DNA from: Apostichopus japonicus
Lineage: Eukaryota; Echinodermata; Holothuroidea; Aspidochirotida; Stichopodidae
Length of the DNA stretch: 64,000 nucleotides
Assembly: GCF_037975245.1 (NCBI RefSeq)
Contig: NC_092582.1
Span: 24,902,077 to 24,966,076, forward strand
Reading direction: 5' to 3'
The notes beneath the pieces were generated by a model that did no database searches, was not told the DNA's origin, and saw nothing but the letters and a program-made list of their open reading frames with translations. Numbering within the stretch: the stretch's first letter is position 1; every line of letters begins with the position of its first letter. Positions 1 to 64,000 of this stretch are shown here, one piece after another. Position numbers and translations under genes: made by a program.

Positions 1-1424
1 CTGAATTGTAGCCAGCAGGTAGCCTGAATTGTAGTCAGAAGATTTCTGCATACAGAATCTACAGTAGGCTAGTGGATTTGTTTTTCCAGTATTCTGAATG
101 CCCACCAGTGCCCACAGATAGATCTATGTGAAATATGTTAGCGGCATTATTTTCCGTGCAGCACAGTGCTTTATTGTTCCTAAATTCAAATTGTTTATTA
201 TAATTAGTTTCTCCATGATTCTCTTTGACTTATTCAGCTTCAACAATATGTTCTGGGCTTGAATGGTAGAAATGTTGAATCACTAATTATGCAAAATCCA
301 ATAAACTTCCTTTCAGACACATTTCAGTATGTTATGTTTCTAGTAAGTTTCTCTTTGAGCAAACAAAAACTCAGGCATTCCTTTCTTAAATTTTCTGTGG
401 AAAATGAAAGTTATCTTTTCAAGTGACTGTTGCTGTAGGTCTAAAGTTAAAAATAGATGGCTACTGTATGATGCAGAGCTACATATGACAGTACTGAGAC
501 CGCAACAAAGGTTTCATAATTACAACAGCTCCGGTGTGTAAACGATTTTTGTGTGTCTTCTTTATAATGGGATTACTGTAGTTTGAAATGAGATGAGTTG
601 AGAATTGGCAAGATCAATGCAGACATCTGTTCTTCAATATAAACCTTGGAAGACTGCTTTGTAAATTGCAAGTTTTTCTTCTTTTTATTAATGCCAGTGT
701 CAGTGCTGGGCCTGTATTACCCATGTAATCTATCTTACCAAAGTCACCTTCTCGTTTCAAAAGTGTTTATCTCTTTCATAAAGTCGAAAATGACTTTGGA
801 CAATTCTTACCTAACCCTTTAGGTTACTCTCACTACTATTAGATAATCGCACACAATCAGAAAGTAGTACATGTTCTGCGTAGACCTCACAGCTGTAAGC
901 GATTTCATTGAATTGAAGTGTATTTACATTGATATATATACGCCTAGCAAAATTTAGTCAAAGTTAAAATAGGAGTAATTTGAACTCCACTTAGAGTTAA
1001 TAAACAATGCTTGATACCAGTAAAAATGTGTAAACTCCAAGGTGCCTTATGGTTGCCAGCTGTCCCAGTATGGTAATAAAGTCTTCTATACAATATTGGT
1101 TCTTATTGGTCGTTTTCGATTTTCTGTAGAATTACTGTGTACTGTACAGAAGATGGAACTGTGCTGGTTTTATTTCTCAATGTCTGTTGCTCCAATTCTC
1201 ATGTTGCTGTTCTGTCTCTTAGCTATGTACAAATATAGTCAGTTAGTCTGTTTTAAATTAATGTACGTGTCGACATTTACCTTGCTGATATGTACAGTTT
1301 GTAGAACAAAAAGTCTGTAAGCTGGTTCTAAAGTCAACTCAATTTTACAAACATAAGCACATACAGTTAAATTGTACATTGGAAAATAAACCAAAGGAAC
1401 CGAAAGGAATCACAAGTGTTCCTT
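1..1424. other. NCS-1 upstream intron, no gene seen
   Basis: AT-rich sequence without a plausible exon. No ATG-Gly reading matching the NCS-1 N-terminus was found. Short TACAGTA/TACTGTA motifs are frequent. Confidence 0.5.
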
Positions 1425-2020
1425 CTGCTCGTAACACATGTTGTGAGCAGCGTACAGTATAACACTGCATGGTATCTATGTTTCAGTTTGCTCATAGCAC
1501 ATGTTGTGAGCAGCGTACAGTATAACACTACCTAGTATCTATGTTTCAGTTTGCTCGTACCACATGTTGTGAGCAGCGTACAGTATAACACTACCTAGTA
1601 TCTATGTTTCAGTTTGTCTTGTGTTGTGAACAGTGTACAATATAACACTACCTGGTAGAGCTATGTTTCAGTATACTCATACCCCATGTGAGCAGCGTAC
1701 AGTATAACACTACCTGGTAACTATGTTTCAGTTGCGCGTACCACATGTTGTGAGCAGCGTACAGTATAACACTACCTAGTATCTATGAGCAGCTTACAGT
1801 ATATTACTACCTGGTATCTATGTTTCAGTATGCTCGTAGCACATGTTGTGAGCAGTGTACAATATAACACTACCTGGTATCTATGTTTCAGTTTGCTCGT
1901 ACCACATGTTGTGAGCAGCGAACAGTATAACCCCACCTGGTATCTATGTTTCAGTTTGTCTTGTGTTGTGAGCAGCATAGAGTATAACACTACCTGCTAC
2001 TGTATCTACAGTATGTTTCA
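1425..2020. repeat. Minisatellite, about 10 copies of 63 bp
   Basis: Tandem units containing acatgttgtgagcagcgtac and tatctatgtttcagttt, with some units shortened. The 63-bp length keeps frames open on both strands, which explains spurious ORFs here. Confidence 0.92.
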
Positions 2021-2783
2021 GTTTGTCTGGTCACGATGGAAATCTACTGGTAGCGGTATTTATTTCTGCCTGTCCATAGTTTGTCAGTTCTTACCCTATG
2101 TGAATGTTTTAAATGATGTATCTTTCATGAAACTTTGTAAAACATGATCCTTAGATTATGCAAATTTAAAGTCAAACCGGAACACAATGGTCAATAGATT
2201 TAGTGGTCACAGAGACCAATGTATGTAGTGAACAGCCAGTTTGGAGTGTTAAATGGTCTGTAAATCACCTTAAGAGGTGATCTCAAATCAAGTCTCCCAA
2301 AATGGCTAGCTATATCGTAGAGAGATCTAACTGTGTTAGCAGAGAGTAACTACTGTAGGAATCCTTCCATTTTAGCATATATATGTTGTATAAATTCTTT
2401 TTCCTCAGTACTTGCATACTTAACGTTCCCTCATTCCATTGATCTGGCCTCTGTGAAAGTGTTTGGTGTGATTGTGTTTCAGATGTTGTCTGAGTTGTAT
2501 AATATTACGACATTGTAACACAGTTAGCAATATACAGTACTGTATATACTACTGTACATGCTGTAGCCTGCATGCAGGCAATATTTAACATCACTCAAGG
2601 TATATAGTAAACCATTTAAGTATGATTGTACCTCCAGTCTTGTACAGTTGTACTTAATTCTGACTACTGTACTTCTGAATAAAGTCATCAATTCCAAGAA
2701 GATCTTTCCAGAAAAATTGCTACTGACCCTTTCAGAGTATTCATTCGTTAATTTTATTTTACCTATTTTTTACCTAATTCCAA

Positions 2784-2825
2784 GCACAGAAATTTCATGA
2801 AAGATTGTCCAAGTGGTGCCCTAAA
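2784..2825 (+). pseudogene. Decayed duplicate of the adjacent NCS-1 exon
   Basis: Forty-two bases match the start of the functional exon at 2931 with a single mismatch and would still read [14 protein letters not shown]. The acceptor CAG of the real copy is CAA here, which moves the AG by one base. The sequence diverges before the donor, so no GT follows. Upstream intron pieces (ccctttcag at 2727 and again at 2839) show that the duplication included flanking intron. It is probably not spliced. Confidence 0.8.
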
Positions 2826-2930
2826 TCTTTTCTACTCCCCCTTTCAGATTATTCTTTCATTGCGTGTTTGTAAATTGATCATTTATAGTTTTTTTGTTGT
2901 TGTCTCATTTTCTTTTTTTTTAATTTCCAG

Positions 2931-2979
2931 GCACAGAGATTTCATGAAAGATTGTCCAAGTGGTGCCCTAAAGAAAGAG
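2931..2979 (+). CDS. NCS1: NCS-1 exon (second coding exon expected): EF-hand 1 start
   Basis: The acceptor ttttaatttccag is followed by g, which completes a Trp codon split with the missing upstream exon, then [16 protein letters not shown], then the donor gtaaga. It ends in phase 0. KDCPSG is the family's non-calcium-binding EF-hand 1. A decayed duplicate of this exon lies about 147 bp upstream. Confidence 0.93.
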
Positions 2980-5900
2980 GTAAGAAGACGCGGTTAAAAT
3001 GATTTAATAAATCGATCTGTAAGCTACAGTAGGTACGGTAGGGAATAACTTATATAATGTAGCAAAATTTAATGTGTAAAAAGTAAGTTGGCCTGACGTT
3101 ACGTCAGGCCAACTTACTTTTACACATTCTCTTACACAGGCTCTCTAGTGGATAAGCAAGTTTGCTAACAGTTTTAGTTTATTTTGTAGCAAAATTTAAC
3201 GTAAAATTTGCTTTTATCATACAACTGTGCTGTATGGTTAAGTATTACAAGATATCCGGTCCAAGGTTTTCAATGAGTACAGTTTTTTGCATTATTCGTG
3301 ATTATAATGTGGCCATTGTGGGTACCATCTAGCATTTTGGTACGGATATCAGAATATTTGTGATTAACAATGTGGCCATTGTGGGTACCATCTAGCATTT
3401 TTGTACGGATATCAGAATATTCGTGATTAACAATGTGGCCATCGTGGGTACTACCTAGCATTTTGGTACGGATATCAGAATATTTGCGTTTTACAATGTG
3501 GCCATTGTGGGTACAGTACTATCTAGCATTTGGTACAGGTATCAGAATATTTGTGATTAACAATGTGGCCATTGTGGGAACCATCTAGCATTTTGGTAAT
3601 ATCAGCATATTCGTGATTAACAATGTGGCCATTGTGGGTACCATCTAGCATTTTAGTACGGATATCAGAATATTCGTGTTTTACATTTTTGGTACCCTCT
3701 AGCATTTTGGTTCGGATATCAGAATATTTGTGATTAACATTGTGGCCATTGTGGGTACCATCTAGCATTTTAGTACGGATATCAGAATATTCGTGTTTTA
3801 CATTGTGGGTACCATCTAGCATTTTGGTTCGGATATCAGAATATTTGTGATTAACATTGTGGCCATTGTGGGTACCATCTACCATTTTGGTACGGTTATT
3901 AGATTCATGGTATACTTGGGTTGTGAAAATGATGTGAAAATTAGTGAGAAATAAAAAATGTTTTGGAAATCCAAAAGGATACTTTTAGAGTCCTTAAGAT
4001 ATGTAAAGAGACCATAAATCAAGATACTTGAGCTGTATTTAGGTTACTTCACCAGGAAATTGGTTTGTTATATATCAGAAGGGGAGATTCTCAAGGGGAA
4101 AAGACCGGTGCGCTCTCCAAACGCAAACGAAATCAACCGAGGAACCTGTCATATGGTTCTTATCGACTTATTATTATTATTTATTATTATTATTTATTGA
4201 ATTTCATATAGCGCAACCCCAACAAAGTTCCAAACTTCCATGCAATTGCATAAGTTGTTGTTCTGCACTGCAGTGATGTCGAATGGGGTGCCTTTGCCTA
4301 CCTCAGTATTTGAGAAAGTGGCCAGATGCTGGGGCATATACTCTTGTCGGTCGGATGGGGACTTTAAATGGTGGTCCCAGGAGCAGGAATAGGAGCGCAT
4401 TGACACCCCTGCCTCGTTATCCTCTGAACACTTAAATCGTTCGTCCAAGATCTAACACTGGTAGGGCCTCAAATGAGCTAAGTGTAAGGCTTCCCTTGAT
4501 CCTTGGGTCTCTAAACTAACTGCCATGTAATAACCAGCAGCACTGGAGTGAGTAATATCGGGAAACCACGAATTAATCACCCTTTTAAGTTTATTCATAA
4601 TTAATGAAGACAAGATTATTTTCACAACATTTGTCTGAATTTCCTGTATGCACCTTACTTTGCACCTTGTTTTCGTATTTTTTAATTGGAACTGTTGCGT
4701 CAATGATCTAGCGTGTCGGCATAAATAAACCTGACTTGTTTGCATTCATGTGAGCACTTGGCTGTCACATGATCATGTTGTTGTGATTCTGATATCTGTT
4801 AACAGCACATTAGCACCGATATGGTAGACCCCTCTGTTGTTAGGATGGAGAGCCCCATTAGCACACATTTGCTAAAATATTAGAAATTTTATACAAGTTT
4901 TACAGTATTTGTTGATATGTATTTTCATGCGTATATCCAAACCAGTTAGTTTTTAGTGATTCCCCTGAAGATCAGATGTAAATACTGTACGTGCATATAT
5001 ATTTTTGATATTAATATTTAAGCTGTGTCAATTTTATTCTTCATAATCATATTTTAAGGGTTTTGTCATTTTGTGTTGTCATTGCAAAGCGCTCTTGAAC
5101 ATGCTTAAGCATGAAAAGAGCGCTAAATTTGGTAAAATAATAATAATAATAATAAACTGGTATGAGCTAAATGTAGCCTGTTGACCTATATGGTACTACC
5201 ACACTTCCATGTAGTAGATGTACCGAATACAGTAGCCTAGCCTAGATAGGAATGTCTCTGAAGATGTTGAATGACTGGTTGAAGCTCAACTACCAACGTC
5301 TGATTTTCAGAGTTTGTAGAGTTTTACTTGAAGTGGAATTTCCTTAATTGAAATACGGTCCACTTTCATTAAAACTACAGTAGGTACTAATATTGAAGCT
5401 AAATTACCAATGTCTGATTTTCAGAGTTTGTAGAGTATTACTTGAAGTGGAATTTCCTTACTTGAAATAGAGTACGGTCCACTTTCATGGAAACTAGGTA
5501 CTAATATTGAAGCTAAATTACCAACATCTGATTTTCAGAGTTTGTAGAGTTTTATTTGAAGTGGAATTTCCTTAATTGAATTACGGTCCACTTTCATTGA
5601 AACTAAGGACTAATATTGCAATGGAAACTGTATTTTCTTTGTTATCCATGTGTGTGAGCAACAAGTATCGCATATACAGTACACAGTATTTTAATTGTGT
5701 GCAACATTTGCTGGTATCGCTTCGAAGTGTTCTTTTATTCATTTAATATTTGATTACAATGTCAGTTTAACATACGAACTGTTCGCAGGTACGGTAATGT
5801 AAATGGATCAACACCTGTGCATACTGTAGCTTGGCCAGCAATTTTCTATCAAGGCTGTACTGTAACTCTACGAAAGCAATTGATTTTTTTCACAAGAGAG

Positions 5901-8900
5901 ATGTGTCCTGCTTTCCATCAAATTGATCAAAGCAAGCCAGTTTTTTTGCCCCTGCTTTTGTTAAGTAGTCAATTTCCATGAGATAGACTATTCTCATCTC
6001 GTACTGACATCCTCCACGGAGCCGTGCGTCCCGTTTCTCGACAGATTCGACAGCTCTCCTATGCTCGGTAGCATCTTCGGGTTTTAACGATGCAATTAAG
6101 AAGTTGAAAGAATAACCCACCACACTCTCCAAGGGCTTTGAAAGACGACATTAAACTGTCAGCAGAAATCCTCTCTCGTTCCTTTGATCCAGAAATCAAA
6201 GAACTACGAATACATCTCGCAAATCTAGAGAAATTACAGTTGCCACTTTACTCTATGTGTGTCTATTTGTTTAAGGTATGAAGTGTTTGCAAACACCATT
6301 TAGGTTATCAAGGAGCTTCGTTGATATTAGCGGTAAAAAACTCTGGATTTTATGAAGCGTCGAATTTGAGCATTTTAAGCCTTACCTGGAATATCCAGAT
6401 AAAGGAGATAAAACTGTAAGTGGAGCGTACAGTAGATCCTTAAATTACTAAGTACTATTATTCAACTTAAAAACAATATGTTTAATATTCCATCCCATAA
6501 TTTTAAATCGCAGAGGGTTTAATTTTTTTTCTTTTTATATTGAATAGTAAAAGCCCTAAAACGAACAAAAAACCCGTAAATTTGTAATATTTTGATTTTG
6601 ATTGTTTATTGATACAGTACAGTATATGTTTAAATTTTATTGTTTTATGCCAATTGACATTTGAAATACAGTGGATACGCGGGCATCAGTAGGTTTAATG
6701 GGGCGTATTTTAAGGTCTTGCACCCACAAGATGGATCTAAAGTACCATCAAATCTTGAGATGTTTGTGTGATGAAATTTTATCGTACATTGTGTAGAGTA
6801 GACTTGTATTCCACAGTAATTAAATACAAGAAAACTAATATCCTGTCCATACAGCTACTAAAGTATTTACAGTTACTGTAGCGGCTACACAAAATAACCA
6901 AATTGTCACACCAATGATGAGATGTACTGTACATGTATAGCAATTTGCACAGTAGAAAACCCCAAGTACTGTAGTATACATATCTACTATAAACTGTATG
7001 TTCATTTATACTTAGTAAAGATTCCTAAATCCTATTGGTCCATTCAGGTCAGCTGACCGTGGTTAATCCTGTGAGTAACACACGGTAAAATTACGGGGCA
7101 TCACTTTAATAAATCTTTGGTTATGTGTAACCAAAAATGTTTTATGATTTTTCCGCCACACAAATGGTAACTGTGTATGAATGAACAGGGTTAATCAACA
7201 GTCTAGCGTGCGTTACTCACATGATTAATGCACTCCGGGTGTTAATGCTATCGCTGGATGCACTCGGGCTCCGCCCTCGTGCATCGCTTGCATTATCCCC
7301 CGATCGTGCATTAATCCTGTGAGTAAAGCACGCTAGACCGTTGATTAACCTTTATTGTTAAAAAGATAAACTTCACAAATCTCTCAGTCGATATAATATT
7401 CGAAGCAAAAAATGTTTACAAAGTAAAACTTTTCTCCGTACCGGCCTTTACGATATCAAATATATATGAAACTTGTCCATTCCTCAGTTTAGCAGCTGGT
7501 ATCTTCCCATGGGACCGCTCTGCAAGATTCACAGGATTCTAAGGCTGAGATGCACATTGTCAGCAAAAATTCAGTCAATTTGCGTCCTACATTGTAGATT
7601 GTACAGTAGAATTTTTGAGGCCAAAAAAATGCTCCACTAAGTTTAACTGTATTCATGGCTGTGAGCTGTATTATTGGCTAGAGTTGAGATCACGGCTCGA
7701 CAACTGTAAAATAAATTGATCGGTGACCTAGTATCCGCCAATTAATTGATTAATTGATTTTAGTAAAGCTATATTGCACATCTCCTGACCTTAGGGAATA
7801 GTCATACCCAAACCAAAAGTGAATAATGATCGACTGAACGATATGTACAGGTAAACTGTCTTTCTGGGAAACAAGTGTGATTCGAGGTGTTTCAGACATA
7901 ATAAGTACTTATATGGTACTGTACCAGTGTACACTGGATTGTAAGAACTTGCTTGTAAGGGGTTAAGTGAGGAATTTATATTGGCACTGTAAGCTGAGGG
8001 TGAATCCTGGCTCAATTTAAGCAGTGTTTACTGTATCAGACTTTTGAACTTTGAAGTTGAGTTTCAATATCAGTACATTATGTACATATGAAATTTAAAT
8101 GAATTACTTTAAGGAAGTGGGAATTGTTGATGAACCAGTGAAGGTTAGAACTGATTGTAATCCTGCTGTTGTACAGTATGGTAGAAAGTCTGTCATGTAA
8201 TTAGCATATCAGTCTTGAATTACAAATTCATTCAGTGTCAACTAATTTGACATGAACGCTTTTGCAACATTTGTGTTCTCACTAAACTTGTTCTGTTCAT
8301 CTGTGTTTTTACAAAGTTTGATGTTAATTTCATGAAATTCTGGACAGTTTCTGATGAAGTACAGTATCTTCTGCTGTTATTTGGTACCTTACTTAATGTT
8401 TGGCATAGACTCAGATTTTGAATGATTGGAATACATCTGAAATTCATGTTTTTGATCTCTTACGAGTTACAAACATACTGTCCTATTAGAATGGTATACA
8501 GATATCTCAACAACAACAACAACAGAAACAGTATTAAAGGATTTGTAAGAATTTATTGAGGGAAATGTCTTTTCATGACTTAATATTTGATACAAATAAA
8601 ATATGATTGAGCTGATTTATGGTGCCTTAATCAATACATAGTTAATAAATCATTAATGAATGGTGAAGATTAAGGTCTGGTAATTTACAACAGATGACTT
8701 CACTTGTGGGCAAAAAAAAAATACATGGAGAGAGTTGCTAGTACATTTCAAGCAGGGCTTACTGTACTTTACATTGTGATGAAAAATCAGTCAATTTCAC
8801 AGAGCTCTAGTCTCTAATAATATATATCAGGGCTGTGTTGCAGTAGGTTGTTGACAACAACATTGTAGCCATGCAGTGTGCCTACAGGTACAAACTGGTT

Positions 8901-11900
8901 CCCCTAAAGTGACTGCATTTTACTATTGTAGTAACCACTACTTACAGCTAACTAAAGTAAATGTTTCTCTTCAGCCAGTATAAATATTTAAAAAGCTGTT
9001 GTACCTTACAGTACAGTAGCTGGTTACTTAGAAGACTCTACAATGGCAGAGGCACTCACAAAGCAAGTTTAAATTGACGGTTTGGATTATTTTGGCCTCT
9101 CTTTGCTTGCTCCTGACATCATATGCAAAACTTGATAAACTACAGTGACCTGGTCAGCTGAAAGGCACTCAACATGAGAACGAATAATGAACCTTTCAAG
9201 ATAAAAATAATGAAATTATAATAATATAATTATATAATTATAATCAGTCTACTCAACTAATTGTTCATGGGCATCTAACAGGTGCCATCCATTAATTAAC
9301 TGACCGGGGATGGGGGAGGGGTGGGGGTAGGAGTGGGGGGTAGGAGTGGGAAGTAGGAGTGGGGGAGGGGGTAGGAGTGGGGGAGGGGGTAGGAGTGGGG
9401 GAGGGGGGACATCCTTGCTAGTATTTTGGAGGTATCATTCAGGGTTGTCTTGTGAAGAATCAAATGTGTTTTACTTTATTTTTACATGTGTGTGTTTTGT
9501 ATTAATTATTGCTGTTTATGGTTGCTGAATATAAATAGCTTACATGTCATCTCTAAGAACAGAGAAACTCCTCTGTATGCTGCTTGAGTTGTTATGTATC
9601 CCATGTCCAATTAATCCACAAAGTTAAAGGAGTCCTGTTTATTAAAGCTTGTCAATTCAACACAGAGATTGATTGGTTAATGTTTAGCTGTAAGATAATT
9701 TGTAATAATGATCTACAATTGAACAAGTTTCAATGTTTGAGATGTAATTGAACGACATTGATCAATTGGTTACAAGTTGATTGATTGCCGTTGCAATTTT
9801 TTTTATGAATGGTCTGTTAAAAGTTCAGCAGGCAATGTGTGCATATTTTTTGGCCTACTATGGGCCTACTTTACTGCAGGTTTTGTGCAAATCTGATTGG
9901 GGTCTAAGTCCTTAAGTTAAGTTTGATACTGGTCAGTACCAATGTGTAACTTTTGTTATGTAAACATTCCCTATGTCAACATTCACTATGTCAACATTTG
10001 CTATGTCAACATTCACTATGTCAACATATCACAAAATAAACATGGAATAATGGAATTGTTAGATAAGGATGCCATTGATTGGTAGTGATCTATTAGTTGA
10101 TTGATCGACCGATCGATTGATTGATTGATTACTAGAGGCTGATGTATATGTAACATGAAAGCAGTTAGCTGTGAGCCAATGCCCACTCAGGGTGGGTTTT
10201 TCTTTAGCATTTATTATTTGTATTATTATCATTTGTTTTTTTGGCAGGAATTTCAAACCATCTACCAGCAGTTCTTTCCAAATGGTGACCCAACGAAGTT
10301 TGCGGGCTTTGTGTTTAATGTTTTTGACTCTAATAAGGTAATGTACCATTTTGTTATATTTGATATATTTTTATTAGGGATGTGGGGTTGTGGTGCTGAA
10401 TGCTAACTGTGAAGTAATATGGAAAACAGAAATGATCATTGAAACAATTAGATCTAATGAATAATGCAAACAAGAGCAGTAATGCTGCAACAGCTCAGCT
10501 ACGTAAAGCTTCTATCCGAGAAATTTGTTTTGATGATTGGTAGTATTTCTGAGGAGTTTATCCATTTGTCTGTGCGAAAAAAAGAAGACATAAGCATTGA
10601 AAAATAGAGGATTTACTTTGCTCCTCTCTTACCTGTCTCCCACTTCACATCGCACTTTCCTATCTACCTAACTACACATTTGGAAACATTTTAGCACTGC
10701 GCCCTCGCTCCCTGGGCCACGCCCACTAATTCCTCCTTCTGTATCTACCACCCGGAAGTAGACTACAGCGTAATTTTTTTGTGAATCTTTCGTCTGTGAT
10801 TTTATGACGGTGTCATTTCCTTTCTTCCCATCTCTCCTCTTTCGTTGCCTTATGCTCCTCCTTGGCAGATGTTGGAAGTTGTAAACATTTGTTTTGACAA
10901 AAAAGACATTTTAAGATAAAATGTGTATATAATTCTTGAATTTGATTGAAATAAGCAATGATGAAATAAATTTGAAAAGTAAACCTTTATGTTCTTGAAT
11001 AATGAAAAATGCAGAGCTGACTTTGTAGTATCTTTAAACCAGAATGTAAAACTGTATTGAGGTTTGATGGATGATTTCATTGTAACAGGGTATGAGCCAA
11101 TGTTATCCTTGAAAGATCTCATGAATGAATAAGTTTGTTTATATGAGTTCTGCAGATACTGTTGACCCTTGCTAAATTTTGACCTTCACAAAACTTAATA
11201 CAATTATTATCAAAATGGCACTTTCTTATGGAGGTAGGAAACTTGTCAATGTTACATATGAGCAGCTATCTATGGTGGTAACAATGTTTTCACATTTGAG
11301 CCAGTTGACGTCAAATGATTTTTAGAAATGAATTTCCCTAAATCGTGCCGCTACATATCCTGAAATGTTTTCAGTGATTTGTCGGTGCATATTACTTATA
11401 CAGCTAACTCTTGCGCTGTTAGATTTCAGCAATTGTTAGTCCTAATTACTGAAGGGATGTATGAACCACCCCTCGTTAATATCCGAAAAAATTTCCAATA
11501 TTGATATATTCTGGGAAATTTCCTTCCAAAGTGGAACACTGTCTCTTACTTATTTTATGCAATGCAGTAGATCGTGGTACTTCTTATGGATAGACTATTC
11601 CCTATAGATTGCAGATACAAAAAACCTACAGGATATGCACTATGTATTATTATTATTATTATGTAGTTTTCATTCACGCAATATAAATAATAGAACGAAA
11701 ATGCCCAAAAAATATTCCTCTGCTGAATCTGCTAAAATGTTGAATTTGAATTGTGCCGACCCAAAATTGGTGAATGAAATTGCACCCATACAATAATTGA
11801 ACAACCTGCAACTTAACAATTGAACCACACGTACAACAGAGAAATGTTAAAGTGCCAATTTTTTAAGTTTTTTCAGAAATGACCTCTCATGACCTGAAAT

Positions 11901-14900
11901 ATATAACCTTCAAATTTATACAATATGATTGCATGTATCATAACATACCGCATACAAATCACTGACGAAATTTCAGACAAATCGAATGGAAAATATAGAA
12001 ATGGCAGTCGTTCAAACACTGGCAAAAAATTGACAGAATTTTTTGCAGAATCGCACGATCACTATAATATAAGCTCAGTTTCAGCGAAGCTAAAAACTGT
12101 CTCATCAGAAACCAAAGCCTGTCATTAAGACAAGTTTATGTTTTGGGGTTCTAAGAATGGTATTTCAAGAACAGCTTTAGGGAAGGATTTTAAGGACTGT
12201 TATAATCTGTTATGGTACAGTATTTAGTGTTATTTCAGACAGCAATGAGTTCAACAGCCTCCTGTATTTAAGTGTGTACATTATCTCCTGTATTGTAGTG
12301 TCTGCCTTTTCTTTGCTATTTAAATACCTTATAAAGTTGCCAGGCCTCAAAAATGTGGGCTTTATGACATTTCTGGCCTGTTTGCCAGTAGAAAAAAAAT
12401 CAAAAAATACACTGTCATCTTTCTGCCAGTAGACATTAAGAACGTGAACACATGATAAGTCAATTAACAATGGTTAATTAAACCATCGCCATGACTATCT
12501 GTATCTTACCTTAGTCCTGTATTTAATGGTTTAATATTCAGGTAATATATGCCGACTGCTCCTATAAACCTGTACGTACAGTAATTTATGTATATGTACA
12601 GTATGTTGCAATTCAGGAAAATGCCATTGAGAACATAATGTTAGCCAATAGAATTCTAAGGACTAAGTATTAATCAAAATAAAATTAAAGTGTTAGCAAA
12701 CTGCTTACCTGTATCCACTACAGAGCCTGTGTAAGAGAATGTGTAAAAGTAAGTTGGCCTGATGTTTCGATCCTAGCAGGATCTTCTTCAGAGGCTAAAT
12801 GTATTATTTTGTATTTATATAAATAGTTTTAAAAGGTTCTGGCTAAAATTGTGGCTTGCTAAGCCTGGTTTCAGCCAGTTGGGACAGTTAACTAAGTTTT
12901 TGTATTTGTTAATACCACTCTTAACTCTTCTGCCATATTTTGCTTGATTCTGGGATTTTGGACTCTGTTCTCTTTTTCATAGTGTCTATCCTCTCCCTTC
13001 CATTTGCAAAGGCATTTGTTTTTGCGTATGTAGGTTTTGCAATTTGACTATGTACTCCCCTTTCCGCTAGAAGCAATACTCCTTGCATAACAGACCAAGC
13101 TCTTCTCCACCTCAATCAGAGCGTAAAAGTTTAAATTTTGCCTTCAGCTATCGTGAAGAGTCGTCGCTTTCTGAGTTTTTTTTCTGATGTCTTTTCAAGC
13201 CCGAACCAGGGGGTTCCCGCAAGGGGATTGCAAATATCTACAGTCTTGTCGGACATAATTTGGACGCAATTTCATTCAGAGGGTCATTTTTGCTCTCATC
13301 CTTGAGATGGAGATGAAAAAGAATAAAGTGACAAAATGTTTGGAGCGAAATACTGATGTTTTGTATCGTACAGTTTTATTCAATCAATAAACTATCAAGA
13401 AGAGCATTGGTAAAGCAATGATTATATGTACATGTCAACCCAGCATGCATGACATTTAAAAATTGATAAGGCACTAGCATAGCCACAGGGGTCCTATGGG
13501 GCCGCCACAGCTCAGCCCTCCATCTAAACCACACAGAAAACTAATGTAACGTTAGACATGTGTGAGAGAACTGTCAGGGTTTGTGAACCTTCCCTCCGTT
13601 CACCGGTTATCTAGAGAGAGATGATCATGCCTAAATTTGAACAACTCTTTAACTTTTTGCAAAGAAAATCGAGCAATCATTGTCAATATGATTCAATATC
13701 CTAATCAAAGATTTGAAATGAATTTCTTTTTTAATGATTCCCTTGTTTTTTTTGTTTTGTTTTTTTTCACAGGATGGTTACATTTCATTCAAAGAATTTA
13801 TCTGTGCTCTGTCAGTGACTTCTAGAGGTTCACTGGATGAGAAACTGGACTGTAAGTTTTTTTTTCATTCTTTTGTGGAATATTTTTACGTTATTTATTT
13901 ATGTTTGGTACTTTCTACTAGCAGGGTTTTCCCCCGGTAGTCACTTCTGGGAGGTGGCATGCCTCTCCATTTTTACTTTGAGACCACCTCACCAAAAAAT
14001 TGTCGCCTCACTGTTTCAGAGAAGGAATAAAAATGAGAAGAATTGCAATGCAACTTCTTTTACCCATGCCATCATCTGACATTGAAAACTTGGCTGGAAA
14101 AACTAAATTATAGCAACAATTAAAATCTCTTCTGCCTATTTAACATAGCATTTTTATCTAAATTATTGTTACGATAAATGACATTAGGATGTCTAACAAA
14201 TTTTCCTGGCGACAATGCCCCCAGACACCCCTGCCCCAAGGTATGCTCACACCCTCCAGTGTCACAAACAAGTTGCTTTCTCTCACACAAGAAATCCCAG
14301 GGGAAATCCTGCGTTGGCTATCTTGTTTTAACTCTATAGCGCTGTTATAGTGCTTTGTCGGTAGACATACACCTACAGTAACTGTTGCGTTGTTACAGTG
14401 CTTTGTCGGTTGATACTTATACACCTAACTCTTGCGCTGTTAGAGTGATTTGTCGGTAGGTACTTATACACCTAACTCTTGCACTGTTAGAGTGATTTGT
14501 CGGTAGATACTTATACACCTAACTCTTGCACTGTTAGAGTGATTTGTCAGTAGATACTTATACACCTAACTCTTGCGCTGTTAGAGTGATTTGTCGGTAG
14601 ATACTTATACACCTAACTCTTGCACTGTTAGAGTGATTTGTCAGTAGATACTTATACACCTAACTCTTGCGCTGTTAGAGTGATTTGTCGGTAGATACTT
14701 ATTCACCTAACTCTTGCCCTGTTACAGTGACTTATCAGTAGATACTTATACACCTAACTCTTGCACTGTTAGAGTGATTTGTCAGTAGATACTTATACAC
14801 CTAACTCTTGCACTGTTAGAGTGATTTGTCGGTAGATACTTATACACCTAACTCTTGCACTGTTAGAGTGATTTGTCAGTAGATACTTATACACCTAACT

Positions 14901-17900
14901 CTTGCACTGTTAGAGTGATTTGTCAGTAGATACTTATACACCTAACTCTTGCACTGTTAGAGTGATTTGTCAGTAGATACTTATACACCTAACTCTTGCG
15001 CTGTTAGAGTGATTTGTCAGTAGATACTTATACACCTAACTCTTGCACTGTTAGAGTGATTTGTCAGTAGATACTTATACACCTAACTCTTGCGCTGTTA
15101 CAGTGATTTGTCAGTAGATACTTACACCTAACTCTTGCGCTGTTACAGTGATTTGTCAGTAGATACTTATACACCTAATTCTCGCACTGTTAGAGTGATT
15201 TGTCAGTAGATACTTATACACCTAACTCTTGCGCTGTTAGAGTGATTTGTCGGTACAGTAGATACTTATACACCTAATTCTCACACTGTTAGAGTGATTT
15301 GTCAGTAGATACTTATACACCTAACTCTTGCGCTGTTACAGTGATTTGTCAGTAGATACTTATACACCTAACTCTTGCGCTGTTATAATGATTTGTCAGT
15401 AGATACTTTTACACCTAACTCTTGTGCTGTTAACAGTGACTTATCAGTAGACACTTATACACCTAACTCTTGCGCTGTTACAGTGATTTGTCAGTAGATA
15501 CTTATACACCTAACTCTTGCGCTGTTACAGTGATTTGTCAGTAGATACTTATACACCTAACTCTTGCGCTGTTATAATGATTTGTCAGTAGATACTTTTA
15601 CACCTAACTCTTGTGCTGTTAACAGTGACTTATCAGTAGACACTTATACACCTAACTCTTGTGCTGTTACTGTGATTTGTATCATCCACAATGCCTTCAC
15701 AATGTACCAGCTATTGAGTGTATTTCTAGTCAAGACTAATTACAGTTTTGTGTTTACCTACACAGGGGCCTTCAATCTCTATGACTTGGACCAGGATGGT
15801 TTCATCACTAAGCAAGAGATGTTGGATATCGTGGACGCTATTTATAAAATGGTGGTAAGGGCCTGGACAGGAGGGGATGGCAGAGTTTGAATTCTTTCAA
15901 TCAAGGATAATTAAATGTCCAAAACTAACAGATGTCTTTTGTTGGAATGTGTGGACTTGATAGCCTGAGATCATTATCCTAAGCCAAATCTCTGCTGCAA
16001 AGTGTTTGACTACAAAGTTTTCATAAATTTGGATAGTACTTAGAGAGGTCATGATTTATTTCCTGTGCTACCCAAAGCTGCAGGAATCACTCCTATTTTG
16101 CTCTGATCAATCAACTAAATTTGTATTGAGTCTAGGCAGTTGGAAATGTCTCTGTGTCAAGCTAAAGCTTAGTTGTGGGGAGGGGGGGATTGTTATCATT
16201 GATTAGTTCTTCAAATCAGAATCAAGCATTCTTGTATGTCGTCAATGACTCTTTGTTGCCAGTAACCAAGGACAGGTACCCGGAAGGGTGTCTGGTCTAC
16301 TCTGTAACACCAGTCATTATTCAGAGTGCACCCAATCTGAGGCAGGAAATTAAGAGCTGACATTTGGCAAAATAAATGTCATTATTAACGAGACGCTGAG
16401 AAGATGGGCAGTTAGGACATTCACACTTCACAAGTTATATTTTTATTTCTATTAGCTAATTGCCTTAGCTTGTTTTTCAGTTTGTTTACCGAGGCAACCA
16501 CCCCCCTCCCCCTCCCCCCCACACACACAGAAACCCATCAAGAGAGAGCAGCTAAAGAGAAGTATGCAAAAATAGTAATATCCAAACTGTAAACCTGGGT
16601 TATCCACATGAGTTGGGACTGCAGGTTGTTGATGGGAGAAAAGAAAACATCGATTTATCCTGTGTCCTGCACTGGACACAGTGGACAGTGCATGGTAAAA
16701 TGTATCTGCAGGCTTTTACTGTACAACTAATGTCAAGAAAATATTTTTCCCGGTTCTGGTCTCCACTTATCCTTGTTGTGTTGTTTTGTTTTTTCTTCAT
16801 CAGGGAAATATGATTGATCTTCCTAAAGATGAAGACACTCCAGAGAAGAGGGTGGACAAAATCTTTTCTCAGATGGACACGGTAAGAAAGACTTTAGTTT
16901 ACACAGTTTTCAAACTTTCCAGTCAGCTATTAACATCAACACAAAAAGATTCAAGTTTGGTTCCAAATTTCCAGTTGCCAGCGTTAATCAGAAGTTTCAA
17001 TAGGAAACAACCCTGGTACCTTTCAGTTGTTTATTTTTGCCGAGATCTTTTTGGCGGGAAAGGTAAAGAAAGGACACCCCCCCCACCACCTTGGAGTCTG
17101 TGGTTGTTCAACAATAGTTAACAGCATAGTAACAATAGTTAACAGCATAGTTAACAATAGTTAACAGCATAGTTAACATTCTATCATGTTCTCCAACCTG
17201 CCATTTAGTTTCAACGTTTCAGACATGGACGTATGGAACGTGTGTCTATGTGATGTCGTTGTCTTGTATGTTTCTTTACATCATTCTTGAAGCCGATTCA
17301 AATCCTGCAGCCTGCTTTTGTATCAAACTTTTTGAAGAGAGTTAACAAACCGTTCTGCTAGTTTTTTAAAATGTTAACAAAGTTAGTAGAGATAGTTAAA
17401 CAAGGGGAATAAAGAAGTTTAATAAATTAGACAAATGAATCACCTCTTTGTTTGTCCGTAAATCATACATAAGTACGAGATTAATTGATTTATATAATTA
17501 ATTAACAACAAACGGGTGTGATTAAAATAATACCAGTCTGTAATCCTACTCCTTGCCCAGATTCTTGCAGTATACAGTAGCAAGTACTATATTTACTAGT
17601 ACTTAACATGTGGTTGTGTGCATTCATGTATAATTTACTACATCTTTAGTATAAATGCTGTGGATTACATTATCTCCTTCACAGTGCTGCACTTTACTGT
17701 GACCTAGCTTTCAAATGACTATGCTAATGTCAAGGGTAAATAATAAGCTTAGGCTATATATATCAGGTATTGAAAGTGTTGTCAGCCTATTTTATAGATG
17801 TACAAGTTCATTTGGAAGAGCCACTACTGAGACTTTGTTGTGTCATGCAGGATATATAATATTAATAAATAATATTATAAATCTGTTCATAACTACATCC

Positions 17901-19086
17901 GTGAGAGGAGAAACATACGTTACCTGGCAACCACGACCAGCTGTCATTTGTCCCTCAGTCAACAAGTATTTAATAACATTTCCAATGTGTATAAACATGA
18001 ATGTTCTAACTTATCAATGTTCTGGGGTGCTGGTGAAGGATGCCAATACCGAGATTAAGGATAAATTGTGATTGATATCCAAGGGCTCTAACAAATAATG
18101 ACATATGAGTTATATACTTGCAAAAGTTGGGTAATTAAAGTTGCAAGTGGGCTTGTAGTTAGGTATCTTAATTGTTGAAGTGTTTTGTGAGCAAAGTAAA
18201 CATGAACAAGGCTAGTGGCAATAGTATACATCATATTACCTATAGGGTGGGTTTCAGAAAAGTTTGTTATTTCACTAGGTCAACTAAAACTAGCTATTAA
18301 AAGTTGATAATAATGGTTTTATCATTTGGGAAGTTGCTCTATTATCTCCCCCTTGGCAAAGCAGATGGCGAGGTCAGTAGAAGTCATACATGGCCACAGA
18401 AAAAAAATACATTACCCGCGTAAACAACCTTTGAAGAGTTTGTTTAGTGAAATGTTTGGCATGATGTGTAAGTGCCACCCAAGTGCCACGTGCCAACCAA
18501 GTGCCACCAAAGTACAGACGTAACTGAAACATAAAATTGACCTCTAACGAGGAGAGGTCAAAGTGAATCAAGAATGGAGAGTAAAAAAAGGAACAATACA
18601 ACAAATTATTAAACCCATCTATTTGTTTTAAAAGTAATAATTTTCTATTGATTTTGGAAACAGTGTTGTTCTAACAAATTGCATGTGTCATGTTTTTTTA
18701 ATTCAGGACAAGTTCAGATGTCTATGAGACATGGACTTTATAATTCATACACTCTTGGTCAGTGGTAATGCTCATTATAAACGTTTCCTTTCGGTATGTC
18801 TCGAGAAAAGAACGTTACTTCCCGAATAATTCTAGTAAAAATACTCATCTTTTGTAGCTCCCCAGGTACACAATTTACGGCTCCTCCCTAGAATTTTTTT
18901 TTTTTCTTGTAGAGAGTGGCTGAATATATATGATATAAATTGTTGAATTTGGTGTTTTACAGATTTTTATGTGTTTTTTCTTTTGTTTAGAATCGAGACG
19001 GACATCTAAGCAAGGAGGAGTTCCGAGACGGATCGAAGCATGACCCGTGGATAGTGCAGGCACTATCCTTAGAGATACCTCAGTGA
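2931..19086 (+). CDS. NCS1: Neuronal calcium sensor 1 (frequenin) gene, 5' partial, six exons
   Basis: Six exons join in phase into about 160 residues that match the NCS-1/frequenin family from the conserved Trp before EF-hand 1 (about Trp30 in vertebrate NCS-1) to the stop. Seen: a degenerate EF-hand 1 with KDCPSG; canonical EF-hand 2 ([12 protein letters not shown]), EF-hand 3 ([12 protein letters not shown]) and EF-hand 4 ([12 protein letters not shown]), each with acidic or Asn ligands at 1, 3 and 5, Gly at 6 and Glu at 12; and the signature [14 protein letters not shown]. The C-terminal [10 protein letters not shown] fits NCS-1 rather than hippocalcin or neurocalcin. Family role: an N-myristoylated calcium switch at membranes that acts on synaptic transmission and PI4-kinase/Ric8-type partners. 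The first coding exon (about 29 residues with the myristoylation Gly) is not in the window. Together they would give about 189 aa, the usual length. The tail LEIPQ after ALSL differs from the vertebrate end. Confidence 0.95.
3073..3175. mobile_element. Hairpin copy of a dispersed repeat family
   Basis: 3073-3126 is an almost perfect inverted repeat with arms of about 27 bp (aagtaagttggcctgacgt and its complement). The following 50 bases are the reverse complement of the repeat at 12691-12747, so two pieces of one family lie about 9.6 kb apart in opposite orientation. Confidence 0.7.
3290..3898. repeat. Minisatellite, about 10 copies of 63 bp
   Basis: Units carry caatgtggccattgtgggta and catttggtacggatatcag-type segments. 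On the - strand it reads as 21-residue repeats ([21 protein letters not shown] type), which I take as a by-product of the 63-bp period. Confidence 0.92.
4160..5157. repeat. SINE-like and (ATT)n dispersed repeat pieces
   Basis: It begins with (TTATTA)n followed by catatagcgcaacccc and ends with aaagcgctcttgaacatgc and (AAT)n. Segments such as ggtcggatggggac and ggtggtcccaggag resemble dispersed repeats I know from marine invertebrates. One element or two neighbouring ones cannot be told apart here. Confidence 0.45.
5266..5612. repeat. Three tandem copies of about 120 bp
   Basis: Each copy holds attttcagagtttgtagag, acttgaagtggaatttcctt and acggtccactttcat, with small indels between copies. 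Confidence 0.9.
5893..6132 (-). other. Unassigned open frame in NCS-1 intron
   Basis: About 80 codons on the - strand with balanced composition ([19 protein letters not shown], then [20 protein letters not shown]) inside an AT-rich intron. It looks more protein-like than nearby random frames, and the sequence upstream of its Met stays GC-richer. It may be a degraded transposon ORF. No family recognised. Confidence 0.25.
7189..7350. mobile_element. Foldback (inverted-repeat) miniature element
   Basis: Arms of about 45 bp start GGTTAATCAAC and contain GTCTAGCGTGC, ACTCACA and GATTAATGCAC on both sides of a GC-richer centre. A related piece (ttaatcctgtgagtaacac) lies at about 7063. No transposase is present. 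The class is unknown. Confidence 0.7.
9310..9406. repeat. G-rich minisatellite gtaggagtgggggaggg
   Basis: Several units of about 17-20 bp with runs of four to six G on the + strand; it could form G-quadruplexes. Confidence 0.85.
9955..10027. repeat. Short tandem repeat ctatgtcaacattcacta
   Basis: About four units of 18 bp containing ctatgtcaaca, followed within 100 bp by a gattgatcgaccgatcg-type simple repeat, both upstream of the NCS-1 exon at 10248. Confidence 0.8.
10248..10337 (+). CDS. NCS1: NCS-1 exon: EF-hand 1 end to EF-hand 2 start
   Basis: Ninety bases in phase 0 between ttttttggcag and gtaatg. It encodes [18 protein letters not shown] and then [12 protein letters not shown]. The [10 protein letters not shown] segment and the FVFNVFD helix are near-identical to NCS-1. 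The exon stops after the first four residues of the EF-hand 2 loop, the junction I recall for vertebrate NCS1. Confidence 0.96.
11373..11422 (+). repeat. Solitary monomer of the 14.3-15.7 kb minisatellite
   Basis: gtgatttgtcggtgcatattacttatacag followed by ctaactcttgcgctgttaga-type sequence matches a whole array unit with a few changes, about 3 kb before the array. Confidence 0.8.
12691..12800 (+). mobile_element. Dispersed repeat with cctagcaggatcttcttcag end
   Basis: Contains aagtaagttggcctgatg, tttcgatcctagcaggatc and ttcttcagaggctaaatg. The first part is shared, inverted, with 3073-3175. The gatcctagcaggatc piece is itself palindromic. It resembles short non-autonomous elements of marine invertebrates. 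Confidence 0.6.
13773..13851 (+). CDS. NCS1: NCS-1 exon: EF-hand 2 loop and ALSVTSRG linker
   Basis: After a T-rich tract ending in ttcacag, it encodes [19 protein letters not shown] and then SLDEKLD plus the first base of a Trp codon; the donor is gtaagt. It completes the EF-hand 2 loop begun in the previous exon (D, N, D, G, then E at 12). Confidence 0.96.
14339..15680 (+). repeat. Minisatellite, about 28 copies of 47 bp
   Basis: The unit holds gtgatttgtcagtagatact, tatacacctaactcttgc and actgttaga. Two blocks near 15380 and 15570 share the same rare variants (ataatg, taacagtgactt), showing a higher-order copy of about 188 bp. It ends about 85 bp before an NCS-1 exon. Confidence 0.95.
15766..15854 (+). 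CDS. NCS1: NCS-1 exon: EF-hand 3
   Basis: The acceptor tacacag is followed by gg, completing the split Trp, then [17 protein letters not shown] and [12 protein letters not shown], then the donor gtaagg. The EF-hand 3 loop is complete and canonical. The exon starts only about 85 bp after a 47-bp minisatellite of about 1.3 kb. Confidence 0.96.
15855..18990. other. NCS-1 introns around the exon at 16804
   Basis: Apart from that exon I see no coding sequence. There is a (CCCCCA)n-like patch near 16500 and four units of about 21 bp (aacaatagttaacagcatag) at 17108-17177. Confidence 0.5.
16804..16881 (+). CDS. NCS1: NCS-1 exon: linker before EF-hand 4
   Basis: Seventy-eight bases in phase 0 between cttcatcag and gtaaga. 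It encodes [19 protein letters not shown] and then IFSQMDT. The [10 protein letters not shown] helix is a family signature, and the exon ends just inside the EF-hand 4 loop. Confidence 0.95.
18991..19086 (+). CDS. NCS1: NCS-1 terminal exon: EF-hand 4 and C-terminus with stop
   Basis: The acceptor ttttgtttag is followed by [16 protein letters not shown] and [15 protein letters not shown], then TGA. EF-hand 4 keeps all its ligands. The 3' UTR starts at 19087. The first candidate poly(A) signal is AATAAA at 19645-19650. Confidence 0.95.
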   Translation, partial: NRDGHLSKEEFRDGSKHDPWIVQALSLEIPQ

Positions 19087-21090
19087 TGATGATGACGATG
19101 TGCAGGCATCTCAAGAAGATGTACTCTTCATGTTGTGGATGAACTTTGACCCCAACAGAAGAAGAAGAAGAATTGTGATATTTAAGCAAACTCTCACCTT
19201 GAACTGTTCGCACTGCCCGTTGGCATCCTCACAAAATGCTACAGACCTCACACAGAGTCCTAGAGTTCATGGTGCCGTTCGGTGTAGGTTTTCCTCTTGT
19301 CAGCCATCTCGCTTTGCTACGAAATCCATCCAGCCTCCGTAGAAGTCACAGACAGACAGACAGACAGTATAGTGTGTGTGTGTGTGTGTGTGGGAGGATG
19401 AGTAACCAGTGTGATAAAGGAAACTGGAGGAAAAACATGGAATGATTTGTATTTAAACATCAATGCAATGAAACACACAGCAGTAATGAAGACAGCCATA
19501 TTCTTCTTTACTGAGCGCTTTGTTACAATTTTTTTTAATTTTTTTAATTTTTTTCTTAAGATCGGCAAATGATGGCCGATTAAGATTCCTCAATTTTAGA
19601 GGACTTACAAGGTCACAAGTCTATTTTGGCAACAGTTTAATTGGAATAAATATACAAAAGTGTATGGAAAAAAACCTATATAATTATGAGTAAATGCTAA
19701 TGTTGGAATAACCTTAAAGAAATGTGTTGTTGCCTAGGGGCAAACAGAAAAGTGTTTTAATTTAGCTATGATTTGAAAATGAAACCATGAATTTCTCACT
19801 ATTGAATGCAACCCCCTATTAAGGGATTGTCATATAATAATTTTTTTCTTTGGAGGGGGAGGGGGGCGGCTTTGCTTTGCTGCCCTCTTGAGTCGTTGGA
19901 TTAATCAGTTCAGTGAAGTCTGGTGCTTTTAATAATAGTTTAGACATCCATCTTGATGTTACCAAAGCCCTAAAGTAAGGGGAAGTTAAACCTCTCAAAT
20001 TATTAACTCTTTCATCTGGTGTTTTAATTTGATTTTTTTTTTTAATTGCTTGGCTTTCAGGAAAAGTATAGCTTTACATAATAGTATTTGTGACCTAAAT
20101 GTGCCAAGTTTTAACTGCTCCGTATGAGACTTACCTACTAACTTACACAACTCCAAGTTGATCCCAATATTGGGAGCTATAGAGATAACTCCAAGATTTA
20201 AGGGATTGTTAACAACTTTTTTAACCAGAAACACATTTCCGTGGGAATGACGTTTTTCTGCTTTATTTAGTGTGGAGGGGGTGGGGAAAGGGGGGGATAT
20301 GTTATATTATAATAAATTGTGTTGAGTATAAGTGTTAAGTATCACGTTTGTTTCTGATAGGTGGGGGTGGGGGTAAGGGTAATCGGCCGGAAGGTCACCA
20401 AATACCAGACTTGCCGTTGGAATTACTTCTGTCTTTTTCACAATGCGTAAAGGTAATATCAGCAATCACTTTAGCACGTTAATAGGGTTTAGATTATATA
20501 TTTAATGCATACAAAACGGCTGATATTACATATCTTGAATCCGAAATGGCTGATATTACATATCTTGAATCCATAAGCACAACTCTTGATGAATTTTCGT
20601 ATTTTTGTTAAATTTGTATTTTTGTTACCATGATGAATATTTTTGCATTGGATTGTAACATGTTGTCAGTGTTTGTCATTTAAATTGTATTGTGTTTTGT
20701 TTTTGTTGTCATTGTGTATTGTCAGAGAGTCACATGACTTGTCATGTGATCAGCAGTGTCAAGCACCTTTCAATTGGCATCGAGAGGCACGTTACCTCAC
20801 CTCAAAGACACTTTTATTTTATTTATATTTTTGGAAATTGAACTCCTTTCTGGTCCATGTTTATAAATTCTTTATTCCTGGTCTCAGTAACCACACAATG
20901 TACCCTCAGTCAGTCCTGGGCTATTAGAGGAAACTGAGTAAACCTTGTCTGTATAGCAGGTTGCTACTGCCTCATTTTAAATGATCAGTATATTTGTCAT
21001 TTCACTTGGTTCTTAATGAAACTTGTTTTGTTTTAATTTGTGCATTGGCTTGCTACAAACTTCATGTGTCTGTTTTTGTGTGGTGTGTGC
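19087..21090. other. NCS-1 3' UTR and downstream
   Basis: Starts with (GAT)n and (GAA)n patches and a (GT)n run at about 19372-19391. G-rich tracts lie at 19852 and 20275, and a 31-bp pair (ggctgatattacatatcttg) at 20518 and 20549. No ORF of interest. Confidence 0.5.
19645..19650 (+). promoter_or_regulatory. Candidate NCS-1 poly(A) signal
   Basis: This is the first AATAAA on the + strand that I found after the NCS-1 stop, about 560 bases downstream. It rests on position only; later AATAAA copies exist, so the real 3' end is open. Confidence 0.3.
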
Positions 21091-21092
21091 TA

Positions 21093-21640
21093 TCATGTCA
21101 GTAACATGTTATGGTCACATGATCACTCTCTACTGTAACATGTGATGGTCACATGATCACTCTCTACTGTAACATGTGATGGTCACATGATCTCTCTTTT
21201 TGAAGATGTGATGGTCACATGATCACTTTCTACTGTAACATGTGATGGTCACATGATTACTCTCTACTGTAAAATGTGATGGTCACATGATCACTCCTAC
21301 TTTAACATGTGATGGTCACATGATCACTCTCTACTGTAACATGTGATGGTCACATGATCACTCTCTACTGTAACATGTGATGGTCACATGATGACTCTTA
21401 CTGTAACATGTTATGGTCACATGATCACTCTCTACTGTAACATGTGATGGTCACATGATGACTCTTACTGTAACATGTTATGGTCACATGATGACTTACT
21501 GTAACATGTGATGGTCACATGATGACTCTTACTGTAACATGTGACGATCACATGATCACCTCTACTCTAACATGTGTCGGTCACATGATCACTCTCTACT
21601 GTAAAATGTGATGGTCACATGATCACTCTTTAGGATGGCT
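21093..21640. repeat. Minisatellite, about 16 copies of 34 bp
   Basis: The unit is palindrome-rich: catgtgatggtcacatgatc followed by actctctactgtaa. CATGTGA-tgg-TCACATG is a perfect inverted repeat, and TCACATGA is a palindrome matching the MiT/TFE-type E-box. Confidence 0.94.
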
Positions 21641-24600
21641 TGTTTTACATTAATCCGCAATATCCAATGTGAAGAAGCCAGCCGTCTTTGAGTATAATAT
21701 TGTAAATATATATGTGATATAGATTTAAGTACTAACACACAGTTATGTCTCTTGAAGAAGGATCTGCCATGTACTGGTTGCTTCCGATTTTAATGGCAGA
21801 CTTACTGCCTCAGGTTTATTCTGATGTATTGATCTTAACAGAAGTCTTGTTGTGTATTATGTATCTGGTGCTTGTTACTGAAGGATATATGTCAGGCCAG
21901 TATTTTATCCAAACTATAGTCTATGATCTACGGGGATACAATTATGTATATTAGTCGGAAAATGTAACTCAAAGGTAGACACAGGCTGGAAGATATATAT
22001 AGAGATTACTGGGAATTGCTATAAGCATCAGACTACCCAACCCTTTGGGAATAGCTAATGTTGTAGCACTGCTGTCTATGGTATCTATGGCGATAAGCAA
22101 TGTTGAATTATGTTCTTTAAGAAATGTTTCATGTTATGGTAATTTGCAGCTGCACCGCGGGCAGTGGAAGGGAAAGTGATTTGGGTTGTCAGACCTTCTT
22201 TAACCTCCGGTTCTTTGCGTAGTGATGGCGGAATTATATAGAAGAGTGTAGGTGTTAATGTGAGCTACTTAAACCCTTCTGGTGTAAACACATCCAAGCT
22301 AATGCTAAATGGAATCAACCAGAGTCATGCTCTGTATTCCAATGATCAGAGAACATTCAGATTTGTGACATTACAAGTAAAGAGACATGATAACTAATGT
22401 AAATGACACAAATGTTGTATAATGACATTAGTTCTTACAAGTAATGCACAGATTGCTGCTACGTCATTGGAAAATTGGATACCAATGTCAACATTAATGT
22501 TCATTGGATGTAGTAATTCCTATGAACATTTCTCGACACACTTCACACGACAACATACGATGGGTATTACTGCATTATTTATTATTTATATACATTTATT
22601 AAAGACAACTGTATTGTAAGATCTAAGTTACCCACTGGTCAGTAAATTATTTTTAGTTGATCAATGCATATATGCATAGGTTCTAGATACAGATTTCTCC
22701 CATTATTCGTGTACATTTAAAGAAGGAAAGTGTTACTGCTCCAAATATCAGGTGCTGAATTGTAGACATGTTGTATGACCACTTTTGTACATGAGTCATA
22801 TGCTATCTAATTATGCTAGATTATCATGTCATATTTGTTGTCCATGTACAGACTTAAGCTTACTGAACTAGAACAGTATGGATTAGCCTTACATGAAGTA
22901 AGCTCCTGTTTTTCTCTCTCTCGGTTGAATTTTATCTTCATTTTTCTTCATTTTTTCGGGCCTATTTCCATCAATATGTCAACGCAAGGGTCAATCTGTC
23001 TTGATTTTCATCATGTGTTCTAACATCGTAAGCTTCATTTGGCACTTCAGGATGGCTTTTCAGTCAAAAAACCTGAGATCTTTCGTCAAATTTTTCCTTC
23101 TTTTCAGCATTTTGTCTTTTCAATTCCGTCCATCTTGTGTGGTTGGAGGTTTCACTTTGGTTTTTATCATTATTGTTATTATTATTATTATACTATTTAC
23201 AGGTATTGTTTTTATGATTATTATTAGTAAACTATTTTTACAAGTACTGTTATTATTATAATTTGCAGGCCCAAAAGTTCTGCATTGATTTCTTTCACAC
23301 AATGGCTGCTCTAATCCTAAAATCGGGTTTTTCTTTAAGCTCAGTATTTTAAAAACCTGAATTACAATGAAGAATTTATGTTATTGTGAATTTATTTTAT
23401 ACAGGCACTGCCCCCATCTGATCTGATAAGGTTACAAATAATTTGCAACACAACCTACTGAAACATTGCTGGGACACATTGGGACTGGAAATTGTCAGAC
23501 TATCAGAAAATTCCTGACAATGGAGTTACCTAAAGTGCAGTTATAATGATTTTTTTTTTTTTTTTTTGAGTTGGAATATAGTTTGTACTCTGGCAGCCCC
23601 AGAATTGTTCGTATACATAGATAGGAACATTTCATAGTTTTTTTGCTTGAAATACATGAACTGCCTTCTTCTGTGCTTTGGGATTGTCTGGTGTTAGTAA
23701 AATATGATTCTACTACATACTCACATCATCCCCACACCTAGTCCATTCTGTAATGTGCGCACTCAGCTTTAAGAACCATTCAGTGTATTTTCTACATAGT
23801 AGAACATCGTTCACAGACGAGCCATGCATATGGTGATTTCATCATGTGAGAGGTTAGCTTAATGCTGATTGGTACATGATATCATACATTATGCATATTC
23901 ATATCAACCAATGGAGACTAAATGCTGATTGGTACATGTATATTATACATCATTCATATTCATATAAACCAATGGAGACTATACAGGGTTAATTATCAAT
24001 TAGAGTATGTTTCCTGGTATTAGTTTTAGAATTTTTTTTTTTGTTTTTAATATTTAAATTTGTGTCTCCGTCACTTGCTTAAAATTGATTGTTGCATTTG
24101 TCATGACTACACAGTGCTCTACAGTGCTTAAAAAAGAAATCTTTCATAGATTTGTCTCCAATTTCACCTTGTCCACCATTTTGTTTTATATGTAAATTTT
24201 AAGGCTAATGAATATGCAATGAATTGTAAACCCTGGCCGAATTGCAACCTCTCCGTCCTTCGTCTGTCGTTGCTATACTCCTGTACTGTGATTATTACCA
24301 TAACGTTATCTCACTAAAGGCATCCGATCCAAGTCCTGTATGACTTATGATATGTCCCTGACACCAGAGCTATTGATATGTTTTAACCTTTTGTTTTAAT
24401 CTCATTGTTTGCACACACACACAAAAAAAAAAAACATTGATAGACCAGAATGCCTTTTAACTGTATTGTTCCACCAAGCTAGCAGCTACAGAAAAACACA
24501 TTGCATATCCACAAGGGAGGGAGAAGTATATCTGTGTTTACAATGGAAATGCATATTAATTAGACTTTGAACAACTCGTTAGGAATCACAACTATTTGTT

Positions 24601-25339
24601 CATTAATTTCCTCATTATTTTTGTTGTTGTTGTTGTTATTGTTATTGTCTGTTGACAGTCTGCATTTGTGTCCATTCACGTTACATTGCCGAGATGCACT
24701 TGGAATTATTCACGAACAACATGTAGGCTTGGCAAGTCTCTGAAGAGAAAGGACGGGTTTGTAGATGGGTGAAGAGACTACATTAATACACAAGACAATA
24801 GAGGTTATTATTCCACTCTGCACTATTGTGATTTCTTCTCCCAGTAAGCTCTCCCTGGACTACACATAGTTGTTAGAGAGCAACAGGGAAGATGGTAAAG
24901 TTTAGTGGATAGAGAAATGGCTTTGATCAGAGGGTCATTGTCCATATTTGATACAACTCCCAGCCGCCGTTACATGTATGTATATTAAAAACTTAAAAAA
25001 GAGCTGGTTGCGTTTAACGTTTTGTTTCTTTCACCATCAGACGAAAGTTTGAATAGAAAATCTGTTAATTTTTCACACGTTTCACGATGATAAAATTCTT
25101 GAGATAGTCTGTTGGTTTTCAAAACATAACATTAAGCCTCAACCTGCTACACATGCATAGCATATGAACCTAATGTAGTTAATTAGGGCTGAAGCCATTA
25201 TTGACATCAATTGATCAGGTCAACTTGTGGCGACTTGTGCCCTTTTTGGAAGAAAAGAAACTGTAAAATAACCCTTATTGTAGTAGCAAACTTTTCTCAG
25301 GTAAGTCGAGTGGTATCAGTTTAAGAGGTGGAATAAGAC
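21641..25339. other. Intergenic, no gene recognised
   Basis: AT-rich with small ORFs of no recognisable family. A diverged duplicate of about 70 bp lies at 23860-23985 (gctgattggtacatg ... aaccaatggagac), with simple (ATT)n near 23175 and (GTT)n near 24620. Confidence 0.5.
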
Positions 25340-25344
25340 TAACA

Positions 25345-25795
25345 TGCAACCAGCTACTGTAATGTGTGTAGCGGGTACAGAGAGGGAAGGTCATGAATAT
25401 GTATTAGAGATACGAATGATCTATTAGTGTGTAGGCAACCAGCTTCTGTAATGTGTGTAATGGGTACAGTGAGGGAAGGTCATGAATATGTATTAGAGAT
25501 ACGAATGATCTATTAGTGTGTAGGCAACCAGCTAACTGTAATGTGTGTAATGGTACAGTGAGGGAAGGTCATGAATATGTATTAGAGATACGAATGATCT
25601 ATTAGTGTGTAGGCAACCAGCTAACTGTAATGTGTGTAATGGGTACAGTGAAGGAAGGTCATGAATATGTATTAGAGATACGAATAATCTATTGTGTGTA
25701 GGCAACCAGCTAACTGTAATGTGTGTAATGGGTACAGTGAGGGAAGGTCATGAATATGTATTAGAGACACGAATGATCTATTATTGTGTCCTTAT
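25345..25795. repeat. Five tandem copies of about 87 bp
   Basis: Units share ggcaaccagctaactgtaat, gaaggtcatgaatatgtatt and agagatacgaatgatctatt with very few differences, so the expansion is recent. Confidence 0.93.
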
Positions 25796-25799
25796 GCTA

Positions 25800-27280
25800 C
25801 GAATGTCAAAGGTCAATCAGTATTGGCCCCAAAATATGCTAGAATAATGTCAGATAATGGTCAACCCGTACTGACACTTTAACAGGAATTCTACTGCCCA
25901 CTGATGTGAAGGTAGTTTATCCGCACTTGAGATAAATAATTGCCATTTTTAACTCTTCTCAATGTCTGGGAACAAATACTAACAATCAGAACCGACAAAA
26001 AAGTACTTTTGACAAATGATTTGATGGCATATTTCAGCTAATTGGGGTCAATATCTATGACCTTTAACCTTATGACATGCTTTAAGTTTGTCATTTGGGC
26101 CTTACTCATGGTTATACATTGAACAAAAACTGAAATTGTAAACTTAAGTTTTTCTTTTCTAACCCCATTAATACTTTCTTTGTCTGATCAAGAGGTTTGT
26201 ATATATATATATATACGTATAGGAAATGGATAAGAGTACAATTCCAAATACCATGGAAAAGGGTTTTTTGCTCACTGTTGCTGTAAAATTGAAAACATGA
26301 AATTAATGTTTGAAGTTTTTTTAACATGAATTCAGTATGTCACATACATGATTTTTATTCATTTTCTTTTGTTTCTTGTGTTTATGTCTGATGTCTGTCC
26401 ATTTCCAATATTTCTGTAAAATTGAGACATTTTTATATTAAGTTAGACACTGGTGCAAGTTTAGCACTGATTGTGTTAGAACCACCTTAACTCTGACTAC
26501 ACTTGCAGTAGGTCTGTTGAGCTGAAAGCCAGTAAACCCAATGTCCTTGGTGTTTGAAAATAATATTTGTTGATTATTTTATATCGTGAATATAATCTTG
26601 AACAAATGAATAACAAAACACAAGAACATCGAGGGGGTAATTTGTCACATCAATTATATTATGAGTCAAAGCAATCCAAATGTGCATCAATTTGTAGCAA
26701 TTATAATTATATGCTCTGGAATAAAACATCTTAAGAAATCAAACTTTGCAAGAAACTTATATCAAAAGAATAAAAATGCCAAAAATTTAGAGAGAAAAGG
26801 AAGCCATTAGACAAAGCAATGAAAAACAAAGAGAATTAATTCTTTGTTATAATGTCAAAAGGAGTTAAATATGAAACATGTGGACGGATTACATGTTGGA
26901 ATGACTATAGTCTGGATGGAGTTGATAGCAATAAAAGCAAAATTCTTAAAATGAAAAATCTTGTGAAACAAAACAATTTCAAGTGATTGCCAAGTCATCT
27001 ATAGAGTTAGTTTCAATTGTAACATTTGGATTGACAAAAAAATACCTCCAAAATATCAAAATAACTTCAATATTTGTACATGGAATGTTCTCCATTTCAG
27101 CCAGGAAGACATGTTTTAATTTACTATGAGGTTAGGTGGAACACAATAGCACCAAATGACAGGTAAAATCACAGATATATTTATGTCCAATAATACAGAT
27201 CTTCAGTAAGGGTTGGAGGTAATGCAGACATATCTAATCTCAAAGATGATTATAGTGCTGATTATAGTCAGTAAATCATA
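25800..27280. other. Intergenic, no gene recognised
   Basis: AT-rich; a short (TA)n at 26200-26214; no coding signal seen on either strand. Confidence 0.5.
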
Positions 27281-27288
27281 GTACTAGG

Positions 27289-27639
27289 CAGGGGTGTAGG
27301 AAGGTACTTTTGAGTGGGGGGGGCTGAAGACTGATGGCCGGCCTGGGGGAGGGGTCTAAGGGGAGGGGGATTTTTTTTGCATTTCCAGGTGGCCTCAGAT
27401 GCAATTTGGTGCAATATAGCACACTTCAACCCACCCACTCCATTTTGTATATATAATTTTGCATTTTCACCTGGCCTTAAATGCAATTTGGTGCTCCAAA
27501 TGAGATTTTTTTTCTCATTTGGAAATGAAAAAGGGGTTTTCTGACTGCGAAGCGGGGGGCGGAATGATACTTCCGCCCCTCCATATTTTTCACTGGGGGG
27601 GCTGGTGCCCCCCCAGCCCCCCTGGTTCCTACGCCCTTG
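27289..27639. mobile_element. Non-autonomous hAT-like element with 8-bp target duplication
   Basis: Flanked on both sides by gtactagg (27281-27288 and 27640-27647). The ends are CAGGGGTGTAGGAAG and, inverted, CAAGGGCGTAGGAAC. Eight-base duplications and CA-G termini fit the hAT superfamily. It carries no transposase. It is inserted at the edge of the ctaggagaaatata array. Confidence 0.85.
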
Positions 27640-27647
27640 GTACTAGG

Positions 27648-28190
27648 GGAATATTAGGGGAAATACAGTGTAGTGCTAAAGGAAGGAATAGGCTACTAGG
27701 AGAAATAGTACTAAGGGAGGAGTACTAGGAGATATACTACTAAGGGAGGATTACTAGGAGATATATATTACTAAGGGAGGATTAATAGGAGAAATATACT
27801 AGTAAGGGTGGATTACTAGGAGAAATATACTAAGGGAGGATTACTAGGAGAAATATACTACTAAGGGAGGAGTACTAGGAGAAATATAGTACTAATTAGG
27901 CTACTAGGAGAAATAGTACTAAGTGAGGATTACTAGGAGAAATATTACTAAGGGAGGATTACTAGTCCTGAGAACTATACTACTAAGGTACTAGGAAATA
28001 TAATACTAAGATAGAAGTACTAGGAGAAATATACTACTAAGGGAGGAGTAGGCTACTAGGAGAAATAAAGTACTAAGTATGCTACTAGGAGAAATATAGT
28101 ATTAAGTGCTAGGAGAAATGTATTAATAAGGGAGGAGTACTACGAGAAATATAGTACTAAGTGGGTAGCACTAGGAGAAATAGTCAAATA
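27648..28190. repeat. Irregular array of actaggagaaatatactactaa
   Basis: About 20 variable units of 20-30 bp built from ctaggagaaatata and ctaagggaggatta. More diverged than the other arrays. Confidence 0.88.
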
Positions 28191-28194
28191 TCAG

Positions 28195-29580
28195 ATGATG
28201 TCAAAGGTTTAATAATACAGTAAATAGTAAGCATGTCCACTAAACCTATTCAAATATGCAACCACTCTTTTTCTCAAATACCAGGTTTGTCGCAACAATA
28301 TTTTAGATATGAATCACAACTCTCTGTCATCCATTTTGAATAGACATTCTTCAGCACTAATCAATATATTATTTCCTTTGGGTTTTCCTGTTTGCTCCTA
28401 CAGTCCTATTAATTAACACTGGCTTGAAATTCCTACCTTTGATACTAAACTTGTATATTACTTTATATCACTGACAATAATATTCTTACATTCTTCACAC
28501 AACAACTCCACTCATCCGGGGAAAAGAAAAAAAATTGTCAAAAAGGAATAAATAGTTATGGTACATTGAATTGATAGAATAATATTTTTTCTCCAGAAAT
28601 AAAGCTTAAAAAGTGATTTTATAGGATTACACAAATTTTGCACATTGAAATTGAATTATTGCAGTTAAAAGAACACAGTCAATAGTCATAAATAAGCACA
28701 TTCTAGTTTTGCTCTTTTATTATATTTGGTCGTATTTATATCATAAGTAGTTTCATTTAACAGAGCTATATGAATATTCAGTTACTGTGTATGTGAAACA
28801 CAAAGCAGGTGCAGCTAAAGCCAGTTTTATACCTAACTTTCCCTTTATAATTAGTTCAGTGCCTAACTGCAAATCTCTATCACATCCCATAAAATGATAA
28901 ATTTTAGTTAGAAGAATGTATATTTGCATATCGTTATAATAATAATTGAAACAAACTTTAGCATGGCACTCTTGAAAAAATATTTAACATCACTTTGGTA
29001 CCCACTAGAGGCCTACACACTACATCACTTGAATACACTCAAAATAATAGTCATTCATTTAAAATATTTAATTCAAATTATTTACACAGACTAGCATACA
29101 TTTAAAAACAAAATCCTTCATCACCTATACAAATAGATATAGGATAGTAAGACTGAATTAGCACACATAAATAATTAACCTCATTCATTTCACCAACTTA
29201 CTAATGAATGTTACCATTTCATGGTATCTCAATTATGCTATGTCTCATGTAACTGCACTGGATGCATTGTTTGCTCAATGTAGCCTCCTATGCAAGAAAC
29301 TACCAACTGTTATTACTTGTTGTCTATGTTGGCTCGGCTATTTACTATTTTGGGACACTGTATGAGCTAGACCAATTGTAGATCATTGCTGGATAGTTTA
29401 ATCGAGACTAACTGTAACTGCGTAATAGTAAATGGAGTTTAATTGTTATGTGCCAGCTACAGAAATCCAATCCTAATTCAAATTATGAAGCACTGTGTGA
29501 TCTGTCTGTTCTAGTTGATATGTTCATCTGCACAGTGAACATATTCAATCAGTTAATACCTCCATTTGTCACACCAAGGT
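28195..29580. other. Downstream/3' UTR side of the GGCT-like gene
   Basis: AT-rich, no exon recognised on either strand. The - strand AATAAA at 28716 is the nearest candidate 3' end signal. Confidence 0.45.
28716..28721 (-). promoter_or_regulatory. Candidate poly(A) signal of the GGCT-like gene
   Basis: The first AATAAA I found on the - strand beyond the stop codon, giving a 3' UTR of about 950 bases. Positional evidence only. Confidence 0.3.
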
Positions 29581-29704
29581 TCAGCTACGTACAGCAGGCA
29601 CACATGAGGGACATCACGCCAAGGTTCAGCTACGTACAGCAGGTACACATGGGAGACATCATGCCAAGGTTCAGCTACGTACAGCAGGTACACATGAGAG
29701 ACTG
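29570..29704 (-). repeat. Three 45-bp copies of the stop-codon end of exon 14
   Basis: Unit ccaaggttcagctacgtaca followed by gcaggtacacatgagagac (+ strand). The copy at about 29660-29704 encodes SLMCTCCT and the stop; the two further copies lie in the 3' UTR. Confidence 0.92.
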
Positions 29705-29784
29705 TAAGTGGTCTTGGTATAATGGAGACAACAGGTCAGCTCCAACTAAACATTGCTGTAGGTTGTAACTGTTACACAATGGCT
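29675..29784 (-). CDS. GGCT-like gene exon 14 (terminal, stop)
   Basis: The acceptor gattgttttacag is followed by two bases completing Glu, then PLCNSYNLQQCLVGADLLSP and LYQDHLQSLMCTCCT, then TAG. The phase fits exon 13 exactly. The segment GADLLSPLYQDHL matches the closing helix of GGCT-like domains. Its first 26 coding bases plus acceptor are the seed of the array of about 51 copies that fills the preceding intron, and its final codons with stop are repeated twice more downstream. Confidence 0.85.
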
Positions 29785-32700
29785 CTGTAAAACAATCAAT
29801 GGAGAATACAAAGTAATAGGGACCCTCAACACTACCATAGGTTGTAACTGTTACACAATGGCTCTGTAAAACAATCAATGGAGAATACAAAGTAATAGGG
29901 ACCCTTAACACTACCATAGGTTGTAACTGTTACACAATGGCTCTGTAAAACAATCAATGGAGAATACAAAGTAATAGGGACCCTTAACACTTCCATAGGT
30001 TGTAACTGTTACACAATGGCTCTGTAAAACAATCAATGGAGAATACAAAGTAATAGGGACCCTTAACACTACCATAGGTTGTAACTGTTACACAATGGCT
30101 CTGTAAAACAATCAATGGAGAATACAAAGTAATAGGGACCCTCAACACTACCATAGGTTGTAACTGTTACACAATGACTGTAAAACAATCAATGGAGAAT
30201 ACAAAGTAATAGGGACCTTTAACACTACCATAGGTTGTAACTGTTACACAATGGCTCTGTAAAACAATCAATGGAGAATACAAAGTAATAGGGACCCTCA
30301 ACACTACCATAGGTTGTAACTGTTACACAATGACTGTAAAAGAATCAATGGAGAATACAAAGTAATAGGGACCCTTAACACTACCATAGGTTGTAACTGT
30401 TACACAATGGCTCTGTAAAACAATCAATGGAGAATACAAAGTAATAGGGACCCTCAACACTACCATAGGTTGTAACTGTTACACAATGACTGTAAAAGAA
30501 TCAATGGAGAATACAAAGTAATAGGGACCCTTAACACTACCATAGGTTGTAACTGTTACACAATGACTGTAAAAGAATCAATGGAGAATACAAAGTAATA
30601 GGGACCCTCAACACTACCATAGGTTGTAACTGTTACACAATGACTGTAAAAGAATCAATGGAGAATACAAAGTAATAGGGACCCTTAACACTACCATAGG
30701 TCGTAACTGTTACACAATGGCTCTGTAAAACAATCAATGGAGAATACAAAGTAATAGGGACCCTCAACACTACCATAGGTTGTAACTGTTACACAATGAC
30801 TGTAAAAGAATCAATGGAGAATACAAAGTAATATGGCCCCTTAACACTACCATAGGTTGTAACTGTTACACAATGACTGTAAAAGAATCAAAGGAGAATA
30901 CAAAGTAATAGGGACCCTCAACACTACCATAGGTTGTAACTGTTACACAATGACTGTAAAAGAATCAATGGAGAATACAAAGTAATATGGCCCCTTAACA
31001 CTACCATAGGTTGTAACTGTTACACAATGACTGTAAAAGAATCAAAGGAGAATACAAAGTAATAGGGACCCTCAACACTACCATAGGTTGTAACTGTTAC
31101 ACAATGACTGTAAAAGAATCAAAGGAGAATACAAAGTAATAGGGACCCTTAACACTACCATAGGTTGTAACTGTTACACAATGACTGTAAAAGAATCAAT
31201 GGAGAATACAAAGTAATATGGCCCCTTAACACTACCATAGGTTGTAACTGTTACACAATGACTGTAAAAGAATCAAAGGAGAATACAAAGTAATAGGGAC
31301 CCTCAACACTACCATAGGTTGTAACTGTTACACAATGGCTCTGTAAAACAATCAATGGAGAATACAAAGTAATATGGCCCCTTAACACTACCATAGGTTG
31401 TAACTGTTACACAATGACTGTAAAAGAATCAAAGGAGAATACAAAGTAATAGGGACCCTCAACACTACCATAGGTTGTAACTGTTACACAATGACTGTAA
31501 AAGAATCAATGGAGAATACAAAGTAATATGGCCCCTTAACACTACCATAGGTTGTAACTGTTACACAATGACTGTAAAAGAATCAAAGGAGAATACAAAG
31601 TAATAGGGACCCTCAACACTACCATAGGTTGTAACTGTTACACAATGACTGTAAAAGAATCAATGGAGAATACAAAGTAATATGGCCCCTCAACACTACC
31701 ATAGGTTGTAACTGTTACACAATGACTGTAAAAGAATCAATGGAGAATACAAAGTAATAGGGACCCTCAACACTACCATAGGTTGTAACTGTTACACAAT
31801 GACTGTAAAAGAATCAATGTAGAATACAAAGTAATAGGGACCCTTAACACTACCATAGGTTGTAACTGTTACACAATGACTGTAAAAGAATCAATGTAGA
31901 ATACAAAGTAATAGGGACCCTTAACACTACCATAGGTTGTAACTGTTACACAATGACTGTAAAAGAATCAAAGGAGAATACAAAGTAATAGGGACCCTTA
32001 ACACTACCATAGGTTGTAACTGTTACACAATGACTGTAAAAGAATCAATGGAGAATACAAAGTAATAGGGACCCTTAACACTACCATACGTTGTAACTGT
32101 TACACAATGGCTCTGTAAAACAATGGAGAATACAAAGTAATAGGGACCCTCAACACTACCATAGGTTGTAACTGTTACACAATGGCTCTGTAAAACAATC
32201 AAAGGAGAATACAAAGTAATAGGGACCCTCAACACTACCATAGGTTGTAACTGTTACACAATGACTGTAAAAGAGTCAAAGGAGAATACAAAGTAATATG
32301 GCCCCTTAACACTACCATAGGTTGTATTTGTCACACAATGACTGTAAAAGAATCAATGGAGAATACAAAGTAATAGGGACCCTCAACACTACCATAGGTT
32401 GTAACTGTTACACAATGACTGTAAAAGAATCAATGGAGAATACAAAGTAATAGGGACCCTTAACACTACCATAGGTTGTAACTGTTACACAATGACTGTA
32501 AAACAATCAATGGAGAATACAAAGTAATATGGCCCCTTAACACTACCATAGGTTGTAACTGTTATACAATGACTGTAAAAGAATCAATGGAGAATACAAA
32601 GTAATAGGGACCCTCAACACTACCATAGGTTGTAACTGTTACACAATGACTGTAAAAGAATCAATGTAGAATACAAAGTAATAGGGACCCTTAACACTAC

Positions 32701-35700
32701 CATAGGTTGTAACTGTTACACAATGACTGTAAAAGAATCAATGGAGAATACAAAGTAATAGGGACCCTTAACACTACCATAGGTTGTAACTGTTACACAA
32801 TGACTGTAAAAGAATCAAAGGAGAATACAAAGTAATAGGGACCCTTAACACTACCATAGGTTGTAACTGTTACACAATGACTGTAAAAGAATCAATGGAG
32901 AATACAAAGTAATAGGGACCCTTAACACTACCATACGTTGTAACTGTTACACAATGGCTCTGTAAAACAATGGAGAATACAAAGTAATAGGGACCCTTAA
33001 CACTACCATAGGTTGTAACTGTTACACAATGGCTCTGTAAAACAATCAAAGGAGAATACAAAGTAATAGGGACCCTCAACACTACCATAGGTTGTAACTG
33101 TTACACAATGACTGTAAAAGAATCAAAGGAGAATACAAAGTAATATGGCCCCTTAACACTACCATAGGTTGTATTTGTCACACAATGACTGTAAAAGAAT
33201 CAATGGAGAATACAAAGTAATAGGGACCCTCAACACTACCATAGGTTGTAACTGTTACACAATGACTGTAAAAGAATCAAAGGAGAATACAAAGTAATAT
33301 GGCCCCTTAACACTACCATAGGTTGTATTTGTCACACAATGACTGTAAAAGAATCAATGGAGAATACAAAGTAATAGGGACCCTCAACACTACCATAGGT
33401 TGTAACTGTTACACAATGACTGTAAAAGAATCAAAGGAGAATACAAAGTAATAGGGACCCTTAACACTACCATAGGTTGTAACTGTTACACAATGACTGT
33501 AAAAGAATCAAAGGAGAATACAAAGTAATATGGCCCCTTAACACTACCATAGGTTGTATTTGTCACACAATGACTGTAAAAGAATCAATGGAGAATACAA
33601 AGTAATAGGGACCCTCAACACTACCATAGGTTGTAACTGTTACACAATGACTGTAAAAGAATCAATGGAGAATACAAAGTAATAGGTTACCTAGCTGATC
33701 AGGTTCCATACAGTTGGCAGTTCTGATATATAGTTTATTAATGCTGTAATTTTGACTTACCACTGTGCACCCAAGTATCCCTGGCTATATACAAGACTGC
33801 AGGTACACAATACTGAGCTACACCTAGCTTATCAGGTTCCATACAGTTGGCAGTTCTGAAATATAGTTTATTAATGCTGTAAGTTTGACTTACCACTGTG
33901 CACCCAAGTATCCCTGGCTATATACAAGACTGCAGGTACACAATACTGAGCTACACCTAGCTGATCAGGTTCCATACAGTTGGCAGTTCTAAAATAAAGT
34001 TTTATTAATGCTGTAAGTTTGACTTACCACTGTGCACCCAAGTATCCCTGGCTATATACAAGACTGCAGGTACACAATACTGAGCTACACCTAGCTTATC
34101 AGGTTCCATACAGTTGGCAGTTCTGATATATAGTTTATTAATGCTGTAATTTTGACTTACCACTGTGCACCCAAGTATCCCTGGCTATATACAAGACTGC
34201 AGGTACACAATACTGAGCTACACCTAGCTTATCAGGTTCCATACAGTTGGCAGTTCTGATATATAGTTTATTAATGCTGTAAGTTTGACTTACCACTGTG
34301 CACCCAAGTATCCCTGGCTATATACAACACTGCAGGTACACAATACTGAGCTACACCTAGCTCATCAGGTTAAATACAGTTGGCAGTTCTGATATATAGT
34401 TTATTAATGCTTTAAGTTTGACTTACCACTGTGCACCCAAGTATCCCTGGCTATATACAAGACTGCAGGTACACAATACTGAGCTACACCTAGCTTATCA
34501 GGTTCTATACAGTTGGCAGTTCTGATATATAGTTTATTAATGCTGTAAGTTTGACTTACCACTGTGCACCCAAGTATCCCTGGCTATATACAACACTGCA
34601 GGTACACAATACTGAGCTACACCTAGCTTATCAGGTTCCATACAGTTGATCATCCACACAGGCAAGACAACTTTGATGCAAAACTGAAAAAGAGGCAAAA
34701 GTAAACAGATGAAAGAAGCAAACAGACATAATTAAACACAGGTCTTCAGTACAGGCTGTGTTCACAACATCCTTCCAGTATTGCTGGTAGCCTTTCATAA
34801 TCATGTACCACTCGAATTTTACCACTAAATTTCCTGAAGCAATTTCTTGTCCCAAAGAAAAGATAAAAATCATAATTTCACAAATTTCAGTTCTGTTAAA
34901 TTGATACAAGTAAAATCCAGAATGACTATAAACTTAGAAGTAGTCACAGGCTTCATAAGGCTTGATATCTCATTTTCAAGCTAGCATTACAAGCCATTTA
35001 CAATTTCAATGTATTTACACCACTTTTAATCCAGCCATCATTCATTCACAGTAGTCTCAAGACACATTCATGAGAAATATTACTATCCTTATCATTTAAC
35101 AATTTCAACACATATTGATGGCTTTGACAGTACAATTTACATGTTATGTAATGTTAAGTACGTTATTGACATCTAAACGGTTGTCTTTCATCTTGAGTTT
35201 TCCATTTCATCAAATTATACAATTCAGTTACTTCAGTAATCTTCTACATGAGGTGTGCAAAGTTTGTTTGTTTTTTTTCATTCAAAACAGGTACATTTAG
35301 GCCTGAACAGTTAATAACAATTAAAGGCAACAAGGTATGTCTGCCATTACAGTGTGGTAGGGTAAGGCTAGGCATACTGGTGTTAGTTTTGAAAACCACA
35401 AACATTATTGTACGAGTGAGTTTGATGGTGAGAAAACTTGAGCTGCTGATTTTAGCCCAGCCGTTTTAAATACAGGGTCTATTTTTGTAGAAATATGAGA
35501 AAAGCAAGTGTGAGCTAAACTACCTGGTGGGATGTATACCTTCCTCCCCCCGCCCCTCTTCCCCACCCTCATCATAAAATTCAATCCAAGATGAGACAAA
35601 GTGTAATCCACACTTACTTTAGGACAACCGACTGCATTGTCCAAGAGAGCCATTTGTTCCAGTGATAAGCAGTAAATACAGCCTTCCACAGAATTCTCTG

Positions 35701-38700
35701 GACTGTGAACAATGTTAGGAAATCCACCAGCAGATAACTCCATTCCTATTTATAAAGACCAGAAACGGATGCACAAAATTAATTCATTCAGCACAAAAAA
35801 ACACCTCACCATCGGATCACGTGAGGTATCTGGCCTCATCTGAGAGGTGAAGCAGATGACCTCATCATTTCATGGATGAAGGGTGAAGGGGGAGTAGCAT
35901 GGTCTGTGATGGGTGATAAAGTACGACAGTCAAATAGCACTAGAAGTTTATAATGCAGAGTGTAAATTCACATGGTAGACCCAGAACAATACAACCTCAT
36001 CCCCCACCCCATCCCCCCGTCCATCCACCAATCATTCATTAACAACTTGAAATATAATTCATGTACTTGCACTTATTGAACAAAAATGTACTCGCATCAT
36101 AGTCATTTGGCGGCAGAATTATTCCCAACGTTTTGATAAAGATATATTTCAGGCCAAGATTGTTTACTCACCTCTTCTATTGAATTGCATCTGAAACCCA
36201 TACAGGATACCCCACATCCTATGGTTCTGCAATTGGCCTGTGTATGCTTGTAACCTAGCAGCGTTCATCTCCATACCGTAGGCGAAGAAATACACCGTAC
36301 CATCGGGGGGTCTCGCATTAACTTTAAACCCCATTGGTGGGATCATAAGACCTTGTTCAGCTCCAGATCGATCATGTCTGTAACAATGATACCCAAAACA
36401 ATGGTTCTTTGTACTTACAAAATATACAAATGAAGATTCAAAAAATATATATAAAAAAGGTTTATGTTAACACTTTCCCCCATGAAAAAACATGCTGTCA
36501 TGTTTAAGAGCATATTTTAAATTACTTTCGTTGATTATTACTTTCGTTGATTTAAATTACTTTCGTTGATTATTTCTTATTTGTAAAGATAATTTTTGGT
36601 TAAAGAAAAAAGTGTTGGTCCTATCAGCTGGGACAGTTAGCTCACTCTTTCATAGAGTGTGAACCAGCTAGCCAGTAAGAATGACCATGTGCTTTATGGA
36701 GATATTTGTAGCCCACCTTTTGTTTGCTATGAATGGTGGAGAATAATCTCGCACAGACTTTATATTACAATAATATTTCATGATATTACAATGATCACAT
36801 ACTGAGCATCTTGGATCCGTATTAAACTATTTTGCCTTGTTGGTCTCGAGAGCGTTTCTCCGTGCGTTCATCTCTTTACTGACGTTAGTCGTGAAATTGA
36901 CTTCACAGTTTTATATTTGGGACAAAAGATTATGGTCTCCCAAGTGTAATATTCTCTATTTAATGTAGCTTGAGAATGTCCAAACGTGCTCTGCAATTGG
37001 TTTAAGACTCAGTGACAAAAAGTTATGAAACAGGCCACAGAATTGACAAAAGCCAAGCCTTCAACAGACTAACTTGACTGATTAACCTCATTACCATGTC
37101 AAATATATGCAAAAAAGGCAGCATGGAATAGCTGTGTTCTGTGTTTCAATGTGAGAGCCAATTTAGAAATTAATCCTTAAAATTTGGAATATTGCTGGGT
37201 AAAGTGAACTTACCTTGGCTTCGTGGAAGCCACAATGGTCATGTTGTCCACATCTCTGTAGAGATATAAACAAATAAAAACTGTTTTACAATCTGAGAAT
37301 TGATGAAGCAAAATCGTTTTATATCTCACAGAGAGAGGAGAACACACAGTGGAGGTTAGGGAAGAAAATTATATTCGGTACTGAAATAGAATCAATAAAT
37401 AAATATGTACATTCCTGCAGTTAGCATAGAGAATAGCCATGCTGCTCCAAATAGTCAGTATTGGAAAAAACATTGAGTACAGAATAGGCCCTCCAATGTT
37501 GAAATAAGCATAGAGATTTCAAATTCAGATTTCCAACTTTCCAACTTTCATTTTCTCAGACACTTTCTTGGAATAGTTTTAATTATCATCAGATGCACAA
37601 AGTGCATGCGAGGTTTATTTAAATTATTTAGGGAATGAAACCTGACTATTACAGCTAATGAGTGTCAATGTTATGAATGCTTAATATCCTGAAGTACAAA
37701 ACATAAGATGAATCTACCAAAAATCAGACGGGATAAGCTGATTGAAGATGGTGTAGGTATTTTGTTGCTAGTCTCACATGGATGGTAGTGGTAAACAAAA
37801 ACATGGGTGTTTGTGGTAAACAAAAAACATGGGTGTTTGTGGTAAACAAAAACATGGATGGTTGTGGTAAACAAAAACATGGGTGTTTGTGGTAAACAAA
37901 AACATGGATGGTAGTGGTAAACAAAAACATTGATGGTAGTGGTAAACAAAAACATGGATGGTAGTGGTAAACAAAAACATTGATGGTAGTGGTAAAAAAA
38001 AATAGCTTCACCTCAATCATCAGAAGTTAAATCCTTCTCAACAAACTAAGTCCAAGTACAGTCAAATAAACCTGATTTTTTTCACACCTTTTTTATTATT
38101 TTTGAGACCTTTCGACTTTCCAAGAACCCATCTTAGACATGCCAAAACAAGAGTTTATACAAATGTCATATTTTAATGATTATAAACCTAGGAAACCACT
38201 AATAATTACCTCGCAGGTGAGTTCAGGGCAGATTTCATCTTTGCCTTATCCTTGACGATTTCAACCCTACTTTGGTTGTCATTCGGAGATATGTCTTTAT
38301 TCTGGAGTCCGGTCCCTCTCATCACCATCATCGTCCCTGTCATACCACATGGCGCAGACTCCGGTCTGGGACGCGTCTTTCTCCCAGATCCAGGAAGCCG
38401 TGACCTTCCCTCGCCTACTTCACTGGGGGTAGCCTCCCCACCGGCGGCTGAAAGAATCCTCTCATACCTTGAAACCAGAGCCAATTCTTTAAAGGACATC
38501 TCCTGTTGTGAGTTCCTCTCTTGACTGTAAACACACTCACACTCATCGATATCCTGTCCGCAGTAACTGCAGAACAAGACGGCTTCATCAAGATCGGGGA
38601 CATCCTCCAAATCAGATTGGTTTACAGCCTGTTTACCTTGGCCGGAGTTGTTATAATTCTGCTGTTGGTTACCATCATTACCTCCACCCTGACTGCCTGG

Positions 38701-41700
38701 CCCTGTCCCTTCCACCCCACCGTGCACCCCTGTTTCATGTCGGCGTCCATCTCCATCTCCTCCATCCTTATCATCATCATCCCTACTCTTGCTCTTCAAA
38801 CTTTCCTCATCTTTACAAGATTCTTTCTTGCTCTTTGCAGAGTTCTCCATTGTCTTTTCTTGTTTGCTTTCTTCGTCGTTTCGTGATAACTCTTGGCTCC
38901 CAATTTTGGACGAGTTCCTGGCTTCTCCTTCCTCGTATTCCTTGACATTCCCGGAAGGAGAATCGCCGATGTGAATCTCTCTTACAGCAGGACTGCGACC
39001 CCTGACACTATCGCGATCAATATCAGAAGTTTCAGAAATGAAGAATTTTGATCCTGTCTTGTGGCCAACTTCTTGATTCGATTTCTCCAAATCTGCCAAT
39101 GGCAATTCCTCGCCTCCATTCTTGCTCGTCTCCCCTTCCTCTTGTGCAGAATTCTCATTGTTACCTTGGGAAACTTGAAGACTCAGGGATTCAGTTACTT
39201 GTTTATCATTGATACTGGTTCTGCTATGTCTGACCGCATCACTACCTCCCGTAGAAATATCGAACATCTCCGAAGCAGGAAATTCTTCATTTATTCCATT
39301 TTCAACCGTTTGCTCATCGAATGAAGACCCCGGCTGGTCGTGTCCTCGAAAGACATGACTCGCTAGAGTCATTCTTCCGACGGATAATACCGGTTCGCTC
39401 TTTGCTCTCTTTAACTTTTCTCTCATTTTCCTATGATCTGCATCATTGTCCTTTCGATCCGTTCCATCATTCGATCCCGAATTGGTTTGATCCGTCGGCA
39501 TGACTCCGGGATCGCTGGTAGCTGAATTGACTTTGACTCTGTTGATCATCCTACAGAGGATTTGCGATGCTCCTCCTGCAGCTAGCATCAAATCTGACAT
39601 ACTCTGAGAGGTAAGACCGTTGTCCCCGCCAACAGAAGATGAGTCCAGCCTCGGGGAGGTAGCAGGGGCCTTGATCTCGCCCTCGCCCTCGTCCGTCTTC
39701 TCTGGAATGGTGGGGTTAATCTTCTCTCCTGCAGTTATCTGATCTGATGGATTACTGGGTAGTTGAACCTCATCATGCTTAGATAAACGACTTGGTTGGC
39801 CAAACTGTTGGGAATCAATATCTGCTTTGCTGTAAGATGTAAAAAAAAATGGAAAGGAAAAGAAAAAAAACAAACTTTATGACTTCAAACTCCATTGACT
39901 AAAGTTCCAAACATATCACTACAGGCTAGGCCTTATGATTGGCTGTTTGATAGATCTACTAGTATGTGTCCATTCTTGGTAATTGCCAATTAAACCTACT
40001 GTAGTCTCTGTTTACATACAGATATGGAAATTACCTGTGGCAGCATGCTCTTGTATGAAACACACCATTTCAACAAGGTAATACTTACTTTGGCTTCAAA
40101 TACTTTGTAAAATGTCAACTGGGAATAAGAGGTTAGATTCATGCGGCTGATATATCTATCTGTTAAGTCCTTGGTTTTGTCAGGTACATGGTCATTGAGC
40201 AATACTCTCTGTTATAACAATTAAACTGTACAGGTATGTAAATGCTATTTTCATATCCAAACTGAATCAAATTTTGACATATATTCATAATGGGGAATTT
40301 TGTCAGAGAAGTAATTTAGTTTACATGAATTCATTGCTTTTGTTATTAGTTTAATGTTTTGTATTAGCTGGGAGGGAATTTCAAAGCATTAATAACTATT
40401 TGATAGAGTTTGTCATATATGTATGGAGGGTAACATAGATCATAGGAACTATGTGTACAGCTGGACCTCACTACCTGTACTGTAAAATAAAATCGAATGA
40501 TCAACAATGTATGTTACTGTTACAATACTAGAAATTAACACATGCTGTCCAATCTATATCAGTACTATGTGATATGCCCTCAGGTTGTCCTAGAGATGAA
40601 ACAATATTAGTGACAAATTAGTCTATGCACCCTTCTTATCTACACTAGGCTAATTTCTGCTAGCCGAGAAGCAGGCACCTGTCAATTTAAAGGGTGTGAA
40701 GACTTGCGCACAAAGAAACGTCTCATGCCGGTAATCTGACCTAGTTTCAAGTGAGGTGTAACAGAAGTGTTAGACACCACCGTCGATCCCAGAAAATACA
40801 CACACAGCTTGCTACCTTCGGTAATTAGACACTAGTGTACAGTCAATACACATAGCTACGGTCAATACCCACAGCACAGTGTACAAACAATACAGCGATG
40901 GACATCTCAGGTCTGGATAAAAGATAACAAGGTATCACGTCTCACGAGAAGAAAACTTCACTTGCAAGCAACGGAAAGTTAACTTTCTCAGAACGCGCCA
41001 CACGGTTTGGGGCGAGTCTTCAATGCCATTAAGTTGTTTATTTTTGTTGGGAACTTGCTAAATATGGTAAAGAGAGAAGTTTAACATTACACACCTTTTC
41101 TATCTCTACCTTGCTTAGAATGCAGAGAGCAATATTGACTATTTTTGTTTCACCTTGTTATTTAACCTTTGAAAATAGATGGATATGACACCTACCCCAG
41201 ATCACTCTCTAAATCATTGTATCTTGTTTCATCCCAATTTGATGCCACAGAGGTTCGATGAATTGACTCCTGGGTCTGCGGTCTGGTTTGAAAGATATCT
41301 GGAGGTAACATATTCAACAATTCCCTCTTGCGCTGCAATAGTCTCGACTGGCTAGGGGTGTAACTTCTGGTTGTCCCTTCTACAGAATTAAAGATATAAT
41401 AATCATAATAATTGAGACTTATATAGTGCCAACTCAGTAGACAAAAGTCAGTCATAGTTATATCATGTTCATCACAACTTTAATCAGATATTAGTCACAT
41501 TGTGCAAGTTTAAAATAATCAAAATAATTTGCAGATTATTCTTAACAAAAGTTGTGAGTCTTAATTGATATGAGCATTTATAATTTTACGCACTAATGCT
41601 ACCCTCTCAGTAGTTGATTCAATATGACAACAAATTATTAAACATAAGTTAACTGCTACAATAACCTAGAGTTCTAGTGTTAACCTTTCCTAATGATTAA

Positions 41701-44700
41701 AAAGAGCCAAAAAATATTTATTGATGTAAAGCAGAGGCAGTAAAACTGAGACCACAAATTAAAACTATTGAAATATCAAGTCTAGGTTGGTACGATATAA
41801 ATTGCCCTTTCACATTTTACTGTGGCATTATAAATGCTATCCCAGGTCATTGGAGCAGGTCATTAGATGCCTGCAATGGTGTCGAGTAAACTCCTTTGAA
41901 GACAATTCATAACAATGCATCACAATCTCGTTTCAATTATAAGCAACTTATTCAGGGACACGTAACTATTCCAATGTGTATTGTTAAGTGGAATGCAAAC
42001 TTCGATTATAGCTCTCTACAATGGCGTGTTATCTTTCAAATTCCTTTCAAGTCGTTAAGGGAGACAAAATTACAATACTTTCAATTTCGTTTTCTTCATC
42101 GTATACTTGGGACAAACCATCTTCTGAGTTTGATAGGTTTAATTGACAATTCACTTTTTTTTTCTGTGGCCTAAGGGAGGAGACTATTGAACTTTTGTTT
42201 TGGGAGTGTAAAATTATTTCTGATTTTGTTTTAGATGTTGAGCAACACATTTTTAATAGACAATTTATTTTTTCCAAGTAGGATATTTTTTTCTGCTATC
42301 AACTATTATTGAAGCATCCGTTGAATTTTTTAATTTTTCATATCAAATACTATATATTACAGAAGAAAGTAAATTTGGGCATTCCCAACATTAACAAATT
42401 TTTGTATAAATTAACATTTCTGTTACAAGTTGAGAAACATTTATATCATGGTAAACATCGAGGACCTCTATCATACAATCTCCGAAGACACTTTTAGTAA
42501 TTGTGCTATGCTCTTTGAATATTGAATATTTGTAATAAAACAGTTATTTAATGTCATATATATGTTTTTATATAAGTTTGTTATTATGGCAAAAGATTTG
42601 ACAATAAATGATGGCTAAAAAAATTTTTTAAAAAAGTCTAGGTTGGATGAAATATTTCTAAGAAAGTGATTGAAATAATAATAATAATTATAATAGATAT
42701 AATAATAATGATTATTATTATTATAATACTAACAATTATTATAATAATTATAATAATAAACATTACAATACTAATTATAATAATAATAATTATAATAATT
42801 CTAATAATAATTATAATAATAATAATAATTAAATAATAATCATAACAATAAATGATTTCTGACCTGGTTGAATTCCTTGACATTTCTCAATAGCAGGACC
42901 ATCCATCTTAAAGGTATGCAATGGTTGCAATCTTGTTTTGTGTGGAAAAAACAAACACAAAAAAGAAAAAACATTGTACAATTGAAAGATAAGGAAAATT
43001 ATCATTTGAATGTGACAAGTAGGTGCTCTTAATGTCTGAAGTACCACAGAAATATTTGTGTAGAATGAACATTGTGCAGAATTAACATAAGACCTGCCAC
43101 AAGCTAGAAGATTCCCATGAAAAATGCCTCGCACATCTGAATAATAATGCAATCATATAATTTCTTCCAAAATGATTGTGGTTTGCAACAGGGTTGTTTG
43201 CAAACCTTGACAACTGGGTTTTTACTTTCTACCAATACCAGGTTACTTAGTCATAAATAGAACAATGGAATATTAAACATTTGCTCAGCTGTGGCCGGGC
43301 ATTGCTGCTTTCAGACTCATTATTATTGATGATCTTGTTATACTATTGAAACAATACAATCTTTTGTTCCTAGCCTGCAAAACTTCACATTCATTTTATA
43401 GTTACTTACTTTCCTTTAAGAAGCCTGCCACTGGGTTTAACAGAAGTTGTAGAAGATTGTTTTGATATCTGTCTGGTAACATCGTGAATTGCTTTGACTG
43501 TCTGAGCTTTCATTTCAAAGCTGGGTGACGAGGCCCTTTCCTGAGAAGAAAGACCGAACTTGTTTAATTTTGTTGTGTTTTTTGGTTCAGAGGAGAAACA
43601 GGAAGGGATCGGGTGTTCCTTGTCAAAAGTAAACAGGAAGGGATCGGGTGATCCTTGTCATATGTAAACAGGAAGGGATCCGGTGATCCTTGTCAAAGGT
43701 AAACAGGAAGGGATCTGGTGATCCTTGTCATATGTAAACAGGAAGGGATCTGGTGATCCTTGTCATATGTAAACAGGAAGGGATCTGGTGATCCTTGTCA
43801 AAGGTAAACAGGAAGGGATCGGGTGATCCTTGTCAAAGGTAAACAGGAAGGGATCGGGTGATCCTTGTCAAAGGTAAACAGGAAGGGATCGGATGATCCT
43901 TGTCAAAGGTAAACGGGAAGGGATCCGGTGATCCTTGTCAAAGGTAAACAGGAAGGGATCCGGTGATCCTTGTCAAAGGTAGATGTTACTAGCCATGTAG
44001 GATGGAGATACCAATCACGACATGTACTCTGAACTTTCAGACAAACTGGATAATCTAGTTTTCCATTAGTTAAATAAGATTAGATCATAATCTCCACATA
44101 ATACAATCATTATAGCACTGTAGCAATTACAGTGCTGTAAGATACACTCATGTCTGAGTTATATTCCTTAAACTAAAATTGGATGTTATCAAAAATTTGA
44201 CGCTGGGTAAAATACAGTGTTTTGGAAACAGATGTTTCTGTTTTTTTGTCTTCTTTCCTTTGTTGATGTTGCTTTAACCCAAGTGAATGAGAAAAGGACA
44301 TGTACAGTTATATTTTTAGACTAAAATTTGAGGTCATCAAAAACACAAATTGATATTGTGAAATACATTGATCTGAGCCTTTAGTCTTCTATGTGTATGC
44401 CTCCATTATTTTGTTGTTAATGTTGTTTATATAATGTACAAGAATCAATAAGAATTGCTAAACCAAAAATCAGGTGTAATTAAACATTTGATGTCATAAA
44501 AAATACAGTGTTTTAAACTCGTGCTCTTCTCTGTAATTCTCTGTGTGGAATCTGAGGCACTGTACTATCAATATTATACATTTATGAATAAGTTAATATC
44601 AGATTTGTAAATATGTAATATAGATCTGGAAAATGAGTATTTCTCCTACAAGTAAAAACTCCAATAAATTTTGGGACAAGTTTTTGATTCATATTCTGAA

Positions 44701-47579
44701 AATTTTGGATAAGAACTCTGAAACAAACAAAAATATGATTAATACACTTACATTGACCTTATGGAGGACAGGTTCTCTGCCATGTTTAAATGGCTGAATA
44801 ACCTGTGAATTTTGTCTCAGTGTTGCAGCTTCCAGGCTAAGTGCTGATGGCAGTGGTGGCAAGTTAGACTTGTCTAGTGGCGGCGTGGCATGTGGCCAGA
44901 AACGGTTGTTCAAACTCCATAAGTTTGGTGGACCAGCAAGAAATGCAGGATTTCTGGGTGAGAATTGTAAAAGTTATGCAATAAATAGATTTATTTTAGA
45001 AATTGTTTTGACTTGTATTATTAAACTGGGCAGATATTGGCCACTAATCATCAACCAAGGTGTGTATGCTGATAGGTACAGAGTGTGCTTATACAGTAAC
45101 AATATGTAAATCTAATTACTACAACAAAAGTTTTTCTAAAACATTACAGAATGCATTTTGCAAATGGTTTGTCTGAAGGAGGTGGCGGTGGTGACCAACG
45201 AAGGAATATTTTCCTCTGATCGACCGTAGAAGTATTTTCAGATGTTGTAGACAGTTAACAACCATTACTAGCAGTCCAGGTTGAATTTCTATACCACTTT
45301 TTCTTTCTTTTTTGAGAAAATGAGCCGTCAGAAACTGGATGCAAAATATTTGGATACTACAAAGTCATCAGTGTTGGTACCAGATATATACTAGAAAGGC
45401 TGATAATGGTCACCAGGTTTTAAAACTTCAACAATCATTTCATTGCCAGTGCTGTAAAACTAGTTAATATCCACACTGGAAAATTTCATCATCTATTTAT
45501 AACAAATCCATAATATTTTCTGGAGATTAATTCGGAAAACCAAAGTCTTCAGGAAAGTACTTTTCACATCTAGCATAAACTAGTGGCCAATACTGATGAT
45601 CAGTTTTAAGACATGGCAAATAACTGTTTCCACTTCCAGGTGGTTTTGTCTCCAGCAAACCTACATACTAATTTAAGGAGAGCATGTTTGCAATGTCAGC
45701 TGTCTGAAATCAATATCACCAGCATTACACTTTTTCCATTGAGTGGAATCAAGGAGTGTTAGCTCAGTGGTTAACGCCGGTGCCTTTCAATCATAAGGTC
45801 CTGAGTTTGAGTCACTCCAAGATTAATGTATGTCGTCCAGTTACAGAGTTGTTGACAATTAACAATTCATAATCATGGACGTTAAATATGAATCTAAGAG
45901 ACTGACTTCGGTCAGCTTGCGGCTTTGATAAGCCAATGATGGCTTCTTCGCGAGTTCCTGCTTGCAGGAGGATCTAAAATACATACACACATACTGCACA
46001 TACACAATTTGGGATATTGCATCATTTATGCAAAGCGTACTTACTTATGTGTAAAGAAAGAGTTATAATTGTAAAATCCGGCTGAGGGAGTGTTTCTTGG
46101 GGTGGACTTTGGGGTTGCTCTCGGTGGACAAGGAGATTGGATGGCTGCGGACCCTTTCCTGGTGGTGGATGTTGACGATGTTGGTGGAGCTGCTTCAAAG
46201 TCCTGATACTTCCGTGATGATGGCGGTGGAGGCTTTCTCACAGCTGGTGAAGCAGAAGTTTTTCCATCTATGGTAAATGAAAACCATTACAAGTGATGAG
46301 ATTTCTAACATTTCATATTAATAGAAAGTTGTTGAAGTATAGCGTTACAACTCCGTTGGCTAGGAATAAAAACCGGAGTTACTGTCAGCATAGTGTGTAC
46401 GGTAGAATAGCATGTCTATAAGGAACATATTATAAACATTTCATATATGTACAGTACTCTGGTCCAGGGTGAGAACCATGGTATCTGAAATAGAACAGCA
46501 TGTCTATGAGGTCAATATTATAAACATTTCATATACAGTACTCTGGTCCAGGGTGAGAACCACGGTATCTGAACTACAACACCATGTCTATGAGGAACAT
46601 ATTATAAACATTTCATATATGTACAGTACTCTGGTCCAGGCTGAGAACCATGGTATCTGAACTAGAACAGCATGTCTATGAGGTTAATATTATATACCTT
46701 TCATATAGAGTTCTCTTGTCCAGCATTATGAATCTTTATCTTTTAGGACTCACCTACAATCACCTTGTCCATAGGAAGGTTGTCAACGCATAAGAATGGT
46801 GCTGGCTGAGATGAGAAAATAGATAGACCAATTATAATGAAGAAGAATATGTACAATTTAGTATTGCACAGGGCATACTACATACAGTACATACATGCAC
46901 TTTCAAAGGCATGTTTGCTTTTTAAATAGCATACAATAGTGCTATGTTATGAGCTCATCTCATACTATTACAGGTTGCAATGAGGTTATACTCCCAAGCA
47001 CTAGGTCATCTGAAAACTTGAAATTATCAAGCTGCAGAAATATCTTACTAGGTAGTAAACTGCATATTTTACTGATTTTCACTTGTCTAATTCTATGTAG
47101 GCTAATCAATGTGTAGAAATTAATTTAGAGGATATACACAGGAAAGTATTGCAATGAAACTTACAATTTTTAAAAATTTATAGTGTGCTAAACATTTGTG
47201 CCAACATTGATGACCACACTAATTACTTAACATAATCACACTTAACTAGTTACATATACTTTACCTCATCACTCCTCCTTGCCCTTGCCCTGGACTGAAT
47301 GGTAGCTCTGTTGGCATTACTGTCTAAGTCTGTCTGAGAAAGACCCACATCATTTTGAGGCACCACCACAACTGAAGAAGGAACACCATTTGCTAAAGTT
47401 GAGCTGTCATTTTCCCTCATCGTTGTCTGGGTTAGTTGACTACCATTCAGCTTGCTATCGGTGTCTTCAAAGCTTTGTGCAGGAAATCCAACCACTGGCT
47501 CCCTCCATTTTACTGCAGTGGCAACTCCTTGAATTTGCTTGACATTAAGCCCCGGTGCAATTGTTACTGGTTCCATCAT
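29675..47579 (-). CDS. Large protein with C-terminal GGCT-fold domain, 14 exons
   Basis: Fourteen exons on the - strand join into 3498 coding bases (1165 aa). All junctions keep phase if exon 9 starts at 39804. Residues 1 to about 1000 are mostly low-complexity Ser/Pro/charged sequence with a Cys cluster near 843-855 (CSYCGQDIDECEC) that could bind zinc. Residues from about 1003 match the gamma-glutamylcyclotransferase/AIG2-like fold: VYFFAYGMEMNAARL, FQMQFNRRG, GGFPNIVHSPENSVEG, MALLDNAVG, GVAQYCVPAVLYIARD, GADLLSPLYQDHL. In active GGCT the first motif is FAYGSN and the catalytic Glu lies in LDxxEG. Here these read FAYGME and LDNAVG, so I infer a non-catalytic domain. No named orthologue is recognised. 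The last intron is made entirely of tandem exon-edge copies. Confidence 0.85.
29758..33686 (-). repeat. Array of about 51 copies of exon 14's acceptor and 5' edge
   Basis: Units are 79 bp (acceptor followed by AGCCATTG, about 13 copies) or 77 bp (acceptor followed by TCATTGTG, about 38 copies). On the - strand each reads ctccattgattcttttacag and then about 24 bases of exon 14, then intron sequence. The first 26 coding bases of exon 14 are identical to the long units. Blocks at 32011-32242 and 32858-33088 repeat the same variant series about 847 bp apart, so multi-unit blocks have been duplicated. Confidence 0.96.
33689..34648 (-). repeat. Seven copies of exon 13's 3' half with splice donor
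   Basis: Unit 132-134 bp. On the - strand each carries the last 86-89 bases of exon 13 (MEPDKLGVAQYCVPAVLYIA region), the donor gtaagt and 46 bases of intron. Donors lie at about 33759, 33891, 34025, 34159, 34291, 34424 and 34559, the last being the real exon's. One copy near 34370 has a stop (ATT TAA). The array meets the acceptor array with only two bases between them. Confidence 0.96.
34560..34683 (-). CDS. GGCT-like gene exon 13
   Basis: The acceptor cctctttttcag is followed by FCIKVVLPVWMINCMEPDKL and then GVAQYCVPAVLYIARDTWVHS plus one base; the donor is gtaagt. This is the strand after the GGCT core that ends in the conserved VPxxxYIA segment. Its last 89 bases plus donor recur six more times in the intron that follows. 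Confidence 0.88.
35618..35745 (-). CDS. GGCT-like gene exon 12, GGCT core
   Basis: It encodes (G)MELSAGGFPNIVHSPENSV and then EGCIYCLSLEQMALLDNAVGCPK; the donor is gtaagt. It aligns without gaps to the GGCT core in which GGxA-xIxxSPGDxVWG is followed by LDEQEGV. The catalytic Glu position of that motif is Val in LDNAVG. Confidence 0.9.
36172..36377 (-). CDS. GGCT-like gene exon 11, start of GGCT fold
   Basis: The acceptor tcattgttacag is followed by HDRSGAEQGLMIPPMGFKVN and then VYFFAYGMEMNAARL and MWGILYGFQMQFNRR; the donor is gtgagt. The FxAYG loop and the FNRRG strand are hallmarks of the GGCT/AIG2-like fold. The usual Ser-Asn after FAYG, which binds substrate in active enzymes, is Met-Glu. 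Confidence 0.88.
37214..37255 (-). CDS. GGCT-like gene exon 10 (42 bases)
   Basis: Between tatctctacag and gtaagt it encodes DVDNMTIVASTKP with partial codons on each side, matching the phase of exons 9 and 11. It links the disordered region to the GGCT domain. Confidence 0.8.
37775..37998. repeat. Minisatellite, about 9 copies of 25 bp
   Basis: Units of ggtaaacaaaaacatggatg with gtagt or tttgt variants, in the intron between exons 9 and 10. It creates three spurious Phe/His-rich ORFs on the - strand. Confidence 0.92.
38210..39804 (-). CDS. GGCT-like gene exon 9, large disordered exon with Cys cluster
   Basis: About 1.6 kb of open frame, far longer than any other exon here. It is rich in Ser, Asp, Glu, Gly, Asn and Lys, with an acidic run (KSKSRDDDDKDGGDGDG) and, near its end, CSYCGQDIDECEC, whose C-x2-C and C-x-C pattern could bind zinc. 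It ends MKSALNSPA plus two bases before gtaatt. The strongest-looking acceptor (ttttacatcttacag, start 39829) does not match the phase of exon 8. The acceptor ttgattcccaacag at 39804 does, so the start is uncertain by 25 bases, or a microexon lies between. Confidence 0.85.
40089..40206 (-). CDS. GGCT-like gene exon 8
   Basis: It encodes VLLNDHVPDKTKDLTDRYIS and then RMNLTSYSQLTFYKVFEAK; the donor is gtaagt, phase 0. The acceptor is ataacagag; of three overlapping AGs only this one fits exon 7. Tyr/Leu-rich and probably folded; no family recognised. Confidence 0.75.
41196..41379 (-). CDS. GGCT-like gene exon 7
   Basis: The acceptor ttaattctgtag is followed by (E)GTTRSYTPSQSRLLQRKRE and then LLNMLPPDIFQTRPQ, ending DETRYNDLESDLG; the donor is gtaggt. 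The basic RLLQRKRELLNML helix is the clearest structured segment of the N-terminal half. Phase is 1 in and 2 out. Confidence 0.82.
41890..42640 (+). mobile_element. 3' fragment of a non-LTR retrotransposon (LINE)
   Basis: Reads LQWRVIFQIPFKSLRETKLQ and YFQFRFLHRILGTNHLL, the conserved tail after the reverse transcriptase of L1/Tx1-like LINEs. The Cys/His knuckle that follows continues in another frame (FCGLREETIELLFWECKII), so a frameshift in the T-run near 42155 has broken it. An A-rich tail ends near 42635. Antisense to the host gene in intron 6. Confidence 0.75.
42675..42850. repeat. (AAT)n/(ATT)n simple sequence
   Basis: Imperfect AAT/ATT repeats just upstream of the donor side of exon 6. 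Confidence 0.9.
42864..42931 (-). CDS. GGCT-like gene exon 6
   Basis: Sixty-eight bases encode LQPLHTFKMDGPAIEKCQGI and QP with one base on each side. The acceptor acacaaaacaag is weak, but it follows a T-rich tract and is the only nearby AG giving the phase that exon 5 needs. The donor is gtcaga. Weaker than its neighbours. Confidence 0.65.
43410..43540 (-). CDS. GGCT-like gene exon 5
   Basis: Between ctttcttctcag and gtaagt it encodes ERASSPSFEMKAQTVKAIHD and then VTRQISKQSSTTSVKPSGRLLKG plus two bases. The middle looks helical. A 35-bp minisatellite starts about 55 bp upstream of its acceptor. Confidence 0.82.
43598..43982. repeat. Minisatellite, about 11 copies of 35 bp
   Basis: Unit aaacaggaagggatcgggtg followed by atccttgtcaaaggt, differing at a few fixed positions (cgg/ctg/ccg; aaag/atat). 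It lies about 55 bp upstream of exon 5 of the GGCT-like gene. Confidence 0.94.
44752..44953 (-). CDS. GGCT-like gene exon 4
   Basis: The acceptor ttctcacccag is followed by one base completing Lys, then NPAFLAGPPNLWSLNNRFWP and onward to REPVLHKVN; the donor is gtaagt, phase 0. Its Trp/Phe content is higher than in the flanking exons, so this may be a short conserved motif region. Confidence 0.82.
45753..45996 (+). mobile_element. tRNA-derived SINE
   Basis: Its first 66 bases are tRNA-like: a stem ggagtg/cactcc, a box A-like ttagctcagtggttaacg and a box B-like gagtttgagtc. The anticodon stem cctt/aagg has an 8-base loop, so it is not a working tRNA. The unrelated body contains cttcttcgcgagttcctgc, and an A/T-rich acatacaca tail ends it. 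Inserted in an intron of the GGCT-like gene. Confidence 0.72.
46045..46267 (-). CDS. GGCT-like gene exon 3, proline-rich
   Basis: The acceptor tttaccatag is followed by DGKTSASPAVRKPPPPSSRK and continues with Ser/Thr/Pro-rich sequence to YNSFFTH plus two bases; the donor is gtaagt. The PPPP stretch could be an SH3/WW-type ligand (inference). Phase is 1 in and 2 out, consistent with exons 2 and 4. Confidence 0.8.
46409..46720. repeat. Four copies of about 85 bp
   Basis: Units hold gcatgtctatgaggaacata, acatttcatatatgtacagt and actctggtccagggtgagaa; some are shortened. In the intron between exons 2 and 3. Confidence 0.9.
46754..46805 (-). CDS. GGCT-like gene exon 2
   Basis: Fifty-two bases between ctcatctcag and gtgagt encode PAPFLCVDNLPMDKVIV plus one base. 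The phase matches both neighbours (0 in, 1 out). No domain is recognised. Confidence 0.78.
47265..47579 (-). CDS. GGCT-like gene exon 1 (start codon)
   Basis: It opens with ATGATG (MMEPVTIAPGLNVKQIQG) and runs 105 codons to SRARARRSDE, then the donor gtaaag, phase 0. The sequence is Ser/Thr/Asn-rich with no known domain. A cttgacag just upstream could be the acceptor of a 5' UTR exon, so the transcript may start farther up. The first of the two Met codons is chosen by default. Confidence 0.8.
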
Positions 47580-50567
47580 GAAACTACTGTCAAGGTGGCG
47601 AAACTATCCTAACTTGGATTTCATTGTTACTTAGGTTCTGGCACCCACAATCTTGTCTTCAGGTACTATATTGTACTATGATTAAGGTCTGTGCATTAAG
47701 CCTCAAGCATGACACTATGAGTTTGACAGCTCACGTGCAAGTTAGACTAGGCTGTACAGTAGGTGTGACTGTGAAAACCACCAATTAGATTTGGCATAGG
47801 ACTCTAGGCTAGGCCCTAGTCTGATGAAACTGAGTGAATAGTTACCGGGACCGTTTAAGACCGACAGTTAGTCCTGCTAGTGTTAGACTTGTTCGTTGTT
47901 CGACTCAATCTTACTTCTTGTTCTTAGCTAGGCCTACAGTTGGCTTACCACTGGTCCTGGGCTTTGCCTTGTACCACTTACTCCGTCAACCGTTACTGCA
48001 GGCTAACATGGCCACTAGGGAGTAACGTTAGTCCATGCTAACGTTGTACAAATAATATTAATACTAGAACCTATCCATGGCATTACTGTCTATTGGCATT
48101 CTTGGGATGATTTCAATGCTCGAAACTTAACAACTAACGTCCGATTCTGCATGTGTATATCTTCCGTTGCATCTACCATATGATTCCGCAGTCGTTAATG
48201 TAAATATGTGGTTACATTTCCTACTAAGGAGTAGGCTACTACGGCTTGATCCCTTTCATTTTGCCCGTCATCTGTACCGTAGCAATGTATAGTACTTAGT
48301 AGTAGGTTGAAGATCGTCGTACAAGTACATGCATTAGTGATGTGAGAAGTAATACACACGTTAGATTGTTCGTGGATAGTGGGAAAAGTATAGAGCAAGT
48401 ATTCGGTAACCGGCGGAATAATTCGAACGAGTCCAAAATGTTAACGTAATATTGTAAAGTTACACTGGAAAAGGGTTTAAAATAGAATTAATTATGTTAC
48501 AAAATTTCGAGAAAAGTAATCACCTAAGCGTTATCATTTGGATGACAGAAAGCTTTTGACCTAACATTTGGACATAATTTAGTAAGTGGAGTAACACCTT
48601 AGCAACGGTTACTATAAGACGCTGCGAAAAAGTTTCATATTACTATAGTGCACCACCTGCTTCTGGGACGTCCGTCTGGAAAGGGGTCCCAGACACTGTT
48701 AAAGGTATTATATATCATTGAACGCGGATCAATAAGGACGCTTTGTTTGTTTTCCTTTTGTAATGTAATTGTATTTTCCACTCCAATGCAGTTGATAAAC
48801 ACGGTTATTTGCTTGCAACATGACCAGACGATTAACATCATACAGATCAATAGTGCAGAAATATATACATGAAGTCTCGAGAAGGCCAGACAATTGGGAC
48901 GTTCTTGATTAATCCTTGAAACCTGATAATTTTTTGAATGCTTCTTTGGCCGTCAACATGTGTTTAAAATTTCATGAAAACTGTTTCGTACAAGTGTTAT
49001 TATCCTCTGTGAAAAAGATTAATTATTAAGAACAAACACATTTTCAGCTGAATTGCCGTGACGGTATTATTCACACTACATTTACAAACTTACCACCAAA
49101 GTTGGAAAATTTTCCCAGCATTTTTGTAAAGCAATCATGAACTTCAGCACGGGGCTTTTCCTTAAATTAAGCAAAACACAAGAATTAACTTTCTCCCATC
49201 ATGATACTTATAGGGAAAGAGAATTATTCAAAACTGAAGTTTCTTTTATCAGGACAATACAGGTAAAAGCCTGCGTTCACATTTTTACACTCATTTTGGT
49301 CCACTCAATTGGTCCAACGGGGTCCAAAATGCTAGAGAATAGGCGTATTAAGGAATTTAGGAACCATAGGAAAAGTGAAGTAACAAAATTTCGATGCGGA
49401 GGTTAAAGAGGGCTCCCTATGAGAATTTTAATTTTGTAGATACTACAAGGGGCCTAAATTTGATTTTGAAAGTTCACGTCGTACCTTCCAATTTGTAATT
49501 ATTTTTCCGTCATATATTATGTTATATTGAAATTTTACTCTTTTTATCTCCACATTCTTTTCGTATTTTGGATTTTAATATCGAAATTTCGAAACACCTG
49601 CTTTTATTATTTTCATTTCGAATTGCCATCTTGAGATCGCAACTATATTCGATTAAAAACCGATTTGTTGTTTTAGTAAATTTCTACCATATTCATATCA
49701 TATTACAACTTAAAATTCAAAATTCTGATTTTTCGATTTAAAACTGGACTTAGGAGGAACGTTCTGATATCGAAGTTTGGAATGGTCTTTGTGAAATAAC
49801 AATGTCAAATGCAAGTGATGAATGTTTCGTCTGAAATTGTCCACTTTATTTGCGAATTAGATCGCCGCAGCGATTTATATAGAAACCGATTCGCGAGATA
49901 TAAAACTGTAACAGCGCCATCGATATTGAAATTGCACGGAAAGTTACCGATTGTGTAAAAAGAGCGCATTAATTAAAAGCGCCTACTAAATGATCGTTTC
50001 CACTTAGTGAATTTCATATTCTGCACACATTATTTGATTGCAACATTCTTCAAAATTATTAACATAATTATCAGGAAATTAAAAAGTGAATGACATCATA
50101 GCGTTTGAGTAAAAAATGTCAACGTTTTATTTTACTTCAAATGATGTTATCCACGGAAGCAGTGGGAAGTGGAAGATATTGGTAATCTGAATCAACTTAA
50201 TTCTATATTGAAGGAACAATACTTAAAGATACAATAATTGCTACAAAATTGCCTCAAAGCTAAATTTTTTCCCAAAAATGTTAGTGCGATGACTTAAACT
50301 ATTGAAGACGAATTTTAATATCAATCTGCGATGCTTCCTTCTGATTCACATCATATAGACCTTATAAAATTTGAAGTAAATTTCATCAAATTTAGTTTTG
50401 CACAGCATGTTAAGGTCACAGGATAATTAATCAATCTCTTCACAACACTGCGTTGATCTCAACGTCTTTGTCAAATACTTAAATAGTCAGAAGGGAAATA
50501 TATTGAGGTGACTTGGGTGTTTCCTTCAACCACTCAGTTGCGCCGAAGTGGATTAAGCTTGATGTTT
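47580..50567. other. Divergent intergenic region
   Basis: Between the start codon of the GGCT-like gene (- strand) and the WDR31-like gene (+ strand). Promoters of both must lie between here and 53862, but I see no dependable core-promoter motif. 49420-50100 is notably AT-rich. Confidence 0.45.
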
Positions 50568-50569
50568 TA

Positions 50570-50845
50570 CCCAGCAAACACAAAAACGTTTTTAACACGT
50601 TAATAAAACGTTTCGTATTTTGTTTTGATAGCGTTATTTGTGGTGTAATAAATATGTCACGAAAACGTTTTCAGGTTATTATTTCAAAACATTTTTCGTT
50701 AAAACATTAATATAACATTAATATAACGTAAATATCTCATAAAAACGTTATGCCGATGTTTTTATTACACCACATTTAACGTTATAAAAACATATTTTAG
50801 AGGCTCTTTTAAAAAATGTTATGATAACGTTTTTTGTTTGCTGGG
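50570..50845. mobile_element. Miniature inverted-repeat element flanked by TA
   Basis: The ends are CCCAGCAAACACAAAAACGT and, inverted, CCCAGCAAACAAAAAACGT, with TA on both sides as a likely target duplication. The interior repeats AACGTT motifs. No ORF of its own. CCCAGCAAAC ends are common in animal MITEs; the superfamily is uncertain. Confidence 0.8.
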
Positions 50846-52189
50846 TAGCTGCACTGATTGAGCCCTAGTGGGTCTAATTGAAGAAGGTTTAATGGAAGTC
50901 GCGGCATGTCGCTCGATGTAGGCTACGTCTCAGCGGACCTTTCTTGCCGTTAGCTTTGCGAGCGCAAATTTACTTGCCCTACCCGGTGACCAAATAAAAA
51001 ATCACTCTGCTACTATCCCTTTTCGTTTAGGCCAGTATAAATAGTTCAGGATGGTAACAGAAAAGAAAGCTTCTATTGGTCGCTTTCAAACGCACAATTG
51101 AACAATGTTTTCCAACAATACTAAACCCCGGCCATGAACCTTATCAGCCACTTGTTTTCGCAAACTTATTGCATTTATGATTGAAGAGCACACGTCCGGA
51201 ACATTCGATATATTTTCCTTACCTTATCCATGAGGTTTCTCATTCGTATGCAACTCATGACATCCGTCCGAACATGCAACTTAACACTTATTCAGTACGA
51301 AACATGCTGACGAGAGCAGCGCCCTTTGCAGTAATCAATTACATTCTTCCAAACTTTGCGTTCGACATACTAGATGATCCCAAGACTATCACTGGGAGGA
51401 TGAAATAATACCGTTGTGCTGCCTCGTTAAACTTGAAAGAAAAAATTCCGCGAACCAGTGAAGTAAATGTATTAATTCTCATTTCAGTGTGGAATTGTGG
51501 TGTTTTGTAAATATAGTTTGCCAGTTTGGTACTTTTCGAAGCATTGAGAGGGATCATATAGCTCTTAGGGGCTTATTTTTTGCATTCGTTTTTACAAGGA
51601 AGTTTTTCTACGAAGAACTTTCGGAAACCGGTGTAAGTGCCTGACCTGGGAATTGCGGTTGTACGCTAGCTTATTATTGTAGACCTAGGCCTAGGTCTAG
51701 GCTACGCATAGGTCAAAGTTAGGCTAGAACCTAACCCTCAGTCACATTAACACATTGTGCGCACCTGAGAATTTCAACTTGGAAAACTCATTGTAATGTA
51801 ATATAATATTTTGTCAATAGCATATACCATAACGCACGCCTACATTTAGGAAGTCTTCATTAAAGTGAGCATGTATGGCTACAGATAATATTAATAAATT
51901 AAAATTTAGTGTAGCATATATAGGCCTAACTACTCACTACTCAGTACTACTGTAGTACCAGCCCAAATTACAAGACATATTAGACATAGAGACATTAGAC
52001 ATATGCAAACAATACCTACATAAAAAATATCACATTTCAAATTCAGCCTTTTGTGCTTAGGAAGTTAAATGGTTAAGTATGTGTAGTTGGTTTAGTATGC
52101 AGCCACACCGTGGCTATACAGTAGTTGTATGCATTTTCAACCAAATAAACTGGATACATATCTCGGGGAAATTGTGCACCTCGGAGTAG

Positions 52190-53157
52190 CTGCAGAATAC
52201 CCCGTGGTTTTTCTGATATCCTTTTTGGTGAAAACAAGATACACGGTACGCAGTCGTAAGTTATATAGAGGGCGTGAGAGTTATTTTGTTTTTTTTGAAA
52301 TGTTCCAGTACAGTCCATAGCGCTGGACTTAATCATTTCTCTTCACGTTATAATTGTACGGAATTTAAGTCCTTTGCTTTAATTGAGGCCGTTTTAGAAA
52401 TATCGGATTTCAAATGATTCCTGATGTAGTTTATTTTAATATGTCTTTGATTTGGCTACGTGGTACTTGGACAGAGTATTTTCCGGTGGGGTAATTTAAA
52501 AGTATTTACCTATGTGGTCCGATTAGATTTAAAGTTGCTTTTGATTTGGCTACGTGGTTCCTGGTACGTGGAGCGTATTAATTTTTTGGATAGCTACGTG
52601 GTACGTGGTGACCACTGATCTACACAGTGGTCGTTACTGTTATTATCGCACACAAGGGAATATGACATGTTTTATAAATGGCTACGTGGTACGCGGTTGG
52701 AATGTAAATTTTTTATTGATGGCTACGCGGTACGTAGTGAAATCAGAGTTAATGTAAATCATGTGGTACGCGGTACGTCGTGACTGTTTTTAATTGTACA
52801 CAATGGAAGTATAATATGTTTAATAAATGGCTACGTGGTACGTGGTTGATCTAAAAAAAAATTAATTGATGGCTACGCGGTACGTAGTAAAGTTACGATC
52901 ACTGTGGACCAATTGTTGGGAAAACTGATCAACATGCGAATGAAATTTGAGCAAAAAACATTATTTTTTCGAAGTATAAAGAACAAAACATATCCCAGTG
53001 AACTATTGGGTTTACGCTTTAAGGAAAGGTTTTAATTGAAGTTTATAAATTTTCTATGAAGGTCTGTGTACCGCGTAGGCTATCTATAAATATTTTTCCA
53101 CTGCGTACCTCGTAGCCTATCTATAAAAATATTTTAAAGTAGCGGGGTATTCTGCAG
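52190..53157. mobile_element. Foldback-like element with GCTACGTGGTACG repeats
   Basis: Bounded by a perfect 15-bp inverted pair (ctgcagaataccccg at 52190 and its complement ending 53157). Inside are about eight copies of GCTACG(T/C)GGTACG on the + strand (52457-52885) and two inverted copies at about 53071-53116. Multiple subterminal repeats of this sort are typical transposase-binding sites of DNA transposons (inference). Confidence 0.55.
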
Positions 53158-53862
53158 TTTAGCCTACACCTCTCTGATTTCTGTTTCAAGAAACTATATT
53201 ATATTTGTACCCAAATTCCCAAACAAGAACACAGATACATGTGGATCCCATTGAGTTTAAGTCTCTCTTCAATGTTTTGAAGATGGCGATTTCCGCTTAA
53301 GCAGATGCACCCAGCTGCTGTAACCTAACTTTGTCATAGTGTAAAGCTGGCCTAAAAACTACTTCCCACATACCTTATAAGGCATAGTACAGTATATAAG
53401 GCTATTAATTGGCCTATGTTGCCAGTGATAGCTTGCATGGTATATAGTGTACAGTAGTATCATTTATGAGTAGTGAAACCTCAAGTCTCAGAAAGACTCA
53501 GATTACAAACCAGACCAGCAACTTCCACAAATGTCAATCCATGTAGGCATTAATTACATCGTTATATAGTCATATGATTGATGAATTTTGTATACATGCC
53601 TCTACTGTAGCACTTCATAGCTGCACATGAACAACTAAACAGATATCTGTGTCTCATGCTCGGACTGTGTGGCAGTGATGATAACCTTAGACTTTACTTT
53701 GCATACAAACTGCATTTAACAAAGTATAGTGTGCCACATTTTGTGCACTAGGTTTTATATGCTCAACCATGTATACAAATTGGAAGTACTAGACATTAGT
53801 CACATGACCCTTCTTTCTTTTTCTTTTCCTAAACTCAATTTACTTTTGCTTCTTCCACACAG

Positions 53863-53923
53863 AAATGGGTAAAAGACAGAGTCGCCTAAAGTCAAATAAC
53901 AGGGGGATACATCAACAGTATGG
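53863..53923 (+). CDS. WDR31: WDR31-like gene, first coding exon
   Basis: The acceptor tgcttcttccacacag is followed by AA and ATG at 53865, then MGKRQSRLKSNNRGIHQQYG with the last codon split; the donor is gtaagt. The start MGK-QS-LK resembles vertebrate WDR31 (MGKLQSKLK). Gly2 and the Ser at position 6 fit an N-myristoylation signal (inference). An untranslated exon must lie upstream because the ATG sits right after an acceptor. WDR31 is linked to cilia in the literature as I recall it; nothing in the window tests that. Confidence 0.68.
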
Positions 53924-55585
53924 GTAAGTTGCCAACATATTTGGTAATCTAAACCTAACCATATTTAGTATGTGTTTTAGTCACCTTAAGTGTATTGGTA
54001 TTCTGACACAAAATATGTTTTCTTCATATTTGTGCTAACAAGCCTAATATTATCCTACCATTGTTAGTGTATGGCACAGTGAAGCCTAACCAACTCGACA
54101 GATCCGTGCTTTTGTCTGCAAAAATGTGACAGATTTAATCGTGTATTGTGGATTTGATTTTCTGCATATCAACTCTAGAGGAGTGTTATGAATTTTAATA
54201 TCGCAAAACTCAGAATGAAGTGTTTACAACTTATTAAGTTTTGTTTATTGTAGTTTTAGCTCTTGTATTCTAATTTCAGATTGGGATCTCGACGTATTTA
54301 TTGTTAGTCTACTTGGGCTGCTAGTACTGTACTCTACTGTGTAGGGGTTGCCTGCCCATAACCAAGCATTCATGATATCGATGTTCAATCAACTTTTTTC
54401 ATTGGTTGAGAAATTAATATATGAACACAACATATTTATGAATGCCTTTAGAACACATTACGTGTTTTGTAAGCTTTAACCTTTCCCCTATAATCTTGAC
54501 ATTATATTTTTAAATGATGTTTTTGCTGTATGTTGATAAATGCTCTGTCAACAACCTCCGCACATGAAAAAAAATCTCGTACTTAATGCACTCGCAGATA
54601 TGGAACCATTTTACACAGTTTAATACCTGGATTCAGACTGGTCATTGATAATACTCAGTTAACAACTTAAACTTGTGAATTGTTTCCAATGATAGCCTTG
54701 CTCATATTAAGGTTTGACTAACCCACAAGTCACTTGCCAAAATGTCGAACATAGTGCATAAATTTCCTATTCGCCAAAACTAATATTCTACTTGCCAATG
54801 AAGAGTTTGCAACAGTATTTATCATGGCCTGATATGTAGTCTTATACTTAGGATTAAGTCGAATTAAGCTACTGTGGATCTCTGCATTGATATTAGATTT
54901 TGTAAGGTACAGTAAAAACAAGGAGGTATGCGTGGCACTGATCCTTTCTAATTAAAAAACATTACGCAAACAAATAATAATTAAAAAAAATCATATTGGT
55001 TGCATACATGTGCTACATATGAATTGGAATATATATAATTGTGATGTTTCTACCACGAATTTGATGTCTGCCATGTATATATCTTTCACGATGATAGATT
55101 GAGGAGAAAGTGGAGGAAGGCATTGATCAGGCAGAGGGGTCAGTGGGGGTGGCAGAGGGTCAGTGGGGGTGACAGGGTGGCACATTGCTGAGGTGTCACC
55201 AATTTGGGAAATGTTCATATATAATTGTAGTGTGGCAGGATTCGAGACAGCTCAAAGGAGCAGAGATCTAACTACATAACTATGTTATGGATGTCGTTGC
55301 ATTTGCCCTATTTACTGTATACTGTATATTGTAATTAATATGTCACAAAGAACCCAGATGGACTTTGTGTACTGTATTCAACAGTTAAAAGATGTCAGGG
55401 AGGGGAAGTGGCATTCGACATCCTCCTCACGACATCTTGAGCAATGGAGATGATAAATAACTGTAGCGAAACAGCTAAAACAATTAAACAAATCATTGCT
55501 AATTTGGCAGATATTTTGACCTTTCACCCTCGCCCGATGAATGTTTTGGTTTAGAAGAGTTTTGTTGATTTCTTCTTCTATCCAG
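53924..55585. other. WDR31-like gene intron 1
   Basis: No further exon recognised. A diverged G-rich pair (gtcagtgggggtg) lies at 55139-55170. Confidence 0.5.
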
Positions 55586-55694
55586 GGAGGGTAACGTGTC
55601 CAGCCAAGGGAAGCAGCTATTGGTCCATAAAGATGCTATCAAGTATGTCTGTCCTGCGGGTCCAGGATTAGCACTCTCGGGTGGAAGTGATCAG
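55586..55694 (+). CDS. WDR31: WDR31-like gene, second coding exon: first WD repeat
   Basis: The acceptor tcttcttctatccag, in phase with the previous exon, is followed by EGNVSSQGKQLLVHKDAIKY and VCPAGPGLALSGGSDQ, then the donor gtaagt in phase 0. H-x-DAI...LALSGGSD is the opening half of a WD40 blade, at the place where WDR31 has its first repeat. No later exon was found before 64000, so the next intron is longer than 8 kb. A degenerate minisatellite resembling this exon's 3' edge follows at once. Confidence 0.72.
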
Positions 55695-55719
55695 GTAAGT
55701 GCATTACAAACTATATAGT

Positions 55720-57010
55720 TACTGTATGGAGATTAGCACTCTCATGAGAAAGTGTGTTTTTTTAGTGATTCCAACATTATCTCTCATGTGAGGTAGTGAT
55801 AATATAAGTGTGTTGTATCCCTTTAATGATTCCAATGTTATCTCTCATGTGAGGTGGTTACCATATTAGTGTGTTATATCCCTTCAATGATTCCAGTGTT
55901 ATTTCTCATATGAGGTAGTTATAATAATAATAATATTTGCTATATAGCGCTTTATACCAGCGATAGGTCTCAAAGCGCTTTACAGACATTATAGTACCCC
56001 TGGTCAATGATAACCTGTCCCAGAGACAATCCCTCCAGTCGTCAGCAGTTATATACTGCGCTCAATGACAAGTTACCTTGCAGGTAACTGATCAGATTAT
56101 TGTGTTATACCTCTTTAATAATTCCAGTGTTATCTCTCATGTGGGGTGGTTACCATATTAGTGTGTTATATCCCTTCAATGATTCCAGTGTTATCTCTCA
56201 TGTGAGGTAGGGATCATGTAAGTGTGCTATATCCCCTTAATGATTCCAATGTTATCTCTTTATGAGGTGGTTAACATATTAGTGTGTTATATCCCTTCAA
56301 TGATTCCAGTGTTATCTCTCATGTGAGGTGGTTACCATATTAGTGTGTTATATCCCTTCAATGATTCCAGTGGTATTTCTTATGTGAGGTAGGGAAGTGT
56401 GTTATATCCCCTTAATGATTTCAATGTTATCTTTCATGTGAGGTAGTTATCATATTAGTGTGTTATATCCCTTCAATGATTCCAGTGGTATTTCTTATGT
56501 GAGGTAGGGATCATGTAAGTGTGCTATATCCCTTTAATGATTCCAGTGTTATCTCTCATGTGAGGAAGTGGTCATATTAGTGTGCTATAGCTCTTTCTAT
56601 TAATACTAGTGTCATCCCTCATATGAGTAAGTGAGTGTGCTATATCCCTTTAATGATTTCAATGTTATCTCTCATGTGAGGTGGTTACCATATTAGTGTG
56701 TTATATCCATCCCTTCAATGATTCCAGTGTTATCTCTCATGTGAGGAAGTGGTCATATTAGTTTGCTATATAGCTCTTTAATATTTATAGTGTTATCTCC
56801 ATACATGAAGAAGTGATCATGTAAGTGTGTTACACCTAGCTTGAATGATTCCAGTGTTATCTCTTATGTGGGAGTTATCATATTAGTTTGCTATAGCTCT
56901 TTAATACTTTAAGTGTTATCTCTCATTTGAGTAAGTGAGTGTGCTACATCCATTTAATAATTCCAGTGTTGTCTCTCATGTGGGGTAGTGATCATTGTAA
57001 GTGTGCTGTA
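55720..57010 (+). repeat. Degenerate minisatellite of about 64 bp after WDR31-like exon 2
   Basis: About 18 diverged units of atgattccagtgttatctct, catgtgaggtagtgatcatg and taagtgtgctatatccctt. The first duplicate, at about 55732, keeps gattagcactctc from the exon. A SINE-like insertion interrupts the array. Confidence 0.88.
55919..56091. mobile_element. SINE-like insertion with AAGCGCTTTACA motif
   Basis: (ATA)n, then ttgctatatagcgctttata, ctcaaagcgctttacagaca and gcgctcaatgac. It has no relation to the surrounding minisatellite units. The (ATA)n end suggests a retroposed tail in reverse orientation. Confidence 0.55.
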
Positions 57011-57476
57011 ACCTTTTCACATTCCCAAGCTGTAAATAATCTGACAGAATGTACATGTACAGTAGTTAGTTGAGAGTCTGTATTCCCTGACAGACATAGT
57101 CTATGTCATGTTTGTGGCCATGGTGACTTGTTACAGTCATACATACATACATACATACGTAAAGTCTCCCAATACATACAATAGCATAGACTTCTAGCCA
57201 TTGTGTGGCTTCAGTGGCCTACAGTACTGTAGGACATGTAATCTCACATCCGTAGTAAAGAAGCTATTAACAATACCTGCTGTCACCTTAAATCTAAGAC
57301 ATCTAACTCAGTGTCATAGCTTTTGCTACATTTTCCGAGATCTTTCATGGTTTAATTTAAGCATAAATCGCAAAATTTCTTTGTATTTATAGAGCATTGC
57401 AAACTCACTCTGTGCTAAATTAACTTCCCAGTATAGTAGTGATATATTCTCAGTACACGTACAGTATACCTGTATG

Positions 57477-59048
57477 CAGTGTTCGATTTTTCCGGTATCG
57501 CATCGCAAAATGCGATCCAAAACGACAAACTTGCGAGACGTTTCCAAATCAGCATCGCACAATGTGCCGATTTGTGCGATACAAATTCCTAGTCAGATTT
57601 GGGAGCAAACACTCAAACCTTAACTTACGAACTGTCGATCACAATGTAGAAGTTATAATTTATTGAGTTTATACTCAATGTACAACTTATTCACTTGACC
57701 GTATAGCGAAAAAAAAAAAAAAAGCCTGAAAAAAAATAATATCCTACCATAGTTAAGTGTAAAGCAAATAGCCTAACCACCTCGGCGGTTACGGATCTCA
57801 CGTAACTAAAAGGTTCCCTGGCAACGTGCCAAAAAATGTTAACAAACAGGTGTTACACAGGGGATGAGCTCACAGTTGTTGGGAAGGTACCTGGGCAAAT
57901 TCGCAGCACATGTACCCTGGTACAGTAGTTGGGTATAGGGTTAAACACTGCAGTTGTAAAAATGTACGCATAGTGCACGCTATTCATTGTTAGGCTTGAG
58001 GGATTGTCTAGAAACGGGGCTTTGCTGAACGTTGTTTGTTTCATAATATCGGGAGTTTTGTAAGTTGCACTTTTTAAAGATTGAAAGACAGATTAAATCT
58101 CTTTTCATTTTATAACATATATAATATAGCTACTTTAACTTGTCATTTTAAAATTTTCATCAGTTTCGTGACAATTTAAATAAAAAGAGTTAGTATTTTG
58201 CATCCTCAACTGCGAATTTTTTCATCGCCAGACATCGCAAAAAATGACAACAATTTTCGGGGGCTTTCGCCCCCAGGTTCCCACGAGGGGTTCTACCCCA
58301 TGACCCCACCATAGCCCTAAGACGGGCCCCTGGACACCACGCCTTTATGCTCGCACGTTACGCGTGCTAGGCAGGCGAACACCGGCGGGAAATCGGCAGT
58401 GGGTTCGCGGGAAATTGAACAAGGTTTTCCAACACTGCTGAACTGTGCAGTTACTGTATGCATCATGTTCAAGGTTTTCACGGAGGCTTTTGAGGAAATG
58501 AATGGTTAGTACAGTGTATATATGCTGCACTAATGCTGTGTGTAGGCCAAGGTTCACGAAGGTCATTGGTTATATTCGCGCGCCGTAGACGTGTTTTTAG
58601 ATGTTACGGAGAGTCAGGTTTCCATGGATATTAATTGAAAATGAATCTGAGTTTAACTGACGCTAAAGAAATGGATCGTCTTGGGCAGATTAACAAATCA
58701 CTGCAAGTATAAATAAGTACAAGTAGCTCTGCTGTTAAAAAGAAAAGTTCAATATCGGCTTGCTGTTATCGGCAATTAGGCAAAATTTTACCGATACCGA
58801 TATGCTGCCGATATTGCAAATATCGGCCGATACCGATATTGAAAACGATTATCGTAGCAACACTAGTATAAATAATAATAATAAACAAACATTTTCTAGT
58901 TAATACATTGATCGCCAACATTTGGTCCGTTTTGTGGTAATTTCAAAACTGCTATTCAATATTGGGGAACTGCTATGCAACCAAAAAATTGTATAGCAAT
59001 TGTCGAAATTTGTTGCTATGCAATTTTTTGGCCATAAGTCGAACCCTG
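57477..59048. mobile_element. Non-autonomous hAT-like transposon, 1572 bp, intact target duplication
   Basis: Exact 8-bp duplication cctgtatg at 57469-57476 and 59049-59056. The termini are CAGTGTTCGATTTTT and, inverted, CAGGGTTCGACTTAT. No transposase reading frame remains. The inside includes a GC-richer block (cgggggctttcgcccccagg at 58258) and, at 58748-58863, cgattatcgtagcaacacta, which looks like the end of a second hAT-type element, so it may be composite. Confidence 0.88.
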
Positions 59049-59056
59049 CCTGTATG

Positions 59057-62000
59057 TATGATAGATATAGGAAATCTCAGTTTAATTACACACATGCTTT
59101 GATACCCTCAAGGTTGCGTCTAATTGATTCTAGATTACGACCCTATTAAATTTCACTGTAACTTTAGAAGTAATCAATAATCAAACAATTATTGTATCTT
59201 GCACTGTAATTTCTTTTTGGACTAATTTTTCTCTGCTGATATTTGACATTGGTTGTCGTGTTAAGTATTAACTAAATTTTCAGGTTTAAGAATTACCTTA
59301 CAATATTGAGGATGGATGGAGGATGGATGGAGGGTTGCAGGCTGTGTTCTCATATTTCCTTGTTGGAATAAGAATAATGGTTGTGACCACAGTCAGGTTT
59401 TTTAGCTAGGAAAAGAAAGTACTGGCAGTCTGGTTTGTTACTGTACCAAGGTGTTGAATTTGCGACCTTTGTTAAATGGGTAAAAGAGGAAGGTTTCTCA
59501 AAAGATGAATTACTGGACTTTCCCTTTCAAAATGTTGCCTTAGACGTCCCAATTAAAGCAGTGTTTGGTCTACATCACTGACTACCATGATGTTGTTTGT
59601 GGAAGCATTTGTTTGTAAGGTAGTTTTGATTGGAGTGGAAACAATCAGTACATCAGTAATTGGCCTTAACCTACCACACTGCCACTACTGAAGTACATGG
59701 CCTAGCCTACAGGATCGATCTGGCCTGTCTGTAACCTGGGCTACTTATCAGTTATACTACGTTTTGAACATTTCTTGCCATGAATTGCAGTGCTTTATGG
59801 TTAGTGTTAAGTCTGGCTGCAATGATAATTATCATTATCAGACATACTTAGCTCTTTTTAATAAGCCCTTTGTCTCAATGGGTATAATTACTTTCTGATA
59901 CCCATGGCATGGCATATTAATTTATTACAGTATTATTGGATATGTTATTTGGTAATTTCATATGAATTCATTAAGAATTGAATTTTTTTTCTTCATATGG
60001 AAATGACCTTCAATTCAATCGTGAAAGTGCAGAATATGGTAGTGGAAGGTTTAAGCATCAAACATTAGTACACCTTGAAATGTTTAAATGCTGGTTGTAC
60101 CGACATCTTTGTATCTTATTTGTTAGGGTGGTAATGAATTAAGAAGAATGCTGACATTCGCTAATCCCAGACCGTTTCATTTTTGTCTGTGTCAAACCTT
60201 TTTGCAGTTCTTAGATACCATACTGCAAGGGTAGGGTCATATTTGGTTGCTGTGGTAACAGATTTTCATTGTATGGCTGTATCTTGACTGCATTCGTCTC
60301 CAGCTGAAATGATGCCATGGTAACAAAAATTGAAGCAGTCACATGCAGCTGCACTTTTACATAGATCATTTTAAGGAACTATATATGATAGGGAACTTGT
60401 TATGGGATAAATCTTTCTCTTCTTTTCACTTTAACAATTTCAGGTAAACATCAAACTTGTATAATGAGATAAATCACATTAATTATATTTGACAATTAAA
60501 TTTGTGGTTGTGTTTGTGATTATCTGAATTTTGGTTTTAGATGAAGATGTCATGAATATTCGGGGAGGGAATAGATTGATTGGAATATATCACAGTACTG
60601 TACATCAAAACCACACCACTTACACAGATTTATTGTTGTAATGATGATGTGTGTGGTATGTATGTATGTGAATGTGGATGCTGATTGTGGGGGGGGGGGG
60701 GCCGGGGGTGGAAGGTGGGAGGGAGGGAAGGTAGTGGATGCAGTGGGAGTAGCTACTGTAGTACTGGGTCTTACAATTTAAGGGTAATCACCACTTCATT
60801 GTTGCCCTGTGTTACCAGTTTATAGTCTACTGAAGGTATTACTGTAGATATACTTTGTATGTTCTCTAAAGGTCATCTACTGTAGCTGTATTGCCCACAA
60901 ACATGCTAAAAAGTCACAAAGTGATAATTTAATCGGATGCAAAAAGGAACAAGCGATTTGCGGTCACCCTCAAAATATTTCACTTTTATAATGTAACTCA
61001 CTGCCAGTGAATTCACATAAACTCTATTTATGCTAGTTGCAAACATATTGATTAGCATCATTGCACCAAACAATGCTAGGAAGTCACAAAGTGATCATTC
61101 AATCAAGCTTGAAATTGAACGAGCATTTTGGGGTCACCATTAAAACATTTCATGTATATAATGTTACTCACTGCCAGTGAATTCCCATAAAGTCTTTTTA
61201 TGTTAGTTGCAAACATATATTACAGTATTATATACTGAAAATAAAAGATGATCAGTTATTTCAAACTACCCCAAAATGATTTTTTTTTACTGCCCTTCTC
61301 AGCAATTCCCCCCCCCCCCTTTTACATCGGGTTGTATCATTTCAAACTCCTCAATGTCTGGACATTATATGGATGGTCAGAACCGATACTGTAGCTATGA
61401 AAGTACGTCCGGTTAATATGTTAGCGACGTTTAGTACATTTGCTCTATTGATGTCCCTAACATTGTACTTCCCTGTTCAGTCTAGCATAATTTACCATTA
61501 ACCTACTTAGAGGCTAGATAAAATGTACCAATATTGAGGGCAAAGATTAGTTGGGTATTGCGGGCATAAACGTGATTGGCTGGCTTCATGCTACTTTAAT
61601 TCGTTGTTGAATACTGCAAAAAATTTCTGTAAGAGTCATAGATGCAACATTCAAACATTTATAGTGTAGTTTCTATTAGAACGTACCCTTACTATGCATT
61701 TGTTTTTCAGGTCTATGATATTTTTACTTTCTGAAACAAGAACAGTTTTGTTGGGAACTACCGACTATCGGCGAGGTTTTGCGCCGCTTCGTGACTACAC
61801 GCTGGTTGAATTAGCAATTTACAGTTAATTGCTTGCGTCACTAGCTGATAGCAGTATTACCCAAAATTGATCAAAACAGGATATATAATTTCAAACACGT
61901 CTTCGCTTTGTTCATTCAACCATTGCTTATTATAAATTGAGCATATATGATTCCCTTTAAATTTCATTTCTATGGAAGAAGCGTTGATTCTTATCAAACA

Positions 62001-62200
62001 AATTACCTTGATAGATATATTGAAATGGGAAGTAGAATATATATATATAGTTATTGCTATTCAGCTGCAATATTTTCACACGTAACTGGATATTAGTAAC
62101 CTTATTGAGAGATTCACAATACATGCTTGCAATCAATTTAATCAATCAGCCTCTCCTAAGTAGTGAAATTAAAATGAAAAGGGCATGAAATGGAATCGCT
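59057..62200. other. WDR31-like gene intron 2, no exon recognised
   Basis: AT-rich. A G-rich patch lies at 60688-60730. Two diverged tandem copies of about 180 bp (agtcacaaagtgat ... cactgccagtgaattc) span 60895-61225. Confidence 0.5.
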
Positions 62201-62207
62201 CATTTTT

Positions 62208-62237
62208 GGTTCCTTGCTTTTTGCAAAGCAAGGAACC
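62208..62237. repeat. Perfect 13-bp inverted repeat at the edge of the terminal repeat region
   Basis: ggttccttgcttt and its complement separated by four bases, followed by (GT)n at about 62254-62305. It may mark the boundary of the repeat that fills the rest of the window. Confidence 0.7.
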
Positions 62238-62419
62238 TATGCATTCAACTTGGCGTGTGTGTGTGTGTGTGTGTGTATGGGTGTATGTGTGTGTGTGTGT
62301 ATGTGACGCTTGGCTTGTGTACACGATATCTCAATAAGGAAATGATGTATCATGATCAAACTTGTTGGGTGGATAGCCAATAGTGAGAGGAAGATCCCTA
62401 TTGTTTTTGGTGCTCGCAA

Positions 62420-64000
62420 AGGTCACCAAAGGTCAGTTAGATGCCAAAAACCAATATATTAAAAACAGCAATAACTCCCATTGACAGGGTCCGACATGGT
62501 TGATATTTTGGGAGTAGTTGTGAATGGGGTAAGGGATCATTTCCAAACATAACGGTAATGTGATCGAAGGTCAACAAAGGTCAATTAATGATAAAAAACT
62601 AGTATTTATGCGATAACTTGAGAACGAAATGTCCGTTAGGGTTGGGAGTTGCTTTAATGTTATCCAATTGTCGACCCGCATCTGGGTGACCCTTGACCTC
62701 AATTTGACCTCTGGTGACCTTTACGTGTTTTTGGGGATTTTTACAGTTTTGATGCTATTTTCAGATGTCAAAGGTACCTTCTGGTCATAAATGTCAATAG
62801 GTTGACCCCGTGTGACCTTTATGTGCGAAGTTATATCGGGTCAAAGTTTTTCGGTCGGAGTTAGGATGGTTGTACAGACTTGTCGTTTTGTTTTTTGGAA
62901 TCAGGAGATTAAACTACATCTGAAACCAAGGTCAAAAGGTCAAAGGTCACATTAGAAAAAATGTGCTTATTTTGGGAGGAAACGAGCAAAAAAGAAAATG
63001 TTTGGTTTTGATGCTAGATTTGGATATCAAAGGTACCTTCCGATCAAAAATGTCAATTGGTTGACACCCGTGTGACCTTCGTGTGCGAAGTTATATGAGG
63101 TCAAAGTTAATTTTCAGACATTTAATGCAACAACTCCCAGTTCCAAGGTGTGACATGGTTGATATTTTTGGACAAGTTGCAAATGGTATAGGGGAATATT
63201 TTCAAACTTAACGGTCATGTGATCCGAGGTCACCAAAGGTCAATTAATGTTAAAAAACTAGTATTTTGGGGGTAGAAAATGGGCAAAGAAAAAAATGTTT
63301 CAATTTGTATAGTGTGATGCTCTATTTAGGTCTTATCAATCAAAAATGTCAATAAGTTGACCCAAGGTGACCTTTGTATGTTAAGTTATATGAGGTCAAA
63401 GTTAATTTTCAGACATTTAGTGTAATAACTCCCAGTGCCAAGGTGTTGCACAGTTGATATTTTGAGACAAGTTGCAAATGGTATAGGGGAATATTTTCAA
63501 ACTTAACGGTCATGTGATGCGTGGTCACCAAAGGTCAATTAATGATAAAAAACTAGTATTTTTGCGATAACTTGAGAACAAATTGTCCTTTAGGGTTGGG
63601 AGTTGCTTCAATGTAATCCAATTGTCGACCCGCATCTGGGTGACCCTTGACCTCAATTTGACCTCTGGTGACCTTTTCGTGTTTTGTGGATTTTTACAGT
63701 TTCGATGCTATTTTCAGATGTTAAAGGTACCTTCTGATCATAAATGTCAATGGGTTGACCCCCGTGTGACCTTCGTGTGCGAAGTTATATGAGGTCAAAG
63801 TTAATTTTCACACATTTAATGCAATAACTCCCAGTTCCAAGGTGTGACAAAGTTGATTTTTTTGTAGTAGTTGCAAATGGTATAGGGGAATATTTTCAAA
63901 CTTAACGGTCATGTGATGCAAGGTCACCAAAGGTCAATTAATGATAAAAAACTAGTATTTTTGCGATAACTTGAGAACAAATTGTCCGTTAGGGTTGGGA
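62420..64000. repeat. Long complex repeat rich in AGGTCA half-sites, runs off the window
   Basis: Partial units recur: attgtcgacccgcatctggg at about 62666 and 63621 (955 bp apart), and aataactcccag plus ccaaggtgt at about 63128, 63425 and 63820. AGGTCA/TGACCT hexamers occur throughout, including ggtcaccaaaggtcaatt several times. No coding frame of note. Confidence 0.85.

Follow-up and report, generated by a model that had tools for sequence, protein, structure and literature searches.

Minisatellite-like tandem repeats that span exon–intron boundaries have been described in lancelet genes under the name of mirages, in Adh3, the globins BflGb6 and BflGb9, troponin C and PGBD5 (PMC3087553, PMC3902484). 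In the portions of those reports drawn on here, regular splicing is apparently undisturbed by the repeats, and one of the reports describes length instability and the involvement of both 5′ and 3′ boundaries (PMC3087553). Three further systems, each known here from part of its source, touch on the same theme: human IFI6 (6-16) has several splice donors within a minisatellite (Turri 1995, as cited in PMC4526556), the Rogers model and human internal tandem repeats at exon–intron boundaries concern exon sequence moved into introns (PMC2812944, PMC2891723), and the earthworm metallothionein gene has a minisatellite-like repetitive intron with exon duplications that are missing from the transcript (PMC12783039). 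The name mirages was not found for such repeats outside lancelets in the literature searched, a scope outside which most subscription papers fell, and a two-sided mirage may already be in print elsewhere.

Analysis of a window of 64,000 nucleotides from the sea cucumber Apostichopus japonicus confirmed that the last intron of one predicted gene is an extreme two-sided member of this class, with high copy number, and one that is probably neutral. The original prediction, made from the sequence of the window, knew of no described class of intron built in this way; the lancelet mirages are such a class. The features of the locus, with exons numbered as in that prediction, are as follows.

36172–36377, minus strand: exon 11, start of a GGACT-like domain (open frame, splice sites, Pfam match below cut-off).
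35618–35745, minus strand: exon 12, remainder of the GGACT-like match (open frame, splice sites, Pfam match below cut-off).
34560–34683, minus strand: exon 13, 124 nt, ending in phase 1 (open frame, acceptor CTCTTTTTCAG, donor GTG/GTAAGT).
34559–29785, minus strand: last intron, 4,775 bp, composed of 871 + 2 + 3,902 bp.
33689–34648, minus strand: donor-side array (mirage), 133-bp unit × 7.2, with 7 donors; 34560–34648 is the 3′ part of exon 13 and 33689–34559 is intron (TRF, donor positions, unit sequences).
33687–33688, minus strand: two bases separating the arrays (TRF boundaries).
29759–33686, minus strand: acceptor-side array (mirage), 75–79-bp unit × 50.8, with 51 acceptors; 29785–33686 is intron and 29759–29784 is the 5′ edge of exon 14 (TRF, acceptors, unit alignment).
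29675–29784, minus strand: exon 14, coding part, with stop codon TAG at 29675–29677 (frame carried on from exon 13, phase 1).
29569–29702, minus strand: third small array, 45 bp × 3, over the coding end and stop codon of exon 14 (TRF).

TRF resolved the intron into an array of 77 bp × 50.8 at 29759–33686 (94% matches, score 6846) and one of 133 bp × 7.2 at 33689–34648 (96% matches, score 1806), scores that exclude a chance origin, and the only unique sequence in its 4,775 bp is the two bases between them. The coordinates, the length and the 7 donor and 51 acceptor copies put forward from the first reading of the sequence agreed almost to the base with TRF and the motif positions, and its statement that no ordinary intron sequence is left held, those two bases apart. 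Its view that both arrays arose at the junctions of a single intron, one array at each, was also borne out, the arrays running into both exons. As in mirages, each unit takes in a boundary together with coding exon sequence on one side and adjoining intron on the other (the arrays cover 89 bp in exon 13 and 26 bp in exon 14), the units run head to tail as in a minisatellite with marks of concerted evolution (the match percentages above, 23 unit types among 50, and exact recurring blocks), and splice signals, called by motif, lie within the units. The 2023 A. japonicus assembly was reported, in the part of the paper drawn on here, to be built from PacBio HiFi reads at 64× with a mean read of 14,729 bp (PMC10344927); if the window belongs to that assembly, an assembly artefact is unlikely, because a single HiFi read could cover the entire intron.

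The donor GTG/GTAAGT was intact in 7/7 units of the 133-bp array (at 34559, 34426, 34293, 34160, 34027, 33893 and 33760), each GTAAGT standing after GTGCACAGTG. The acceptor TTTTACAG was present in 51/51 units of the 75–79-bp array, with spacings of 77 (38 times), 79 (10 times) and 75 (twice) and no double-length gap among the spacings of the 51 acceptors that would hide a lost one; acceptor coordinates denote the last intron base, and all splice sites were called by motif alone. At that level, the expectation that every duplicated junction carries a live-looking splice site was upheld. The sequence that follows the 50 extra acceptors was less faithful: it read TCATT in 38/50 and AGCCA, the true exon 14 edge, in 12/50, so the description of the intron as copies of its flanking exon edges is right for the junctions and mostly inexact for the edge of exon 14. 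The five edges closest to exon 14, counting the true one, all had the AGCC form. The intact state of all 58 splice sites might point to selection, a signal that looks the same as recent copying here because 56/79 columns of the aligned 77-bp unit are invariant.

Seven donors and 51 acceptors make 357 pairs, and one of these, donor 34559 with acceptor 29785, gives the long C-terminus. With donors 2–7 (306 pairs) the protein ends in the tail GKSNLQH and a stop; with donor 1 and the TCATT-type acceptors (38 pairs) it ends in VIV, the stop lying three codons on; and with donor 1 and the remaining 12 inner acceptors it ends in an EPLCNSYNLW-like tail of 10 or 12 residues before the stop. Left unspliced, exon 13 reads 7 codons further before a stop. 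One of the six intronic copies of exon 13, read by eye, has an in-frame stop (ATTTAA). The changed edges bring an early stop in 38/50 copies and an in-frame stop interrupts 1/6 exon 13 copies; the inner copies are thus free of coding constraint, as intron should be. Use of the 133-bp copies as cassettes was considered and rejected: the stretch past the inner TATATCAG is 133 − 38 = 95 nt, which is not divisible by three.

We compared the arrays with the genome and with each other. All 40 matches listed for a query of 154 bases taken from the 77-bp array fell at this locus (genome word-match counts being lower bounds, with very common words skipped), which does not support a dispersed repeat element as the source of the 77-bp unit. 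Within the array, exact blocks of 314, 253 and 249 bases recur at shifts of 541, 847 and 154, respectively, the 50 units fall into 23 distinct types, and the invariant columns lie mostly outside the splice site. Derivation of the 133-bp unit from the 77-bp unit was also rejected, their similarity being no better than that of shuffles (80/300 reach the score). The recurring blocks, together with the AGCC edges nearest exon 14, can be read as minisatellite turnover that was probably seeded at exon 14. The last 133-bp copy overruns its own unit boundary and abuts the middle of a 77-bp copy; because of this abutment, we infer that the original central part of the intron was lost by deletion once both arrays were present.

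The explanation that we consider likely is a double, intron-filling mirage that grew neutrally in a minisatellite-rich genome. The starting point would have been a short intron of at least ~100 bp, judging from the intronic parts of both units, in which the donor of exon 13 and the acceptor of exon 14 were each caught up in a separate tandem duplication; the two arrays would then have multiplied through the usual minisatellite turnover, and the rest of the intron middle would have been lost. A tandem duplication that spans a junction should spare the outermost exon edge and splice site and turn every inner copy into intron, and growth of the arrays would be tolerated because that outermost edge and site stay intact. 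The long C-terminus would require the first donor to be joined to the last acceptor, and the cell presumably joins this outermost pair for the most part, helped by exon definition, with exon 13 defined by its acceptor and the first donor and the terminal exon by the last acceptor and the poly(A) site. The remaining pairs would yield proteins from which the last 36 residues are missing, entirely or for the most part.

To place the locus in its genome, we surveyed 148 exon loci found by family search for kinase (the best 28 places and 60 of the other 106), myosin head (54 of 70 listed) and ABC (6 of 19 listed), a non-random sample that favours short exon-like matches and includes related genes and some overlapping stretches. 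Arrays of period 20 or more were counted, and the 296 match edges are an upper bound for junctions, match edges not always being exon edges. An array lay over a match edge in 7/148 loci, six of them clear mirages and one marginal (L147). Clear mirages therefore make up ~4% of the sample (6/148), about one exon in 25, or 5/147 if L047 and L048 are counted once.

L025: 31 bp × 16, with GTAAGT.
L047 and L048: 70 bp, about 63 exon and 7 intron bases, in look-alike genes.
L080: 42 bp, with GTAATC.
L098: 53 bp, about 8 exon bases.
L138: 124 bp × 3, on the acceptor side, with 75 exon bases.

Two look-alike gene copies on C11 have a common mirage, of about 12 and about 11 units. When L047, L048, L080, L098, L138 and L147 were extended 1.6–4 kb into the intron (L025 was left out), the junction array ended in each and non-repeated sequence came next; at L138, the only extended locus with the next exon located, there was no array at the donor of the preceding exon. 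Among the loci surveyed, the next exon being in view for L138 alone, the double, intron-filling form was found only in the window.

In three samples, arrays covered 3861/54000 (7.1%), 1831/36000 (5.1%) and 5610/84000 (6.7%) of the flanks; for the outermost 40 bases of the matches the figures were 2.3%, 1.2% and 0.7%, and for the match interiors 29/8778 (0.33%), 35/6921 (0.51%) and 0/15994 (0%). The 7/296 match edges covered by arrays represent no excess over the flanks in the 148 loci, and the true per-junction rate may be higher, reaching roughly that of the flanks at most should half of the edges be genuine. Junctions thus look tolerated, not targeted, and exon interiors look protected. Genome-wide, three spaced copies of CAGGTAAGT occurred in 6 distinct arrays, as against 7 for the reversed control motif (a hand count from listed places, with small numbers and a narrow pattern), and no enrichment of donor motifs in arrays was found. 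In three of the six (L163, L165 and L168) an open frame ends at the donor and the exon edge lies inside the unit, so that they look like further mirages; the other three (L164, L166 and L167) are without a clear open frame ending at the donor. L163 is a KRI1 gene by its Pfam Kri1_C match (5.6e-28). L165, L166 and L168 had no Pfam match at E 0.01, and L165 is a candidate VPS39 gene.

These counts bear on two other accounts of the arrays. An unlikely one is that they serve as a splicing control device, in which competing sites set the balance between full-length and C-terminally truncated protein; the motif kept in all 7 donors and 51 acceptors and the short, set tails that wrong pairs give (GKSNLQH in 306, VIV in 38, EPLCNSYNLW-like in 12) speak for such a device, but the invariance of 56/79 unit columns extends mostly to positions outside the splice site, mirages occur in genes as unrelated as kinases, myosins and KRI1, arrays at match edges are not commoner than in flanks and so give no sign of recruitment, and lancelet mirages, in the portions of the reports drawn on, leave splicing undisturbed (PMC3087553, PMC3902484). 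We give still less credence to the idea that junctions are mutational seeds, with splice sites themselves provoking tandem duplication. In its favour, this intron was affected at both of its junctions, the survey turned up further mirages, and an open frame ends at 3/6 of the arrays that carry three donor motifs genome-wide; against this, the match edges (7/296) show no excess over flanks covered to 5–7%, and the 6 arrays with spaced CAGGTAAGT copies do not outnumber the 7 of the reversed control, small as these numbers are. The claim that the arrays were seeded by junctions stands for this intron, from whose two junctions both derive, whereas the survey gave no sign of junctions as special seeding sites.

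Joined, the four exons (206, 128, 124 and 110 nt) encode 188 residues; the join of exons 13 and 14 keeps the frame, and exon 14 adds 36 residues up to TAG. Residues 31–120 of the 188 matched Pfam GGACT (PF06094) at 18.4 bits (E 0.0033), below the gathering cut-off of 22.8, so the earlier label of a GGCT-like gene can be kept only in the weak form of GGACT-like. The match ends nine residues into exon 13 and leaves exon 14 outside. With the same 188-residue protein, a PDB search gave 0 matches among 177635 sequences and an NCBIfam search 0 families. A search of the genome for a paralogue in which the intron could be compared, run with a query that was off in 11 residues, found none: the 10 protein matches obtained with E values up to 10 all fell within this locus. 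Exon 14 is predicted to be part of the gene on the strength of its frame, its splice motif and its true edge set beside decayed copies, and it may resemble the last helix of GGCT proteins. The small 45-bp array, a possible copy of exon 13, aligned to that exon over 14 bases with one mismatch, a score reached by 4/500 shuffles. Least probable of all is that exon 13 is the practical end of the gene, or exon 14 not its partner, and the arrays ordinary adjoining minisatellites, as the Pfam match that stops short of exon 14 and the mere 7 codons to a stop in the unspliced reading might suggest, for the open frame into which the 77-bp array reaches for 26 bp carries on from exon 13 in the correct phase and stands behind a good acceptor motif, and the coding form is kept at the true edge and lost in 38/50 copies.

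We advance tentatively, and with more doubt than confidence, that junction-spanning minisatellites are a major and ongoing route of intron growth in holothurians (at about 1 exon in 25) that can overwrite a whole intron, and that the spliceosome consistently passes over dozens of perfect inner sites in favour of the outermost pair. Were this so, the locus would be a natural assay of splice-site choice. Within a single intron it offers a natural construct of 7 donor motifs and 51 acceptor cores, identical within each set, and the pair that is used bears directly on exon definition versus first-come choice. The findings also suggest that the mirages known from lancelets are frequent in an echinoderm, and that duplication across a junction lets an intron grow cheaply because its products are absorbed as intron.

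Set beside the related systems, as far as the parts of the sources drawn on describe them, the locus shows both likenesses and differences. Human IFI6 resembles it in that a minisatellite supplies repeated donor sites at an exon end, but there the repeat units serve as donors for alternative mRNAs (PMC4526556). Internal tandem duplications create a new intron, whereas at this locus an intron that was already there grew and was overwritten. The lancelet mirages are closest, with repeats at the donor or acceptor, many units with AG/GT signals, internal concerted evolution and preserved ends. The intron differs from them in its host, a holothurian in place of lancelets; in copy number, with 7 and 51 units against 3 or 6 in BflGb6 and 2–7, by assembly version, in PGBD5; and in having both boundaries of one intron repeated and no unique intron left; the arrays of PGBD5 lie at two junctions of one gene, perhaps but not necessarily those of one intron.

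Further tandem arrays in the window:

Window 29569-29702: third array at exon 14 of the GGCT-like gene, 45 bp x 3, covering the 3' end of the coding region, stop codon included.
Window 14329-15680: 47 bp x 28.6, immediately upstream of an EF-hand exon, plus strand.
Window 46403-46707: 88 bp x 3.5, upstream of a putative exon of the minus-strand GGCT-like gene.

Within the repeats of the 45-bp array, the exon 14 stop codon is followed by two more in-frame stops. The 47-bp array appears to be intronic and to stop short of the EF-hand exon. Units of the 88-bp array carry an acceptor-like TTTCAG, with no exon edge recognised in them.

Loci elsewhere in the genome carry the following arrays:

L163 and C2:28048938-28050349: 54-bp donor mirage (a repeat spanning the exon–intron boundary) in a KRI1 gene.
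L168 and C17:905383-905838: array of 56-bp units.
C11 near 6.327 Mb (L047 with L157) and near 9.613 Mb (L048 with L162): look-alike kinase gene copies with a donor mirage.

The KRI1 mirage at L163 contains around 27 copies of CAGGTAAGT. At L168, the 56-bp unit combines an acceptor-like AACTTACAG with the donor CAG|GTAAGT, and every copy thus resembles a 30-nt micro-exon plus intron. The kinase copies, 3.3 Mb apart, have in common a 70-bp mirage of around 12 (L047/L157) and 11 (L048/L162) units, so the array either was duplicated together with the gene or is older than the duplication.
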